This document shows, piece after piece, positions 1 through 64,000 of a stretch of 64,000 nucleotides of DNA; position 1 is the stretch's first letter, and every line of letters starts with the position of its first letter. The DNA is taken from assembly GCF_000718165.1 (NCBI RefSeq), contig NZ_JOEY01000022.1, positions 191,784 through 255,783 of the forward strand, given 5' to 3'. This DNA is from Streptomyces fulvoviolaceus (GTDB lineage: Bacteria > Actinomycetota > Actinomycetes > Streptomycetales > Streptomycetaceae). Both the position numbers and the translations under genes were made by a program. Below the pieces are notes generated by a model. The model was not told the DNA's origin and did not search any database. It saw only the letters and a list, made by a program, of their open reading frames with translations.

Positions 1-2
1 AG

Positions 3-1592
3 GCGGCCACGCACCGGCTGGGCGTCGCCGCCGTCATCTCCGGGTGCTACGCCTCGATCCTGCTGTGCGGGGTGCTGGCCCTGGTGGTGCGCCGGGAGCG
101 GTCGCTGGCGCGTGTGGACCTGTGCGTGCTGGTGACCGGGGTGACGCTCGTGCTGTGCGCGTGGGTCCTGTACCACCGCGGCTCCGACGAGGCGGTCCTC
201 ACCGCCCAGGCCGCCCGCGAACTGGCCGCCGGGCACGCCGTCTACGGCAACCCGTGGCCCTGGCTGTTCGGCCGGAGCGGCATCGCCCTCACCCCGACCG
301 TCACGGGCGGCTACGACTTCACGTACGGCTATCCGCCCCTCGCCCCGCTGCTCACCGCGCCCCTGCTGTGGCTGGGACACGGCGGCACCCCGGCGACCGC
401 GGTGAGCACGGGCGCGCTCGTCGTCGGCACGGTCGTGCTGTGGCGGCTGCTGCCCGTGCCGTGGCGGTCGGCGGCGACCATGGCGTGCCTGGGTTTCGCG
501 ATGCTTCCCATGTACGGCCGCCTCGGCTACCCGGCGATCCTGGCGCTGGCGCTGCTGGTTCCGGTGGTGGTGCGCTGGCCGCGGATCGGACGGGGCGGGC
601 GGCTCGGACCGGCCGGGGTGGCGCAGGCCGCGTGTCTGGGTGCGGCGTGCGCGGCGCAGCAACTGCCGTGGTTCCTCACGCCGTTCCTGCTGGCCGGCAT
701 CTATGCCGTACGGCGCGGGGAGCTGGGCGCGCGGGCGGCGGCGCTGGTGGTGCTGCGGATCTGCGGGGCCGCCGCCACCGTATGGCTGCTCATCAACACG
801 TACTTCATCGTGAGCGAGCCGGGTGCCTGGATCGAAGGCGTCGCGCTGCCGATCACCCAGGGTGCGGTGCTGCACGGGCAGGGCCTGGTGGACGTGTCGC
901 TGTATCTCACGAACGGCAGCGACCGGCTCGACTGGTACTCCCACGCGAGCCTGCTGCTGCTCGGCGGACTGCTGGCGGTGTTCGTGCTGTTCGTACGGCG
1001 GCTGGGACCGGCGGCGACCGTCCTGCCGTGGCTCGCCTTCTATCTGGCGACCCGGTCCCAGGACGGCTACTACCTGATGATGACGCCGCTGTGGCTGGCG
1101 GCGGCGGTCACCGCGCCCCTGTCCGAGTTCGCCGGGGCCTGGCAGCCGCGCCCCCGCCTGCTGTCCGGTCCGCACCGTCGTCCGGTACGGATCGCCGCGG
1201 CCGTCCTGCTGCTGGCCCCTGCCCTGGCGAGCGCGGCGCTGGCGGCCACCGGCTCACCGCCCCTGCGGATGCGGGTCATCTCGGTGCGGGCCGGGGCCCA
1301 CACCCTCTCGCGGCTGACGCTCCGGGTCACCAACACGGACGACGACGCGCTCACCCCGCACTTCACGCTCACCCGGGGCCAGGGCATGTACCCGTACTGG
1401 TCGGTGCTGCGGGGCCCGGCCACACTGGCCGCCCAGGCGACGGCGACGTACGAACTCCGGCCTCCCGAGGGGACGTACGCCCTGCCGCACCAGGGCCAGC
1501 GGATCCGGCTGCGCGTGTTCACGGCCTCGCCGCAGACGCTGTCGAGCGCCTATGTCACGCTGCCGAGCGCACGAAGCGGAGTGCGGCGGTGA
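3..1592 (+). CDS. Polytopic membrane protein, GT-C/DUF2029-like, 5' partial
   Basis: The reading frame is open to the left edge of the window, so the true start lies outside; an internal GTG at 72 is possible, but the residues before it already form a hydrophobic segment running up to an RRE triplet. About nine further hydrophobic segments follow. A loop after the second one carries acidic and aromatic residues (GSDEAVLTAQA, then GGYDFTYGYPPLAP), as in GT-C fold lipid-linked glycosyltransferases. A soluble C-terminal tail of about 110 residues looks beta-rich. The role as a membrane glycosyltransferase is inferred from topology only; no catalytic motif is diagnostic. The last 38 bases overlap the end of the convergent YceI gene. 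Confidence 0.6.
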   Translation, partial: AATHRLGVAAVISGCYASILLCGVLALVVRRERSLARVDLCVLVTGVTLVLCAWVLYHRGSDEAVLTAQAARELAAGHAVYGNPWPWLFGRSGIALTPTVTGGYDFTYGYPPLAPLLTAPLLWLGHGGTPATAVSTGALVVGTVVLWRLLPVPWRSAATMACLGFAMLPMYGRLGYPAILALALLVPVVVRWPRIGRGGRLGPAGVAQAACLGAACAAQQLPWFLTPFLLAGIYAVRRGELGARAAALVVLRICGAAATVWLLINTYFIVSEPGAWIEGVALPITQGAVLHGQGLVDVSLYLTNGSDRLDWYSHASLLLLGGLLAVFVLFVRRLGPAATVLPWLAFYLATRSQDGYYLMMTPLWLAAAVTAPLSEFAGAWQPRPRLLSGPHRRPVRIAAAVLLLAPALASAALAATGSPPLRMRVISVRAGAHTLSRLTLRVTNTDDDALTPHFTLTRGQGMYPYWSVLRGPATLAAQATATYELRPPEGTYALPHQGQRIRLRVFTASPQTLSSAYVTLPSARSGVRR

Positions 1593-2070
1593 CCGTGGTC
1601 AGGCCGCGGATCATGCCCATCTGGTTCCAGCCCAGGCCGAACTCGGCGCGGTCCACGGAGAATTCGGCGTTCAGGGTGAGCGCCTCGGCGCTCGCGTCGG
1701 AGAGCTTCGCGGTGAAGGACTGGGGGCGGCTGATGCCGCGCACGGTCAGCTGACCGACGACATGCACCGCGTCGCCGTCGCGGAGTTCGGCGCTGCGCAC
1801 CGCGAAGGTGATCTCGGGGTGGTTGTCGGCGTCGAAGAAGTCGGCGCCCTTGAGGTGGATGTCGCGCTTGGCGTTCTTGGTGTCCAGGGAGGCGGCGTCG
1901 AGGGTCAGGGTGCCGACGGCGGACCCGTCGGGACGCACCTCTCCCTGTCCGCCGACGCCCGCGAAGGTGCCCTTCACGGTGACCAGGCCCCACATCGTCT
2001 TGTGGGCCAGGGCGACGGTGGTGGCGGTGGTGTCGAGCTGCCAGGTTCCGGTTTCGACGGCGACGGTCAT
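1555..2070 (-). CDS. YceI family protein
   Basis: A 171-residue protein that is one YceI lipocalin-like domain from end to end. It starts with GTWQLDTTATTVALAHKTMWG, contains VKGTFAGVGG and the family's D-A-S-L-D-T-K-N-A-K-R-D stretch, and ends TTVTAALRFVRSAA. YceI proteins form a beta-barrel that binds isoprenoid-type or amphiphilic ligands. This copy has no signal peptide, so it should be cytoplasmic, as is common for the actinobacterial version. It is divergent from a MarR regulator with two palindromes between them, which suggests that it is that regulator's target. Confidence 0.9.
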   Translation of the reverse strand: MTVAVETGTWQLDTTATTVALAHKTMWGLVTVKGTFAGVGGQGEVRPDGSAVGTLTLDAASLDTKNAKRDIHLKGADFFDADNHPEITFAVRSAELRDGDAVHVVGQLTVRGISRPQSFTAKLSDASAEALTLNAEFSVDRAEFGLGWNQMGMIRGLTTVTAALRFVRSAA

Positions 2071-2089
2071 GATCTCTCACTCCAGTTAG

Positions 2090-2138
2090 TCCAAATTTGG
2101 ATGACGGAGGGTACGCTAGCCAATAATCCAAAATTGGA
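2090..2138. promoter_or_regulatory. Paired MarR-type operator
   Basis: The 88-base gap between the YceI and MarR genes holds a perfect 12-bp palindrome TCCAAATTTGGA (2090-2101) and a near copy TCCAAAATTGGA (2127-2138), 37 bp apart centre to centre. Short A/T-centred palindromes in a divergent MarR promoter are the usual form of a MarR autoregulatory site. The YceI start codon is 20 bases from the first site and the MarR start 21 bases from the second. Confidence 0.65.
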
Positions 2139-2158
2139 CAACAGATAGACTCGAATCC

Positions 2159-2638
2159 ATGGCCGACCTGCCCGAATGTCCCTCCATGTCCGGCGAACTC
2201 CTGCCGCCCGAGTTGCACGCCTGGATGCTGCTGCTCGCCGCGACGGGCGCCGTCGAGCAGCAGCTGCGCTCCGTCGTCAAGGAGCGGCTGGACGTCTCGC
2301 ACGACGAGTTCCTCGTCCTGTGCCTGCTGGCCGGGCAGCCCGGGGCAGGCCTGCGCATGACGCAGATCGCGGAGCTCCTGGGCCGCCCCAAGACCCGCCT
2401 CACCTACCAGATCGCCTGCCTCCAGCACGCCGGGCTCGTCACCCGCAAGTCGGTCTGCGGCGACAAGCGCGGCGTCGAGGTCGCCCTCACCGACAAGGCC
2501 CGCCGCCTGCTGAAGGAGGCCTCCGCGGCCCTCGCCGAGACGGTCAAGGAGGCGCTGGCACACGTCGTGGGGCCGGAGCAGTGCGCGGCGGTGCGGGGGC
2601 TGCTGCCGGACCTCGTCGAGGGGTCCACAGCGGAGTAG
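2159..2638 (+). CDS. MarR family transcriptional regulator
   Basis: A 159-residue MarR-type winged helix protein. Helices at about 20-50 precede a winged HTH in which the recognition region reads MTQIAELLGRPKTRLTYQIA, followed by a wing with CGDKRGVEVALTDKARRLL. No good ribosome site precedes ATG 2159; ATG 2186 (MSGELLPPE) is an alternative, or the mRNA may be leaderless. It probably represses itself and the divergent YceI gene through the two palindromes between them. The ligand is unknown. Confidence 0.85.
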   Translation: MADLPECPSMSGELLPPELHAWMLLLAATGAVEQQLRSVVKERLDVSHDEFLVLCLLAGQPGAGLRMTQIAELLGRPKTRLTYQIACLQHAGLVTRKSVCGDKRGVEVALTDKARRLLKEASAALAETVKEALAHVVGPEQCAAVRGLLPDLVEGSTAE

Positions 2639-2839
2639 CTCCCCGTCGCTTGCGGGTACCCGGGCGGCGCCTGCGCCGAATGTCGGCCTCAGCGCCGCCC
2701 GACACTCCTGGCCGCGCGTACGGCGTCACCGCGCGCGCCGGGCCCGCCCACCCGAGGCGCTCGGGCCGGGACCGGCCTTACCGGCCCGCCGCGCTCGGTG
2801 CGGCGGCCAGGCCGGTCCGGAACAAATCGGGCTGCCGGC

Positions 2840-3487
2840 TCAGGCCGCCAGAGCGGCCGGCCGGTCCTCCCCCACTGCCTCAAGGGCGTGAGAGGTGCCC
2901 CCATCGGTCACCAGCGCTATGAGGGTCGCGCGAGCCCGGGCCACCCTCGAACGCACCGTCCCCACCGGGCAGTCGCTCACCGCGGCCGCCTCCTCGTAGG
3001 GCAGGCCCAGGAGCTGGGTGAGGACGAAGGCCTCACGGCGCTCGGCGGGCAGTGCGGCCAGCAGGTCGAGCAGGGCGACGCCGTCGTCGAAGCCGGGCAG
3101 GTCCTGCGGCTGGGCCCGCTCGACGACGAGCTGCCAGTCCGGGGCGTCGTACAGACGGGGCCGGGCCGCGGCGTGCCGGAAGGCGTCGATCACCGCGCGG
3201 CGGGCGATGGACAGCAGCCAGACACGGGCCGAGCAGCGGCCCTCGAAGAGGTGGAGGCTGCCGAGCGCCCGCAGGAACGTGTCCTGTGCCAGGTCGTCCA
3301 CGGCCTGCGGATCGGCGCACAGATGGGAGACGTAACGCAGCACGTCGCGGTGGAGCGCGCGCACGAAGTGGTCCACGGCGGCCGGGTCGCCGGTGCGGGC
3401 GGCGAGCGCCCAGGCGGTGGCGGAGGCATCGGCGGACTCCCGTTTCGTCCGGGAGTCGGTCGAGGCGGGCAGGGCGGAAGTGATCAC
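2840..3487 (-). CDS. ECF-type sigma-70 family RNA polymerase sigma factor
   Basis: A 215-residue protein with region 2 at about 35-105 (LRYVSHLCADPQAVDDLAQD, then TFLRAL and ARVWLLSIARRAVID) and region 4 at about 140-195 (LPAERREAFVLTQLLGLPYE followed by EAAAVSDCPVGTVRSRVARA). No anti-sigma factor gene lies next to it. Upstream on the same strand are two Met/His-rich membrane proteins and a YcnI protein, so the signal may concern copper or another thiophilic metal; that link is inference from position. About 150 bases separate it from the gene upstream, so it may have its own promoter. Confidence 0.9.
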   Translation of the reverse strand: MITSALPASTDSRTKRESADASATAWALAARTGDPAAVDHFVRALHRDVLRYVSHLCADPQAVDDLAQDTFLRALGSLHLFEGRCSARVWLLSIARRAVIDAFRHAAARPRLYDAPDWQLVVERAQPQDLPGFDDGVALLDLLAALPAERREAFVLTQLLGLPYEEAAAVSDCPVGTVRSRVARARATLIALVTDGGTSHALEAVGEDRPAALAA

Positions 3488-3639
3488 CTTGGTGTCCTTC
3501 TCGGGTCATCCGGGATCCGGGCCGCTCCGGCGCACGAAGGCGCGGCGGTCCGGTGAGGCGATACGGCCGTACGACGACGGTGTGGGCGTACGGCCGAGGC
3601 CCGGAGCGCGCAGGGGCAGCCCCGGGATACGGGCTGTCG

Positions 3640-4269
3640 TCAGGCGACAGCCGTCCCCAGGGGCGGACCGCGAAGGGTGATCGCGTGGACGAGAAGGAGA
3701 AGGCGCGGCGCCCGGTCCGAGCGACGTCGACGCGCGCGGAGGCGCGGGCGGTGCGGGATGGCGGGCAGCGCGAGCAGCAGCCGTAGCGGCGCCGCCAGCC
3801 ATCCGGCGACGGCCCGCAGGATGCGGAACGCCGCCCGCTCGCCGTGCGCCAGCCACAGGCCGCACAGCAGTGCGGCCAGCAGGTGGGCGGCGAGCATGCC
3901 GGACGAGGAGGTGCCGTCCCCCGCCGAGGTCCCCATGTGGGACATGTCCATGGAGCCCATGCCACTCCTGTGCATGGACTCCATGTGCATCGCGCCCATG
4001 TCAGGGGCTGCGGGCGCGGGTTGCGCGAGGGAGAACGCCGAGTGGAGCAGCGTCTGGACGGTGACCACGACGGCGACGATCAGCGGAAGTCCGCGCTCAC
4101 GGCCGGCCAGACACCAGCCCGCGGACCCGGTCACGACCAGGCCCGCGGCCAGTGTCCAGCCGGGGACGTGACGGCCGGACATCAGGACGTGGCCCAGGGC
4201 GGCGAGCAGCACACAGACGGCGGCGAACACCGCGGCCCGTAGCGTGCGGGAACACCACCCTGCTGTCAT
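3640..4269 (-). CDS. Met/His-rich four-helix membrane protein (copper-type locus)
   Basis: About 209 residues. I chose ATG 4269 because a GGGAGGA ribosome site sits about 9 bases upstream; an in-frame ATG at 4287 has none. Hydrophobic helices fall near the N-terminus (LRAAVFAAVCVLLAALGHVL), near 40 and 60, and near 125. Between the third and fourth lies a loop very rich in Met and His (MGAMHMESMHRSGMGSMDMS), of the kind that binds Cu(I). The family is unfamiliar to me. It is clearly related to the product of 5109-5702: both share the N-terminal LRAAVFAA...VLLAA...H pattern and the G-W-L-x-G-R-E-R loop. The two flank a YcnI gene. Confidence 0.75.
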   Translation of the reverse strand: MTAGWCSRTLRAAVFAAVCVLLAALGHVLMSGRHVPGWTLAAGLVVTGSAGWCLAGRERGLPLIVAVVVTVQTLLHSAFSLAQPAPAAPDMGAMHMESMHRSGMGSMDMSHMGTSAGDGTSSSGMLAAHLLAALLCGLWLAHGERAAFRILRAVAGWLAAPLRLLLALPAIPHRPRLRARRRRSDRAPRLLLLVHAITLRGPPLGTAVA

Positions 4270-4359
4270 GGCGCCACATCCTCCCATCCGGCATCGGCGA
4301 TCACGTGTCGATGAGGAAAATTCTCATGTCCCCGCCCCTGTCCCCGTCTCCGTCTCCGC

Positions 4360-5070
4360 TCACCGCGAGGTGCGGCTGCGTACGACGGCGAAGGCCGCCG
4401 CCGCGAGGCCCAGCGCCCCCACGACCAGCCCGCCGATGCCGAGGCCGCGCGCGGTCGAGTCGCTCGCGGAGTCCGCCGACTCCGCGGAGCCCTTGGAGGT
4501 CGTGGACGCGGCGGCCGCCGAGCTGCCGCTCGCCGTCAGCTTGAGGACCGGTGCCGGGTTCTCCGGCTCCTCGTCGCCCTGCGCGGCCTCCTCGATCCAG
4601 CGGACGACCTTGCCGTCGGAGTAGGTCTGCAGGGTCTTGAAGGTGAGCTGCGCGGTGTCGTCGGGGAGCTGGCCGAAGGCGACGTCGAAGTCCTCGTACT
4701 GGCCCGGGCCGACCTTGCCGCCGGTCCAGGTGATCTCGGAGACGGCGTCGGTGATCGTGCCGTCGTCCGTCTTGACCGGCGTCTTGAGCTTCGTGTCCGT
4801 CACCTTGGCGGTCCAGCCGTCGTGCGGGGAGACGAGCACGCCGAGGAGGGGGTGGTCGGTGGGCAGGAAGAGCTGCACCTTCGTGGTGCTCGCGGTGTCG
4901 CTCTCGCTGGGGACGCGGAAGGTCAGGGCGCCGTCGGTGGCGCCCTTGGCGTAGCTCTCGGGGTGGACGGTGACGTGCGAGGAAGCGACGCCCGCGGCGG
5001 TCAGGACGCCGATGGCGGCCAGTGCGGTGACGACACCGGCGCGGCACAGGGTGGTGCGTGCGGAAGACAT
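4360..5070 (-). CDS. YcnI family (DUF1775) copper-associated protein
   Basis: A 236-residue exported protein. A signal peptide with A-S-S-H cleavage context leaves the YcnI-defining histidine near the mature N-terminus (SSHVTVHPESYAKGATDGAL). The DUF1775 beta-domain follows to about residue 165 (WTAKVTDTKLKTP, then ISEITWTGG-like SEITWTGGKVGPGQYEDFDV). A Ser/Ala linker and one C-terminal transmembrane helix end in VVRSRTSR, so it is anchored outside the membrane. In Bacillus the domain binds Cu(II) and sits beside CopCD-type YcnJ. Here the neighbours are two Met/His-rich membrane proteins instead. The start ATG at 5070 precedes the only sensible signal peptide; frames further upstream are unrelated. 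Confidence 0.9.
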   Translation of the reverse strand: MSSARTTLCRAGVVTALAAIGVLTAAGVASSHVTVHPESYAKGATDGALTFRVPSESDTASTTKVQLFLPTDHPLLGVLVSPHDGWTAKVTDTKLKTPVKTDDGTITDAVSEITWTGGKVGPGQYEDFDVAFGQLPDDTAQLTFKTLQTYSDGKVVRWIEEAAQGDEEPENPAPVLKLTASGSSAAAASTTSKGSAESADSASDSTARGLGIGGLVVGALGLAAAAFAVVRSRTSR

Positions 5071-5108
5071 GGGTGGGTGGATCTCCGTACTGAAGAGGGG
5101 GGTCGGGG

Positions 5109-5702
5109 TCAGATCGCGTACGGAATCCCCGTGGGCGGACCGCGCCGCTGGACCGCGTGCCGCAGCAGGAGGCCGCGGAGTGCTCGCGGGCCGTCCGCGG
5201 ACGGTCGTACGAACCCGGGCGCGGCCGGAACGGCCCGCGCTCCCCTCAGTACCTGCCACCAGGCGGCGAGCCCCGGTACGAGCGTGGCGGCCCGGCGCAG
5301 CAGCGACCACAGCGCGGCCTCGCCGCGCCGCAGCCACCAGGTCAGCAGGACGGCGGCCGAGATGTGGGCCGTGGTGGCGTGGGGGGTCAGGGCGTGCGGG
5401 TGCGCCGCCGCATGCATCATGCGCATGCCGTGCATGACCGTCATAGTGTGCGGCCGTACTGCCCCGAACGCGACGTGCAGCCCGCCCTGGGCCGTGAGCG
5501 TCGCGCCGCCGATGGACGCCAGGGACCGCTCCCGGCCGCCGAGCAGCCAGCCGGCCGTGAAGACCGGCGCGAAGCCGGCCACCTGTGTCCACACCGGCGG
5601 CGCCATGCCGGTCGCCAGCGCGTGTCCCCCGGCGGCGAGCAGCACGCACAGCGCGGCGAACACCGCCGCGCGCAGGCTCCGTACCGCAGGGGACGCCCTC
5701 AT
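5109..5702 (-). CDS. Met/His-rich four-helix membrane protein, relative of 3640-4269
   Basis: About 197 residues from ATG 5702, which has GGGAG 11 bases upstream; GTG 5720 in the same frame is possible. Four hydrophobic helices are visible (RSLRAAVFAALCVLLAAGGH first). The periplasmic or cytoplasmic loop before the last helix is rich in Met and His (HTMTVMHGMRMMHAAAHPHA). Sequence pattern and topology match the gene on the other side of ycnI, so the pair looks like an old duplication around it. A copper handling role is inferred from composition and context. Confidence 0.7.
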   Translation of the reverse strand: MRASPAVRSLRAAVFAALCVLLAAGGHALATGMAPPVWTQVAGFAPVFTAGWLLGGRERSLASIGGATLTAQGGLHVAFGAVRPHTMTVMHGMRMMHAAAHPHALTPHATTAHISAAVLLTWWLRRGEAALWSLLRRAATLVPGLAAWWQVLRGARAVPAAPGFVRPSADGPRALRGLLLRHAVQRRGPPTGIPYAI

Positions 5703-5750
5703 GGCGACCGATACTCCCACGCGAGGCCGGGGGCCCGCCCCGGGATCCGG

Positions 5751-8700
5751 TCAGTAGATGTCGCGCACATAGCGCTTGTCGGTGGCGAGTTGCTTCACGT
5801 ACGCCGCCGCCCCGGCCGCGTCCAGACCGCCGTGGACGACCGCGATGTCCCGCAGCGCCTCGTCCACGTCCTTGGCCATGCGGGAGGCGTCGCCGCAGAC
5901 GTAGAAGTGGGCGCCGTCCTGGAGCCAGGACCACAGCAGGGGGCCGTGTTCGCGCATACGGTCCTGGACGTAGACCTTGGCGCGCTGGTCCCGGGAGAAG
6001 GCCGTGTCCAGACGGGCGAGGGTGCCGTCGGCGAGGAGGCCGGTCAGCTCGTCCTCGTAGTAGAAGTCGGTGGCCCGGTGCTGTTCGCCGAAGAACAGCC
6101 AGTTCGGGCCGCGGTCGCCGCGGGCCCGGCGCTCCTGAAGGAAGCCGACGAAGGGGGCGACTCCGGTACCGGGACCGACCATGACCATGGGCGTGGCCGA
6201 GTCGGCGGGCGGGCGGAAGTGCGGGGAGCGCTGCACATGGACCGGGACGGGGGTACCCGCGGCGGCGTCGGCGAGGAAGGGCGAGCAGACGCCGTGGCGC
6301 GGCCTGCCGTGCAGGTTCTCGTAGCGCACGACGGAGACCGTCAGCGAGACGAGGTCGGGGTCGGTCAGGGGGCTGGACGATATGGAGTACAGGCGCGGCT
6401 GCAGGCGCCCCAGGGTCTCCACCCACTCCTGCGGGTCGGCCTTCACGCCGTACTCCGTGATGACGTCCACGGCCTGCCGGCCCCAGGTCCACTTGGCCAG
6501 CTCGTCCTTGTTGTCCGGACGCAGGAGCTTCTTCAACTCCCGTGGGTCGCGGGTGCGTTCGGCGACGAACCGGAGCAGGCCGGAGCTGATCCGGGTGATG
6601 TCCAGGTGCCGGAGCAGGGCCTCGCCGAGGGCCACTTCCCCTACGCCGTTCACGTCCACCGCGGCCTCGGCGTCGAGGGCGCTGACCGTCAGCCACTCCT
6701 CGACGAGGTCCGTGGAGTTGAGCGGGCGGATACCGAGGGCGTCGCCGGCCTCGTACACGAGCGGGGTGTCGCTGTCCCGGGTGTCGAAGGTGAAGCGGCG
6801 GACCTCCTTGCCCGCGCCGGGCAGGCTGAGCAGGCGGTTGCCGGTGAGACGGGCGATGACGGGGGCGGGCTTCTTCGGACGCGGGGGCGCGGCGGGGAGG
6901 GCCGGCGCGGGGAGAGCCGGCGTGGTGAGAGCCGCCGCGGGGGCTGCTTCCGACGTGCCGGACAGTGCCGTTCCCGGTGTGCCGGACAGTGCCGTGAGGA
7001 CCTGGTCCAGCCAGCCGTGGGCCACGTCCTCGTAGTCCGGTTCGCAGTCCATGCGCGGGGCCAGCCGCAGCGCGCCGAGCTCGTCCAGGCGCTGGTCGAG
7101 GCGGCGGCCGTGGCCGCAGAAGTCGTCGTACGACGAGTCGCCGAACGCGAGGACGGCGTAGCGGCGGCCCTCCAGGCGAGGGGTGTCGGGCGCGGCCAGG
7201 GTCTCCCAGAAGCCGCTGCCGTTGTCGGGGGCGTCGCCGTCGCCGAAGGTGCTGGTGATCAGCAGCAGGTCGGCGCCGGACGGCAGGGCCGCCAGATCGG
7301 CCTCGTCCATGCCGACCAGGGACGTCGCGTGTCCGCTCGTGGCGAGCCGGTCGGCGGTGGCGACTGCGAAGTCCTCGGCGTTGCCGGTCTGCGAGGCCCA
7401 CAGGATGACAACCTCGCGGCGCAGCACGGTGGTTGAGGGCTGTGCGGCGGTAGTCCTGGAGTACATCCCGGCGAGCGTGCCGTTCACCCACAGGGCGTGC
7501 GCGGGGCTGAAGGGCGCGTCGGGCGGGAGGACCGGCACGCCGGGCGCGCCGGCGGGGATGCCGGCGAGGAAGCCGACCAGGTACTGGCGTTCGTGGTCGG
7601 TGAGGACGGGCGGCGGGGTGGGTTCGAGCCCGAAGACACTCGCGGCGGAGGGGGTGACGGGAGCAACGTCCGCCACAAGAGCCGGAGTTGCTGTCGCCAC
7701 CTCCGGCGCCCGCACCATCTCCGGCGTCCGCACCGTCACCGGCGTCGGCGCCTTCGTCAACGACACCGCGCACACCTTGAACTCGGGCTGGAAGGACAGC
7801 GGGTCCACGGCGTCGCTGGTCACGGCGTTGACGCTCAGGTACTCCCCGAACAGGTCGTTCCAGTGGAACGGCGCGAAGCAACACCCCTGCCGCACCCGGT
7901 CGGTGACGACGGCGGGCAGCACGGCCCGCCCGCGTCGCGAGGCCACTTCCACGGAGTCGCCGTCAACCACACCGAGAGCCACGGCGTCCTGCGGATGCAG
8001 CTCCACGAACGGCCCGGGGTCGAGCTTGTTCAGCTTGGGCACCTTCGCCGTCTTGGTCAGCGTGTGCCACTGGTGCTGGAGCCGTCCGGTGTTCAGGACG
8101 AACGGGTAGTCGTCGTCCGGCATCTCGGCCGCCGGGATGTGCGGGCGGGCGAAGAAGACGGCACGGCCGCTCGCGGTGGGGAAGGCGAGCGCGCCGTCCT
8201 CACCGACGTACCGGATGGGGTTGCGGTCGGGCCCGTCCGTGCTCGCGGCCGGCCACTGCACGGGCGTCTCGCGCAGCCGCTCGTAGGTCGCCCCGCGCAG
8301 GTCCCAGCCGGTCTTCGGGTTCCAGGCCCGCTTGATCTCCTCGAAGACCTCCTCGGCACTGTCGTACGAGAACCCCTCCTCGTACCCCATCTCGCAGGCC
8401 ACGGCCGCGATGATCCGCCAGTCGGCCATCGCCTCGCCGGGCGGGTCGGCGGCGGGCTGCGCGAGCGTGAGGTTGCGCTCGCTGTTGATGAGGACGCCCT
8501 CGGTCTCGGTCCACAGGGCGGCGGGCAGCACGACGTCGGCGTACGCGTTGGTCTCGGTGTCGGCGAAGACGTCCTGTGTGACGACGAACTCGGCGGCCTC
8601 CAGGCCCTCGATGACCGTGCGCCGGTTGGCGACGGAGGCGACCGGGTTGGTGCAGATGATCCAGCAGGCCTTGATCTCGCCGTCGGCCATCTTCTGGAAC

Positions 8701-9884
8701 ATCTCGATCGTGCCCTTGCCGACGCCGTCGGCGCGGAGGGTGCCGGACGGCAGCTCCCACAACTCCTCTACGAAGGCCCGCTCGTCGTCGACGAGCACGG
8801 ACCGCTGGCCGGGCAGGCCCGGACCCATGTAGCCCATCTCGCGGCCGCCCATGGCGTTGGGCTGGCCGGTGAGGGAGAAGGGGCCGCTGCCGGGGCGGCA
8901 GATGGCGCCCGTGGCGAGGTGGAGGTTGACCAGGGCGTTGGTGTTCCAGGTGCCGTGTGTGGACTGGTTGAGGCCCATGGTCCACAGGCTCATCCACTCA
9001 CCGGCTGAGCCAATCAGCCACGCGGCCTCCCGGATGTCGTCCTCGGCGAGGCCCGTGATCTCGGCGACCACGTCCGGCGGGTAGTCGGCGAGGAACTCCG
9101 GTATCGCCTCCCAGCCCTCGGTGTGCGCGGCGACGAAGTCGGGGTCGGTGTGGCCGTTCTCGTGCAGGAGGTGCAGCAGGCCGTTCAGCAGCGCGAGGTC
9201 CGTGCCGGGCTTGATCTGGAGGAACAGGTCGGCCTTGGCGGCGGTGGCGCTGCGGCGCGGGTCCACGACGATCAGCTTCGCGCCCGCCTTGACCCGCTCC
9301 ATCATGCGCAGGAACAGGATCGGGTGGCAGTCGGCCATGTTGGAGCCGATGACGAAGAAGACGTCGGCCTTGTCGAGGTCCTGGTACGAGCCGGGCGGGC
9401 CGTCGGCGCCGAGCGACAGCTTGTAGCCGGTGCCCGCGCTGGCCATGCACAGCCGGGAGTTGGACTCGATCTGGTTGGTGCGGACGAACCCCTTGGCCAG
9501 CTTGTTCGCCAGGTACTGGGCTTCCAGGCTCATCTGCCCGGACACGTAGAGGGCGACCGCGTCCGGTCCGTGCTCGTCGATGACGGCCCGCAGCCGGCGC
9601 GCGGTCCGGCTGATCGCCTCGGCGGCGGGGGCCGGGGCGGGCTCCTCGCCGCGCTCGGGCCGCACGAGTGCGTTCGCGAGCCGTCCGGGGGCGGCGAGCA
9701 TGTCGGCGGTGGTGGCGCCCTTGGTGCACAGGCGGCCGAAGTTCGCGGGGTGCTCCTTGTCGCCGGAGGCCTTCAGGACCGTACGCCGTCCGTCCGGTCC
9801 GACTCCGATGTCGAGGAGCATGCCGCAGCCCACACCGCAGTACGAGCAGACGGTCCGCACCTTCGGCGAGTCGGGCACGGCCAC
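5751..9884 (-). CDS. Bifunctional assimilatory nitrate reductase / diflavin reductase fusion
   Basis: A 1377-residue fusion. The N-terminus has the 4Fe-4S motif of molybdopterin oxidoreductases (Cys13-X2-Cys16-X3-Cys20, and Cys53 in FGRLCTKG). The Mo-bisMGD domains follow to about 700, including the [10 protein letters not shown] and [15 protein letters not shown] motifs seen in NasC/NarB nitrate reductases. After a Pro/Ala linker come a flavodoxin domain ([25 protein letters not shown]), a second Ala/Pro linker, an FAD domain ([10 protein letters not shown]) and an NADPH domain ([20 protein letters not shown]) ending in YVRDIY, as in CysJ. It should carry electrons from NADPH to nitrate in one chain in the cytoplasm. 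I chose GTG 9884 because AGGAGG lies 5 bases upstream. No nitrite reductase or nitrate transporter is in the window. Confidence 0.92.
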
Positions 9885-10108
9885 GCACTCCTCCTGAGAC
9901 TTGGCTACTTCGATCTCCCGTGACGGTACGAAATGCCCATTACACGGATGTCTCCCGGGCCGGTCGTCAGGGGTTACGCCGGGCGCACACCGGCGGGGCC
10001 GACGATGTGAGCGGTCCAAATGGGCTAAAGATGAACATACCAGGCATACAAAACTTGGGACATTCGTTTACTTGAATCATTCGTGTTTAGGGCGCTAGGT
10101 TGGTCGCC
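9885..10108. promoter_or_regulatory. Divergent promoter region between nitrate reductase and furA
   Basis: A 224-base gap. The half next to furA is unusually A/T-rich and contains a direct repeat of CATTCGT at 10061-10067 and 10078-10084 (17-bp period) with TTGAATC between. Streptomyces FurA/CatR proteins autoregulate through sites in this position, so this is the likely operator. In the half next to the nitrate reductase, GAAAT-N6-TACAC (from about 9930) is a weak partial match to a GlnR box; I do not call it. Confidence 0.5.
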
Positions 10109-10555
10109 ATGACCGAGCCCCAGACCCCGAACACCGCCGATGAGCTGCGCGGTGCCGGCCTGCGGGTGACGGCCGCCCGCGTCGCACTGCTCGAGACCGT
10201 CCGGGACGGTGATCACCTCGGCGTCGAAGCGATCGCCTCCGGTGTGCGTGATCGCGTGGGCCACATATCGCTTCAAGCCGTGTACGAGGCACTCCACGCC
10301 CTCAGCACGGCGGGACTCGTCCGTCGCCTCGAGCCGCCGGGCAGCCCGGCCCGGTTCGAGGGACGCGTCGGGGACAACCACCACCATCTCGTGTGCCGCT
10401 CGTGCGGTGTCGTCGTCGACGTCGACTGCGCGGTCGGCCACGCCCCCTGCCTCACCGCGGCCGACGACCGCGGCTTCGCGATCGACGAGGCCGAGGTCAT
10501 CTACTGGGGCCTGTGTCCCGACTGTTCCCCCCAAGCCACTACTTCAGCACCGTGA
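10109..10555 (+). CDS. furA: Fur family regulator, FurA/CatR type
   Basis: A 148-residue Fur protein. The N-terminal winged helix (LRGAGLRVTAARVALLETVR; HISLQAVYEALHALSTAGLV) is followed by the dimerisation/metal domain with the HHH motif (DNHHHLVCRSCG) and two CxxC pairs (CRSC, CPDC) for structural zinc. It lies directly upstream of katG, the arrangement of furA-katG / furS-cpeB, where it represses both genes and releases them on peroxide. There is no clear ribosome site before ATG 10109, so the transcript may be leaderless; TTG 10100 is a less likely start. Confidence 0.9.
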   Translation: MTEPQTPNTADELRGAGLRVTAARVALLETVRDGDHLGVEAIASGVRDRVGHISLQAVYEALHALSTAGLVRRLEPPGSPARFEGRVGDNHHHLVCRSCGVVVDVDCAVGHAPCLTAADDRGFAIDEAEVIYWGLCPDCSPQATTSAP

Positions 10556-12793
<2,238 letters not shown>

Positions 12794-12815
12794 TCCCGAC
12801 CTCGTCAGATCACTG

Positions 12816-12855
12816 ACGTCCAGGCCGGCCCGCAGGGGCCGGCCTGGACGTTTTT
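12816..12855 (+). terminator. Rho-independent terminator after katG
   Basis: A 16-bp perfect stem (ACGTCCAGGCCGGCCC pairing with its complement, loop of a few bases) is followed by a run of five T at 12851-12855, 23 bases after the katG stop codon. Confidence 0.9.
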
Positions 12856-12936
12856 GTGTGCCGTGAGCACCCGCGTTTCTGTGCCGCCGGCACCCGCGTT
12901 TCCGTCCGTCAGCACCCCGCGCGAAATTAACTTGCG

Positions 12937-12966
12937 TAACTCAAGCAATACGCTATAGTTGAGTTA
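12937..12966. promoter_or_regulatory. Operator-like inverted repeat upstream of the GtrA-like gene
   Basis: TAACTCAA (12937-12944) and TTGAGTTA (12959-12966) form an 8-bp inverted repeat with a 14-base spacer. TCAAGCAA occurs as a direct repeat at 12941-12948 and 12968-12975. The segment is A/T-rich in a GC-rich genome and lies 38-67 bases before the start codon at 13004. It looks like the site of a MarR- or TetR-type repressor; the regulator is not in the window. Confidence 0.5.
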
Positions 12967-13003
12967 GTCAAGCAACTTCACGGCGCGCAGGACGGATATC
13001 GCT

Positions 13004-13561
13004 ATGGACGCCGCACCCCGCATCACCGCCACCACCGCGGCCCCCGGCCCCCTCGCCTCCTTCGCCCGCTTCGTGCTGTGCGGCGGCGGCATCGGGGTCC
13101 TGTCCAGCTTCGCGATCTCGCCGCTGGCCGGGCTGATGCCCTGGGCCGTGGCGAACGCCGTGATCACCGTCGCCTCCACCCTCCTGTGCACCGAGCTCCA
13201 CTCCCGCTTCACCTTCGGGACCGGGCAGCGCGCCGGATGGCGACAGCACTGGCAGTCCGCGGGCTCGGCCACCGCCGCGTACGTGGTGACCTGCCTCGCG
13301 ATGTTCCTCCTGCACGCGGTGCAGTCCTCCCCCGGGACGCTGACCGAGCAGATCGTCTACCTCGGCGCCTCCGGGCTCGCGGGCATAGGCCGCTTCCTGG
13401 TACTGCGCGTGTTCGTCTTCGCCGGCAACCGCTCCACGAAGACCCCGGCCCAGGTCCGGCGGAACAGCGGCACGGTCACCTGGACCCTCCCCACCCCGGT
13501 CCAGGCGATCACCCGGCCCCAGGTCCGCAGCACCGACTTCCTGCTCGCCTCGACCGCCTGA
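13004..13561 (+). CDS. GtrA-like four-helix membrane protein
   Basis: A 185-residue protein with four hydrophobic helices (about 20-42, 46-64, 85-105, 118-140). The pattern ARFVLCGGGIGVLSSFAI at the start and ELHSRFTFG after the second helix match GtrA/DPMS-type proteins, which are thought to move polyprenyl-linked sugars across the membrane. The tail after the last helix is soluble and about 45 residues long. It is monocistronic: a katG terminator precedes it and a convergent gene ends 46 bases away. An A/T-rich inverted repeat upstream suggests control by a repressor. Confidence 0.65.
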   Translation: MDAAPRITATTAAPGPLASFARFVLCGGGIGVLSSFAISPLAGLMPWAVANAVITVASTLLCTELHSRFTFGTGQRAGWRQHWQSAGSATAAYVVTCLAMFLLHAVQSSPGTLTEQIVYLGASGLAGIGRFLVLRVFVFAGNRSTKTPAQVRRNSGTVTWTLPTPVQAITRPQVRSTDFLLASTA

Positions 13562-13607
13562 CCGACTCCGCCGGGCTCGAGAAGCGTCGGGAGCTCCTGG
13601 CCGCCGG

Positions 13608-14501
13608 CTAGGCGTCGGGCAGCGACGCCGCGAGGTGCTCCCACGCCGCGTGCACGTCCTCCCCGACCATCCCGAACTGCGTGATGACCGCGACGCAGCG
13701 CCCGTCCTCGTCGTCGAGCTCGATCGCCGAGGTCGGGCCGTGCGCCGCCGTGGACCGGACCAGGTGGCACGCCCGGACGCCCGCGAGGTCGATCTCCACC
13801 GAGCTCTCCGCGATCGCCGCGAACACCCGCCCGCCGACGGTCCGGTCGGTGACATGCACGGGGCCGCCGCACGCCTGCATGGCCGCCGGGGCGAACACCG
13901 CGACGCCGATCGGCAGCCCGACGGAGCAGACGTGGTCGAGGACAGCGGACACGACGCCGGCCTCGATCTCCCGGTGCTCGCCGCGGTACCGGTCGAACGC
14001 CCGGCGCCGGGCGGCCCCGCCGTCCGCGAGGACCGCGTCGAGCTGCGCGAGCTGGTCGCCGTTCTCCCACGCGGGCACCTCGGGGGGCGTGGACGGTCCG
14101 TCGGCCCGCGCCCCGGCCTCGACCGTGCCGGCGAGCCCGGCCAGCAGCCGGTCCCCCTCGGAGAGCAGCCGTCCCTGGTGGACGGTCCGGCCCTCCGCGT
14201 CGAGAAGGCGCACGGAGACCGTGCTCTCGTCCCGCGCGACCACGGCCGCCTCGATCCCCTCGGCGTCGAGGCGGAGCGCGATCGATCCCGGGTGGACGGC
14301 GAACGCGTCGCCGCGCAGGCTCGGCACCGCGTAACTGCCGGCCTGGTCGATCCGCGCGACCGACCCCCCGGTGACCGCCTGGACGTACTGGAAGAGCGTC
14401 AGGCACCGCGCCAGCTCCGGCATGCGTGGGTCGATCAGCCGCACGCTGCCGTTCCGCCTGGGGCAGCACCCCTCGAACCCGCAACCGTGATGGTCCGTCA
14501 T
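13608..14501 (-). CDS. HemS/ChuS-like haem-handling protein
   Basis: A 297-residue protein that I read as a divergent two-lobed HemS/ChuS protein. The first lobe has STVSVRLLDAEGRTVHQGRL, matching the S-L-Q-F-F-D-x-x-G-x-A-V-H-K pattern of ChuS. The second lobe ends with TSAIELDDEDGRCVAVITQF and then a W-x-x-L-x-x-x-L-P tail, again as in HemS. HemS proteins bind and open haem for iron release and need an electron donor. The N-terminus is Cys-rich (CGFEGCC). It follows the diflavin reductase gene by 2 bases, so translation is coupled. Similarity is moderate and the axial haem ligand cannot be assigned by eye. Confidence 0.6.
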   Translation of the reverse strand: MTDHHGCGFEGCCPRRNGSVRLIDPRMPELARCLTLFQYVQAVTGGSVARIDQAGSYAVPSLRGDAFAVHPGSIALRLDAEGIEAAVVARDESTVSVRLLDAEGRTVHQGRLLSEGDRLLAGLAGTVEAGARADGPSTPPEVPAWENGDQLAQLDAVLADGGAARRRAFDRYRGEHREIEAGVVSAVLDHVCSVGLPIGVAVFAPAAMQACGGPVHVTDRTVGGRVFAAIAESSVEIDLAGVRACHLVRSTAAHGPTSAIELDDEDGRCVAVITQFGMVGEDVHAAWEHLAASLPDA

Positions 14502-14503
14502 GC

Positions 14504-16216
14504 TCAGTACACGTCCCGTACGTAGCGCTTCGCCCGCCGCAGATCCGCGAGGTACTCCGCCGCGTCGTCCTCCCCGCGTCCGCGCTGCTCGGCGATGACG
14601 CCCAGCAGGGCCGCCTCGACGTCCTTCGCCATGCGGGAGGCGTCCCCGCAGACGTACACGTGCGCCCCGTCCTCCAGCCACGCGTACAGCTCGCGCGACC
14701 GCTCCCGCATCCGGGTCTGCACGTAGACCTTCTCGGCCTGGTCCCGCGAGAACGCCAGGTCGAGTTCGGTGAGCACGCCCCGCTCCCGCAGCGCGGTCAG
14801 CTCGTCCTCGTACACGAAGTCCGTCTCGCGGTGCTGGTCGCCGAAGAACAGCCAGTTGCGCCCGGAGGCACCCCGCGCGGCCCGCTCGTGCAGGAAGCCG
14901 CGGAAGGGGGCGATGCCCGTGCCGGGGCCGATCATGACCATGGGGGCGTCGTCGGCCGGGACGCTGAAGGAAGCGTTCGGCTGGAGGTAGATGCCCACGG
15001 TCGAGTCCGCACCGACCCGATCCGCCAGGTACGTCGATGCCACGCCCTCGTACCTGTCGTACCGCACGGACGCGACGGTGAGGTGGATGCTGCCCGGGTG
15101 GGCCAGCGGGCTCGACGAGATCGAGTACTGGCGTGCCTGCAACGGCCGGAGAAACGGCAGGAGTTCGGCCGTCGACGGTGCCCTGGACCCGGCGTCCCGG
15201 AGCAGGTCGAGCAGGTCCCGGCCCCAGAGCCAGGAGTCGAGGTCGCCGCGGTCGCCGTGCGCGACGACCGCGGCCAACTCGCTTGCGGGCGCCCGCTCGA
15301 CGAGGTCGGCGATCAGCTCCTTCGACGGCGTGCGGATCTCCCGTTCCGTGCGCAGGAGTTCGGCGGTCTCCTGGTCGCCGCTCGAACCCAGGTGCTCCAG
15401 CAGCGCTCCGACCAGACCGTCGTCGTTCACCGGTACGACGGCCAGCGCGTCGCCCGCCTCGTACGTGATGCCGCTGTCGCCGAGGTCGAACTCGTAGTGG
15501 CGGATCTCCTTCGCGCTGTGCGGGGCGGACAGGAGCCGGTTGGTGGCGAGCCGGGACGGGTAGGGGGTGCGCTTGTTCCACTGGGAGCGGGGCTTCTTCG
15601 GTGCCTCCGCGGCACCCGTCCCCTTCGCACCGGTCTCGGCGGCGAGACGCTCCAGCACCGCCGCCGTCCACTCCCCCGCAGGCTCCTCGAAGTCGACGTC
15701 GCAGTCGACGCGTTCGTGCAACCGGGTCGCCCCGAGCTGTTCCAGGCGGGTGTCGATGAGCTTCGCGGCCTGGCAGAAGTCGTCGTAGCCACGGTCGCCG
15801 AGCCCGAGGACCGCGTACTGCAGGCCCTCCAGCCGGGGTGCGGTGTCGGACTGCAACGCCTCCCAGAACAGCCCGGCGTTGTCGGGCATCTCGCCCTCGC
15901 CGTACGTCGAGGTGACGACGATGACGTGGGACATCGCGGCGAGTGCCTCGGGGGTGACGTCGTCGAGGGCGGTGGCCCGGCCGCCGAGGCCGCGGGCGCG
16001 GGCACCGGCGACGACGTCGTCGGCCACGAGTTCGGCGTTGCCGGTCTGGGTGCCGATCAGCACGTCGATCGTCGCCGCGGGCGCGTCGGCGCCGGCACTG
16101 TCCCGGCGTCCTGCGGCCGCGATACCGGCGATGAACCCGGCAAGCCAGGACTCCTGTTGGGCGGAGAAGGGCGCGTCGGCCGGGATGAGGGACCCGGTCG
16201 GGGGCATGACGGTCAT
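14504..16216 (-). CDS. CysJ-type NADPH diflavin reductase
   Basis: A 570-residue reductase. The flavodoxin domain at about 50-195 shows the FMN loops (GTQTGNAELVADD; STYGEGEMPDNAGLFW). The FAD domain has [14 protein letters not shown] near 345. The NADPH-binding domain has MVMIGPGTGIAPFRGFLHER and [12 protein letters not shown], and the chain ends YVRDVY like CysJ. The same architecture forms the C-terminal half of the nitrate reductase fusion at 5751-9884, so this could be its detached relative. Its ATG overlaps the end of the GltB-like gene by 4 bases and a HemS-like gene follows 2 bases after its stop. It therefore probably serves one or both of those partners rather than a sulfite reductase, which is absent here. 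Confidence 0.88.
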   Translation of the reverse strand: MTVMPPTGSLIPADAPFSAQQESWLAGFIAGIAAAGRRDSAGADAPAATIDVLIGTQTGNAELVADDVVAGARARGLGGRATALDDVTPEALAAMSHVIVVTSTYGEGEMPDNAGLFWEALQSDTAPRLEGLQYAVLGLGDRGYDDFCQAAKLIDTRLEQLGATRLHERVDCDVDFEEPAGEWTAAVLERLAAETGAKGTGAAEAPKKPRSQWNKRTPYPSRLATNRLLSAPHSAKEIRHYEFDLGDSGITYEAGDALAVVPVNDDGLVGALLEHLGSSGDQETAELLRTEREIRTPSKELIADLVERAPASELAAVVAHGDRGDLDSWLWGRDLLDLLRDAGSRAPSTAELLPFLRPLQARQYSISSSPLAHPGSIHLTVASVRYDRYEGVASTYLADRVGADSTVGIYLQPNASFSVPADDAPMVMIGPGTGIAPFRGFLHERAARGASGRNWLFFGDQHRETDFVYEDELTALRERGVLTELDLAFSRDQAEKVYVQTRMRERSRELYAWLEDGAHVYVCGDASRMAKDVEAALLGVIAEQRGRGEDDAAEYLADLRRAKRYVRDVY

Positions 16217-19200
16217 GCGGTCACCGTCTCGGTCGGGGCCTGCGGGGCACGGCGGGAGGCGATGTCCTCCAGCGCAGCGTTCGCAAGCAGCTCGTCGAAC
16301 CGGGCGGCGCGGACGCGGCCGGCGTTCTTGGTGGTCTGGTGGATGATCCAGCCGTAGGTGCCGGGGGCGTCCACGCTGAGGTTGTTGCGCTGCTTCAGCG
16401 CGCGCTTGTAGTCGTCGAGGCGCTTGATCGCGATGAGTGTGGCGAGTTCGTCGTCGTCGAACCGCTCCAGCGTGCCGCGCAGATACTTCACGACCCGCTG
16501 CTTGACGAAGAAGTCCTCGGTGAGCACGAGGTTGCGGACGGCCTCGGCGACCCGAGGGTCGTCCGGGCCGGTCGCGCCCGGCACCCGCTTCAGCGCCAGG
16601 TCCTGTGCGACGCCGAGCACCGTGTACGACGACAGCAGCGAGAACATGTCGTCACTGCCCTGGTCGCCGAAGGCCGGGGCACGGCCGCCGAGCACGGTCC
16701 GCCGGTCGCGGTAGTCGACCTTGAACGCGCGGAGCTTGTCCGTCGCGATCGAGGTCGCCAGCTCGTCCAGCAGCTCGCTCCGGGTCGCGGCGCCGAGGAT
16801 CTCGCCGGCGTCCTGGTAGAGCAGCAGCGCGCGGGGCATTCCGCAGTACACGTGCTGCCGCTCGGTGTCCCAGTCGTGGAGCAGCCGGGCGGCCAGCTCG
16901 GAGCCGGTGGCCTCCAAGTGCCATGCCAGCAGCAGCCGTACGGCCTCCTCGTGGAAGGCGCCGTGCCCGGTGTCCGTCACCGGGAACACGAGCAGCGAGT
17001 CGGCGCTCACCCGGCCGGCCAGCTCGCCCGACGGGTCGTACTGATACAGGAACCCGCCGCTCATGCCGTTCCCGAGACCCTTGCCGAAGCCGCCGAGGTT
17101 GAGGACCGTACCGCCGGTCATGTATTCGCAGCCGAAGTCGCCGAGGCCCTCGACGACCGCGGTCGCACCGGAGTTCCGCACGGCGAACCGGTCACCGGCC
17201 TCGCCCTGCACGAACGTCCGGCCGCCGGTCGCGCCGAACAGCGCGAAGTTCCCGACGAGCACGTTGCCACCGCGTTCGGCACTGCCGCCGCCCGGGGCGC
17301 GGACCACGATCCGGCCGCCGCTCTGGCTCTTGCCGACGCCGTCGTTCGCGGTGCCGGTGTGTTCGAGGGCGATGCCGTCGTTGCAGAAGACGCCGTACGA
17401 CTGTCCGGCGGAGCCGGTGGTACGGATGCGGACGGCGCCGTCGACGAGGCGGCGACGGCCGCGGTCGTCGGTGGTGATCGCGGGGGCATCGACGGCGAGT
17501 TGGTGGTTGAGCAACCGCTCGACGTCGATCGAGAGCTGCCCGCCCACCGACTTGTCGCTGTTGCCGAGGTGGATGCCCTCGACGAGCAGGGACGGCTCGC
17601 GCCGGTCGACGAGCGCGGCACGGACGCGTTCGATGAGGGCGTCGTCGGTGGTGAAGTCCTTCTCCAGGTACTCCGGGTCTTCTACGGCCTTCTCGGGCAC
17701 GCGCGCGAGGAGGCGCCGGACGTCGAGGCGGCCGACGCTCGCCGGGTGGTCGAGGAGTTGCAGCAGGTCCGTGCGGCCCCGGGCCTCGCGCAGCGACCGC
17801 AGGCCGAGGCGGGCGAGGATCTGCCGGACGTCGTGCGCGATGTTGAGCAGATACTGCGCCAACGCGCGCGGGTCGCCCTCGAAGGCCTCGGGGTTGGTGG
17901 TGAGCCCGGCGGGGCACTTCACGTTGCAGTTCTTCGCCATGACGCAGCCGAGCATCATGAGCGCGGTCGTACCGAACTCGAAGCTGTCGCCCCCGAGCAG
18001 TGCCGAGGTGACGACGTCGCCGCCGGTCTGGTGCGCGCCGGAACAACGCAGGACGACCTTCTGCCGGAGCCCGTTCGCGACGAGCGCCTGATGCACCTCG
18101 GCGACACCGATCTCCGCCGACCGCCCGGCGTACTTGAGGCTCGTGACGGCCGCGGCGCCCGTGCCGCCGGTGTTCCCGGCGACGTTGATGACGTCCGCGC
18201 CGGCCTTGGCGACACCGACCGCGATGGTGCCGATGCCCTCCGAGGACACCAGCTTCACGATCACCCGGACCCGCGCCGCCTTGCAGTCGTGGATGAGCTG
18301 CGCGAGGTCCTCGATGGAGTACGTGTCGTGGTGCGGCGGCGGTGAGATGAGCTCGATGCCCGGGGTCCCGCCGCGCGCGGCCGCGATGTCGACGGTGACC
18401 TTCGGCGCGGGCAGCTGACCGCCCTCACCGGGCTTCGCGCCCTGGCCGATCTTGATCTCCAGCTCCTGGAGCATCGGGTCGGCGAGGTAGCCCGCCCAGA
18501 TGCCGAACCGGCCGGACGCGAACTGCTTGATCCGGGAGCCGCGGATGGTGCCGTAGCGGGTGTGGTGCTCGCCGCCCTCCCCGCTGTTCGACATGCCGCC
18601 GACCATGTTCGTGCCGTGCGCGACGGCCTCGTGCGCGGTCGCCACGAGCGCGCCGTGGCTCATCGCGCCGGAGGCGAGGGCACGGGTGATCTCATGGGCG
18701 GGCTGGACGTCGTCGAGGGGGACGCTGTCGGGGGCGTTGTCGAGGAGGTTGAGGAGGTGGGCGGCGGTGCCGTTGGCGGTGACTTCGACGCCGTCGGCGC
18801 GCACGGCGAGGGTCTTGGACTCGCCCAGGTGCGCGAGCCCTTCGGCGAGGGCGGCGTGGCGCTCGGCGGCGTCGGGTCCGGGTGCGGTGAGACGCAGGTG
18901 GACGGTGCCCTGCTCAGTGGCGGAGGCGACGACCCCGCGGACCGTGACACTCGCGTTGCCGGTCGTCGAGAACCGTCCCAGCTCCCGCGCGAAGTCCTCC
19001 GCCGTACGCAGCCCCGTCACATCCGCGGGCAGCGCGAGCACGTCACGCAGCGCGGCCGGGCGGCGCGACCGCTCCTCGTGCGTCGTCCGCAGAAAGGCGC
19101 GGTACCCGGGCGTGATCCGGAACGCGTCGATCTCGGCGTCGCTGAGCGCGTCGTACCCCGTGTTCCGGTACGCGGCGTCGGTGATGCCGAAGGCGTCGTC

Positions 19201-21723
19201 GAGCTGGCCGAGGGTGAGCAACCGGAGCGCGTCCGGGTCGCTGGACCGGCCGAACTCCGGCCGCTCCTCCACCATGTCACCGAAGCCGCGCACGGCCGTG
19301 ACACCGAACGAGTGCCCAGCACCGTCCGACCGCTCCTTGAACAGGCCGAGCAGCGGGATCTGTTGCTCGCTCTCCACCGTACGGGCCCGCTCGTGCCAGT
19401 CCGTCGTGGCCTGCGCGATGCGGGCGAACCCGACGCCGCCGACCGGGGCTTCCATGTGCGGGAAGGTCCGCGCGAACACGTCGTCGCGGGTGTCGAGGTA
19501 GTTCGGTTCGAAGAACTCGCCGCCGATGTAGCTCTCGGCGGTGCACAGCCCGACGCGGCCCATGGTCTTCGCAAGGGACTTCTCGGCCGCCTTGCGGAAC
19601 TTCGCCAGCGCCCGGTCGGTCTCGGTGATGTGGCCCGCGGGGGCCGGTGCGCTCGGGTACCTCTCCTCGGCCCGCAGGCGCGCGCTGAGGCTGTAGACGG
19701 CGGCGGCGCCGAAGCCGAGGGCGGTCGCGACGTGGTGCGAGGAAGCCAACTGACCGCTCTCCGCGACGATCGAGACGCGCAGGCGCAGCCCGGTCTCGAT
19801 GAGGCGCTGGTTCACCGCCGCGACGGCGAGGATCACCGGCAGCGGCGCGCGTGTCGAGGAGATCGCCCGGTCGGTGAGGACCGCGATGCCGCCCCCCTCG
19901 GCGGCGAACCGCTCGACGTCGTCGCAGAGCCGCGCGAGCGCGGACCGGAGCGCGTCGGCATTGGCGGTCTCGTCCCCGACCACCGGCTCGTAGAGCATGG
20001 CGAACCGCTCCAGCGGCACGATCCGCTGGTCGCGCAGCCGGACCATGTCCAGGTGCCCGAGCACGGGCGAGGACACGACCAGCTGCCGGCCGCCCGTGCT
20101 CCCGGTCCCGTCGGGCTTCGGGCCGAGGGCGACCCGCATGCTCATGCCGTCGGCCTCGCGGATGCTGTCCAGCGGCGGGTTCGTCACCTGGGCGAAGCGC
20201 TGCGAGAAGTACTTCGCCATGCCGCCCTCGGTGTCGCTGAGCGCGTTGATGGCGTTGCCGTAGCCCATCGCCGAGATCCGCTCCGACCCGTCGGCGAGCA
20301 TCGGGTCGAGCATGAACCGGAAGCTCTCCTGGTTCAGCGCGTACGCCACGTACCGCCCGGCGAGGGTCAGGTCGCCGTCGTACCCGAGCGTCGTCGTGCC
20401 GCGGTAGTAGTCCGGGGCGGGCAGGTCGTCGAGGTTCACGCGGGCCGCGACGAGCAGTTCGCTGTACGGCCGACGCGCGGCGAGGGAGTCGAGCACCTCA
20501 CGTGTCCGCATCCGGCGTCCGGTGCGGTGGTCGACGACGAGCATGCCGCCGACCTCGATACGGCCCCGGTGCACGACGTCCTCATCGGGGAACGCGACCT
20601 GGCCGGCCTCCGACGCCACCATGAGGTACTCGGCGGTCTCGACGGTGCGCAGCGGGCGCAGCCCGAGCCGGTCGAGCCGGGCGCCGATGACGTCCCCGTC
20701 GCTGAAGACGACGGCCGCCGGACCGTCGTTCTTCTCCTCGTACAGCGAGAAGTACTCCAGCATGTCGCGGACGGCGACGGGCAGGGTGCGGTCGTTCTCC
20801 CAGGCGGGCGGCATGAGCGACACGACCGACTCGACGATGTCCAGGCCGTCGTCGAACACCCGGCTCTGCAGCGTCTGGTCGAGCCGGCTGGAGTCGGACT
20901 GCCCGGGCGGGCGCACGATGCTCCGGGTCCGGGCCCGCGCGAGCGCCTCGTCGCTCAGCCGGTTCTTGCGGTCCGTGTTCAGCTCGCCGTTGTGGGCCAT
21001 GAGGCGGAACGGCTGCGCCATGGTCGGGTGCGGCTCGGTGTTCGTGGAGAACCGGGTGTGGAAGTAGAGCGACCGCACGGAGTGCCGGGGATCGCAGAGA
21101 TCACGGAAGTACCCGATGACCTCCCCGGAGTTGAGCCGCCCCTTGAGCACCTGCGTCCGCGCGCTCAGCGACAGCGGGTACAGCCCGGCGTACGCGTCGT
21201 CGTCGGCGTAGGCGACGGCTTCGATCGCGAGGAGCGCCCGGTTGGCGGCCGAGTCGACCTCGTGGCGCTCCCACCCCTCCGGGGCCCGGAACACCCACTG
21301 CACGATGGGCAGTTGATACGGCTGGGCAGCGGGCCGGGCGACGGAGTGGTCCACGGGAACGTCACGGACCAGCACGGCGTCGAAGCCCTGCTCGGCGATG
21401 CTACGGCCGACGAGGTCCACAGCGCCGTCGCGGCGCCCGGCGTCGGTCGGCACGAAGCAGTTGGCGACGCCGAAGTGCCCGGCGCGCAGCTCCTCGCCGG
21501 TGATCGCGGCGAAGAACTCCACCGACAGGTCGACGCTCACGCCGGCGCCGTCGCCGACACCCTCGGCGGACTTGCCGCCTCGGTGCGGGATGGTGCGGAG
21601 CGCTTCGTCGCCCTTGCGGATGACGTCGTGGCTCGGTGCCCCGTCGAGGCGGGTGATGAAGCCGACGCCGCAGTCACTGTGGTCGCGGGCAGGGTCGTAC
21701 AGACCGTTGGTGCTCTGATTCAA
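16213..21723 (-). CDS. GltB-like glutamate synthase large-subunit homologue, divergent and extended
   Basis: An 1836-residue protein, about 300 longer than usual GltB. A 17-residue leader precedes Cys18 (DHSDCGVGF), the position of the glutaminase nucleophile in GltB. Class II amidotransferase features follow (FHTRFSTNTEPHPTMAQPFR; MAHNGELNT). The FMN/synthase domain has GGMSNSGEGGEHH and INVAGNTGGTGAA. The 3Fe-4S cysteines are C-VMAKN-C-NVK-C, one residue shorter than the usual C-X5-C-X4-C. The GXGXG beta-helix domain (FGKGLGNGMSGG) follows, then about 250 extra residues. The start is TTG 21723, with AGGA 9 bases upstream. No GltD is present; a diflavin reductase overlaps the end instead. 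Real glutamate synthase activity is uncertain. Confidence 0.85.
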   Translation of the reverse strand: MNQSTNGLYDPARDHSDCGVGFITRLDGAPSHDVIRKGDEALRTIPHRGGKSAEGVGDGAGVSVDLSVEFFAAITGEELRAGHFGVANCFVPTDAGRRDGAVDLVGRSIAEQGFDAVLVRDVPVDHSVARPAAQPYQLPIVQWVFRAPEGWERHEVDSAANRALLAIEAVAYADDDAYAGLYPLSLSARTQVLKGRLNSGEVIGYFRDLCDPRHSVRSLYFHTRFSTNTEPHPTMAQPFRLMAHNGELNTDRKNRLSDEALARARTRSIVRPPGQSDSSRLDQTLQSRVFDDGLDIVESVVSLMPPAWENDRTLPVAVRDMLEYFSLYEEKNDGPAAVVFSDGDVIGARLDRLGLRPLRTVETAEYLMVASEAGQVAFPDEDVVHRGRIEVGGMLVVDHRTGRRMRTREVLDSLAARRPYSELLVAARVNLDDLPAPDYYRGTTTLGYDGDLTLAGRYVAYALNQESFRFMLDPMLADGSERISAMGYGNAINALSDTEGGMAKYFSQRFAQVTNPPLDSIREADGMSMRVALGPKPDGTGSTGGRQLVVSSPVLGHLDMVRLRDQRIVPLERFAMLYEPVVGDETANADALRSALARLCDDVERFAAEGGGIAVLTDRAISSTRAPLPVILAVAAVNQRLIETGLRLRVSIVAESGQLASSHHVATALGFGAAAVYSLSARLRAEERYPSAPAPAGHITETDRALAKFRKAAEKSLAKTMGRVGLCTAESYIGGEFFEPNYLDTRDDVFARTFPHMEAPVGGVGFARIAQATTDWHERARTVESEQQIPLLGLFKERSDGAGHSFGVTAVRGFGDMVEERPEFGRSSDPDALRLLTLGQLDDAFGITDAAYRNTGYDALSDAEIDAFRITPGYRAFLRTTHEERSRRPAALRDVLALPADVTGLRTAEDFARELGRFSTTGNASVTVRGVVASATEQGTVHLRLTAPGPDAAERHAALAEGLAHLGESKTLAVRADGVEVTANGTAAHLLNLLDNAPDSVPLDDVQPAHEITRALASGAMSHGALVATAHEAVAHGTNMVGGMSNSGEGGEHHTRYGTIRGSRIKQFASGRFGIWAGYLADPMLQELEIKIGQGAKPGEGGQLPAPKVTVDIAAARGGTPGIELISPPPHHDTYSIEDLAQLIHDCKAARVRVIVKLVSSEGIGTIAVGVAKAGADVINVAGNTGGTGAAAVTSLKYAGRSAEIGVAEVHQALVANGLRQKVVLRCSGAHQTGGDVVTSALLGGDSFEFGTTALMMLGCVMAKNCNVKCPAGLTTNPEAFEGDPRALAQYLLNIAHDVRQILARLGLRSLREARGRTDLLQLLDHPASVGRLDVRRLLARVPEKAVEDPEYLEKDFTTDDALIERVRAALVDRREPSLLVEGIHLGNSDKSVGGQLSIDVERLLNHQLAVDAPAITTDDRGRRRLVDGAVRIRTTGSAGQSYGVFCNDGIALEHTGTANDGVGKSQSGGRIVVRAPGGGSAERGGNVLVGNFALFGATGGRTFVQGEAGDRFAVRNSGATAVVEGLGDFGCEYMTGGTVLNLGGFGKGLGNGMSGGFLYQYDPSGELAGRVSADSLLVFPVTDTGHGAFHEEAVRLLLAWHLEATGSELAARLLHDWDTERQHVYCGMPRALLLYQDAGEILGAATRSELLDELATSIATDKLRAFKVDYRDRRTVLGGRAPAFGDQGSDDMFSLLSSYTVLGVAQDLALKRVPGATGPDDPRVAEAVRNLVLTEDFFVKQRVVKYLRGTLERFDDDELATLIAIKRLDDYKRALKQRNNLSVDAPGTYGWIIHQTTKNAGRVRAARFDELLANAALEDIASRRAPQAPTETVTA

Positions 21724-21867
21724 GTGCGGGTCCTGTGAGCGGGTTCCGGCTGGGGGTACCTCCCAGGCCCTTGAGGCACTGGGGGAGGAACGGCCAGGCT
21801 GCGTCGGTGAAGCGCTCGCCGCGGGCGGACCGGTGTGACGGCCGAGGCCCTGAGTGGTTCAAGTATG

Positions 21868-21886
21868 CACGGTAAGGGTTACCTAA
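21868..21886 (-). promoter_or_regulatory. Candidate iron box (DmdR/IdeR type) before the GltB-like operon
   Basis: Read on the minus strand, the 19 bases begin TTAGGTAACCC and end TTACCGTG. They match the DtxR-family consensus (TTAGGTTAG ... CTAACCTAA) at 12 of 19 positions, with the left arm best conserved. The site lies about 145 bases upstream of the TTG start. A haem-handling protein in the operon makes iron control sensible, but the match is only moderate. Confidence 0.4.
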
Positions 21887-21967
21887 CTTCCCCGCAAGTA
21901 TGTGGCCTGCACGTATGCGCCCCGCCACAGTTGGAGAAGCGTCCTCGGGCGTCTACTGCGGAACGCT

Positions 21968-23110
21968 TCACTGCGCTGCCGCTTCGGGTTCGTCCGCCGC
22001 GGACGGGTGGACGTATCTGCCCTCGTTGAACGGGGTGAACCACGAACTGAAGGCGATGGGTGCGACCCCGAGCGCGGCACCCGCGGAGGCTTCGTCGATC
22101 CCGTCCGTCGAGTCGTCGTAGAGCCACTCGTGGTCCATGTCCTCATAGACGCTGTCGGCGAACGCGTCGAGGGCGGCCGACACCTCGTCGTCGAGAAGCT
22201 CGTACAGCTCCAGGGTCATGGTCGCCTGGCTCAGGAGGAACCTCAGGGCGAGTTCTTCGGCGACGCAGCTGAGCTGCTGGAAGCTCCCGTCGGTGAAGCG
22301 GGTGGTCATGGCGATCACCGTCACCAGGAAGCGGCGGGCGAAGTGGGCGTCGTACCGGAGTGCGTACCGGTCGGGAAGGCGCTCCAAGTGCCACAGGGGA
22401 CCCTCGCATTCCGCGACGCTGGCGTCCTCCTGGGTCAGAACCTGCACGTCTTCGAAGAGCTCGTCCACCAGGATGTCGGTCGCGTAGACCAAGGCGCCGG
22501 CGGCGAGTCTGGCGCTTTCCGGCGAGACGGCGAACTCGTCGTCGCCGTCTCCCCTCTCGTCGTCCCCGTCGCCGAGCACGCCGAACTTGGCCAGGGGGAA
22601 AGAGCGCAGTTCAGCCGCCAACCCCAGCATCTGACGGCGCACAGCCGCGGCTTTCGCCTCGGCGCCGTAACCCTCTTCGGTGTCTTCCGGCGCTGGGCTC
22701 TCGGCGTGCCTGGCCTTCCGGGCAGCAGGATCATCGGGCGGGACATCCGGGCCTTCGGCCGCGTCGAGGCTCCTCTTGGCCAGATCCTGGTGCAGCTCGA
22801 CCTCGCACCGCTCGATCGTCCAGTCGGCCAGCAGCTCGGATCGCTCCAGCAGTTCGTCCACGAGCGCCCGTACCGAGTCCTCGGCGAACTCCAGTGCCGG
22901 AGCGTCCACGATGACCTTCAGAAGCGCTCCGCCCGGGTGGACGGCCACGATGGTGTCCAGAAGACCGACTTCCACACCGTCGGGTCCCTCGACGGCCCGG
23001 ACGGAGTCGAATCCGTCCTCGATGAGCGCCACGGCCCCGGCGCGCTGAAGCGGGTCCATCTCCGGAGTGCCCTCCGGGATGCAGGTGTCCACAGTCACTA
23101 CGTACGTCAC
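21968..23110 (-). CDS. Acidic hypothetical protein
   Basis: About 380 residues from GTG 23110, chosen because sequence before it in the same frame loses the composition of the rest. It is acidic, with no signal peptide, membrane segment or recognisable catalytic motif. The N-terminal half contains VTVDTCIPEGTPEMDPLQRA and a short beta-rich domain. The middle carries a charged low-complexity stretch (ERGDGDDEFAVSPES). The C-terminal half is helical and acidic (LLDDEVSAALDAFADSVYED). I do not recognise the family. It ends 245 bases upstream of the GltB-like operon. Confidence 0.6.
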   Translation of the reverse strand: MTYVVTVDTCIPEGTPEMDPLQRAGAVALIEDGFDSVRAVEGPDGVEVGLLDTIVAVHPGGALLKVIVDAPALEFAEDSVRALVDELLERSELLADWTIERCEVELHQDLAKRSLDAAEGPDVPPDDPAARKARHAESPAPEDTEEGYGAEAKAAAVRRQMLGLAAELRSFPLAKFGVLGDGDDERGDGDDEFAVSPESARLAAGALVYATDILVDELFEDVQVLTQEDASVAECEGPLWHLERLPDRYALRYDAHFARRFLVTVIAMTTRFTDGSFQQLSCVAEELALRFLLSQATMTLELYELLDDEVSAALDAFADSVYEDMDHEWLYDDSTDGIDEASAGAALGVAPIAFSSWFTPFNEGRYVHPSAADEPEAAAQ

Positions 23111-23371
23111 GCGTCCGAGCCTGACAGGAAGGACCCACCCCGCGCCACAGAACGGACGTGTCCGTAAAGAGGGTTTGACCTGTGGACCTTCAAGGGCCCG
23201 GAGCGCGAGGTCGGCTGCTGCCGGGTGCACTGCTCAGGGACGTTGGTCGACCTGGTGACGGGTGGCCTGCCGCCGGTTGCGGTGTGGGGGCGGTGGCGAT
23301 CGCGACCTCCGGGCCGGAACGCCGGGCCGGGCGGAGGTCTGTGACCAGCGCGTCGGGCGCGTGCTGCCGGG

Positions 23372-23776
23372 TCAGGGGGTGGGAGTCCTGATCAGGCGCT
23401 CCGCCAGCGTGGCCGCGAACTCCTCGGCCCGGGCCAGCTGGGTACGCAGATCCTCGACCCGCTGCTGGACGGCCTGTTCGAAGCCGCGGATCCGCTCCAG
23501 CAGTTCCTCGCGTTCGTCGGGCGGCAGTTCCTCACCGGAGTCGAGCCGGTCGGTGGTGTCGAGCAGGGCGCGCATCTCGTCGAGGGTGAAGCCGAGCGGC
23601 TTCATACGGCGGATGACCATCAGGCGGGCGACGTCGGACTCGGTGTAGAGGCGGAAACCGCCCTGCGAGCGGGCGGAGGGGATGACGAGGCCGGTGTCCT
23701 CGTAGTGCCGGATGGTGCGCAGCGACAGCTCGGTCCGTGCGGCGACCTCGCCGATCTGCATGTGCTCGCTGCTCAC
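23372..23776 (-). CDS. MerR family transcriptional regulator
   Basis: A 134-residue MerR protein: the N-terminal winged helix begins MQIGEVAARTELSLRTIRHY and continues to VIRRMKPLGFTLDEMRALLD, and a long coiled coil follows (about 75-125, LLERIRGFEQAVQQRVEDLR). There is no C-terminal effector domain and no cysteine cluster, so it is not a classical metal sensor. I chose GTG 23776 because GAGGAAGG lies 8 bases upstream; ATG 23794 in the same frame has no site. It faces away from the SulP transporter, with a good palindrome in between. Confidence 0.85.
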   Translation of the reverse strand: MSSEHMQIGEVAARTELSLRTIRHYEDTGLVIPSARSQGGFRLYTESDVARLMVIRRMKPLGFTLDEMRALLDTTDRLDSGEELPPDEREELLERIRGFEQAVQQRVEDLRTQLARAEEFAATLAERLIRTPTP

Positions 23777-23829
23777 GCGGGGTGCCTTCCTCATCTCTCG
23801 CTGCGGCCGCGGGCGGCCGGCGTGCCGAT

Positions 23830-23853
23830 CTCTACTCTAACGTTAGGGTAGAG
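23830..23853. promoter_or_regulatory. MerR-type palindromic operator
   Basis: A 24-bp palindrome with outer arms CTCTAC / GTAGAG around an inner CTAACGTTAG, with a single mismatched pair. Long palindromes like this sit between the -35 and -10 elements of MerR-controlled promoters. It lies 54 bases upstream of the MerR start and about 260 bases from the SulP start, so autoregulation is the surest target. Confidence 0.65.
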
Positions 23854-24115
23854 TTACGTCGGTGTTGGACAGGCTGCCCTGTCGCGCCCGTTCCCATGGT
23901 GCGGGATGCCGTCCCGTGACCGACAGCCGTGTCGGGGCCGACGAAGCCCCCGGCGAAGACCGTGGTCCGCAGGAGAGAGCGTGCGCATGTCCGTGATGCC
24001 CGGCGCCGCTGCCTGTCCGCCGTGACCCTTCGCCCCCGAGCAGCGTCCGATTCCCTCGCGGGTCGCCCGGCTGCCGCCCCCTGACTTCGGTCCGCGCCGG
24101 TCGCGGACCTCATGG

Positions 24116-25705
24116 ATGGCCGCCCCGGCCCTCTGTTCCTTCCTGCGCGCCCGCCGTGATGCCGGGTGGGCCCGAGCACGACAGGTTCCTCTCGCCTTGT
24201 CCTCCTCCGCACTGTCCCCGGCCGCCTGGCTGCGCGGCTCCCGACGCCCGTCCTGGCTGTCCGACCCGAAGGTGCTGCGCACCGAGGTGCTGGCCGGCCT
24301 CGTGGTCGCCCTCGCCCTGATCCCTGAGGCGATCTCGTTCTCGATCATCGCCGGCGTCGACCCGGCCATCGGCCTGTTCGCCTCGTTCACGATGGCCGTC
24401 ACCATCGCGATCGTCGGCGGCCGCCCGGCCATGATCTCCGCGGCCACCGGTGCCGTCGCCCTGGTCATCGCCCCGCTGAATCGCGAGCACGGCTTCGGCT
24501 ACCTGGTCGCGGCCGTGATCCTGGCCGGCGTGTTCCAGATCGTCCTCGGCGCGCTCGGGGTGGCCAAGCTGATGCGGTTCGTGCCGCGCAGCGTGATGGT
24601 CGGCTTCGTCAACTCCCTCGCCATCCTCATCTTCATGGCGCAGGTACCGGAGATGACGGACGTGCCCTGGCCGGTGTATCCGATGATCGCCGCAGGTCTG
24701 GCACTGATGGTGTTCTTCCCGAGGGTCACCAAGGTGATCCCGGCGCCGCTGGTGTCCATCGTCATCCTCACCGTCATCACCCTCGCGGCCGGCATCGCGG
24801 TCCCGACCGTGGGCGACAAGGGTGACCTGCCGTCCGCGCTGCCCGTGCCGGGCCTGCCGGACGTACCGTTCACCCTGGACACCCTCACCACCATCGCCCC
24901 GTACGCGCTCGCCATGGCCCTGGTCGGTCTGATGGAGTCGCTGATGACGGCCAAGCTGGTCGACGAGATCACCGACACCCACTCCTCCAAGACCCGCGAA
25001 TCCGTCGGCCAGGGCGTCGCCAACATCGTCACCGGCTTCTTCGGCGGCATGGGCGGCTGCGCCATGATCGGCCAGACGATGATCAACGTACGGGTCTCCG
25101 GGGCCCGCACCCGCCTGTCGACGTTCCTGGCGGGCGCGCTCCTGATGGTGCTGTGCATCGTCTTCGGGCCGGTCGTCTCCGACATCCCCATGGCCGCCCT
25201 GGTCGCGGTGATGGTCATGGTGTCGTTCGCGACCTTCGACTGGCATTCCATCGCCCCGAAGACGCTGAAGCGGATGCCGGCCGGGGAGATCACCGTCATG
25301 GTGATCACCGTCGCGTGTGTGGTCGCCACCCACAACCTCGCCATCGGAGTCGTCGTCGGCTCGATCACCGCGATGGTCATCTTCGCCAAGCGCGTCGCCC
25401 ACCTCGCCGAGGTCACCGCCGTCACCGACCCCGACGGCACCACGGTCGTCTACCGGGTCACGGGCGAGCTGTTCTTCGCCTCCTCCAACGACCTCGTCGG
25501 CCAGTTCAGCTACGCCACCGACCCCGACAAGGTCGTCATCGACCTGTCCGCCGCCCATATCTGGGACGCCTCCTCGGTCGCCGCTCTGGACGCCATCGAG
25601 ACCAAGTACGCCCAGCGCGGCAGGACCGTCGAGATCATCGGCCTGAACCAGCCCAGCGCCCGGATCCACGAGACGCTCAGCGGCGAACTCGCCGGCGGCC
25701 ACTGA
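24116..25705 (+). CDS. SulP family anion transporter with STAS domain
   Basis: A 529-residue permease. About ten to twelve hydrophobic segments run from about 60 to 430, starting LRTEVLAGLVVALALIPEAI, the SulP signature region, and including FFGGMGGCAMIGQT. A cytoplasmic STAS domain follows at about 440-525 (TGELFFASSNDLVGQF; VIDLSAAHIWDASSVAALD), with the conserved D-A-S-S-V loop. SulP proteins move sulfate, bicarbonate or related anions; the substrate is not clear here. ATG 24116 has no strong ribosome site, and the first 45 residues are poorly conserved in style, so the true start may be downstream. It is divergent from the MerR gene. Confidence 0.9.
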   Translation: MAAPALCSFLRARRDAGWARARQVPLALSSSALSPAAWLRGSRRPSWLSDPKVLRTEVLAGLVVALALIPEAISFSIIAGVDPAIGLFASFTMAVTIAIVGGRPAMISAATGAVALVIAPLNREHGFGYLVAAVILAGVFQIVLGALGVAKLMRFVPRSVMVGFVNSLAILIFMAQVPEMTDVPWPVYPMIAAGLALMVFFPRVTKVIPAPLVSIVILTVITLAAGIAVPTVGDKGDLPSALPVPGLPDVPFTLDTLTTIAPYALAMALVGLMESLMTAKLVDEITDTHSSKTRESVGQGVANIVTGFFGGMGGCAMIGQTMINVRVSGARTRLSTFLAGALLMVLCIVFGPVVSDIPMAALVAVMVMVSFATFDWHSIAPKTLKRMPAGEITVMVITVACVVATHNLAIGVVVGSITAMVIFAKRVAHLAEVTAVTDPDGTTVVYRVTGELFFASSNDLVGQFSYATDPDKVVIDLSAAHIWDASSVAALDAIETKYAQRGRTVEIIGLNQPSARIHETLSGELAGGH

Positions 25706-25725
25706 CCGGCGTACACGCACGACCT

Positions 25726-25757
25726 AGGGCCGCGGAGACACCACTCCCCGCGGCCCT
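25726..25757 (+). terminator. Hairpin downstream of the SulP gene
   Basis: AGGGCCGCGG and CCGCGGCCCT form a 10-bp perfect stem around a 12-base loop, 21 bases after the stop codon. The tract after it is C/T-rich rather than a clear T run. Confidence 0.55.
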
Positions 25758-26150
25758 CTCCCCTTCCCGCACCGGATCCCGCCGGACCCCGTGGAGCGCA
25801 AGCTCCATGTGCTACCGCCGGAACCGCAGAGAGTTCGCCGTCGCTCTACGCCCGACGCAGCAAGTCGGCGAATGCGGCCGCCAGGCGGTTCAGGCCGGTG
25901 ATCTCGACGGACGCCGGGAATCGGGGTCCGCCACGACCTGACGACGCGGGAGAACCGCCGCCTGTCCGTGGTCGCCCATCGCGACGGCCAGCGGACGATC
26001 AGCGCCTACCGCAAGGACGGCCCGGACGCGTGCTCTCGTGCGGCTCCGAACTCGGCGAGTGGTTCTGCCGCCAGGCCATGCAGGCCCGGCGCCTCGACGA
26101 GGCGCGGGGCGGGAGCAGTTGGGCCGACGGCCTCGAGTCCACCCGCTGAC
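25758..26150. other. Gene-poor stretch
   Basis: About 390 bases between the SulP hairpin and the convergent Rv1733c-like gene. Short open frames exist on both strands but none has a ribosome site, a domain or a consistent codon pattern. I see nothing I can call; decayed coding sequence is possible. Confidence 0.4.
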
Positions 26151-26732
26151 TCAGCCCGTCCTCCACCCCCGCCGGGTGTCGATCCGCTCCCACTCCGCAG
26201 CCCACTGCGCCAGACGCCGCTGTTCCAGCCTCAGCCGTACGACCCAGCCGGCGCCCAGCACCGCCCCACCCGCACCCACCGCCGCCAGCACGCCACCTGC
26301 GACCGCGTGCAGCCGGGTCTCCCCGTCGGTCAGGGGCTCCGCCGTGATGTGGCCGTTCGCGTCCGCCCACACGGTGACCGTGCTCCCGGCCCGGGTCCCG
26401 GACGGCACCCTGGCTTCGTCCGTGTACGTCGAACCGTCCGGCTCAGTCCAGCGCACCGTGGCCCACATCCGGTAATCGGTCGTCGCACGCGCGGGCACGC
26501 GGTCCTTGTCGTCCTCGACGCGCACAGCCGAGACCTCATGCACCTGCGCCCGCTGCCGCTCGGCCGCCGCCTCGACCGCGTCCGCCGTCGCCAGGCCCAC
26601 GAGCAGGCCGCCGACCAGAGCGAACACCCACCCGGCGAGGACGATCCACGCCTCGACGAGGTCGCTGCGCCGCCGCAGCGGATTGCTCCGCCACCGCCAC
26701 AGGCGCACCCTCCGACACTGTGACGCCGCCAT
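26151..26732 (-). CDS. Rv1733c-like two-helix membrane protein
   Basis: A 193-residue protein of the type common in Streptomyces and similar to Mycobacterium Rv1733c. A basic N-terminus (RRVRLWRWRSNPLRRRSDLV) precedes a first transmembrane helix (WIVLAGWVFALVGGLLVGLA). An extracytoplasmic domain with VRWTEPDGSTYTDEARVPSG and GSTVTVWADANG follows, then a second helix (GVLAAVGAGGAVLGAGWVV) and a short cytoplasmic tail. The function of the family is unknown; Rv1733c belongs to the dormancy regulon. ATG 26732 has AGGGGG 9 bases upstream. A broken CBS-domain gene is divergent from it. Confidence 0.8.
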   Translation of the reverse strand: MAASQCRRVRLWRWRSNPLRRRSDLVEAWIVLAGWVFALVGGLLVGLATADAVEAAAERQRAQVHEVSAVRVEDDKDRVPARATTDYRMWATVRWTEPDGSTYTDEARVPSGTRAGSTVTVWADANGHITAEPLTDGETRLHAVAGGVLAAVGAGGAVLGAGWVVRLRLEQRRLAQWAAEWERIDTRRGWRTG

Positions 26733-26885
26733 CGGCCGACACCCCCTAGTGAGCACCGGGAGCACACCTTCCAGTGTGCTCCCGGCGGAACGCGCCGCGT
26801 ATGGTTCGCGTCGACGTTCTGGGCCTCGGCCCTCGCGGGTACGACGCCGGCCACAGGTACGTTTCCCGCAGCCGAGGAGCCCGCC

Positions 26886-27387
26886 GTGCGCGCCCGTGAC
26901 CTGGCGGTCGGATACGAGACGGTGAGCGTCGACAGCGATGCGCTGGACGCGGCCCGGCTGATGGCCGAGCACCGGTCGCCGGGCTGGCTCGTGCCGGACG
27001 AAACGGGGTAAGCCGAAGGCGATCCTGCCCGCTTCCCAGATGGTCAAGGTGCTGGTGCCCGCGTACCTCGTCGAGGACCCGACGCTTGCCGCGGTCGTCG
27101 ACGAGAAGCACGCCGACCGGCTGTGCGAGGCGCCGGCGGGCCGCAGCGTGGGGGACTGCCTGCCCGGCAAGGCCGAGCCCCCGCCGATCGCCGACCCCGA
27201 CGACACCGCGCTGGAGGTGGCCGCGCTGATGGCCCGGGTCCGCAGCCCGCTGGTGGCGCCGGCGCAGAAGGACAAGTCCGGGCCGGGAGGGCGGGAGAAA
27301 GGGCGCACACACCTGCTCGGCGTGATCACCACCTCGCACCAGCTGCATGAGCTGCTCGGTGCCACGGGGCCGTCGAATCCGGCCTGA
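26886..27387 (+). pseudogene. CBS-domain protein, frameshifted
   Basis: From GTG 26886 the frame reads a CBS repeat (VSVDSDALDAARLMAEHRSP, GWLVPDETG) and stops at TAA 27009-27011. The +1 frame continues the same domain without a gap (KPKAILPASQMVKVLVPAYL, then VEDPTLAAVVDEKHAD) and carries a second CBS-like half (PPIADPDDTALEVAALMARV ... HLLGVITTSHQLHELLG) to TGA 27387. One single-base change near 27000-27010 would restore a 167-residue protein. CBS pairs bind adenosyl ligands; such small proteins often precede SLC13-type permeases, but none follows here. A sequencing error is possible. Confidence 0.75.
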
Positions 27388-27415
27388 CCGGCTGCCGGCG
27401 CCGCGCGTGCAGGGG

Positions 27416-27724
27416 CTACCCCGGGCCGGAAGCCCGAAGGATCCCGCGCGCGGCACGACTCGCTGTCGATCCGTCGGCCCAGGCTCTCCAGTACCGGCAT
27501 GCCGTACCGCAGGACCGCCGGGCCCCCTGTTCGAGACGGTGCCACAGCAGGGGATCGGCGGCCAGGACCCGCGGGTCCAGCTCCACCCGGCCGCCGGACG
27601 TGTCGCTCAGCACCAGCCGCTGCGCGGCCCCCTCGGCCATCCGCACGGCAACCAGACGGTCGGTCCGCACCCCGCGTTGGGTCAGCAGCCCGCGAGCGTC
27701 GAGCCCGCCGTCGGCCGCGCTCAC
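27416..27724 (-). CDS. Small hypothetical protein
   Basis: A 102-residue frame from GTG 27724. It reads LVLSDTSGGRVELDPRVLAA and DPLLWHRLEQGARRSCGTAC, then a basic helical tail. The composition and third-position GC fit a real Streptomyces gene, but there is no domain or membrane segment that I recognise. It lies between the broken CBS gene and the epimerase, on the opposite strand from both. Confidence 0.45.
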   Translation of the reverse strand: MSAADGGLDARGLLTQRGVRTDRLVAVRMAEGAAQRLVLSDTSGGRVELDPRVLAADPLLWHRLEQGARRSCGTACRYWRAWADGSTASRAARGILRASGPG

Positions 27725-27800
27725 CCTCGACGTCTTACGGAGTGATGACGTGCCGGGCGGGTCACGGGGTCCGGCACGGTCGCGGACCTAGCGTGGCGGT

Positions 27801-28802
27801 ATGCGTGTACTGGTCACCGGCGGTGCCGGGTTCATCGGGTCCCATGTCGTCGACGCGTTGCAGGCTCACGGGCACGAACCCGTCGTGTACGACGTACGGG
27901 AGAACCCGGCCGCCGACGTGCGCGACCCCGTGGCCGTCGCCCGAGCGCTGGCCGGCGTCGACGCCGTCTGTCACCAGGCGGCGATGGTCGGGCTCGGCGA
28001 CGGGGTCGCCGACGCGGCGGAGTACGTCTCCCGCAACGACCTCGGCACCGCCGTTCTGCTGGCCGCCATGGCCGAAGCGGGCGTACGGCGGCTCGTCCTG
28101 GCCGGGTCGATGGTCGTGTACGGGGAGGGCCGGTACGAGTGTCCGCGGCACGGGGTGGTGCGGCCGGGGCCCCGGGACGTCGCGGATCTGGACGCGGGCC
28201 GGTTCGAACCGGCCTGCCCGGTGTGCGGGACGGAGCTCTCCCCCGGGCTGGTCGGCGAGGACGCTCCCGCCGATCCCCGCAACGTGTACGCCACGACCAA
28301 GCTCGCGCAGGAGCACCTGGCGGCCGCCTGGGCCAGGGTGACGGACGGGCAGGCCGTGTCGCTGCGCTACCACAACGTGTACGGACCCCGGATGCCCCGC
28401 GACACCCCGTACGCCGGCGTCGCCTCCTTCTTCCGCTCCGCGCTGGCCCGGGGCGAGGCCCCGCGGGTCTTCGAGGACGGGCGGCAGCGGCGGGACTTCG
28501 TCCACGTACGGGACGTGGCCGCCGCCAACGTGACCGCGCTGGAGGCCGGGACACGTGGTGGTGCGCTGACGGCCTACAACACCGGCAGCGGTGAACCGCA
28601 CACCGTCGGCGAGATGGCCCGCGCGCTGGCCGCCGCGCACGGCGGGCCCGAGCCCCTCGTCACCGGCGAGTACCGGCTGGGCGACGTCCGGCACATCACC
28701 GCGGACTCCGCACGGCTGCGGGCCGAGCTGGGCTGGAAGCCGCAGGTCGGTTTCGAGGAGGGCATGGCGGAATTCGCGCGGGCCGGAATCCAGGGCGCAT
28801 AG
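27801..28802 (+). CDS. NAD-dependent epimerase/dehydratase (extended SDR)
   Basis: A 333-residue extended SDR. The Rossmann motif is VLVTGGAGFIGSHVVDAL at the N-terminus. The catalytic triad is visible as Ser in LAGSMVVYGEG and Tyr/Lys in VYATTK. The C-terminal half carries HNVYGPRMP and RRDFVHVRDVA, as in UDP-sugar 4-epimerases. Between the catalytic Ser and Tyr an insert with YECPRHG and ACPVCG could bind a metal ion. The likely substrate is a nucleotide sugar. It stands at the head of a block of envelope and glycosyl genes, divergent from the small hypothetical gene and convergent with the sensor kinase. Confidence 0.88.
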   Translation: MRVLVTGGAGFIGSHVVDALQAHGHEPVVYDVRENPAADVRDPVAVARALAGVDAVCHQAAMVGLGDGVADAAEYVSRNDLGTAVLLAAMAEAGVRRLVLAGSMVVYGEGRYECPRHGVVRPGPRDVADLDAGRFEPACPVCGTELSPGLVGEDAPADPRNVYATTKLAQEHLAAAWARVTDGQAVSLRYHNVYGPRMPRDTPYAGVASFFRSALARGEAPRVFEDGRQRRDFVHVRDVAAANVTALEAGTRGGALTAYNTGSGEPHTVGEMARALAAAHGGPEPLVTGEYRLGDVRHITADSARLRAELGWKPQVGFEEGMAEFARAGIQGA

Positions 28803-28839
28803 GGCCCCGGGGGGACCGGACCGGTGGTGTTGCCCGCCT

Positions 28840-29958
28840 TCAGGAAGCGGCGGCGGGCAGCACCACCTCGAAGCGGCAACCGCCGGGGATGTTGCGTACG
28901 GTGGCCCGCCCGTGGTGGGCCTCCACGATCCCCCGCACGATGGCGAGGCCCAGCCCCGCGCCTGCCGGTGGTGTCCGGGCGTGGGTGCCGCGCCAGCCGG
29001 TGTCGAAGACGCGCGGCAGGTCCTCTTCGGGAATGCCGCCGCAGCCGTCCGTCACCGACACCACCACGCCCTCCGGCGAGCGCTCGGCGGCGACCGCGAC
29101 CGTGCCGTCGGCGGGGGTCCGGCGGATCGCGTTGACCAGCAGGTTTCCGAGGACCCGGCTCATCTCCTTGCCGTCGACCTCGACCGGGACCGCCGCCACC
29201 CGGTCGCCGACCAGCCGCACACCGTACTCGCGGGCGAGCGGGTCGACGCCCGCGAGCGCGTCGCCGATCAGGTCGTACAGCGAGATCCGGGTGCAGCTCA
29301 GGGGCAGGGTTCCCGCGTGGATGCGGGAGAGCTCGAAGAGGTCTCCGACCATGTCGTTGAGGCGCTCGACCTCGGTGCGGATCTGCCTGAGGTAGCGGTC
29401 GGGGTCGGTGGCGACGCCGTCCTCCAGCGCCTCGGACATGGCGCGCAGACCGGCGAGCGGGGTGCGCAGGTCGTGGGAGATCCAGGCGACGAGTTCGCGA
29501 CGGGAGGTCTCCAACGCGCGTTCGCGGTCGCGGGATTCGGCGAGCTTCGCGCTGGTGGCCGCCAACTCGTCGCTGAGCGCCTGCAGTTCGGCGGTGGCCG
29601 GGCCGTCGGGGGCCGTGAAAGCGCCTCCGTCGCCGAACGAGCGGGCGGCGACGGCGAGTTCGCGGCTGCGGGCGACGACCCAGCGGCCCAGCAGCAGTGC
29701 GATGGCCAGGGAGACCACGGCGGCCATCGCGACGACCGTCGTCACGACACTCAGGTCGTGTCCGGACAGGAACATCGCCTGCGCCACGGCCAGCGTGCCG
29801 GCGAGCATCGCGGTGACAGCGACCGCGGCCACCACGGTCAGGGACACGGTGAGCGAGCGGCGGCGCAGCAGCCACAGTGCGGCGGCCCCGAGGAGTCCGG
29901 CCGCGACCGCGCCGAGGAAGGCGAACAGGGCGATGAGCAGGGTGTCGCGCACCTTCAC
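28840..29958 (-). CDS. Two-component sensor histidine kinase
   Basis: A 372-residue kinase. Three or four N-terminal transmembrane helices ([20 protein letters not shown] first) are followed by a HAMP-like linker at about 120-150. The H box is [20 protein letters not shown] with the phosphorylated His, the N box [18 protein letters not shown], and the G boxes [20 protein letters not shown] and [10 protein letters not shown]. There is almost no extracytoplasmic domain, so it probably senses a membrane signal. The GTG start overlaps the stop of the response regulator gene by 4 bases, so the pair is translationally coupled. Confidence 0.92.
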
Positions 29959-30677
29959 TCCCCTCCCGGACCGAAGCGGTAGCCCACGCCCCACACCGTC
30001 TGGATCAGGCGCGGCCGGGCCGGATCGTCCTCGACCTTGCCGCGCAGCCGGCGCACGTGGACGGTGACGGTGGACAGGTCGCCGAAGTCCCAGCCCCACA
30101 CCTGGTGCATCAGGTCCTCGCGGCCGTACACCCGTCCCGGGTTCCGCAGGAAGAAGGCGAGCAGGTCGAACTCGCGGAGGGTGAGGGCGAGTTCCGTGCC
30201 GTTCTTGGTGGCACGGCGGGCAACGGGATCCACGGCCAGACCGGCCGCGCTCAGCAGGCGGGTGCCGGTGGCGGGCCCGGTGCGGCGCAGCACCGACTCC
30301 ACCCGCAGGACGAGTTCGCGCGGGCTGAAGGGCTTGGTGACGTAGTCGTCGGCCCCGACCTCCAGGCCGAGGATGCGGTCGTCCTCGTCGCCGCGCGCGG
30401 TGAGCATGATGACCGGGACCGGTCCGTGGTCGCGCATCCGGCGGCACACCTCCAGGCCGTCCATGCCGGGCAGCATCAGGTCCAGCACCACCAGGTCCGG
30501 CCAGTGCACGGCGGCCCTGGTCAGGGCCGTGGGGCCGTCGTCGGCCCGGTCGACGGTGTATCCGGCCCGGTCCAGGTATCCGGCGACGACCTCCGCGACC
30601 GTGGGGTCGTCGTCGACGACCAGGACCCGGGCGGCTCCGGCCTGCGAGGACTCGGAGGACTCGTACGGCTGCTGCAT
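29955..30677 (-). CDS. OmpR/PhoB-family response regulator
   Basis: A 240-residue regulator. The receiver domain at about 16-130 has the acidic pair in [12 protein letters not shown], the phospho-acceptor Asp in [14 protein letters not shown], Thr in MLTARG and Lys in [11 protein letters not shown]. The winged helix at about 145-237 includes [20 protein letters not shown] and ends [14 protein letters not shown]. It partners the kinase downstream. The divergent glycosyltransferase operon starts 103 bases away and is a natural target. Confidence 0.93.
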
Positions 30678-30780
30678 GCGTCCAGCGTCGCACCGCGCTG
30701 CCCGCGGTGGCCCCCACGGCCCTCGACGTCCCTGTTTCGTAAGGAGCTGGAGTCCGGTATATCCCGTTCGCGTTCGTAGG

Positions 30781-31470
30781 GTGACAGTCGTGACCACCGA
30801 CATGAACACAGTGGATGTCGTGCTCCCCTGCCTCGACGAGGCCGAGGCCCTCCCCTGGGTCCTGGCCCGCATCCCGGCCGGCTGGCGTGCCCTCGTCGTC
30901 GACAACGGCTCCATCGACGGCTCCGCGGACATCGCCCGCACACTCGGCGCGACGGTCGTGCACGAGCCCCGCCGGGGTTTCGGCGCCGCCTGCCACGCCG
31001 GGCTCACCGCGGCCACCGCCGACGTCGTCTGCTTCTGCGACTGCGACGCCTCCCTCGACCCGGCCCTGCTCGTGCCCTTCGTACGGGAAGTGCGAGAGGG
31101 CGCCGCCGACCTCGTACTCGGGCGAAGGCGGCCGAGCGGTCGCGGTACGTGGCCCGCGCATGCCCGCGCCGGCAACCTCGCGCTCGCCCGGCTGCTGCGC
31201 CGCCGCACCGGCCTGCGCCTGCACGACCTCGGCCCCCTGCGTGCCGCCCGCCGCGAGCCCTTGCTCGCCCTCGGCCTCACCGACCGGCGCAGCGGCTACC
31301 CCCTGCAGATGGTGGTCCGCGCCGCCGACGCGGGCTGGCGGATCACCGAGCGCGACGTCCCCTACCTGCCCCGGGCGGGCGCTTCCAAGGTGACGGGCAC
31401 CTGGCGCGGTACCTGGCAGGCGGTGCGGGACATGAGCCGCGTACTGGCCGACGGGGGGACCGTACGGTGA
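30781..31470 (+). CDS. Family 2 glycosyltransferase
   Basis: A 229-residue GT-A glycosyltransferase from GTG 30781. The nucleotide-binding start is [20 protein letters not shown], then [15 protein letters not shown], and the metal-binding Asp motif is in [11 protein letters not shown]. No transmembrane helices follow, so it is shorter than DPMS-type enzymes with anchors. It probably transfers a sugar to a lipid or small acceptor in the cytoplasm. The stop overlaps the next gene by 4 bases. In-frame GTG 30790 and ATG 30802 are alternative starts. Confidence 0.88.
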
Positions 31471-32084
31471 CCACGCTGCTCGTCATTGCCAAGGAACCGC
31501 TGCCGGGCCGGGTCAAGACGCGGCTCACCCCACCGTTCACCCCGCGGGAAGCCGCGGCGCTGGCGGAGGCCGCCCTCACGGACAGCCTGCTCGCCGTGGC
31601 GGCCACCCCCGCGACCCGCCGCGTCCTCGTGCTGGACGGCACCCCCGGCCCCTGGCTCCCGCCCGGCTTCGACGTCGTACGACAGTGCGCGGGCGGTCTC
31701 GACGCACGGCTCGCGGACGCCTTCGCCGCGTGCGTCGGGCCGGCCCTGCTGATCGGCATGGACACCCCGCAGGTGACGCCTCAGCTGCTCACCGTGGACT
31801 TCGCCGACTGCGACGCGTACTTCGGGCCCGCCGAGGACGGCGGCTTCTGGGCCCTCGGGCTGGCCGATCCGGACCCCGCCCTGCTGCGGGGCGTTCCCAT
31901 GTCGACGCCGGTCACCGGGGCCGTGCAGCGGGAGCGGCTCGTCGGCGCGGGGCTGCGGGTGCGGGACCTGCCCCGGCTGCGGGACGTCGACATCGCTGCC
32001 GACGCCCATGCCGTCGCCGCACTGGCCCCCCACGGGCGATTCGCCGCGCAGCTCGCCCGGTGCACGGCGGCGACGCACCGATGA
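31467..32084 (+). CDS. DUF2064 / TIGR04282-type nucleotidyl-glycosyltransferase-like protein
   Basis: A 205-residue protein with the DUF2064 pattern: N-terminal [20 protein letters not shown], a central [15 protein letters not shown] and [13 protein letters not shown], resembling the MobA/CofC nucleotidyltransferase fold. It commonly follows a GT2 gene, as here. Start and stop both overlap the neighbours by 4 bases, so GT2, this gene and the methyltransferase are made together. Confidence 0.85.
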
Positions 32085-32821
32085 GCACGGCCACGTGGGC
32101 CACCGCCGACCCCTACACCACCGCCTTGCGCGCCGGCCGCGGCCCGCTGTTCCTGCGCCGCGCCGACGGCTGGCTGCTGCCGCTGGAGGTGGAACGCTGG
32201 TGCGCCCGGGCCGACCGGGTCGACCTGGACGTACTGGACCGCTGCGAGGGCGCCGTACTGGACGTCGGCTGCGGACCGGGGCGGCTGGTCGCGGAACTCG
32301 CCGCCCGGAGCCGGACCGTCCTGGGCATCGACGTCAGCGCGACCGCCGTCGACCGCACCGTGCGGCTCGGCGGCCCGGCACTGCGGCGCTCGGTCTTCGA
32401 GCCGCTGCCCGGCGAGGGCCGCTGGGGCACGGTCCTGCTCATGGACGGCAACGTCGGCATCGGCGGCGATCCGTGCGCCCTGCTGGACCGCGCGGCACAA
32501 GTCCTCGCCCCCGGCGGCCTGTTGATTGCCGAGACCTCGCCGGTGGACGTCGATGAGCGTGCCGAGGTGCAGGTCGTCGACATCACCCTCACGCCGAGCG
32601 GCGCCTTCCCCTGGGCGCGGCTCGGCACCCCGGCCCTGCTGCGGTACGCGGACCGGACGAGGTGGCGTGCCGTCGATCAGTGGGCGACCGGCGGCCGCCG
32701 CTTCCTCGCCCTGCGCAGCCGCAGCGCCAGCAGCAGTGCCGAGGCGCCGGACAACACGGCGGTGATCAGCAGCCAGCGGGCGAGGAAGCCGTCCGGCGAC
32801 AGCCCCGTCGCCGACCGGTAG
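32081..32821 (+). CDS. Class I SAM-dependent methyltransferase
   Basis: A 246-residue methyltransferase. Motif I is GAVLDVGCGPGRLVAELAAR, the acidic loop VLGIDVSATAVDR, and motif IV lies around VLLMDGNVGIGGDP. The N-terminal 40 residues (TTALRAGRGPLFLRRADGWL) are conserved in the same cluster in other Streptomyces as far as I recall. The last 145 bases overlap the end of the convergent membrane protein gene, which is unusually long for such an overlap. The substrate is probably the product of the two preceding enzymes. Confidence 0.88.
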   Translation: MSTATWATADPYTTALRAGRGPLFLRRADGWLLPLEVERWCARADRVDLDVLDRCEGAVLDVGCGPGRLVAELAARSRTVLGIDVSATAVDRTVRLGGPALRRSVFEPLPGEGRWGTVLLMDGNVGIGGDPCALLDRAAQVLAPGGLLIAETSPVDVDERAEVQVVDITLTPSGAFPWARLGTPALLRYADRTRWRAVDQWATGGRRFLALRSRSASSSAEAPDNTAVISSQRARKPSGDSPVADR

Positions 32822-33135
32822 CGCCGGTCCACCGTCCCGCTGATCAGCGGGAACCACACCAGCAGGAGCAGACCGGAGAGGGCGGCCGGGACGCGGACGT
32901 ACAGCACCCACTCGCGGTGCCCGGCCGCACCCAGCCCCCGTACGACGGCCCGGTCCGCCACCGCGTACAGGGGCAGCAGGACGAGGTCGTGCAGCAGCGC
33001 GGCCCCCACGAACCACAGCGCCACGCCGAACCAGTCGTCGGCGAGGAGACGCACACCCGCATAGGCGGCAAGCGCGAACGAGGCGGCGAGCAGGAGGAGT
33101 TGGAAGGGGCTGCCGACAGGGATCCGCGGTCGCAT
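32677..33135 (-). CDS. Four-helix membrane protein linked to the molybdenum oxidoreductase
   Basis: A 152-residue protein with four hydrophobic helices (about 12-32, 40-60, 80-102, 118-140). It begins MRPRIPVGSPFQLLLLAASF and ends in a basic RLRRARKRRPPVAH tail. I recognise no family. Its ATG overlaps the stop of the preceding oxidoreductase gene by one base (TGATG), so the two are coupled and the protein may sit in the same membrane complex. Its 3' end runs 145 bases into the opposing methyltransferase gene. Confidence 0.7.
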   Translation of the reverse strand: MRPRIPVGSPFQLLLLAASFALAAYAGVRLLADDWFGVALWFVGAALLHDLVLLPLYAVADRAVVRGLGAAGHREWVLYVRVPAALSGLLLLVWFPLISGTVDRRYRSATGLSPDGFLARWLLITAVLSGASALLLALRLRRARKRRPPVAH

Positions 33136-34358
33136 CACAGCTCTCCGAAGGTCAGACGGGCCACCCACTTGGTGTTCAGCACACCGGGCGCGGCGGGCAC
33201 GATGACGCGTGCCGGGTGACCGTGGTCGAAGGACAGATCCTCGCCGTTGACGTACAGGGCGAGCAGGGAGCGCGGGTCGGCGACCTGGTTGCCGCGCAGG
33301 GCTGCGCGGCGGAAGGCGCCGCGCCGTTGGAGGGACTCGACGAAGACGTCCGCCGGGTCGTCGTGGCCCACGAGCGCGGCCAGGTCGCTCAGCCGCACGC
33401 CGCGCCACCACTGGTCGGACGTCGACCAGCCCTCGACGCAGGCGATGGGCAACGCCGCACTGTGCAGGGGCAGTCGGGCCAGCTGGGCGCGGCTGAGCCG
33501 GAGGGTACCGGTACGTCCAGTCACGACGAGACGCCAGGCGTCCTCGCCCGTCTCCGCCGCGACGATCCCGGCGTACCCGGCCGTCTTGTTGATCTGGAAG
33601 CCGTTCGGGCCGCTGCCGGGCTCTGCGCCGCCGTGCGGGGCGAGGAGGGCGGTGCGCCGCAGTGGTCCGTCGAAGTTCTGCCCCGCCGTCGTGGCGAACA
33701 GCAGCAGTGAGCCGCCCCCGACGAACCACAGGGCACCGCGCCGGGAGACGGTCGGAGGATCCGGCCGCGGGGCGACCAGGTCGGAGGACTCCTCCTGCCG
33801 CAGCCGGCGCAGGTTCCGCACGGCCGCCGGGGTTTTCAGAGCGGCGTGGGCGACGAACGCGGCGAAGAACACCCAGGCGCCGTAGAAGTGGAGCGGGTAG
33901 AAGGAGCCCGGGAAGACGTAGTCGAGCTGGACGTTGAGGACACCGGTCACGAACTCGAACAGCGCGCCGCCGACCAGCAACAGCAGCGAGATCCGCTCCA
34001 GGGCGTGAGCGAGGGAGCGGGCCGGCGGCAGTGTGAACAGCCTCGGTACGACCGACCAGAGCTTGGCCAGCAGCACCGGGATCAGAGTGATCCCCAACGT
34101 CACGTGGACGCCCTGGTTGAGGCGGTACAGCCAGTGCGGGTCGGTCGGCCAGGCGAAGAGGTAGAAGCCGAGGATCCCCTTGTCCGGGGTCTTGTCGTTC
34201 ACCGGCGACAGGTCCGGGTTGTAGGCGGCGTAGGAGACCAGGCCGGTCAGGAACAGCACGGTGATGCCGACGAGCAGGACGAGGCCGAGCGCCGAGGTGA
34301 ACCGGGGGCCGCGCAGCGGGCTGCGCCAGAAGCCGGGCGAGAAGGGAGACCAGGTCAT
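33135..34358 (-). CDS. Membrane-anchored molybdopterin-dependent (sulfite-oxidase-fold) oxidoreductase
   Basis: A 407-residue fusion. The first 230 residues hold four or five helices with spaced His (YRLNQGVHVTLGITLIP; SFYPLHFYGAWVFFAAFVAH) as in b-type cytochrome membrane domains. A linker helix after SRRGALWFVGGG leads to a sulfite-oxidase-type Mo domain at about 270-405: INKTAGYAGI, the Mo-ligand Cys in LPIACVEGWSTSDQWWRGV, and SFDHGHPARVIVPAAPG. It resembles YedY/YedZ (MsrPQ) joined in one chain, with the anchor first. It would reduce or oxidise a substrate outside the membrane using haem electrons. The exact substrate is unknown. Confidence 0.85.
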   Translation of the reverse strand: MTWSPFSPGFWRSPLRGPRFTSALGLVLLVGITVLFLTGLVSYAAYNPDLSPVNDKTPDKGILGFYLFAWPTDPHWLYRLNQGVHVTLGITLIPVLLAKLWSVVPRLFTLPPARSLAHALERISLLLLVGGALFEFVTGVLNVQLDYVFPGSFYPLHFYGAWVFFAAFVAHAALKTPAAVRNLRRLRQEESSDLVAPRPDPPTVSRRGALWFVGGGSLLLFATTAGQNFDGPLRRTALLAPHGGAEPGSGPNGFQINKTAGYAGIVAAETGEDAWRLVVTGRTGTLRLSRAQLARLPLHSAALPIACVEGWSTSDQWWRGVRLSDLAALVGHDDPADVFVESLQRRGAFRRAALRGNQVADPRSLLALYVNGEDLSFDHGHPARVIVPAAPGVLNTKWVARLTFGEL

Positions 34359-34471
34359 GGCTCGACCGTAGGTCCGGACCACCCCGTGGACGGGTCCACG
34401 ACCCATGACGAAACGCTGACGTCCGGCCGGGGTGACGGGTCGGGCGCGGCCACCCGGCCTAGCGTGCCGGT

Positions 34472-35785
34472 GTGACCCGCGATCTGCTCCGTGATCTGTG
34501 CGCCGTGGTGGCCGCCGTCCTGCTCGTCGTCGTTGCCGTGCTGGTCGGCCGCCCCCTCCAGGACACGCTGCTGGTGCACTGGCCCCCGCTGCTGGCCGCC
34601 TGGGGCCCTCACATCGGCCCCGGCACCCCGGCCGCACTGCTGGTGGCGGCGGCCGTGGTGGCGTACGGCCCCGTCCTGGCCGCCCGCCTGTCCTGGCGGG
34701 CCCTGCTGGCGACGGCCTGGGGCACGTCGACGGCCTGGATGCTCTCCCTCGCCCTGATCGACGGATGGCAGCGGGGCATCGCGAACCGGCTCACCACCCG
34801 CCACGAGTACCTCCAGGTCATCGACCGCTTCCACGACATCCCGGCCACCCTGCGGGACTTCACCCAGCACATCCTTCTCGACTCCCCCGACAACTGGCCC
34901 GCCCATGTCGCCGGCCACCCGCCGGCCGCCACGCTCACCTTCGTCCTGCTCGACCGGGCCGGGCTGCGGGGCGGCGGCTGGGCCGGGATCTGGTGCATCA
35001 CGGTCGGCGCAACGGCGTGCGTGGCCGTGCTGGTGACGGCGCGAGCGCTGGCCGGGGAGGGGCTCGCGAGGCGGGCGGCGCCGTTCCTGGTCCTGGCCCC
35101 GGCCGCGGTGTGGATGGGGACGTCGGCCGACGCGTACTTCGCGGCAGTGGCGGCATGGGCGGTGGCGCTGCTGGCACTGGCCGTCACGGGGCGGTCGGTG
35201 TGGTGGGCCGCGGGCTCCGGACTCCTCTTCGGACTGACCTGCTATCTCTCCTACGGCCTCACGCTCTTCGCCCTGATCGGCGCGGCGGTGCTGTGGCTGG
35301 GGCGGCGCCGCGTCCGGGAACGGCCGGCCCTCCTCCTGGCGTTCCTCGCCGGGCTGGCCGTGGTGCCGACCGTGTTCACACTCGTCGGGTTCGACTGGTG
35401 GGAGGCGTACCGGCTGCTGGTCACGCGTTACCGCCAGGGCGCGGGCGGCGTAAGGCCGTACGGCTACTGGGTGTGGGCCAATCTGGCGTGCGCCGTGCTG
35501 ATCACAGGGTTGGCGACGGCGGCGGGCCTGCGCCGGACCGCCGTAGCACTCATCCGCAGACACGGCGACGCCGTCGGCCTCGCCGTCCTCGTGGCCGCCG
35601 CACTTCTCGCCCTGCTGACCGCCGACCTGTCCGGCATGAGCAAGGCCGAAACGGAACGCATCTGGCTCCCGTTCGCGATGTGGCTGCTCCCGTCCTGCGC
35701 CTTCCTGACCCACCCCCGCGCCTGGCTCGCCGCCCAGGCGGTACTCGCGCTGCTCCTCAACCATCTGCTGCGCACCGGGTGGTGA
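34472..35785 (+). CDS. Polytopic membrane protein, GT-C glycosyltransferase-like
   Basis: A 437-residue protein with about eleven hydrophobic helices. A long loop after the third holds HEYLQVIDRFHDIPATLRDF and a later one GHPPAATLTFVLLDRAG. A C-terminal loop has SGMSKAETERIWLPF. Long acidic first loops and this topology suggest a GT-C enzyme using polyprenyl-phosphate sugar. It is divergent from the oxidoreductase gene and likely ends the envelope block. The start is GTG 34472, with no strong ribosome site. Confidence 0.65.
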   Translation: MTRDLLRDLCAVVAAVLLVVVAVLVGRPLQDTLLVHWPPLLAAWGPHIGPGTPAALLVAAAVVAYGPVLAARLSWRALLATAWGTSTAWMLSLALIDGWQRGIANRLTTRHEYLQVIDRFHDIPATLRDFTQHILLDSPDNWPAHVAGHPPAATLTFVLLDRAGLRGGGWAGIWCITVGATACVAVLVTARALAGEGLARRAAPFLVLAPAAVWMGTSADAYFAAVAAWAVALLALAVTGRSVWWAAGSGLLFGLTCYLSYGLTLFALIGAAVLWLGRRRVRERPALLLAFLAGLAVVPTVFTLVGFDWWEAYRLLVTRYRQGAGGVRPYGYWVWANLACAVLITGLATAAGLRRTAVALIRRHGDAVGLAVLVAAALLALLTADLSGMSKAETERIWLPFAMWLLPSCAFLTHPRAWLAAQAVLALLLNHLLRTGW

Positions 35786-35814
35786 CACCGAGGCGGGGCG
35801 CGGAAGCTGGGGTC

Positions 35815-36159
35815 ATGCCGATCGACGTCACGGCCGAGCGGGTCGTCCCGCTGTCGCCTGAGCGGGTGGCCGCCTACGCCATGGACCGGCGGCACGACGC
35901 CGAGTGGACCCAGGGCGTCCGCAGGGCGGAACTGACCCGGGAGGCGGACGGAGGGGGCTTCGGCGTCGGCGCCGAAGTCACCCGTACGGCGTACTTCCTG
36001 GGCCGCCGCATCGACTATGTGCTGCGCGTCGCCGGGTACGAGCCGCCCCGGCTGCTGGACATGGTCTCGGTGGCGGGACCGCTGCTCGCCCGCCAGGTAC
36101 GGGCCGACCTCGTCAAGGACCTGCGGGACCTGGAAGCACGGCTCGTGGAACAAGGGTGA
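35815..36159 (+). CDS. SRPBCC-family protein, apparently shortened internally
   Basis: A 114-residue START-like protein. The N-terminal half is typical (VVPLSPERVAAYAMDRRHDA, EWTQGVRRAELT, RIDYVLRVAGYEPPRLLDMV). After SVAGP the sequence jumps to LLARQVRADLVKDLRDLEAR, the usual last helix. The beta-strands that normally lie between, around 30 residues, are missing. So the fold is probably damaged or unusual. Frame and stop are intact. A TfoX-like gene follows after one base. Confidence 0.7.
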   Translation: MPIDVTAERVVPLSPERVAAYAMDRRHDAEWTQGVRRAELTREADGGGFGVGAEVTRTAYFLGRRIDYVLRVAGYEPPRLLDMVSVAGPLLARQVRADLVKDLRDLEARLVEQG

Positions 36160-36160
36160 G

Positions 36161-36496
36161 ATGACGATGGCGTACGACGAGCGGCTGGCGGAGCGGATCC
36201 GCGAACGGCTGGGCGCGGATCCGGAGATCACGGAGAAGCGGATGTTCGGCGGGACCGCGTTCCTGCTGCACGGCAACACGGCCGTGGGCGTCACCGGCGA
36301 CGACCTCATGGTGCGGGTCGGCCCGGAGGCCACGGACGCGGCGCTCGCCCGGCCGGGGACCCGGATCTTCGACATGACCGGCCGCCCGATGCGCGGCTGG
36401 GTCGTGGTCGACGGCGCCGCGGTCGCGCAGGACGAAGCGCTCGGCGACTGGGTCGCCGAGGGACGAGACTTCGCCGCGAGCCTGCCGCCCAAGTGA
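36161..36496 (+). CDS. TfoX/Sxy N-terminal domain protein
   Basis: A 111-residue protein that is one TfoX_N domain: RIRERLGADPEITEKRMFGG, then TAFLLHGNTAVGVTGDDLMV and RPMRGWVVVDGA. The start may be ATG 36161 or ATG 36167; the second has GGTGAG at a better distance. TfoX in gamma-proteobacteria controls competence, but the free-standing domain in actinobacteria has no known role. It is coupled to the SRPBCC gene upstream. Confidence 0.85.
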   Translation: MTMAYDERLAERIRERLGADPEITEKRMFGGTAFLLHGNTAVGVTGDDLMVRVGPEATDAALARPGTRIFDMTGRPMRGWVVVDGAAVAQDEALGDWVAEGRDFAASLPPK

Positions 36497-36895
36497 GAAG
36501 GGCGTCTCCCGGGGCAGCACCCTTCGAGCCGGCAACTCTTCAGCGAGGGTGAGAGAACCTGCAGTTCCGGAGCGTTTTTTCGGCCCGCTGAACGGACCTT
36601 CAGGTGCCCAGAGCGTCAAATGAGCGTCACGGCCACCGCCTGCGGTGGCTTGCCCGCTGCCGATCCCGGCGAGTTCCTTGCGCAGCAGCTCGGCCCGATC
36701 AGCCAGCACCGCCCTCCGCCGCGCCACCAGGACAGCAGATCCCTCCCCACCAGCAGCCCCCCCGGCCTGCTAGGAGCCTACGAAGGACTCCGGACCCGGC
36801 ACGGCGACGCCGGCGAGTCGCAAGAAGCGACGCCGCGGTGGTGGCATGGCCGGAGAGGCCCATGCCACCACCGCGGGAGGGACGGAAGCGACCCC
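36497..36895. other. Intergenic region with a strong hairpin and a repeat shared with 53.7 kb
   Basis: No gene that I can support in about 400 bases. At 36604-36635 lies a 32-base segment that is 28/32 identical to 53713-53744 (core GAGCGTCAAA then GAGCGTCAC). At 36833-36876 a 17-bp perfect stem (CCGCGGTGGTGGCATGG) with a 10-base loop sits 20 bases past the permease stop and may terminate that gene. A run of six T occurs at about 36574-36579. Confidence 0.6.
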
Positions 36896-38347
36896 CTACG
36901 ACACCGTGACGCGGTCCGGCGTGTGCGTCCCGTTCCGGACTGCCCTGCGCTGGCGGACCACGGCGAAGACCACCACGGCCAGGGCCACCAGGGTGGACAG
37001 GACGACCTGGTCGCGGCCGCCGCCGTCGGCCGTGTCGGTGAGCATGTAGCCCAGGACGAAGGTGATGAGGGCGATGGTGGCCCAGGTCAGGTACGGGTAG
37101 AGCCACATCCGGACGACCAGCTTCTCCGGCGACTCCCGCTCGATGATCTTGCGCATCCGCAGCTGGGAGAAGCAGATCACCAGCCAGACGAACAGGGCGA
37201 TCGCACCGGAGGAGTTGAGCAGGAACTGGAAGACGGTGTCCGGCCACAGGTAGTTGAAGGCGACCGCGACGAAGCCGAAGACCACCGAGGCGAGGATGGC
37301 CGAGCGCGGGACGCCACGGTCCGTCGTCCGGCCGAACGCGGCCGGGGCGTCACTGCGGCGGCCGAGGGAGAAGGCCATGCGGGAGGCCGTGTACAGGCCG
37401 GAGTTGAGGCAGGACAGTACCGAGGTCAGCACGATGGCGTTCATGATCTCGCCGGCGTGCGGGATGCCGACGGAGCTCAGGGCGGCGACGTACGAGCCGT
37501 CCTTGAGGATGGCCGGGTCGTCCCAGCCCACCAGCGAGACCACGATCAGGATCGAGCCCAGGTAGAACACCGCGATCCGCCAGATCACGCTGTTGGTGGC
37601 CTTGGTGACGGCGGCCCGCGGGTTCGCGGTCTCGCCCGCCGCCAGCGTGACGATCTCGCTGCCCATGAAGGAGAAGACGACCATCAGGACGCCGGTGAGG
37701 ATCGCTCCGGGTCCGTTCGGCAGGAAGCCGCCGTGCGCGGTGAGGTTGGAGAAGCCGCTCGCCGGATGGTCCGAGCCGGGCAGCAGGCCGAAGATGGCGA
37801 GGCCGCCGACCACGATGAACCCGGTGATCGCGACGACCTTGATGCCGGCGAACCAGAACTCGAACTCGCCGTAGGAGCTGACCGAGACCAGGTTGGTGGC
37901 GGTGAGGACGACCATGACGATCAGGGCCCAGCCCCACTGCGGGACCGCCGGTATCCAGCCGGCCAGGATCTTGGCCCCGGCGGTCGCCTCGACGGCGAGC
38001 ACCACGACCCAGAAGAACCAGTACAGCCAGCCGATGGTGAAGCCGGCCCACCGGCCCATCGCGCGGTCGGCGTAGGCGGAGAACGAGCCGGAGGTGGGGT
38101 TGGCCGCGGCCATCTCGCCGAGCATGCGCATCACGAGGACGACCAGGACGCCGACGAGAGCGTACGAGATCAGGATGCCGGGGCCGGCGGCGGCGATGCC
38201 GGAGCCGGAGCCGACGAACAGGCCGGCGCCGATGACACCGCCGATCGCGATCATCGACAGGTGGCGGTTCTTGAGTCCGGCCTGGAGGCCGGAATCGGGC
38301 TCCGTGGGAGGGCTTTTGGGGACGGTTGTGGTCATCTCGACATCCAT
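36896..38347 (-). CDS. Amino acid permease, AAT family (APC superfamily)
   Basis: A 483-residue permease with twelve hydrophobic helices. It starts with the family motif LKNRHLSMIAIGGVIGAGLF and continues LFVGSGSGIAAAGPGILISY. FSFMGSEIVTLAAGETANPR and the loop GRTTDRGVPRSAILASVVFG match GabP/AroP/D-serine-type transporters. It imports one or more amino acids by proton symport; the substrate is not certain. The start may be ATG 38347 or ATG 38335. The upstream region is A/T-rich with a 13-bp palindrome. The GntR gene is divergent and may control it. Confidence 0.92.
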   Translation of the reverse strand: MDVEMTTTVPKSPPTEPDSGLQAGLKNRHLSMIAIGGVIGAGLFVGSGSGIAAAGPGILISYALVGVLVVLVMRMLGEMAAANPTSGSFSAYADRAMGRWAGFTIGWLYWFFWVVVLAVEATAGAKILAGWIPAVPQWGWALIVMVVLTATNLVSVSSYGEFEFWFAGIKVVAITGFIVVGGLAIFGLLPGSDHPASGFSNLTAHGGFLPNGPGAILTGVLMVVFSFMGSEIVTLAAGETANPRAAVTKATNSVIWRIAVFYLGSILIVVSLVGWDDPAILKDGSYVAALSSVGIPHAGEIMNAIVLTSVLSCLNSGLYTASRMAFSLGRRSDAPAAFGRTTDRGVPRSAILASVVFGFVAVAFNYLWPDTVFQFLLNSSGAIALFVWLVICFSQLRMRKIIERESPEKLVVRMWLYPYLTWATIALITFVLGYMLTDTADGGGRDQVVLSTLVALAVVVFAVVRQRRAVRNGTHTPDRVTVS

Positions 38348-38399
38348 GGAGGGAGTGCGGACCAGGGCCCCTGGAAATTAGTTCAGTACGATCTAAAAG

Positions 38400-38412
38400 A
38401 ACAAGACTTGTT
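38400..38412. promoter_or_regulatory. Palindromic operator candidate, permease promoter
   Basis: AACAAGACTTGTT is a perfect inverted repeat with a single-base centre. It lies in a 70-base A/T-rich island 53 bases upstream of the permease start, in the gap shared with a divergent GntR regulator. Confidence 0.45.
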
Positions 38413-38491
38413 TAACTGTTCACCTTGCTCTATTTTTCGTGCAGCGCGTACGGCGTCTTCCGTCCCCCGTTGCCGCCCCTGTGGCTGCCAC

Positions 38492-38557
38492 CGTGTCGTC
38501 TCCGTGTCGCCCCCGTGTGTCGTCCCCGTGTCGTCCCCGTGTCGTCCCCGTGTTCCG
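38492..38557. repeat. Tandem 12-bp repeat array
   Basis: About five and a half imperfect copies of CGTGTCGTCCCC run head to tail. The array lies between the permease promoter and the GntR start, in no supported gene. Copy number could vary between strains. Confidence 0.8.
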
Positions 38558-38669
38558 GTCCCCTGGGGAGCCCCCATGCACCACACCGCGGCATGGTCGC
38601 GAGAACCCTCCGTGCGGATGCCGTCGCCGTGGGCCCTGCCCGCGCTCGACAGGCCGTTAGGGTGGCGTC

Positions 38670-39404
38670 GTGGTGAATGCAGCGGGCAAGTTCGGTCCCT
38701 ACAACCAGCCGGTGCCCGCGCGGTCCGTGCCGGTCGGCGGGGCATGGGACACCCGCGTCCTGGCCGGCCGGGGCCCCACGGGAGCGGAGCTCGTCAAGTC
38801 CAGGATCGCCCTGCGGGTGCGTCTGAGGTCCGTGGCGCCGGGAGACCGGCTGCCGGACGCGGGCGTCCTCGCCGAGGAACTGGGGATCAGTGAGATCACC
38901 GTGCGCCGCGCGCTGGAGGCCATGTGCCAGGACGGCCTGCTCGACCGCCGTCGGGGCCGGGCGGGCGGGACCTTCGTCGCCGCCGACTGGGACGCGGTCG
39001 TCGCCGTGCTGCACGACGCCGACGAGGCGGCCGCGCTGGACTCCTTCCATCTGCTGCTCGAATGCGGTCTCGTGGCGCACAGCACGGGCGAGGTCCCGGA
39101 CGGGCGGCTCGACGGACTGCGGGCACTGGTCGAGGAGTTGGACCTGGTCGAGGACCCGGCCCGGCTCCTGGAACTGGAGACCCGCTTCCACCTCGACCTC
39201 GCGGAGGCTCTCGGCGGCGCCGGGATCCGCGAGTTCGCCGCCGACCTGCTCGGTCGGCAGTGCCTGCTGGGGCCCGCTCCGGACCCCGCGGTCGTACGGG
39301 CTCGCAACCGTTGCCACGCCGACCTGCTCGACGAACTCACCCGCGGCGCGATGGACCCGGCGGTACACGCGGTGAAGGCGCACCGGCGCGCCGGCCTGAA
39401 CTGA
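38670..39404 (+). CDS. GntR family regulator with FCD-like ligand domain
   Basis: A 244-residue GntR protein. The winged helix lies at about 40-105 (GAELVKSRIALRVRLRSVAP; LAEELGISEITVRRALEAMC) after an unusually long N-terminal arm. A helical FCD-type domain at about 115-235 follows (ETRFHLDLAEALGGAGIREF; RNRCHADLLDELTRG), with the spaced His expected for metal and carboxylate ligand binding. It sits between two amino-acid permeases: one divergent, one 60 bases downstream on the same strand. Control of one or both is likely. Confidence 0.85.
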   Translation: MVNAAGKFGPYNQPVPARSVPVGGAWDTRVLAGRGPTGAELVKSRIALRVRLRSVAPGDRLPDAGVLAEELGISEITVRRALEAMCQDGLLDRRRGRAGGTFVAADWDAVVAVLHDADEAAALDSFHLLLECGLVAHSTGEVPDGRLDGLRALVEELDLVEDPARLLELETRFHLDLAEALGGAGIREFAADLLGRQCLLGPAPDPAVVRARNRCHADLLDELTRGAMDPAVHAVKAHRRAGLN

Positions 39405-39464
39405 TCCCTTCTCTCCCTCCCTCTCCCTTCCCTGTGTCGCCACCCCGCAGAAGGAGCTGTCGCC

Positions 39465-40937
39465 ATGCCGGACCCCGGAGTTGTCGGCCCGTCGTCGACG
39501 TCGGGCCCCGTCGCCGGCGCGCCCCAGCGGCTGCGCGGCGGCGTCCTCGGCATGGCGGACATCGCCGCCGCCACGATGGCCAACGTCGGCCCGGCGATGA
39601 GCTTCTTCTTCGGCTTCGCCTTCCTGGCCACCACCGCCGGGGTCGCGTCTCCGCTGACCATCGTGACGGCGGGGGTGGCGGTCGCGCTGCTCGGCAACAC
39701 GCTCGCCGAGTTCTCCCGGGCACACCCCTCCGCAGGCAGCTTCATCACCTTCGTCGGCAAGACCTTCGGGCCGGTCAGCGCGGTGACCACGGCCCTGCTG
39801 GCCGGACTCGGCTACATCATCGCGATGGCCTCGGTGATCGCGATCTCGGGCGGCTTCGTGCAGATCACCCTGTACCACTACACGGGCGTGGACCTGCCGT
39901 GGATCATCTGGACGCTGCTGCTGACCGGACTGTCCGTGGTGCTGATGCTGCGCGGGATCGTGGTCTCCACCAAGTGGGCCGGCTACTTCTTCGGTGTGGA
40001 GATGCTGGTGCTCGTCGTGGTGTCGGTCGCGACGATCGTCGAGCACCGCGGCGACCTCTCCGCCGCGCCATTCCTGCCTGACCACCTCACCCACGGACTC
40101 AAGGGGCTGGCGGCCGGCTTCCCGCTGGCGGTGTACCTGTTCATCGGCTGGGAGAACTCGGCGGCCCTCGCGGAGGAGACGGAGAACCCACGGCGCAACG
40201 TCGGCCGCGCCGTCTTCTCCTCCGTCGCGATCATGACGGTCAGCTACATCCTCTTCTCCTACGCCACGGTGACCGGCTTCGGCTACGACGTGGAGCGGCT
40301 CGGCGCCTCCCGGATCCCCTTCATCGACGTCGCCCACCACACGCTCGGCGCGCTGGCGCTCCTCGCCTACATCGGCGGCCTGACCTCCACCCTGGGCGTA
40401 CTGATCGCGGGCATCAACTCCCAGGCCCGCCTGGTGTTCAACGCCGGACGCGAGGGACTGCTGCCGTCCTTCTTCGGCTACGTCCACCCCACCCGTCGTA
40501 CGCCGAACAACGCGATCATCACCTTCACCGCCACCGCGCTGCTGATCATCGGAGGCTGGGGCCTGGGCCATCTGCTCGGGTCCGACGGCGGTTCGATGAA
40601 CCCCGTGGTCTTCTTCACGGAGTCCTCGAGCCTGGGCGCCATCCTGATCCTGCTGGTCTATCTCGCGTCGAACGTCGCCCTGCCGCTGTACTACCGCAGA
40701 TACCGCCCGCAGGAGTTCCGCACCGTCCGGCACCTCGTGCTGCCCGCGATCGGCGCCCTCGCCATCCTGGTTCCGCTCTACTACCTCGCCAAGCCCGGCC
40801 AGCCCGCCCCGTACAGCTGGTTCCCCTACGCGGCCCTGGCCACCCTGGTCGCGGCCGTGGGCTACGCGACCCTCCTGGTCCGCCGTGACCCCGGCCTGGC
40901 CGAGCGGGTGGGTTCGGTCGTCGCCGACGCGGAGTGA
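39465..40937 (+). CDS. APC family permease
   Basis: A 490-residue transporter with twelve hydrophobic helices. It starts LRGGVLGMADIAAATMANVG and contains AGFPLAVYLFIGWENSAALA, then EETENPRRNVGRAVFSSVAI and NSQARLVFNAGREGLLPSFF, the usual APC loop motifs. It is closest to the basic-residue or polyamine-type APC porters by style, but the substrate is open. AAGGAG lies 9 bases before ATG 39465. It follows the GntR gene by 60 bases. Confidence 0.9.
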   Translation: MPDPGVVGPSSTSGPVAGAPQRLRGGVLGMADIAAATMANVGPAMSFFFGFAFLATTAGVASPLTIVTAGVAVALLGNTLAEFSRAHPSAGSFITFVGKTFGPVSAVTTALLAGLGYIIAMASVIAISGGFVQITLYHYTGVDLPWIIWTLLLTGLSVVLMLRGIVVSTKWAGYFFGVEMLVLVVVSVATIVEHRGDLSAAPFLPDHLTHGLKGLAAGFPLAVYLFIGWENSAALAEETENPRRNVGRAVFSSVAIMTVSYILFSYATVTGFGYDVERLGASRIPFIDVAHHTLGALALLAYIGGLTSTLGVLIAGINSQARLVFNAGREGLLPSFFGYVHPTRRTPNNAIITFTATALLIIGGWGLGHLLGSDGGSMNPVVFFTESSSLGAILILLVYLASNVALPLYYRRYRPQEFRTVRHLVLPAIGALAILVPLYYLAKPGQPAPYSWFPYAALATLVAAVGYATLLVRRDPGLAERVGSVVADAE

Positions 40938-40988
40938 GCCGCGGGCACCGACCCTGGCATGTAACGGGACTTGGCGGCGGACGGGGTG

Positions 40989-41510
40989 CTACTCCTGCCC
41001 GGACCGGAGCACATACAGGCTCGGCAGGTTGACGACCACGGCCTCCTGGGTACTGCGGGCGATCACGACGACGGCCTCTTCGTCCGGGTCCGGGTTCTCC
41101 TCGCGGTGCGGCACGAAAGGCGGCACGAAGATGTAGTCGCCCGGCCCGGTGCGCAACCGCACTTCCTCGGGCTCCGCCCCACGCTCGGTGGGATCGGCGA
41201 GGAAGACGAACTCGGGGTGGCCGCTGACGACGTAGATGCCCGTCTCGGAATCGCCGTGGTGGTGGTCGGCCGAGGTGGTCGCGGGCGCCACCGTGGTCTG
41301 CCCCATCCACATCCGCTCCGAGCCGACCCAGGCGCCGCTGATCGCGGCGAAGCGACGCATGCCGTCGGTCTGCGCGGTGCCGCCGTCCAGGTCGTCGGCA
41401 CGGACGTGGTGCACCCGCGTGCGCGCCTCGGGCAGCGGGCCGCTCGAAGCACCGGTCAGGTCCGGGTGGAAGCCGTCGGGCGAAGTCGGCGACGAGGGTT
41501 GCGAGGTCAT
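40989..41510 (-). CDS. Cupin domain protein
   Basis: A 173-residue protein with one cupin barrel. The first motif is TSADHHHGDSETGIYVVSGH with three His and a Glu for metal binding. The second is GDYIFVPPFVPHREENP. I chose ATG 41510 because AAGGA lies 8 bases upstream; ATG 41519 has no room for a site. Whether it is an enzyme or a binding protein cannot be told. A decayed LysR gene is divergent from it, perhaps its former regulator. Confidence 0.85.
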   Translation of the reverse strand: MTSQPSSPTSPDGFHPDLTGASSGPLPEARTRVHHVRADDLDGGTAQTDGMRRFAAISGAWVGSERMWMGQTTVAPATTSADHHHGDSETGIYVVSGHPEFVFLADPTERGAEPEEVRLRTGPGDYIFVPPFVPHREENPDPDEEAVVVIARSTQEAVVVNLPSLYVLRSGQE

Positions 41511-41815
41511 CGGGATCATCCTTGGGGTCGGAGGAATCACGTCCTGTTGGCCTGCTGACGAGGTTGTGCGCGACACCGGCAGACCGCGCGCAGGAAACGC
41601 CCGCGTGCATCTCCGCTTCGCGTTCCCCTGCCGAGTCCTCCTCCCGGTGCCAGCTGTCCGAAGCAGCGGGCATGAGGGAAGGTTAGGACGGGACGAGGAT
41701 CGACCGCATGACGCGGCACGAACCCGCACTACGCTGAAAGACACATCCAAGTCGAGTCTCAGCGAAACTCCGACCTGCCCACCCGAGTTGCTGGAATGCC
41801 GGGGTTCTCCACACC

Positions 41816-42050
41816 ATGGACGACGGATGCGGAGTCAACGGCGAGGGTGAACTCGTCCGGGGCCCGCAGTCGCTGTGCCGGTCCGCCGGGCGTCGCGTCG
41901 TCCTCGCGGAGGCCGCTCCATGACCGCGGCCGCCGAGCGGCTGCACACCACCCCGTCCGCGGTGTTCACGGCGGTCTCCGGTCTGGAATACGACCTGCGT
42001 GTAAATGCGGTGACACGACACACGCGTCATGTGTCATGGATGGCCCGGAA
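41816..42050 (+). pseudogene. LysR-type regulator remnant
   Basis: From ATG 41816 one frame gives RRVVLAEAAP and stops. The neighbouring frame continues with SMTAAAERLHTTPSAVFTAV and SGLEYDLRVNAVTRHTRHV, which is clearly the LysR helix-turn-helix (AAERLHTTPSAVSTAVSGLE type). The effector domain is absent. So this is a frameshifted and truncated 5' end. It is divergent from the cupin gene, the usual LysR arrangement. Confidence 0.65.
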
Positions 42051-42105
42051 GCCCGCGGGAGGCGGTGCGTATCGGGAGGTGTGCTGCGCCGAGCCCGGTT
42101 GCCTC

Positions 42106-42819
42106 TCAGGCGACAGGGCCGTGGGTGTGCTTCTTCCGTTCGGCGAGCATCTCGATGAGTTCGCCGGCGCTCGCCATGGTGTGGCGTTCCACCTCGGCAT
42201 CGATGGTGTCCGGGTCGCCGTCGAGGATCGCCTCGATGAGCCGCTCATGGACGTGCAGGGCGCGGTCGGGATCCGAACGGGTGCTCTCGTCGACCATGAT
42301 GGCGATGTTGATCTGGGCTTCCACGGTGGGCCACAGGCGTTCGAGCATGGTGTTCTCGGAGGCGGTCCACACCGTCCAGTGCAGGTTGACGTGGGCCTGG
42401 TGGAGGCGGTCCGGGTCCTGGGCGGCGTGGGCCGCCTGGTACTCCTCCCAGCTGCGCCGGAGCGTCGCCTTCCGGGAGCCGTCGGGATCGTCGGCCAGGG
42501 CCCTGGCGGCCAGTTTTTCCAGGGCGACCCGGACCGCGGCCACGTCGGTGATGAACTTCTCGTCGATGTCGGTGACGACGACTCCGCGGTAGGGCTGCTG
42601 TTCGAGAAGTCCTTCGTGGGTCAGCTGGTAGACGGCCTCACGCAGGGTGGGACGGCTGACTCCCATCTGCTGGGAGATCTGGACCTCCCGGAGCCGTTGC
42701 CCCGGTCCCAGCTCTCCGGCCAGGATGGCCCTCCGCAACTCGTTCACCACGGCATCGCGGCGGGTCTGGTTGCTGACCGGCCGGGGCCCGGTGGCCGGTT
42801 GGGGGGCGTGGTCGCTCAT
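42106..42819 (-). CDS. GntR/FadR-family regulator of the hydroxyproline locus
   Basis: A 237-residue GntR protein with an FCD ligand domain. The winged helix is at about 20-85 (VVNELRRAILAGELGPGQRL, then QQMGVSRPTLREAVYQLTHE). The FCD domain runs from about 95 to 230 with HQAHVNLHWTVWTASEN and HERLIEAILDGDPDTIDAEV. A 15-bp palindrome related to GATTGTCAGAC lies just before its own start and recurs at the two promoters of the ABC importer and the catabolic operon. That makes it the probable repressor of the locus; hydroxyproline or a derivative is the likely ligand. Confidence 0.88.
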   Translation of the reverse strand: MSDHAPQPATGPRPVSNQTRRDAVVNELRRAILAGELGPGQRLREVQISQQMGVSRPTLREAVYQLTHEGLLEQQPYRGVVVTDIDEKFITDVAAVRVALEKLAARALADDPDGSRKATLRRSWEEYQAAHAAQDPDRLHQAHVNLHWTVWTASENTMLERLWPTVEAQINIAIMVDESTRSDPDRALHVHERLIEAILDGDPDTIDAEVERHTMASAGELIEMLAERKKHTHGPVA

Positions 42820-42830
42820 GGGTCCTCCGC

Positions 42831-42846
42831 AGATTGTCAGACCACA
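42831..42846. promoter_or_regulatory. GntR operator site 1 (regulator's own promoter)
   Basis: GATTGTCAGACCAC begins 12 bases upstream of the regulator's ATG. The left arm GATTGT-CAG-AC is identical to the site at 46162 and to the minus-strand reading of the perfect site at 46479, except for one centre base. The right arm is degenerate. Confidence 0.6.
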
Positions 42847-42867
42847 TAGTAGCCGCCGGGCGGGTGA

Positions 42868-43257
42868 TCAGCCGCCGTACTCGGTGACGCGCTCGGCGCT
42901 GACGGTGACGACCACTCTGGGCGTTGTCGCGGTCTCCTGCCAGGGCTTGCCCTCGTACTTGTGGGAGAGCTCGTCGATCAGTTCCGGCCCGCCGTCCCGG
43001 GTGATGGTGACCGCTCCGCGGATCACGGCGTAGGTGTAGGGGTTGTCGCGGTCGGTGATCAGGATGCTGGCGCGGGGGTCGCGCAGCAGGTTGAGGTGTT
43101 TCACACGGCCCTCGACGGTGGAGAAGGCGATCCCGTCGCCGGTGGCCTTCACCCAGACCGTGGTCTGCTGGGGCAGACCGTCCTTGCCGATCGTGGCGAG
43201 TGTCGCGAAGTTGGGCGTGGCGGCCAGTTTCCGTGCCAGCTCGGTGAGTTGGGGCAT
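42868..43257 (-). CDS. PPOX-class F420-dependent oxidoreductase-like protein
   Basis: A 129-residue split-barrel flavin/F420 protein: LARKLAATPNFATLATIGKD, GLPQQTTVWVKATGDGIAFS, then VKHLNLLRDPRASILITDRD and YAVIRGAVTITRDG, the standard PPOX/FDOR-B pattern. Actinobacterial members bind F420 or flavin and act on small substrates. It lies between the GntR gene and the ABC importer, all on the minus strand. Its role in hydroxyproline use is not evident. Confidence 0.88.
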   Translation of the reverse strand: MPQLTELARKLAATPNFATLATIGKDGLPQQTTVWVKATGDGIAFSTVEGRVKHLNLLRDPRASILITDRDNPYTYAVIRGAVTITRDGGPELIDELSHKYEGKPWQETATTPRVVVTVSAERVTEYGG

Positions 43258-43447
43258 GTCGGTGACCTTTTCGGTAGGAGACGAAGTGTCCGGGAGAGTT
43301 TCCGGGAGGGGTGGTGGCAGGCCCCGGGGGGAGGGGTGTACGGGGGCCTGCCACCGCGCACGGCCCCGCCCGGGCCGGCGCAGCGGAGTCCGGACCGGCC
43401 CGGTGCGGTGGGCGGAGCCGCCGATCCGGATCAGCCGCCGGGGACGC

Positions 43448-44254
43448 TCAGAAGCGGACGGCGTCGATGAATGCCTGGAGTCCGGGTGTCTGCGGATCGT
43501 TGAAGGCCCGGTCCGGTGGCACGTCCTCCTTGATCAGACCGTCCTCGAAGAAGCAGATACGGTCGGCGGCGTGGGCCGCGAAGGCCATGTCGTGGGTGAC
43601 GATCCCGCAGGCGATGCCTTCTTCCTCCTTCAGCTTGGTGAGTACGCCGAGGACCTCGGCCGCCACCGGCGGGTCGAGCGCGGAGGTGATCTCGTCGCAC
43701 AGCAGCAGACGGGGCCGCATCATCAACGCCCGCGCGATGGCCACCCGTTGACGCTCGCCACCGGACAGCTGGGTGCAGCGGCTGCGCAGGTGCTGTGCCA
43801 TGCCCACCTCGGTCAGGGCCCGTTCGGCCCGCTCCAGCAGCTGGGCCTTGGACTCGCCGAGAGCGAGGCGGGGCGCGATGGTGAGGTTGTCGAGGACGTT
43901 CATGTGGGGCCACAGGGTGTAGCTCTGGAAGATCATTCCGATCTGGCCCCGGAGTTCCTTCCACTCCTCCGTGTACTCGCCGTCGCGTACGACGGCCTGG
44001 CCGGCGAGGTCGATGTCCCCGGCGTCCGGCTCCTCGAGACCGGCGATCACCCGCAGCAGGGTGCTCTTGCCGGAACCGCTCTTGCCGATGAGGACGGCGA
44101 TCTCACCGCTGCCGATCCGGAAGTCGGCCTCCTTGAGGACGGGGCGGCCGTGGAAGGACTTGCTCACACCGCGGGTACGCACGAACGCGCCGTCGAGCTC
44201 CGCGTCCGCACCGGTGTCCGGTGTCTTGTCGAGGGTCGGGTTGGTCTCTGTCAT
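43448..44254 (-). CDS. Amino-acid ABC transporter ATP-binding protein
   Basis: A 268-residue ATPase. Walker A is IGKSGSGKSTLLRVIAGLEE, the Q loop MIFQSYTLWPHMNVLDNL, the signature LSGGERQRVAIARALMMRP, Walker B LLLCDEITSALDP, and the H loop IVTHDM. It is closest in pattern to polar amino-acid importers (GlnQ/HisP type). The preceding permease gene ends 5 bases upstream. With the permease and binding protein it forms an importer, presumably for hydroxyproline. Confidence 0.93.
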   Translation of the reverse strand: MTETNPTLDKTPDTGADAELDGAFVRTRGVSKSFHGRPVLKEADFRIGSGEIAVLIGKSGSGKSTLLRVIAGLEEPDAGDIDLAGQAVVRDGEYTEEWKELRGQIGMIFQSYTLWPHMNVLDNLTIAPRLALGESKAQLLERAERALTEVGMAQHLRSRCTQLSGGERQRVAIARALMMRPRLLLCDEITSALDPPVAAEVLGVLTKLKEEEGIACGIVTHDMAFAAHAADRICFFEDGLIKEDVPPDRAFNDPQTPGLQAFIDAVRF

Positions 44255-44259
44255 CGTGA

Positions 44260-45075
44260 TCAGACACCTTCCGGCTTGAGTGCGGACTTGGATACGGACT
44301 TGAGGGCCAGGTCGGGCACGGCGGGTGGCCGCTGTCCGGGGCGCAGCCGTGCGAGCGTGCCGCGCAGCCCCGACGTGGGCGGCTGGGCACCACGCGAACC
44401 GCTGGTGAGCAGGCGCCGCTCGATGTAGCTGGTGAACAGGGTCGCGGGGAAGGCGATCACGAAGTAGATGACGGCGACCATGGTGAAGATCTCCATGGGC
44501 CGGTAGGTCTGACTGGAGAGGATGTTGCCCTGGAAGGTCAGGTCGGCCAGGCCCAGCGCGGAGACCAGCGAGGTGTCCTTGAACATGCTCACGTTCAGGG
44601 ACAGGATCGTGGGAATCTGCTGGCGGAAGGCCTGCGGCACGATGATGTGCCGCAGGATCTGCACCCGGTTCAGGCGCAGCATGTGCGCCGCCTCGATCTG
44701 CTCGACGGGCACCGACTGCATGCCCGCGCGGTAGGTCTCGGACATGAACGCGGTCAGGTGTGCGGTGAGCGCGATGATGATCGAGAGCTCGCCGGGCAGG
44801 TTGATGTCGAGGAGTGCGGGAAGGGCGTAGAACACCCAGAGCAGCTGGATCAGCAGCGGCGTACATCGGAACACCTCGATGTACAGCTGCGCCGGCCAGC
44901 GGATGACCTCGATCTTCGACATGCGGGCCACGGCGAGGGGGAACCCGAGGACGGCACTCGCGAGGATCACGACCGTCGAGATCTTCAGAGTCAGCCACAG
45001 CCCGTCCAGCAGGGTGGGCAGCGAGGGACCGATGACGCTCAGGTCGAATTCGTAGGCGAGATTCACTGAATTCAT
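44260..45075 (-). CDS. Amino-acid ABC transporter permease
   Basis: A 271-residue HisM/GlnP-type permease with five or six helices. The N-terminal segment LPTLLDGLWLTLKISTVVIL is the family entry motif, YIEVFRCTPLLIQLLWVFYA follows, and the EAA loop is EQIEAAHMLRLNRVQILRHI. The C-terminus has a 50-residue soluble tail with repeated Lys/Ser that is longer than usual. A single permease gene means the channel is a homodimer. Confidence 0.92.
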   Translation of the reverse strand: MNSVNLAYEFDLSVIGPSLPTLLDGLWLTLKISTVVILASAVLGFPLAVARMSKIEVIRWPAQLYIEVFRCTPLLIQLLWVFYALPALLDINLPGELSIIIALTAHLTAFMSETYRAGMQSVPVEQIEAAHMLRLNRVQILRHIIVPQAFRQQIPTILSLNVSMFKDTSLVSALGLADLTFQGNILSSQTYRPMEIFTMVAVIYFVIAFPATLFTSYIERRLLTSGSRGAQPPTSGLRGTLARLRPGQRPPAVPDLALKSVSKSALKPEGV

Positions 45076-45109
45076 CGCGGACTACCTCCGGGAGGTCGGC
45101 GAGACCCGG

Positions 45110-45982
45110 TCAGGACTTGATCTCGAGGTCACCGAGGGCGTCGATGTCGCGGTAGCCGGCCTCGGCGAAGGCGCGGTCGATCTCGCCGCTGGCCACCGAG
45201 TTGTCGATCGCGACGTTGAGGATGTCCATGGAGCGGGCGTCGATGCCGGCGGGGACGCCGTAGGCCACGTGGTGCACGAAGATCGCCGGGTTGGGGACGA
45301 CGATGCCGAGGGACTTGTCCTTGGTGGCCATGTCGACGGCGGTGCCGAGGTCGGCGAAGATGGCGATGGCCTTGCCCGCCTTCACACCGGCGGCCGCGTT
45401 CTGGTAGGTGTCCACCCGCAGTTCCTTGGCGCCCGCCTGCTGCAGCGCCGCGTCCAGCGCGGAGCCCTGCGTGGTGGCGATGGGCTTGTTCGCGTCGAGG
45501 ATCTGCTTGCTGGTGCCGTAGTCGCTGTCACGCTGCGCCAGGAACACGCCCGGGTAGGACCATGAGCCGTGGGTGAACCGGATCGCGAGGCTGCGCTCGA
45601 CGGTCTGGTCGAGGTCGGCGGCGACGTCGTACTTGTCCGCCTGGAGTCCGGCGACGATGTTCTGCCAGGTGGTCGCCACCGTCTTGACCTTCACACCGAT
45701 GCCGTCCGCGAAGTTCTGCAGGGGGATCAGGTCGGGTCCGGTGCACGTGCCGTCCGTCTTGACGACGATGGTCGGCGGGGCGTCGGCGCAGCCGACCCGC
45801 AGCACGCCCGCCTTCTTGATCTTGTCGACCCAGGCGGCCTTGGCGGAGTCACCCGAACTGGCGACGGTCTCGGTCGAGCCGCCGTCCGAGCCGGCCTTCC
45901 CGCCGAAGTAGCCGGCCAGCCAGGCCAGGATGAGTACTCCGACCACGTAGAACGTGTACCTGCTCTGCTTGGTGAGGGCCAT
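45110..45982 (-). CDS. Amino-acid ABC transporter substrate-binding protein
   Basis: A 290-residue periplasmic-type binding protein (SBP_bac_3). It begins with a membrane helix (YTFYVVGVLILAWLAGYFGG) and has no lipobox cysteine at the helix end, so it is anchored by this helix rather than by lipid, which is unusual for a Gram-positive importer. The binding lobes show IKKAGVLRVGCADAPPTIVV, then QNIVAGLQADKYDVAADLDQ and AIATTQGS-like PIATTQGSALDAALQQAGA. The transporter operon starts here; the operator at 46162 lies 180 bases upstream. Confidence 0.9.
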   Translation of the reverse strand: MALTKQSRYTFYVVGVLILAWLAGYFGGKAGSDGGSTETVASSGDSAKAAWVDKIKKAGVLRVGCADAPPTIVVKTDGTCTGPDLIPLQNFADGIGVKVKTVATTWQNIVAGLQADKYDVAADLDQTVERSLAIRFTHGSWSYPGVFLAQRDSDYGTSKQILDANKPIATTQGSALDAALQQAGAKELRVDTYQNAAAGVKAGKAIAIFADLGTAVDMATKDKSLGIVVPNPAIFVHHVAYGVPAGIDARSMDILNVAIDNSVASGEIDRAFAEAGYRDIDALGDLEIKS

Positions 45983-46160
45983 GGCTCGTGCTCCAGTGCT
46001 AGAGGCTGAGTGGTGCAGGGTGCGGCAGGGGATTCCGTCGGTCCGGGGCGCGCGGCGTTGTGCTCGGCGGTGGGTGAGCCGACGGCTCAGGTGACGAGGA
46101 AGGCGCCGCCGCAGGCGATGCCCCTTGAGACGGAGCGCTCCCGGTAGGAAGTCGCGCCGT

Positions 46161-46175
46161 AGATTGTCAGACACG
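46161..46175. promoter_or_regulatory. GntR operator site 2 (ABC importer promoter)
   Basis: AGATTGTCAGACACG, the same core as the sites at 42831 and 46479. It lies 180 bases upstream of the binding-protein gene, inside the 533-base divergent gap. Confidence 0.6.
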
Positions 46176-46478
46176 CAGCAAGATGTGCCGGAAGGTTAGG
46201 AACGCCGCTGCGCCGTGTCAATAGCCGAAATCGTGATGTTCCGATGCGGCGATCAATCGGCACCGCGGCCCGCGACAGCAGGCGCCCATGACACGAACAG
46301 GGCCTTGACCTGGCCGTAAAGCGTGATTCCGAAGCCGCTGCCGACGTCGGGCGCCACGACACTCGGCCCGCACGAACGGACCACGAAATGGGTCTACGAC
46401 CGCGCCGGGCCGGTCGATTCATTCACTTCCGGGCATTGACCGCGCCGGGTGGCCCGGTCTAGCGTCAGCCCAGCCGCC

Positions 46479-46493
46479 GATTGTTTGACAATC
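46479..46493. promoter_or_regulatory. GntR operator site 3 (catabolic operon promoter), perfect palindrome
   Basis: GATTGTTTGACAATC is a perfect 15-bp inverted repeat (GATTGT-TTG-ACAATC) 22 bases upstream of the racemase pseudogene start. On the minus strand it reads GATTGTCAAACAATC, matching GATTGTCAGAC of the other two sites. The rest of the 45983-46515 gap holds no gene. Confidence 0.7.
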
Positions 46494-46515
46494 TGCGATC
46501 TCGAAAGGAAGGCCC

Positions 46516-46974
46516 ATGAGGTTCAGCCGTGCCGTGAACGTCGTGGACGCGCGGGCCGAGGGCGAGTCCGGCAAGGTAGTCGTGGGTGGGGTCGGGCCGG
46601 TCCCCGGGGAGAGCGTCTTCGGGTGCGAGTGCGCCGACGGCAAGGTGCGGCGGGTGAAGCTGGTCCACCAGCCCTCCTTCGTCCACCACGAGTCCGCGGA
46701 CCTGGACGTTCCCGGTCTCGGCCGGGTGAGCCACCCGGAGAACCCGCTGATCCCCGGCATCACGAACACGGTGTTCGCCGGCCGGATCGACCGCTCCCCG
46801 TGCGGCACGGGCACCTCCGCCCGCCTCACCGTCCGTGGTCGGGCCGTACGACGCCGTCGTACCAGGCGTCTCCGGGCGCGCCTGGATCACCTCCTTCGAC
46901 CAGCTGGTCCTCGATCCGACAGATCCGTTCCGGAACGGCTTCGTGGTGGGACGTCCCTGGGAGCCCGAGGTCTG
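46516..46974 (+). pseudogene. Proline racemase family gene with internal deletions and a frameshift
   Basis: The N-terminus is normal for a 4-hydroxyproline epimerase (MRFSRAVNVVDARAEGESGK, GGVGPVPGESVF). It then jumps to VRRVKLVHQPSFVHHESADL and again to HPENPLIPGITNTVFAGRID and RSPCGTGTSARL. So two large blocks, one holding the first catalytic residue, are missing. After that the frame shifts near 46830, and the normal C-terminus (VVGPYDAVVPGVSGRAWITS, FDQLVLDPTDPFRNGF) continues to TGA 46974. About 150 residues remain of about 335. GAAAGGAAGG precedes the ATG, so the promoter and leader are intact and drive the genes behind it. Confidence 0.85.
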
Positions 46975-47038
46975 ACCGCGTCGGGGCGAAACCCGTGCCC
47001 CGGATCATTCGAAGCCTTGTAAGGAGGTACACGACCCC

Positions 47039-48283
47039 ATGCGGACCATCGTTGTGGGAGCCGGCGCCGTCGGCCTGGCCGCCGCCTACCGGCTGGCCAG
47101 GAGCGGCTGCGAGGTGACCGTTCTCGACGCCCGGAGCGCGGGCTCCGCCGCCTCGCACGGCAACGCGGCCAAGATCGCCCTGGCGGAGAGCGGCCCGGTG
47201 CCGGCGCCGGGCGTGATCCTGCAGTCCCTGAAGTGGATGCTGAAGCCGGACAGCCCGCTCTACGTCAAGCCCTCGCTCAACCCCGCCTTCGTGAAGTTCA
47301 TGCTGACCATGGCCCGGCACTGCACCGCGCGCGACTTCCGCCAGGGTCTGCAGACGACCCTGCGCCTCGCCGAGGGCACCATGGACCTCCTCGACGACTG
47401 GACCCGGGACGGCATCGCCTTCGAGATGCACAAGGCGGGCGTCCTGCTGGCCTTCGAGACGCGGGAACGCTACGAGGAGCAGCTCGCCTCCCTCGACGTC
47501 TTCGAGAGCTTCGGCATGGTCGCCGAGCACCTGCACGGGGACGCCGTACAGGCCAGGGAACCGGTGCTGAACAGCCGTATCAAGCACGGTCTGTTCTTCC
47601 CGGACGACCGCCAGGTCGAGCCCGACTCCCTCACCCAGGGCCTGCTCAAGCGGTGCAGCGAACTCGGCGTCGAGATCCACGAACACACCCCCGTACGCCG
47701 CTTCCTGCGCCAGGGCGACACCGTCACCGGCGTGCTCACCGACAAGGGCGAGTACACGGGCGACACCCTGCTGCTGGCCGGCGGCGTGTGGACCGCCAAG
47801 ATGGCCGCCCAGCTCGGTGTCCCGCTGCCGATCCGGCCGGGCAAGGGCTACAGCGTCGACTACTCCCCCTCCCCGGTGCCGCTGCGCACGCCCCTCACGC
47901 TGGAGGACGCCCGGGTCGCGGTGACGCCGCTGAACGGCTTCCTGCGGCTCGCGGGCACCATGGAGTTCGGCGGCCTGGAGGAGAACATCAACCCCCGGCG
48001 CATCGCCGCGATCAAGCAGGCGGCCGCCGACTCGCTCACCGGTTGGGGCAACCCGCCGGGAGAAGCGAGTCCGTGGGCCGGACTGCGCCCGATGACCCCG
48101 GACGGCCTGCCGATCATCGGCCGCCTCGATCCCCTGCCCAACGTCTACGTCGCCTCGGGCCACGGCATGCTCGGGCTCACCCTCGCTCCGGCCACCGCCG
48201 AGATCATCACCGAGGCCATCACCACGGGCCGCCTGCCGTCCGTCGCCGACGCCGTCTCACCGCGCCGCTTCGCCCGCCGGTGA
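47039..48283 (+). CDS. FAD-dependent D-amino-acid (hydroxy-D-proline) oxidoreductase, DadA-like
   Basis: A 414-residue flavoprotein. The dinucleotide motif is RTIVVGAGAVGLAAAYRLAR, and the C-terminus has PWAGLRPMTPDGLPIIGRLD and VYVASGHGMLGLTLAPATAE, the DadA family's substrate and FAD loop. In hydroxyproline clusters this enzyme oxidises cis-4-hydroxy-D-proline to the pyrroline carboxylate. TAAGGAGG lies about 12 bases before the ATG. It follows the racemase pseudogene and precedes the deaminase gene by 62 bases. Confidence 0.9.
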   Translation: MRTIVVGAGAVGLAAAYRLARSGCEVTVLDARSAGSAASHGNAAKIALAESGPVPAPGVILQSLKWMLKPDSPLYVKPSLNPAFVKFMLTMARHCTARDFRQGLQTTLRLAEGTMDLLDDWTRDGIAFEMHKAGVLLAFETRERYEEQLASLDVFESFGMVAEHLHGDAVQAREPVLNSRIKHGLFFPDDRQVEPDSLTQGLLKRCSELGVEIHEHTPVRRFLRQGDTVTGVLTDKGEYTGDTLLLAGGVWTAKMAAQLGVPLPIRPGKGYSVDYSPSPVPLRTPLTLEDARVAVTPLNGFLRLAGTMEFGGLEENINPRRIAAIKQAAADSLTGWGNPPGEASPWAGLRPMTPDGLPIIGRLDPLPNVYVASGHGMLGLTLAPATAEIITEAITTGRLPSVADAVSPRRFARR

Positions 48284-48345
48284 CCGGCCGCTGTCTCCGG
48301 CTGCCTTCCGACTGATTCCCCCATACTGATCTCAGGAGTCCCTTC

Positions 48346-49263
48346 ATGAGCGCCCCCCAGTTCACCGGCATCCTCGCCGCCGTCGTCACCCCGCTGACCG
48401 CGGACGGTTCCGCCGTCGACGCCGAGGGCATCCGGCGCCAGGCCGAGCACATCATCGGCGGCGGCATCCACGGCCTCGTGCCCGGCGGCAGCACCGGCGA
48501 GTTCACCACGCTGAGCCTCGACGAGCGCAAGCGGGTCACCGAGGTGTACGTCGAGGCCGCCGCCGGACGTGTCCCGGTCGTGGCCGGGACGGGCGCGCTC
48601 AGCACGGCGGACACCGTGGAGCTGAGCGTGCACGCGGAGAAGGCGGGCGCGTCCGCCGTGATGATCGTGCCGCCGTTCTACGACGCCCCCACCTTCGACG
48701 AGATGCTGGGCTTCTTCGGCACGGTGTCCGACGCCATCGACATCCCGATCATGTACTACAACATCCCGTCGGCCACCGGCGTCAGCCTCACGCCCGAGGA
48801 GCTGGCGAAGCTGGCCCGGGAGACCGCGGTGACCTCCTACAAGGACACCGGCGGCGACTTCACCTGGTTCACCGCCGTCCAGCAGCAGCACGCACAGGAC
48901 ATCACCGCCCTCAACGGCTGGGACACCCTCACCTTCGCCGCGCTCGCGAGCGGGGCCAAGGCGGGCGTATGGGGCACCGCCAGTGTGATCCCCCGGCTGT
49001 GCGCCGACCTGTACGACGCCCTCGCCGTCCGCGGAGACCTCGTCGCCGGGCGCGAACTGTGGGCGAAGATCTTCCCGATCTGCCAGTTCCTGGAGTCCCA
49101 CAACTACGCCTGCGGCATCAAGACGGGCCTCGACCTGGTCGGCGCGAGCGCGGGCCCGACCCGCCGGCCGGTGCTGCCGCTGGCCCCGCAGTACGTCGAG
49201 GAGTTCCGCGACCTGCTGATCGCCGCCGGAGTCGCCGTGGCGAACGAAAGGGTGGCCGCCTGA
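48346..49263 (+). CDS. DapA-family protein, probable pyrroline-4-hydroxy-2-carboxylate deaminase
   Basis: A 305-residue TIM barrel of the DHDPS/NAL family. GGGIHGLVPGGSTGEFTTLS has the phosphate-type loop, the catalytic Tyr is in MYYNIPSATG and the Schiff-base Lys in VTSYKDTGGDF. Lysine genes are not nearby; in hydroxyproline clusters the DapA homologue opens the pyrroline ring to 2-oxoglutarate semialdehyde and ammonia, which fits the neighbours on both sides. Its stop overlaps the racemase start by one base. Confidence 0.9.
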   Translation: MSAPQFTGILAAVVTPLTADGSAVDAEGIRRQAEHIIGGGIHGLVPGGSTGEFTTLSLDERKRVTEVYVEAAAGRVPVVAGTGALSTADTVELSVHAEKAGASAVMIVPPFYDAPTFDEMLGFFGTVSDAIDIPIMYYNIPSATGVSLTPEELAKLARETAVTSYKDTGGDFTWFTAVQQQHAQDITALNGWDTLTFAALASGAKAGVWGTASVIPRLCADLYDALAVRGDLVAGRELWAKIFPICQFLESHNYACGIKTGLDLVGASAGPTRRPVLPLAPQYVEEFRDLLIAAGVAVANERVAA

Positions 49264-50336
49264 TGCCTTCGTACGGCCGTGTCCACGCCATCGACGTCCA
49301 CGCCGAGGGCGAGCCCGGCCGCGTGCTGATCGGCAGCCATCTGCGCGTCAAGGGCGCCACGATGGCCGAGCGGCTGCACTACTGCGAGAAGCACCTCGAC
49401 GACCTGCGCCGGCTGCTGCTCCAGGAGCCGCGCGGCTACCCGGCCCTGTGCGGCGCCCTGGTGCTGCCCCCGGCCGACCCGGCCGCCGACTTCGGCCTGG
49501 TGGTGCTGGAGCAGGGCGGCTTCCGCCCCATGTCCGGCTCCAACCTCATCTGCGCGGTCACCGCGCTGGTGGAGACGGGCGCGGTGCCGGTGAGCGAGCC
49601 GGTCACGGAACTCACCGTGGACACCGCGGTCGGGCTGGTCCGGGTCCGCGCCGAGGTGTCCGGCGGCAAGGCCACCCGGGTCACCTTCGCCAACGTGCCC
49701 GCCTTCGTGGTGGCCCTCGACCACGAACTGGACCTGCCCGAGTACGGCCGTGTCCCGGTCGACATCGTCTTCGGCGGCCAGTTCTTCGTGCAGGCCCGCG
49801 CCGCCGACCTCGGCGTCACCCTGGAACGGTCCTCGGCCCAGCAACTCACCCGCGCCGGAGCGGTGTTGCGTACGGCGGCCCAGCAGCAGTTCCCGGTCAG
49901 TCATCCGCTCAACCCCGGCATCGCCCAGATCGCCCTGACGATGATCCACGGCCCCTCGCCCACACCCGGCGTCTCCGGCCGCAACACCGTCGTCCTGCCC
50001 AACGGCGAGGTGGACCTGGCCGACCCGGCCACCTGGACCGGCTCCCTGGACCGCTCCCCCTGCGGCACCGGCACCTGCGCCCGCATGGCCGCCCTGCACG
50101 CACGGGGCGAACTCGCCCTGGACACCCCCTTCGTCCACGAGTCGATCATCGGCACCACCTTCACGGGCACGCTGCTCGACACCACCCAAGTCGGGCCGTA
50201 CGAGGCGGTGTTGCCGACGATCAGCGGACGCGGCTGGATCACCGGATTCAACCAGTACGTCCTGGACGACACCGACCCCTTCCCGCACGGCTACACCCTT
50301 GGCGACCTGTGGGGCGCCGCCGAACAGGAGCGTTGA
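49263..50336 (+). CDS. Proline racemase family protein, Ser/Cys type
   Basis: A 357-residue member of the proline racemase family. The second catalytic residue Cys is in LDRSPCGTGTCARMAAL. At the first catalytic position the usual M-C-G-H is M-S-G-S-N, so Ser replaces Cys. Ser/Cys-type members in other bacteria show hydroxyproline 2-epimerase or trans-3-hydroxyproline dehydratase activity. With the first racemase gene decayed, this copy is the only one here that could make the D-epimer. Start and stop each overlap a neighbour by one base. Confidence 0.9.
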   Translation: MPSYGRVHAIDVHAEGEPGRVLIGSHLRVKGATMAERLHYCEKHLDDLRRLLLQEPRGYPALCGALVLPPADPAADFGLVVLEQGGFRPMSGSNLICAVTALVETGAVPVSEPVTELTVDTAVGLVRVRAEVSGGKATRVTFANVPAFVVALDHELDLPEYGRVPVDIVFGGQFFVQARAADLGVTLERSSAQQLTRAGAVLRTAAQQQFPVSHPLNPGIAQIALTMIHGPSPTPGVSGRNTVVLPNGEVDLADPATWTGSLDRSPCGTGTCARMAALHARGELALDTPFVHESIIGTTFTGTLLDTTQVGPYEAVLPTISGRGWITGFNQYVLDDTDPFPHGYTLGDLWGAAEQER

Positions 50337-51835
50337 TGGAGACCCCCGACACCACCGGAACGCAGTACATCGCGGGCAAGCGCCGCCCCGGCACGTCCGG
50401 CGAGGAGTTCTCGGTGACCAACCCGGCCACCGGGGAGGTCCTGGCGACCGACACCCTGGCCGGCGTCGAGGACGTGGAAGAGGCGGTCGCCGCCGCCCGC
50501 GAGGCCTTCGCGGACTGGTCGCGCACCACGCCCGCCGAACGCTCCGAGGCGCTCCTGCGCTGGGCGGATCAACTCCAGGAGCGCGCCGAGGAGTTCGCCG
50601 CGGTCGAGAGCCGTATCGGCGGCAAGCCGATCAGGCTGACCACCGGCTTCGACATCCCCGGCACCATCGACAACGTCCGGTTCTTCGCCGGTGCGGCCCG
50701 CAACCTGGAGGGCCGCGCCTCCGGCGAGTACTCCGGCGACCACACCTCCACGATCCGCCGCGAACCCATCGGCGTCGTCGGCTCGATCGCACCCTGGAAC
50801 TACCCGTTGCAGATGGCGGCGTGGAAGGTGCTGCCCGCCGTCGCCGCGGGCAACACGATCGTGCTGAAGCCGTCCGAACTCACCCCGCTCACCTCGGTGA
50901 TGTTCGCTGAGGCGGCCCAGGAGGCGGGCATCCCCGACGGTGTCATCAACATCGTCACCGGCACCGGCCCCGTCGCCGGGCAGGCGCTGATCACACACCC
51001 CGACGTCGCCATGGTCTCCTTCACCGGCTCCACCGCGGTCGGCCGTCAAGTCGCCGCGCAGGCAGCCGGGTTGGTCAAGCGCGTCCACCTCGAACTCGGC
51101 GGCAAGGCCCCCTTCGTCGTCTTCGACGACGCCGACCTGGAGGCCGCGGCCCGCGGTGCGGTGGCGGGGGCGCTCATCAACGCCGGCCAGGACTGTACGG
51201 CGGCCACGCGCGCGTATGTCCAACGGCCGCTGTACGAGGGGTTCGTGGCCCGCGTCGCGGAACTGATGGACGCCGTACGCCTGGGCCCGGTCGACGACCC
51301 GGCCACCGACATGGGCTCCCTGATCTCCCTCCGGCAGCGCGACAAGGTCGCGGGCATGGTGGAGGACGCCCGGCGTTCCGGTGCCACTGTCGTACGCGGC
51401 GGGAAGATCCCCGACGGGCCGTTCGGCCGGGCCGCCTACTACGAGCCCACCCTCATCACCGACGCCGCACAGGACTCCGCCATCGTGCAGCAGGAGATCT
51501 TCGGCCCGGTCCTCGTCTGTCTGCCCTTCGACGGCGACGACGAGGCGCTCCGCCTCGCCAACGACACGCCGTACGGGCTTGCCGCGTCCGCCTGGACGAC
51601 CAACGTCTACCGCGCCGGGCGCGCGAGCCGGGAGATCCAGGCGGGCTGCGTCTGGATCAACGACCACATCCCGATCATCAGCGAGATGCCGCACGGTGGC
51701 TACAAGACCTCCGGCTTCGGCAAGGACATGTCCGCCTACTCCTTCGACGAGTACACCAACGTCAAGCACGTCATCTCGGACATCACCGGTGCCTCGCACA
51801 AGGGCTGGCACGACACGATCTTCACCAGCCACTGA
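50336..51835 (+). CDS. Aldehyde dehydrogenase (probable 2-oxoglutarate semialdehyde dehydrogenase)
   Basis: A 499-residue NAD(P)-dependent aldehyde dehydrogenase. The catalytic Glu is in VHLELGGKAPFVVF and Cys in NAGQDCTAATRAYV; SIAPWNYPLQMAAWKVLPAV and FTGSTAVGRQVA form the cofactor site. By sequence style it resembles gamma-aminobutyraldehyde/betaine aldehyde enzymes. Position in this operon points to the last step, 2-oxoglutarate semialdehyde to 2-oxoglutarate. Its ATG overlaps the racemase stop. Confidence 0.92.
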   Translation: METPDTTGTQYIAGKRRPGTSGEEFSVTNPATGEVLATDTLAGVEDVEEAVAAAREAFADWSRTTPAERSEALLRWADQLQERAEEFAAVESRIGGKPIRLTTGFDIPGTIDNVRFFAGAARNLEGRASGEYSGDHTSTIRREPIGVVGSIAPWNYPLQMAAWKVLPAVAAGNTIVLKPSELTPLTSVMFAEAAQEAGIPDGVINIVTGTGPVAGQALITHPDVAMVSFTGSTAVGRQVAAQAAGLVKRVHLELGGKAPFVVFDDADLEAAARGAVAGALINAGQDCTAATRAYVQRPLYEGFVARVAELMDAVRLGPVDDPATDMGSLISLRQRDKVAGMVEDARRSGATVVRGGKIPDGPFGRAAYYEPTLITDAAQDSAIVQQEIFGPVLVCLPFDGDDEALRLANDTPYGLAASAWTTNVYRAGRASREIQAGCVWINDHIPIISEMPHGGYKTSGFGKDMSAYSFDEYTNVKHVISDITGASHKGWHDTIFTSH

Positions 51836-51862
51836 ACCCCCGAAGGACTGAACCCCCGAAGG
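51831..51862 (+). repeat. 16-bp tandem duplication at the end of the aldehyde dehydrogenase gene
   Basis: ACTGAACCCCCGAAGG occurs twice head to tail (51831-51846, 51847-51862). The first copy contains the stop codon; the second provides the GAAGGGGAG ribosome site of the next gene. This is a perfect recent duplication. Confidence 0.9.
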
Positions 51863-51870
51863 GGAGTGTC

Positions 51871-52671
51871 ATGACCGACTCGCCGACTGCTGCGGCCACT
51901 TCGACGGCTTCGACGGCTTCCCGCTTCCGGGAGAAGGTCTGTGTCGTCACCGGCGCGGGCGGTGGTATCGGATCCGCGATCGCCCGGCGTCTGGCGCGCG
52001 AGGGGGCCACCGTCGTGGTCTGCGACGTCGACGGCGCCACGGCGGACACAGTCGCCTCGGAGATCACGGGAGAGGGCGGGACGGCCGAGGTCGCACAGTT
52101 CGACCTCGCCGACGCGAGCGCATGCCACCAGGCCGTCGACGACGTGGTCGCCCGGCACGGACACCTCGACGTGCTGGTGAACAACGCCGGCGTCAACCGG
52201 CGCGGCGATCTCCTCGCCCTCTCCGCCGAGGACTGGGAGACGAGCTTCGCCATCAACGTGCACCCGCTGTTCCACCTGTGCCGGGCGGCGCTGCCGCACA
52301 TGGCCTCCCGTGGCGGTGGTGCCATCGTCAACACCGCCTCGCAGTGGAGCCTTCAGCCGGCGCCGGGACACATCGCGTACAACGTGACCAAGGCCGCCGT
52401 CGTCGCCTTCACCCGCAGCCTCGCCCGGGACCACGCCCACCAGGGCGTCCGGGTCAACGCCGTGTGCCCGGGAGAGATCCTGACACCGATGGTGGAGGCG
52501 CATCTCGCCCGGACCGGACGCACCGTCGCCGACCTCGACTCCCTGGTGCCGTTCGGCCGCGTCGGGACACCGGAGGAGGTCGCGGCGCTGGTCGCGTTCC
52601 TCGCCTCGGACGAGGCGCCGTACATGTGCGGATCCGTCGTCGAGATCACCGGAGCGCAGGCGGTCGCATGA
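51871..52671 (+). CDS. Short-chain dehydrogenase/reductase
   Basis: A 266-residue classical SDR. TGAGGGIG binds the cofactor, LVNNAGVN follows, and the catalytic Ser, Tyr and Lys lie in NTASQW and AYNVTKAA. Asp in CDVDG after the second strand favours NAD. The substrate is unknown; it may serve hydroxyproline use or a different carbon source. GAAGGGGAG lies 5 bases before the ATG. The next SDR overlaps its stop by 4 bases. Confidence 0.88.
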   Translation: MTDSPTAAATSTASTASRFREKVCVVTGAGGGIGSAIARRLAREGATVVVCDVDGATADTVASEITGEGGTAEVAQFDLADASACHQAVDDVVARHGHLDVLVNNAGVNRRGDLLALSAEDWETSFAINVHPLFHLCRAALPHMASRGGGAIVNTASQWSLQPAPGHIAYNVTKAAVVAFTRSLARDHAHQGVRVNAVCPGEILTPMVEAHLARTGRTVADLDSLVPFGRVGTPEEVAALVAFLASDEAPYMCGSVVEITGAQAVA

Positions 52672-53429
52672 GCAGCGGAACAACTTCCCCCGCCGGCCTC
52701 CTCCTTGCCGGAAAGACGGTCCTCGTCACCGGTGCGTCGCGCGGCATCGGCCGGGCGACCGCACTCGCCGCTCATCGCGAAGGCGCCTACGTCGTAGCGC
52801 ACTGGGCCAGCAGTGACCAGGCCGCCCACGACCTCCAACGCCGCCTGGGAGACCGCGGATCCCTGGTCCGCGCCGATCTTCGGGACCCGGGCGAGACGGA
52901 GACCCTGTGGCAGGAGGCCCTGGCCTGGCGCGGCCGCATCGACGTCCTGGTCAACAACGCGGGAGCCTGGCTCGGATCGCCGCTCGAAGACCCGACCGGG
53001 TGGCGCCAGGGATGGGCCGACAACCTGGCCCTCAACCTCACCGGCCCGGCAGACCTCAGCCGCAACGCGGTGCTGCACTTCCGTGAGCGCGGCGGAGGCA
53101 TCGTCATCAGCGTGTCCAGCCGTTCCGCACACCGCGGGGACGACGCGGAACACCTGGCCTACGGCGCCGCCAAGGCAGGCTTGCTGGCCCTGACGAAGGG
53201 CATCGCCCGGGGCTTCGCGGCCGACGGTGTCCTCGCCTATTCCGTGGCACCCGGGTGGGTAGCGACGGACCTCGCCGAGGCAGGTGCAGCAGACGCTGCG
53301 AGCGTGCCACTGGGCGAGGTCACCCCGCCGCAGGACGTGGCCGAGATGATCGTGTTCCTGGCGTCCGGCCGTTCGCGCCATACGACGGGCGCCACGATCG
53401 ACATCACCGGCGCGGACTACATCCGCTGA
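52668..53429 (+). CDS. Short-chain dehydrogenase/reductase
   Basis: A 253-residue classical SDR. TGASRGIGRA, LVNNAGAW, Ser in SVSSRS and Tyr/Lys in AYGAAKAG are visible. The second strand ends HWASSDQA without an acidic residue, which suggests NADP, unlike its neighbour. It ends the catabolic operon. The C-terminus DITGADYIR is complete. Confidence 0.88.
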   Translation: MSSGTTSPAGLLLAGKTVLVTGASRGIGRATALAAHREGAYVVAHWASSDQAAHDLQRRLGDRGSLVRADLRDPGETETLWQEALAWRGRIDVLVNNAGAWLGSPLEDPTGWRQGWADNLALNLTGPADLSRNAVLHFRERGGGIVISVSSRSAHRGDDAEHLAYGAAKAGLLALTKGIARGFAADGVLAYSVAPGWVATDLAEAGAADAASVPLGEVTPPQDVAEMIVFLASGRSRHTTGATIDITGADYIR

Positions 53430-53575
53430 GACGTGGCCTGTGGTAGCGGCGTGGAGTGGAGGGACCCACCGTACGACTGCGCCGGGGATCGGTCTGCCAG
53501 CTGTTCGGGGTCCGGCGCAGCGCCGTCGTGATGCTCGTTCGGGTCCAACCGCCCAGCCATCGACGAAATCACAGG

Positions 53576-53641
53576 TCAAGAGCCCTTTGCAGCAGGCTCC
53601 AGAATCGCCACACACTCCATGTGATGCGTCATCGGAATCAT
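53576..53641 (-). pseudogene. 3' end of a TrmA/RlmD-type RNA methyltransferase gene
   Basis: Read on the minus strand, 22 codons including the stop give MIPMTHHMECVAILEPAAKG and S. This matches the C-terminus of actinobacterial class I SAM-dependent RNA (uracil-5) methyltransferases (P-M-T-H-H-x-E-C-V). The rest of the gene is absent. A precise 3' gene end at the edge of accessory DNA is typical of the duplicated segment left by site-specific integration. The rest of 53430-53775 holds no gene, but 53713-53744 repeats a segment at 36.6 kb. Confidence 0.6.
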
Positions 53642-53712
53642 GTCAGCAGGCGTGGGGCCGGGCATCACAGCAGGTCAGGGGCAGTTTCTGGCGCGATTCG
53701 AAGGCCCCTGGG

Positions 53713-53744
53713 GTGCCTGGAGCGTCAAACGAGCGTCACGACCA
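53713..53744. repeat. 32-bp repeat shared with 36604-36635
   Basis: 28 of 32 bases agree with the copy at 36.6 kb; the core is GAGCGTCAAA then GAGCGTCAC. Both copies lie in gene-poor DNA. On the minus strand both can be read as G-R-D-A-x-L-T-L-x-A-P-x-G-P, so they may descend from one lost gene or mobile sequence. Confidence 0.7.
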
Positions 53745-53775
53745 GCCAGAGCAGCGGCCGGCCGAACGGGCGCTC

Positions 53776-55149
53776 TCACCGAGAATCCCAGCCGAAGCGG
53801 CGCGGCTCAGCGCCGTAAGGGCTCCAGCCCTTCAGGTACGGCTTGAGATCGTCCGGTGTCGGCTCGCGGAGGTTCGGCATGACCGGTAGCCGGCTGAGCG
53901 GGTCAAGGGCCTGAACGTACTGTCGAGCCCAGTCCAGCCACAGCCTCGACGCGCCCGTGTCGGACCGGTCCGCGTCTTCGACGTTCACGAGTCGGCGCTC
54001 CAGTGCGTCGCAGTACGCGCGCAGCAGCGTCGCCTCGTGCCAGTCCCCGGCCTGCTCACGGAGCACTTCGGCGAACTGAGCCTGTACGGCCTGCTCCCTT
54101 GCCTCCACCATGGCCGCTTTCCACCGAACCTCACGGTCCGCCTTGGCCCGCTCCTCGTCCACCTTGCGTTGTGCATCCTCCACAGCCCGGGCCTCGATCT
54201 CCTTGAGGACCGCACCCAGCGCGTCCTCCACGACCCACCGATTTCGATCGCCCCAGCGGCGCTGGCGACCTGACCGGTTGTAGGGGAGCTCGATCACGAG
54301 CTTTCCGCAGCGTTCCGGATTTTCGGACTGGGGGAACTCCTGCTGAATCGTGACCGTGCAGGTGAAGCCGTCGACGACCACATCCACTTCGCCCGCTCGC
54401 CATGAGCGGGCCGGACTGTCCTTCACCTTGTATCCACGTCGCACGGCCTCGCCGACCAGGCCCTGGAGGAGAAGGAGCGTGCGCCGGCGAAGTGCGGACG
54501 GCATCGTGAGCCGCTCGTTGTCCCGGAGTGCCATGACCACCGGGTGCGGCGAGCGTAGTTGCGCCGGGACCCGGACCTGCGGCGCGTTGTTCGGCGCCTG
54601 CCCCCGCGAGTTGACGTGCGGGCCCGTCGCCAAGTACATCTCCAGTCCGCTCCGGCCGAAGCTCGTCTTCTCGATGCGCTTGCCCTGGGGCTCCAGACCG
54701 TGCCGCTTCGCATAGTTGATGACGCGACGCCACTCCGTGACCTCGTCCTCATCGGGATCGCTCACGATGACGCGCCCTTCGGCCACGAGTCGTTCGACGA
54801 GTTCGGTCGCCTTCGCACGTCGCGCACGCGCGACAGGGCGCTCGCTGTACGGCGTCGGAGCAGTCGATGGCTTTCCACCTGGCGCGTCCTCTGTCGGACT
54901 GCTGACTCGCGCGGGATGGTCCGGGTGATGGCCGTTCCGGAGATAGAACGTCCCTGCCTCGGTGACCTGTATACGCGTTCCGTCTTCGCCGCGCCTGACC
55001 GTCAACAGCCCCCGGTCACGCAACGCGTAGGCCGACCGCCACTCACCCGGTGCCCAGCCTCCGGGATCCTCGCCGTCGGCTATTCGGCCAAGTAGTGCGC
55101 ACTGCCGTTCGTTCAAGGGGGACCAGCGATGCATGGGAGCAGCCCACAC
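53776..55149 (-). CDS. Hypothetical protein with N-terminal winged helix, element-associated
   Basis: A 457-residue protein from GTG 55149, or ATG 55134 in the same frame. The first 80 residues form a winged-helix-like domain (LNERQCALLGRIADGEDPGG; LRDRGLLTVRRGEDGTRIQV). The middle has ARRAKATELVERLVAEGRVI and a beta-rich domain (AGEVDVVVDGFTCTVTIQQE). A long charged helix follows (about 320-395). Proteins of this kind are common in Streptomyces accessory DNA, but I know no function. It lies between the methyltransferase scar and the exonuclease-TerD gene on the same strand. Confidence 0.7.
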   Translation of the reverse strand: MWAAPMHRWSPLNERQCALLGRIADGEDPGGWAPGEWRSAYALRDRGLLTVRRGEDGTRIQVTEAGTFYLRNGHHPDHPARVSSPTEDAPGGKPSTAPTPYSERPVARARRAKATELVERLVAEGRVIVSDPDEDEVTEWRRVINYAKRHGLEPQGKRIEKTSFGRSGLEMYLATGPHVNSRGQAPNNAPQVRVPAQLRSPHPVVMALRDNERLTMPSALRRRTLLLLQGLVGEAVRRGYKVKDSPARSWRAGEVDVVVDGFTCTVTIQQEFPQSENPERCGKLVIELPYNRSGRQRRWGDRNRWVVEDALGAVLKEIEARAVEDAQRKVDEERAKADREVRWKAAMVEAREQAVQAQFAEVLREQAGDWHEATLLRAYCDALERRLVNVEDADRSDTGASRLWLDWARQYVQALDPLSRLPVMPNLREPTPDDLKPYLKGWSPYGAEPRRFGWDSR

Positions 55150-55227
55150 CGCTCCATGGCCCCTTGCAATGACACGTACGGGTGAAAGCTCCTTGAGGGC
55201 CCGGCCCTGCTCAAGGAAACCCGTCGG

Positions 55228-57060
55228 TCATTCGACGGCGTCGACGCCGTAGCCGCGAGCGAGGTCGGCCAGGCCGTGGTCGTAGCCCTGCCCGACGGCA
55301 CGCAGTCGCCAGCCCTCTCCTCGGCGGTAGAGCTCGGCGAGGATCATGGTGCGCTCGGTGGTGGCGGCGTCGAGGGTGGCCCGGGCGGTCGGGGCCGCGC
55401 CGATTCCGCAGGTGGCGGTGATCTCGATGGCTCCGACGTCGGAGAAGGTCGCGGCACCGTCGATCGCGGCGGCGATGACGACCCTCTGGATCTCCAGGGG
55501 CAATCGCTCCAGGTCGACGGTAACGGCCTGTTCAGTTGGGCCGTCCGTGGCGAGGCGCACGGTGCCGTCGGGGTGCTCAGGGGCGCTGTAGAAGACGAAG
55601 TCCTCGTCTCCTGCTACCTGTTCCTGTGCGTCGACCGCGAAGGCGACGACGTCCACGTCGCAGACGGTCTGCTGACGCCATGCAGCGGCCACCGTCCAGG
55701 CCGTGACGGTCTCGGACAGGTCGATGACGGCGCCTCGGACCAGCACCTCTGCCGTGTCCCGCTGGTCCCCGGCCGCGCTCCGCGCTGGCACGAGGGCGGG
55801 CACGAGGAGCCAGTCGGCGTCGTGGACACAGAGCGCGAGGGTGGCAATGCGAGTCATGCGCCGGTCGGTCTCGCCGCCGGGCAGCACCACGACGTCGGAC
55901 ACGCTGGCCGAAAGGTTGACCGCCGCGGAGGCACCAAGGGCGACGGCACGAGCACGTGCCTCGGCGGCCTCGTCGTGGGTGCCGCCCAGGACCAGGACTC
56001 TGCGCCCGGCGAGCGACTGGTCCGCCGTAACAGTGGACACGGTCGGTGCAGCAGCCCGCTGTGCCGGGACACTCATCGTCGGTGCAGGCGGTGCAGCGGG
56101 TGCGCCCGTAGGTGTCTCCGCCGCACGACGCTGCCGAGCGATCCCCTTGGCCTGGCCCGGTTGCACACTCTCCAGCAGTCGCAGATATGTCGACTCGTCC
56201 ACGAGCGGGACGTCCTCGGTCGCGGCGCGACGCAGTTTCCCGGATGCCGCGCCGGGGTCGTTGGTGACAACGACGCTGGTCTGGCCGCTGACCGAGGTCA
56301 TCATGTTCAGCCCGGCCGCAACCGAGCGGGCAACCAGTTCCTCACGGGAGACCCGGGTGTCCCCGGTGATGGCGACCTTCATGCCCTGCACCAGCGGCCC
56401 ACCCGACGTGAGGCGGCCCGGATTGCGGTACGCGCAGGGCGTCTTGGGGACGTACGGCTTGTAGTCCTGGGGGGGCGGGCAGTCGAGGAGCGGCAGGGAC
56501 AGGCCCAACTGCTCGGCCGCGTCCAGCGAGCCGCGCAGGATGCCGGAGAGCACCCGTACGTCGTCCTGCGCGTCATGGGCCCTCTCCTGACGCACGCCGT
56601 AGTGCGCGGCGAGCGTGCCCAGCTTGAGATCGGGGGTCGCGGGCCCGACCAGGCGGTTGAGAGCCAGCGTGCACAACCGCCTGCTCACCGGCACCCAGGA
56701 ACGGCCATGGGCGAACTCATGGGCCAGGAAGTCGTAGTCGAACTGCGCGTTGTGCGCGACCAGGACACGGCTGCTGAGCAGTGCCCCCACCTGCGGCGCG
56801 ATCTCCTCGAAGGTGGGAGCACCGGCGAGACGGTCGCGGGTGAGGCCATGGATGTGCACCGGCCCGGGGTCACAGCCCGGGTCGAGGAGGGTGGAGAACT
56901 CCCCTGTCTGGTTGCCGTGTGCATCCAGCGTGAGGATCGCAAGCGACAGGACACGGTCCCGGCCGGGTCTCAGCCCGGAGGTCTCCACGTCCACCAGCGC
57001 CCAGTCGTGGAAGTAGTCAGGCAGGGTGGGCCACTTCGCGCTCGACGACAGCAGGACCAT
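55228..57060 (-). CDS. DEDDh exonuclease - BRCT - TerD fusion protein
   Basis: A 610-residue multidomain protein. Residues about 18-190 are a DnaQ-like 3'-5' exonuclease (DWALVDVETSG with Asp/Glu, HNAQFDYDFLAHEF, and HDAQDDVRVL with the final His and Asp). A BRCT domain follows at about 220-300 (GMKVAITGDTRVSREELVAR). A second, weaker BRCT-like unit lies near 350-430 (SLAGRRVLVLGGTHDE). The last 150 residues are TerD (GDEDFVFYSAPEHPDGTVRL; ELYRRGEGWRLRAVGQGYDH). TerD domains bind calcium and occur in stress and phage-related loci. A nuclease with TerD suggests a damage or defence role, by inference. ATG 57060 has GGGGAG 8 bases upstream. Confidence 0.85.
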   Translation of the reverse strand: MVLLSSSAKWPTLPDYFHDWALVDVETSGLRPGRDRVLSLAILTLDAHGNQTGEFSTLLDPGCDPGPVHIHGLTRDRLAGAPTFEEIAPQVGALLSSRVLVAHNAQFDYDFLAHEFAHGRSWVPVSRRLCTLALNRLVGPATPDLKLGTLAAHYGVRQERAHDAQDDVRVLSGILRGSLDAAEQLGLSLPLLDCPPPQDYKPYVPKTPCAYRNPGRLTSGGPLVQGMKVAITGDTRVSREELVARSVAAGLNMMTSVSGQTSVVVTNDPGAASGKLRRAATEDVPLVDESTYLRLLESVQPGQAKGIARQRRAAETPTGAPAAPPAPTMSVPAQRAAAPTVSTVTADQSLAGRRVLVLGGTHDEAAEARARAVALGASAAVNLSASVSDVVVLPGGETDRRMTRIATLALCVHDADWLLVPALVPARSAAGDQRDTAEVLVRGAVIDLSETVTAWTVAAAWRQQTVCDVDVVAFAVDAQEQVAGDEDFVFYSAPEHPDGTVRLATDGPTEQAVTVDLERLPLEIQRVVIAAAIDGAATFSDVGAIEITATCGIGAAPTARATLDAATTERTMILAELYRRGEGWRLRAVGQGYDHGLADLARGYGVDAVE

Positions 57061-57228
57061 ACGAGGCTCCCCTCCCCCGGGTGCGGCGGGCAGCACACCC
57101 TCTCCACGGTGATGATCGACCAGTGGGATTTTCGCACGCACCGGGCGCCGTTCGTGGTGGATCTGTAACGGAGAGCCATCCCAAAGGCGGACAGCCGGTG
57201 CTCTGTGGAGTTGGCCTCGGTGCCGGCC

Positions 57229-57291
57229 GTTTCCTGAGTGAACGGAAGCCGTGTCCACCCAGTGAACACTCGCACTGTTCACTCAGGAAAC
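57229..57291. promoter_or_regulatory. Nested inverted repeats upstream of the exonuclease-TerD gene
   Basis: GTTTCCTGAGTGAAC (57229-57243) and its exact reverse complement (57277-57291) are 15-bp arms 33 bases apart. Between them AGTGAACA (57261-57268) pairs with TGTTCACT (57276-57283). So three GTGAAC-type elements are arranged as two overlapping palindromes, 170 bases upstream of the start at 57060. It could be an operator or an integrase arm-site region. Confidence 0.55.
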
Positions 57292-57374
57292 AGACTTTGA
57301 CTGGGACCGTTGCCGCTACCCACGCGCCGACGACCGCCGGTGCCCGTAGGCCCGGCCGCGTCCCCGCCTATGGA

Positions 57375-57415
57375 CGTTCCTTCGCCCCGTCCATGGAGGA
57401 CGGGGCGAAGGAACG
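57375..57415. terminator. Strong hairpin at the end of the integrase gene
   Basis: CGTTCCTTCGCCCCGTCC pairs perfectly over 18 bp with its complement around a five-base loop. It starts one base past the integrase stop codon. On the plus strand a short TTTAT follows. It could end int transcription or block readthrough from outside into the element. Confidence 0.75.
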
Positions 57416-57416
57416 T

Positions 57417-58520
57417 TTATGCAGCAATGGTCAGCGGAGCGTCCAGACGTTCCCAAGCACCGAGGACGGCCTTGTGGGCGTCCGGCTGCAGGTGGGCGTA
57501 GCGCTGGGTGGTCTGGAAGCTCTCGTGGCCCAAGAGGTGTTGGACCTCGTAGAGCGAGACTCCCTTCTGGACCAGCCACGAGGCGCAGGTGTGGCGCATG
57601 GAGTGCGGCGGGTAGTGCGGGACGAGGTGCTGCTCGCCGTCGGTGTCGAAGTAGTGGGCGGCTTCGACGGCGGGCCACCAAGTCTGCGTGCGCCAGTTAC
57701 TGTCGGCGAGGAGGCGCCCGGAGCGGCCCTTGGTGATGGTGGTGAAGACCACGGCGTCACGGTCGAGCCGGTGGATGTGGCGTTCGAGGGCCTCCAGGAC
57801 GTGGGGCGGGAGCGGGACCTCCCGGCGGCTCCTGGAGCTCTTGGGGTACTCCTTGATACCGCTCTGGGTGTTGACCTCCACGACGAACAGCCGCGAGCGC
57901 CGCTGATCGATGCGGTGGCGGTGCAGGCCGGAGAGTTCGCCCCAGCGCAGTCCGGTGTAGAAGCCGAGCAGGCACATCGTCCGCCATGCGGTGGGCAGTT
58001 CGTCCAGGATGCTCTGGGCCTGGTCGAGGGTGAACCACTGCGGCGGTTTGACCGCGATGGCCGGCAGATCGATGTTGCGGCAGGGGCTCACCGCGAGGAT
58101 GTCGTCGTCGACGGCCGCGCGCATCATCGAGGACGTCAGGTTGTACGCCCTCTTGATCGCGGAGGCTCCCGCGCCCTTCTCCACCAGGGCGCGGATCCAG
58201 CTTTGGATGTCCATGCGGGTGATGGCCCGCATCTCCCAGCCGTCCCAGTAGGGCAGGACATGGTTCTTGATGGAGGAGGCGTCGCCTCGCAGGGTGTGGG
58301 GCTCGACGACGCGGGCGTTCCACCACCGGTCGTGCCAGTCGCTGAAGGAGATCTCGCCCGCTCGCGGGTCGCGCAGGGCGCCGCGAGCGAACTGGGTCTC
58401 CATATCGGCGCCCCAGGCGCGGGCCTGCGCCTTGAGGGGGAACGACTCGCTGAACCGGTCTCCCGCCCGGTTGCGTACGGTCGCCTGCCAGTTGCCGGAT
58501 GCCAGTTTCCGGAGGTACGT
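57417..58520 (-). CDS. Tyrosine recombinase (integrase), probable ACG start
   Basis: The catalytic domain is complete: Arg in TGLRWGEL, Lys-bearing beta hairpin, HSMRHTCASW with His and Arg, LGHESFQTTQRYAH with His and the nucleophile Tyr. The SAM-like core-binding domain lies before it. The first ATG (58403) would give 328 residues, but the same frame continues upstream with YLRKLASGNWQATVRNRAGD and RFSESFPLKAQARAWGAD, the usual arm-binding N-terminus. No ATG, GTG or TTG exists in that part. An AAGGAG site (58528-58533) sits 7 bases before ACG 58518-58520, so I extend the gene to it (367 residues). It should mobilise the element to its right. Confidence 0.85.
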   Translation of the reverse strand, partial: TYLRKLASGNWQATVRNRAGDRFSESFPLKAQARAWGADMETQFARGALRDPRAGEISFSDWHDRWWNARVVEPHTLRGDASSIKNHVLPYWDGWEMRAITRMDIQSWIRALVEKGAGASAIKRAYNLTSSMMRAAVDDDILAVSPCRNIDLPAIAVKPPQWFTLDQAQSILDELPTAWRTMCLLGFYTGLRWGELSGLHRHRIDQRRSRLFVVEVNTQSGIKEYPKSSRSRREVPLPPHVLEALERHIHRLDRDAVVFTTITKGRSGRLLADSNWRTQTWWPAVEAAHYFDTDGEQHLVPHYPPHSMRHTCASWLVQKGVSLYEVQHLLGHESFQTTQRYAHLQPDAHKAVLGAWERLDAPLTIAA

Positions 58521-58569
58521 GGATCTACTCCTTGTTCAGCTGCCGAGGGATGCGGAAACGGGCGCGGGG

Positions 58570-58776
58570 TCAGCGGCGGGCCATGGGCGGGGTGACGGTC
58601 CTGCTGCTGATGAACTCTTCGAGTCCGGCGGCGGGGACACGTACGCGGGAACGTCCGGGGCCGGTACGGAGATCGACGACCGGCAAGTCGCCGGCGGCGA
58701 TGAAGCGGTAGACGGTTCGGCGGTCGACGTCCAGGGCGGAGGCGACGGCGGGAATGGACAGCAGGCGGGCAGGCAT
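58570..58776 (-). CDS. Excisionase / MerR-like helix-turn-helix protein
   Basis: A 68-residue protein with one DNA-binding domain: LLSIPAVASALDVDRRTVYR, FIAAGDLPVVDLRTGPGRSR, VRVPAAGLEEFISSR. This is the pattern of AlpA/Xis-type excisionases that sit before the integrase in actinomycete integrative elements. AAGGA lies about 6 bases before ATG 58776. Its stop is 49 bases upstream of the integrase start. Confidence 0.88.
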   Translation of the reverse strand: MPARLLSIPAVASALDVDRRTVYRFIAAGDLPVVDLRTGPGRSRVRVPAAGLEEFISSRTVTPPMARR

Positions 58777-59256
58777 GGGGAGTCCTTGACGGTGCAATTG
58801 AGGAGGGATAAGCGCCCGGAAGCAGCGCCGTGTGTGGGCAGGCGGGCTGTCGGCCGGTCGAGGGGAAAGCCGACGGGCCTTGTCAGAGAAGTGAGGCGTC
58901 ACAACGCGACGGAGTGACTGCATCGTCGGCACGAAGGCCGGTGTTGCACGGAGCTAGCGGGTGGCAGCCCACTCCGTGCTTCAAGCGGAGCCCCGGACTG
59001 AGCTCACCGCTCGGAGGATTCAGGACGAACCAGAACGGGCGATCCGAGGAAGCCGAAGGCGGAGCCGAACCTGTCGGCGGTCGGTCTTGCGATGGGGCGG
59101 GTGATGGACAGCAGGCACTTCCCGTTCTTCCTTTGGCTGAGGTGCGGATGGGTGTGTGGGGCAGAGGGGCAGGCCCCGATGGACACCTCAACCATCTGGA
59201 GAATCACCGGTTTCGGTAACCGGGGAATGGGTGCTACAAGCCCCAGCGGGATCCGC
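58777..59256. other. Region without a supported gene
   Basis: About 480 bases between xis and the decayed XRE gene. Open frames exist on both strands but none carries a domain or a ribosome site. The only structured element is the 17-bp palindrome at 59207-59223. Confidence 0.5.
59207..59223. promoter_or_regulatory. Palindrome copy 1 flanking the XRE pseudogene
   Basis: CCGGTTTCGGTAACCGG, arms CCGGTT and AACCGG. It differs at two positions from the copy at 59593-59609. Confidence 0.6.
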
Positions 59257-59568
59257 TCAAGAGCGGCGGCACTGCGGGAACGGACCCGCGACGCCCCCGC
59301 TTCTCGACCTCGCGAAGGGGGTCGCCCCCCCCGGAGCAGGGCAAGGGGAAAGACGCGGAGTGCCTGGGCGAGGGCGACGAGGTCGTCGACGTCGCAGCGG
59401 CGCTGGGCGCGTTCGATGTGGGAGAGCTTCGTGTTGGACATCGGGTGGCTGAAGGGGCACGCGATCGGCCAACTGACGCCGGACGAGGCCGCGTTCGGTA
59501 CGGAGATTTTCGATGGTGTGGGCGGTCCGTATTCCGGTCGGACCGATTCCCGGGGGTCGTGCTGCCAT
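59257..59568 (-). pseudogene. XRE-family regulator, frameshifted
   Basis: From ATG 59568 the frame reads RTAHTIENLRTERGLVRRQLADR, the start of an XRE helix-turn-helix. The second half of the domain is in another frame: MSNTKLSHIERAQRRC and DVDDLVALAQALRVFPLALL, a familiar ending of short Streptomyces XRE repressors. The shift lies near 59455-59475. A run of eight C at about 59323-59330 in the 3' part is a second place where length could have changed. The gene stands where AICE-type elements keep their regulator. Confidence 0.7.
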
Positions 59569-59592
59569 GACTTCAGTTGTAGCTCCCATTCG

Positions 59593-59609
59593 CCGGTTTG
59601 GTTAACCGG
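59593..59609. promoter_or_regulatory. Palindrome copy 2, upstream of the XRE pseudogene
   Basis: CCGGTTTGGTTAACCGG, extended by one more paired base on each side. It lies 24 bases upstream of the XRE start codon, the expected place for an autoregulatory operator. The following 59611-60110 holds no gene that I can support. Confidence 0.65.
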
Positions 59610-60110
59610 CGATCGTCGTCTATGTTGCGCCCGGCGCGTGACCGGGAATTGCCGCCGGGAAAGGTTCCGGACACCCGTCATGTGTTGGCTGCACCAGACC
59701 GTAGATGCGCTCTGACGTGGGGTGTTGTGTTGTAGCTTGGGCCGCAGCAGCGGTCAACAGCTTCCCGATGTGATCCTTCTGGCTCGGTCCGGCAGGCAGC
59801 CGATTTCGGCAACGGCCAATCCGGGTTTACTGTTTTACGTATGCCGCGCAATGTGCGTTCGCCGTCAGCTGTCTGATTTCCCGGCAGAATGCTGGACTTG
59901 TGCGGCATTGATGTGGCTGTCTTGGCTACGCACCTCGGGACGCTGCCCCTGCGGTGCTTGGGAAACCCCGGCATGTCAATGCCGAAGCCAAGGAATCCAC
60001 CTGCGCGCCCCCCTCGACACGTTCGAGCGCCGGGGACTGCGCTCCCTCCCCCGCACACTGCCCGACGAGGGCTCTCCGCACCCTCGACCTGCCCCAGGAG
60101 CCGCCACCCA

Positions 60111-60938
60111 ATGAGCCACGACGCCCGCGAATGGGTGTGGAACCACAGCCACAGCAAGGGCACCGCCCGCATGGTCCTCTCGCTGATCGCCGACCGGTGC
60201 CCCGACCGTCAATGCATCGCGTACGCGTCCCTGCCCACCCTCATGAAGCGCGCGAACGCCTCCCGCACCGCCGTGCGCGACGCCCTCGGCAAGCTGATCA
60301 CCAGCAGCGAGCTGGAGCAGCTTGTCGGCCGCAAGGGACCGCGCGGAGAGACGTACTACCGCCTCCCGGCCGCCGCCCGATTCCTCGCCGAACGGGCCGC
60401 CGAAGGGGACCGGAATCCGGCCCCTCTCGGGGATCAGATTCCGACCCTTCGGGGGCCGGAATCCGGCCCTCTCGACCCCTTGGAAGGGGGACAGAATTCC
60501 GACCCCGGGGAACGGAATCCGACCCTGGGGGGTACCGGAATCCGGCACTCAGGAGGCTCGGATTCCGACCCCCAGAACAGTAGGGAACCGAAGGTGAACG
60601 GTAAGAGCAGCAGCAGCTCTGTCCCCCTCATCTCCGCGACCGAGTGGGGGATCGACGACGCCACCCGGGCCTGGCTGCAGCAGCACGGCCACCTCGACCG
60701 ACTCGGCGAGAACGCCCTGCACGCCGCCGACGAGAAGTGGCGCTCGTACCGAGCGATGTCACCGCCGCGCCCCGCCACCGCCTGGGCGGCCGACTGGCGC
60801 GCGTGGATCGCCCGGGAGCACACCCCCACCCCTGGCCGCCCGAACCTGTACGCCTTGCCTGGCGGCACCCCGGCCCCCGCATCCGGCATGACCCGTGCCG
60901 AGGCGCACATGGCCGCTCTCCTCGCCGCCCTCGACTGA
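60111..60938 (+). CDS. Winged-helix protein of the element, replication-initiator-like position
   Basis: A 275-residue protein. The N-terminal 90 residues are a winged helix (WNHSHSKGTARMVLSLIADR; LPTLMKRANASRTAVRDALG; KGPRGETYYRLP). A low-complexity linker at about 100-160, rich in Gly, Pro and Asn, is encoded by seven short DNA repeats. The C-terminal part (TEWGIDDATRAWLQQHGHLD; ENALHAADEKWRSYRAM) is a helical domain seen at the end of plasmid and phage replication proteins. AGGAG lies 11 bases before the ATG. The role as replication protein is inference from architecture, repeats and position. Confidence 0.7.
   Translation: MSHDAREWVWNHSHSKGTARMVLSLIADRCPDRQCIAYASLPTLMKRANASRTAVRDALGKLITSSELEQLVGRKGPRGETYYRLPAAARFLAERAAEGDRNPAPLGDQIPTLRGPESGPLDPLEGGQNSDPGERNPTLGGTGIRHSGGSDSDPQNSREPKVNGKSSSSSVPLISATEWGIDDATRAWLQQHGHLDRLGENALHAADEKWRSYRAMSPPRPATAWAADWRAWIAREHTPTPGRPNLYALPGGTPAPASGMTRAEAHMAALLAALD
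60412..60572 (+). repeat. Seven iteron-like repeats inside a coding sequence
   Basis: Copies of CGGAATCCGRCCC (variants CAGATTCCGACCC, CAGAATTCCGACCC, CGGATTCCGACCC) start at 60412, 60436, 60458, 60493, 60514, 60537 and 60560. Six of the spacings are 21-24 bases, about two helical turns; one is 35. The GGAATCC core is itself close to a palindrome. Evenly phased direct repeats next to a winged-helix gene are the signature of a theta-type replication origin. Confidence 0.8.
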
Positions 60939-60961
60939 CCGACCGAAACGGAGCAACCACC

Positions 60962-61627
60962 CTGGAACGAAACGAAATCGCCGCCGTCCTGGCCTACATC
61001 GGCCGCCTCGATCCACGCACCGCCCGCCCCGGCACGGGCGAGGCCCGTGACCAGATCGCTCAGTGGCACGAGCTGCTTCACGACGTGCCCTTCACCACCG
61101 CCCACGGCTGGGACGTCCGCGAGACGATACGGACCCACGTCCTGGAATCCCCGTACCCGATCCTCCCGGTGGACGTCGCCCGCAAGTGGCGCGCCTACCG
61201 ACGCGACCGCCTGGCCCGGCACACCGATCCCACTCCGATCGCTGACCCGGACAACCCTGCCGCCTGGCGCACCGAACTGCTCGGCACACGGCACGCCGTC
61301 GCCACCGGCACAGCCGCACCCTCCACGCACCGACAGCTCACCGGCGGCCCGCACCCGGACGTCGAGGCCCGCCTCGCCGCCATCGGATCATCCATCCCAC
61401 CGGCCGTCCGCGCGGCACTCGCCCCCTACCGACCCGCGCGCGCCGCCCGCGAAGCTGCCGTAGCCACCGGTCAGCCCGACGCTCTCAGCGTCCCGTGCCG
61501 GTGGTGCCACGCCGGAGAGGGTGAGCCCTGCCGCAGCAGGCGCCTAGGGCTCGACGGCCGCGCCCGGGGCAACGCACCCGCACGACCCCGCACCCCACGC
61601 GCGTGGAGCTCGCTGTGGCGGAGCTAG
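60962..61627 (+). CDS. Element-associated protein with C-terminal zinc finger, probable CTG start
   Basis: A 221-residue protein of a kind common in Streptomyces phages and integrative elements: LERNEIAAVLAYIGRLDPRT, then TAHGWDVRETIRTHVLESPY and PILPVDVARKWRAYRRDRLA, and a C-terminal finger CRWCHAGEGEPCRSR. No ATG, GTG or TTG occurs in frame near the natural N-terminus. GGAG at 60950-60953 sits 8 bases before CTG 60962-60964, which therefore is the likely start. It follows the winged-helix gene by 23 bases. Function unknown. Confidence 0.75.
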   Translation: MERNEIAAVLAYIGRLDPRTARPGTGEARDQIAQWHELLHDVPFTTAHGWDVRETIRTHVLESPYPILPVDVARKWRAYRRDRLARHTDPTPIADPDNPAAWRTELLGTRHAVATGTAAPSTHRQLTGGPHPDVEARLAAIGSSIPPAVRAALAPYRPARAAREAAVATGQPDALSVPCRWCHAGEGEPCRSRRLGLDGRARGNAPARPRTPRAWSSLWRS

Positions 61628-61826
61628 CCCGGCAACAAGCCGCGTGACCCGCGGCCTTCGTATCGGCGCCGACGCCTGACCAGCGGCCCCTCCACCATCC
61701 CCCAATGCCCACCTTCACCGCCCGTCGGCAGCGCCAACGCCATGTCCGGACGGCTTCCTTGGAGACCTTTCCCATGCCCACCTACGCCCTGATGTCCCCT
61801 GCCCTGATGCTCAGAGGCTCCCGTTG

Positions 61827-62465
61827 ATGCCCACGTTCCCGCACATGGACGCCGGCTTCCTGGCGGTCACCGCTCTGGCGGCTGTCGAGGTCGCGATCGT
61901 GGTGATGCTGTTCTGGCGCAGCCGACTCGGATCGTCTGAGCGCCCCCGGCGCACCTCGATGACGATGGTCGTGTCGGTGATTGCGGCCGTGGCGTGCACC
62001 GCGTGCAGCGCGGTCACCAGTTGGCGGTTCGGCGGCGACTACCTCGGGATGCACGACACGGTCGAGCGCACCGTGTTCTTCGCCACCGGCGAGCTCGCCC
62101 TGATCGCCTCCGCGCTGATCGCCCGCCAGAACCTGCGCGGACCACGACGGGAGGCCGGTGCGGCCGGTGTCCTGGTCTGGGTGTTCGCAGCCGTGCTGAG
62201 CATTTCTGCCTACGCCGAGTACGGCCCCGTCGGCGGCACCGTGGGCGCCTTCTTCGGCCCGGTGATGGCCGCGGCGTTGTGGCGCCAGGCCCTGGGCCTC
62301 GACCAGCCTCGCCACAGCCCCGACGCCGCGGGACGCGACATCCGCGCACTGCTCCTGGCTCGCCTCGGCATCGTCGAACAGAGCCCGAAGACGAGCCAGG
62401 AGCCCACCACCGCGCCGTTGTCCACCCCCTCGGGCCCACCAGCTGGCATCCATCGGCCTGAGTGA
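61827..62465 (+). CDS. Small multi-helix membrane protein of the element
   Basis: A 212-residue protein with about five hydrophobic helices (VTALAAVEVAIVVMLFW first; MTMVVSVIAAVACTACSAV; GAAGVLVWVFAAVLSISAYA). The last 60 residues are soluble and Pro/Ser-rich. It resembles the DUF2637-type spread or transfer-associated membrane proteins by topology and by position before a DUF2637 gene, but I cannot assign the family firmly. ATG 61827 is preceded by AGAGG; TTG 61824 is in frame. Confidence 0.65.
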   Translation: MPTFPHMDAGFLAVTALAAVEVAIVVMLFWRSRLGSSERPRRTSMTMVVSVIAAVACTACSAVTSWRFGGDYLGMHDTVERTVFFATGELALIASALIARQNLRGPRREAGAAGVLVWVFAAVLSISAYAEYGPVGGTVGAFFGPVMAAALWRQALGLDQPRHSPDAAGRDIRALLLARLGIVEQSPKTSQEPTTAPLSTPSGPPAGIHRPE

Positions 62466-62618
62466 GGCATCCGCACCGGCGCCCACACCGTGCACACGAC
62501 GTGGTGAGCACACGCGCAGCCGCTCATTGCGCCGGAGAACTGGCTGCCGCTCAGGCCATTTCGACCAGCCCAACCTCGCTGCTCTCGGTTCGTACTCCCC
62601 ACCTTGGAGATATCTGAC

Positions 62619-63710
62619 TTGCCCTCCCCCACCCCGATAGCCCCGGCCGCCGTCGCCGGCGACCGCAGCTTCCGCTTCCGCATCACCCGGCTCCGCGCTC
62701 GCCTCGGCCGCAGCGCAGCCGTACACGCTGGGAGCCATCGCGCGAACCGCAGTGCACGCTTCACCCTCGTCGTCGGCCTGATGGCTGTGGTCCTCATGGC
62801 CTTCCGGGTCTCGTGGAACGCCTTGTCCGACGTGGCCCGCGCCATCGGCGCCGACACCACCGCCGCCCTGTTCTACCCGATCGTTGTCGACGGGCTGATG
62901 GCCCTCGCGCTGATCGCCACACTCGTGTTGCCCGATACCGACCGGAAGTTCGCGCTGCGGGTCCTGGCGACCTACACGATCGCCAGCCTCCTGCTGAACT
63001 ACGTGCACGGCCTCACCCCAGCCCTGCACACTATGCCGACCCGATGGGGCCGACTGACCGACTGGGACCCGGCGAACTGGGCCCTTGTGCTGCTGGCGAC
63101 CTCGCTCCCGGTCGGGTCGATCTACTTCGGGTCGGACCTCGTGGCGAAGGTCCTGCACTACAACCCCGAGTCGGCTGACTCTGCCGAAGCAGTTGATCGG
63201 CAAGCCGACGAGCATGCCGCATGGTCGAACTCTGACCAGGCCCAATCGGCCCCCGAGCAGCCGACCGCGTCAGCCCCCATGAAGGCCGCCGAGACGCCCG
63301 TGACGAGGCCGACCGAGGCCGCCGAGTCGGCCCCCTCTACCCGACCACCCCGGTCGGCCGCCGCAGTGGATTCGACCAAAGCCGCCCCGCGTCGGGCGAC
63401 CAGTCGGGTCCCCGCCACCGCCAAGTCGACCGCCGACCGCACCCGCACCGACGCCGAAGTCCTCGACGAGGCCCGACTCCTGACCGCTGACTGGAGCGAC
63501 GACCGGCTGACCGCCGAGCGCCTGCGCAGCGAACTACGGATCGGCCAGAGCCGCGCCCGCGCCCTGCGCGACCAGCTGCAGGCCGAACGCACCGGCCAGG
63601 CCGAGCCCGTCGCGTACGACGGCTTCGAGGCCGAGCCTCAAGGCGGACTCGACGAAGCCGCCTCCCAGGGGCAGAGGGAACTCGACACAGCCCCCGTCGG
63701 CACCGCCTGA
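62619..63710 (+). CDS. DUF2637 membrane protein
   Basis: A 363-residue protein. Four helices at about 45-145 carry the DUF2637 pattern (LMAVVLMAFRVSWNALSDVA; LFYPIVVDGLMALALIATL; NWALVLLATSLPVGSIYFGS). A long Ala/Pro/Thr-rich linker follows. A C-terminal helix-turn-helix-like segment ends it (DRLTAERLRSELRIGQSRAR). DUF2637 proteins are carried by actinomycete integrative elements, near transfer and spread genes. I chose TTG 62619 because GGAG lies 9 bases upstream; TTG 62604 is in the same frame but overlaps that site. Confidence 0.85.
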   Translation: MPSPTPIAPAAVAGDRSFRFRITRLRARLGRSAAVHAGSHRANRSARFTLVVGLMAVVLMAFRVSWNALSDVARAIGADTTAALFYPIVVDGLMALALIATLVLPDTDRKFALRVLATYTIASLLLNYVHGLTPALHTMPTRWGRLTDWDPANWALVLLATSLPVGSIYFGSDLVAKVLHYNPESADSAEAVDRQADEHAAWSNSDQAQSAPEQPTASAPMKAAETPVTRPTEAAESAPSTRPPRSAAAVDSTKAAPRRATSRVPATAKSTADRTRTDAEVLDEARLLTADWSDDRLTAERLRSELRIGQSRARALRDQLQAERTGQAEPVAYDGFEAEPQGGLDEAASQGQRELDTAPVGTA

Positions 63711-63833
63711 CCCCCGCAAACCCGCCGATCGCCCCACCCTTCCTGCTCACCCCGTGCCCCGGGCAGACAAGCCCGGGACATGGGGCCCCGCACAGCGAAG
63801 CACCCGAAACCAGCACCCCACGGAGAACCACCC

Positions 63834-63901
63834 ATGCACGACCCACGTCGCCACGAACTCCCCACCCCCCAGCAGGAGATGATCACCGGCCTGAACGGCA
63901 C
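63834..63901 (+). pseudogene. 5' exon of an element gene interrupted by a group II intron
   Basis: ATG 63834 with GGAG 8 bases upstream opens a frame reading MHDPRRHELPTPQQEMITGL and NGT. After 68 bases it runs into the 3' end of an intron that lies on the other strand. The antisense intron cannot splice from this gene's mRNA, so the gene is disrupted here. Its continuation is beyond the window. Confidence 0.6.
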
Positions 63902-64000
63902 GTCGGGTAGCCGGGGCCCATCTCTGGGCCCCGGCCCCCTCAGAACCGGACGTGCGCCTTTCAACGCATCCGGCTCAAGCAAGCCGCCAGGGCTTCACTG
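63902..64000 (-). mobile_element. Group II intron, 3' part (domains V and VI)
   Basis: On the minus strand, 63976 to 63943 is a 34-base domain V: GAGCCGGA pairs with TCCGGTTC, then TGCGTT-GAAA-GGCGCA with the GAAA tetraloop and the two-base CG bulge. Domain VI follows at about 63940-63905: CCGGGGCCCA pairs with its complement around GAGA, with an unpaired A at 63908 seven bases from the end. The 3' boundary after CCCGAC puts the last intron base at 63902. The catalytic domain I and the reverse transcriptase gene would lie to the right of the window. Confidence 0.85.

Follow-up and report, generated by a model that had tools for sequence, protein, structure and literature searches.

What could bring a glutamate-synthase-like large subunit, a CysJ-type reductase and a HemS-like protein together in one operon? 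The question is raised by three genes in a 64,000-nucleotide stretch of the 11.58 Mb genome of Streptomyces fulvoviolaceus, and this whole stretch is called the window below. An initial annotation had taken the three coupled genes as a unit under a DtxR-type iron box, and had suggested haem iron release as one possible purpose. The proteins are named GltBL, DifR and HemSL in this analysis, and the genes and the likely translation signal are as follows:

16213 to 21723, minus strand: GltBL, a long protein of 1836 residues resembling the glutamate synthase large subunit, with a TTG start codon; orthologues are 56-94% identical.
14504 to 16216, minus strand: DifR, a CysJ-like diflavin reductase of 570 residues with flavodoxin, FAD and NADPH domains.
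13608 to 14501, minus strand: HemSL, a HemS-fold protein of 297 residues without the HemS axial histidine.
21731 to 21734, minus strand: AGGA, the likely ribosome-binding site of GltBL judged from sequence, 7 bases 5' of the TTG.

The observation of an unusual three-gene operon is confirmed, and the same transcription unit is kept in other genomes, which supports the claim that the genes are made together. With moderate confidence, and from sequence, we read the operon as probably encoding an iron-repressed, iron-sparing glutamate synthase with a flavin-only reductase in the place of GltD.

Named genomes were searched with the C-terminal extension of GltBL, and 225 loci were confirmed. We examined the best 80 of these 225, together with locus L025 from another family of the same class. 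In this set of 81 loci, picked by GltBL and drawn from Actinomycetota and Alphaproteobacteria, GltBL and DifR occur together in 81/81 (one of the two is cut by a contig end in four loci, and one DifR is split over two frames). HemSL was detected by profile in 27/81 loci, one of them a fragment, and 26/81 keep it. It was not found in 54/81 loci, although in two of these, L086 and L103, the contig ends within the locus. Four more full trios in the host's own order are present at L026-L029, and L032, from a genome of that order, has an intact GltBL-DifR pair and a decayed HemSL. The trio of L025 is intact, with identities of 56-66% for GltBL, 50% for DifR and 30% for HemSL, and it is accompanied by a fourth gene, for a reductase of the FNR type that lacks a flavodoxin domain.

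GltBL shares the general build of the large subunit of GltB-GltD enzymes such as those of Azospirillum and E. coli. Its GATase_2, central, FMN synthase and GXGXG domains all score above the Pfam cut-offs, and the catalytic cysteine and the three cysteines of the Fe-S site are retained. It scores 769-790 bits with GltB chains and 718 bits with ferredoxin-dependent glutamate synthase (Fd-GltS), and narrowly misses the NCBIfam GltB equivalog NF008730 (1032 against a cut-off of 1047). The following landmarks were located in the gene:

21670 to 21672, minus strand: codon of Cys18 (motif CGVGF), the catalytic cysteine of the class-II glutaminase domain by sequence motif.
19077 to 18799, minus strand (18799..19077): insert before the FMN/synthase domain, residues ~883-975, boundaries approximate; absent in L025 and in the host's canonical GltB.
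17914 to 17946, minus strand: CX5CX3C (Cys1260, Cys1266 and Cys1270) at the GltB [3Fe-4S] site.
16216 to 16806, minus strand: C-terminal helical extension, residues ~1640-1836, absent from the host's canonical GltB.

By analogy with known GltB, we infer that Cys18 becomes residue 1. The CGVGF cysteine was found in 84/86 loci, and the two loci without it are probably L078 and L096, where the contig begins only within the GltBL gene. The host's canonical GltB carries CX5CX4C at the Fe-S site, whereas GltBL has CX5CX3C in 86/86 loci. The synthase motif GHDGGTGAS of the host's canonical enzyme becomes GNTGGTGAA in the GltBL clade; NTGGTGAA replaces HDGGTGAS in 85/86, and in the remaining locus the pattern matched another place. 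KLVSEVG is changed to KLVSSEG or KLVSTEG in 86/86. Because the Fe-S spacing and two synthase motifs differ from the host's canonical GltB in 85-86/86 loci, the cluster, the acceptor or the coupling may differ as well. The three retained cysteines make an Fe-S cluster still possible, so that the need for iron would be lowered, not abolished. The extension of ~195 residues is predicted to be helical (mean pLDDT 78.3 in the model), and structure comparison gave no clear PDB match for it beyond the shared GltB tail.

DifR contains Flavodoxin_1, FAD_binding_1 and NAD_binding_1 domains in the order found in CysJ, and a domain search found no Fe-S domain in it. It passes NCBIfam NF004859 for the sulfite reductase alpha subunit (439.3 bits against 432). 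Unlike CysJ, it stays below the cut-off of the CysJ equivalog TIGR01931 (558.8 bits against 668.15), and its neighbour is GltBL, not CysI. These domain searches, together with the constant pairing of DifR with GltBL, bear out the earlier view that a GltB homologue has here a CysJ-type partner replacing GltD. Only two other DifR-like proteins were seen in the host genome, a molybdopterin-oxidoreductase fusion and a 36% match within a 1622-codon frame. On a Paracoccus plasmid, no GltBL gene is listed within 10 kb of a DifR relative (47%), which indicates that such reductases work with other partners too. GltD itself is encoded elsewhere in the genome: the canonical gltB lies on contig 3, separate from the GltBL operon, and is followed by an ORF that we take to be GltD-like. 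The GltD family scored above cut-off in 10/10 GltBL hosts tested.

These features bear on an alternative in which glutamate synthase is merely the ancestor, and GltBL now works as a reductive amidotransferase whose substrate is a different 2-oxo acid or a compound that forms an iminium, and whose nitrogenous product helps the cell in iron starvation. The synthase motif changes kept throughout the clade, the new insert and C-terminal extension, the NCBIfam score just below the GltB cut-off and the coexistence of GltD in every host tested would all agree with this idea. However, the rest of the synthase domain is well conserved relative to canonical GltB, most loci carry the GltBL-DifR pair without HemSL, and no constant further neighbour was found beside the pair (a weak test, as it covered four plasmid loci and a few flanking ORFs). 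We consider this alternative unlikely.

The reading as an iron-sparing glutamate synthase is suggested by the build of the GltBL-DifR pair, by the fall of the canonical enzyme in low iron, and by predicted iron repression. Two elements were located upstream of GltBL:

21871 to 21886, minus strand: TTAGGTAACCCTTACC, the core of a 19-mer predicted as an IdeR/DtxR-type iron box, 147 bases upstream of GltBL.
21797 to 21819, minus strand: GCGAGCGCTTCACCGACGCAGCC, a conserved leader block between the iron box and the start codon.

The 19-mer agrees at 13/19 positions with the IdeR/DtxR consensus, taken from an excerpt of PMC8464063. We built a box matrix from 13 boxes elsewhere in the host genome (16 places were known; the window's own, C7 and C17 were excluded). 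With this matrix the GltBL promoter scored 22.1, compared with at most 8.3 in control stretches, in support of the DtxR-type box of the initial annotation. Elsewhere in the host genome, boxes of the same type accompany genes for siderophores and haem uptake, as well as some other genes. No sigma-70-type site turned up when 21700-22000 was scanned for promoters. For the leader block, Rfam gave nothing at gathering score over 13000-22600 (weak matches only, E 1.8-9.1), and none of the 8 pairs predicted by RNAalifold showed a two-sided change. We do not claim a structured RNA; the block may instead encode a leader peptide or serve as an operator.

A box was called at 10 bits or more when it also scored above all controls of that locus. 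Promoters could be read in 77 loci, that is, 81 minus L078 and L096 (no upstream sequence) and L086 and L103 (cut downstream); L026-L029 and L032, some of which share their contigs with L044, L048 and L051, were left uncounted. A candidate iron box was found in 31/77 readable loci, in Streptomyces, Herbiconiux, Microbacterium, Pseudoclavibacter, Corynebacterium (3/4), Nocardia and the genus of L025. With Micropruina (outside the 77) and a Tsukamurella plasmid, the box is seen in nine actinobacterial genera overall. At this threshold there was no box in Leucobacter, Tessaracoccus or two Pseudactinotalea, and none in 28 Curtobacterium (0/28) or 11 rhizobial loci (0/11). Iron control of the operon is therefore not universal, as the Curtobacterium and rhizobial loci show. 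The matrix scores of Curtobacterium promoters range from -4.0 to 4.2, and in some loci the best stretch lies at the expected place of the box, so a decayed box is possible there. Curtobacterium has a palindrome, CGGTATACC(G), between promoter-like hexamers, and the rhizobia have TGTnAG-N5-CTGACA at the operon; no regulator could be matched to either palindrome.

The two palindromes, as other candidate controls, and a Fur-family gene and a katG-like gene near the operon within the window lend something to a second alternative, in which the system answers stress and not iron: an oxidant-sensitive [4Fe-4S] would be avoided, and the iron box would be one of several local controls. Neither palindrome is tied to a regulator, however, and the iron box recurs across the nine actinobacterial genera, which makes this version improbable.

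An iron-sparing glutamate synthase would instead work as follows. GltBL and DifR would form an alternative NADPH-dependent glutamate synthase, in which the N-terminal domain of GltBL frees ammonia from glutamine. The ammonia would pass to the FMN-containing synthase site, where a 2-oxo acid, most likely 2-oxoglutarate, would be reductively aminated. In GltBD, two [4Fe-4S] clusters and one [3Fe-4S] cluster carry the electrons between FAD and FMN, and Fd-GOGAT receives single electrons from ferredoxin, according to an excerpt of PMC8097209. Electrons for GltBL would go from NADPH to FAD and then FMN within DifR, and from there singly to GltBL. As in the Fd-dependent enzyme, a one-electron carrier would serve the large subunit without GltD, but here the role of ferredoxin would fall to a flavodoxin domain that is part of an NADPH diflavin reductase, and GltD with its two [4Fe-4S] clusters would not be needed. 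The iron cost per protomer would be at most 3 Fe, compared with 11.

Iron-loaded IdeR/DmdR1 would repress the operon, both in the window and in the other actinobacteria, and iron starvation would switch it on, just as the cell is expected to cut back GltBD, which is rich in iron. Iron limitation lowers canonical glutamate synthase in Caulobacter (PMC3751524). PMC9938188 describes a metal-induced, iron-starvation-like response with glutamate synthase down and flavodoxin up, cites the same fall of glutamate synthase for B. subtilis, and describes flavodoxin replacing ferredoxin. In that response, as proposed here, a flavin carrier substitutes for Fe-S carriers in low iron; unlike it, a whole dedicated isoenzyme operon would here stand under an iron repressor.

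HemSL is probably an accessory of GltBL-DifR, since it was not found in 54/81 loci. It matches PF05171 with 33 bits against a cut-off of 24 and models as a tandem two-domain HemS fold over its whole length, so the earlier, pattern-based recognition of a HemS-like protein holds. A six-frame PF05171 search of the host genome did not recover HemSL. The protein shares the tandem fold with HemS/ChuS/PhuS and has an equivalent of the distal Arg102, R77, invariant in 20/20 HemSL (the equivalence was judged by eye from the alignment). Unlike these proteins, it has Ala (17), Gly (2) or Thr (1) in place of the axial ligand (His196/193/209) in all 20 aligned members, and its gene sits in a glutamate-synthase operon. 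HemSL is also dispensable, being decayed or not found in several Streptomyces; three very weak HemSL matches, in G095, G113 and G143, were left aside.

The presence of HemSL and of the box, both compiled by hand for the 77 loci and for the tree test, coincides closely: both occur in 24 loci, HemSL only in one (L050, score 5.0), the box only in 7, and neither in 45, so that 24/25 HemSL loci with a readable promoter carry a box. An independent-pairs test on the tree gave 4 supported pairs and a median p of 0.5, which is not significant, and the association may thus simply follow descent. HemSL may be an accessory of the operon in its iron-regulated form, where it could adjust the reductase or help it to dock in response to a haem-like ligand.

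Haem oxygenase was found in 17/18 hosts (9/9 with HemSL and 8/9 without), and on contig 13 of the host genome it lies beside HtaA and iron boxes. HtaA haem-uptake proteins occur in 12/18 hosts, 8/9 with HemSL versus 4/9 without, with related hosts within both groups; this is a mild trend for haem release, which the relatedness of hosts may explain. That the trio frees iron from haem, with DifR reducing HemSL-bound haem and GltBL in a side role, is very improbable: the full-length fold, R77, the HtaA split and the degradation of haem by ChuS and Bartonella HemS with P450 reductase/NADPH in vitro speak for it, but the axial histidine is missing in 20/20, loss of either His196 or Arg102 ended degradation, not binding, in HmuS (both reports from an excerpt of PMC6018153), nearly all hosts have haem oxygenase, and most loci lack a detectable HemSL. 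Haem iron release was accordingly set aside as the main reading; the coupled unit, the GltB-CysJ-type pairing, the HemS homology and the iron box of the initial annotation stand. Two outcomes that the annotation had named as refuting it, a lack of any HemS hit and a lack of the trio in other genomes, did not arise.

GltBL is also rare. Matches to it were found in 8/293 genomes of the order, 7 of them strong (the genome of the window included) and all of one genus, and in 6/296 genomes of a phylum sample, 2 of them clearly over length. Yet GltBL of Streptomyces and Curtobacterium are 84% identical over full length, and in the tree Curtobacterium falls inside a Streptomyces-Curtobacterium clade (support 99) and the rhizobia group with Nocardia (weaker support, 84). 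The tree is a quick LG+G4 tree of 51 hand-picked rows plus an outgroup with a very long branch, and 24/49 inner branches are open. This identity and these placements suggest horizontal transfer of GltBL. The GltBL-DifR pair is present on four annotated plasmids, two of which (Tsukamurella and Ketogulonicigenium) carry HemSL, and the Ketogulonicigenium trio lies on a conjugative plasmid, where its neighbours are genes for siderophore uptake and for a siderophore receptor of the TonB type. Loss was seen too: in five genomes of the order the stretches read hold only operon pieces. In one of these, a 2.7 kb stretch with 90% identity to an intact strain runs straight into the last two thirds of HemSL, so that, compared with that strain, ~11.9 kb has gone. 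At L034, a GltBL piece adjoins a HemSL piece.

No GltB-diflavin operon was found described in the open-licence literature searched. We tentatively raise a wider proposal, rather unlikely in its full form: a third glutamate synthase architecture beside GltBD and Fd-GOGAT, horizontally spread, in which the Fe-S site of a GltBL-diflavin enzyme is altered and its C-terminal extension is a new docking domain. Where iron regulates this enzyme, it would be governed by a HemS-fold subunit that has lost its haem ligand and, as a regulatory or electron-transfer component, ties haem or iron status to nitrogen assimilation.

Glutamate synthase is a central enzyme of nitrogen assimilation and is among the iron-rich enzymes cut in iron shortage. 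If the iron-sparing reading is true, the operon would show how nitrogen assimilation continues on little iron, would let one see in nature whether the enzyme can do without the [4Fe-4S] chain of GltD, and would add a new role to those of the HemS fold.

Between the IdeR/DtxR-type iron box and the start of GltBL, the gene of the long GltB-like protein, there is a conserved leader block:

21797-21819 (-), leader block GCGAGCGCTTCACCGACGCAGCC

A sequence search of the own genome matched this block exactly once, and once more with 3 mismatches. The block is almost the same in the Curtobacterium loci, and it is still discernible in L025, the trio locus from another family of the same class, and in L092, L097 and L103. 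No Rfam match at the gathering score was obtained when positions 13000-22600 of the window were scanned, and covariation was looked for in the block and none was found.

Palindromes are also found upstream of GltBL in the Curtobacterium and rhizobial loci. In Curtobacterium (L057-L086 and L090), the palindrome CGGTATACC(G) is conserved ~195 bases before the codon of the catalytic Cys, is flanked by promoter-like hexamers, and occupies the place that the iron box takes in other genera. In the rhizobial loci L104-L114, L117 and L118, the shared palindrome has the general form TGTnAG-N5-CTGACA or GGTCAG-N5-CTGAC.

On the HemSL side of the operon, the window contains the following genes:

5751-10019 (-), molybdopterin oxidoreductase and diflavin reductase fusion, 1422 aa
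10100-10555 (+), Fur-family gene
10577-12793 (+), katG-like peroxidase gene, next after the Fur-family gene
13004-13561, GtrA-like gene, between this pair and the operon

The diflavin part of the fusion is 46% identical to DifR, the CysJ-like reductase of the operon, which makes the fusion a second DifR-type reductase near the operon; its molybdopterin oxidoreductase part is presumably nitrate-reductase-like. In L025, HemSL is followed by a fourth gene:

4235-5416 (-), FAD/NADPH reductase that lacks the flavodoxin domain and shares 49% identity with DifR

A further DifR relative (47%) lies near glutamine synthetase genes on Paracoccus sp. TOH plasmid p2 (L120), and none of the genes listed within 10 kb of it is GltBL.

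In five genomes of the window's own genus (L030, L031, L033, L034 and L035), the stretch that was read retains nothing of the operon but short fragments, most of them from HemSL. These remnants indicate that the operon has been lost repeatedly in the genus.
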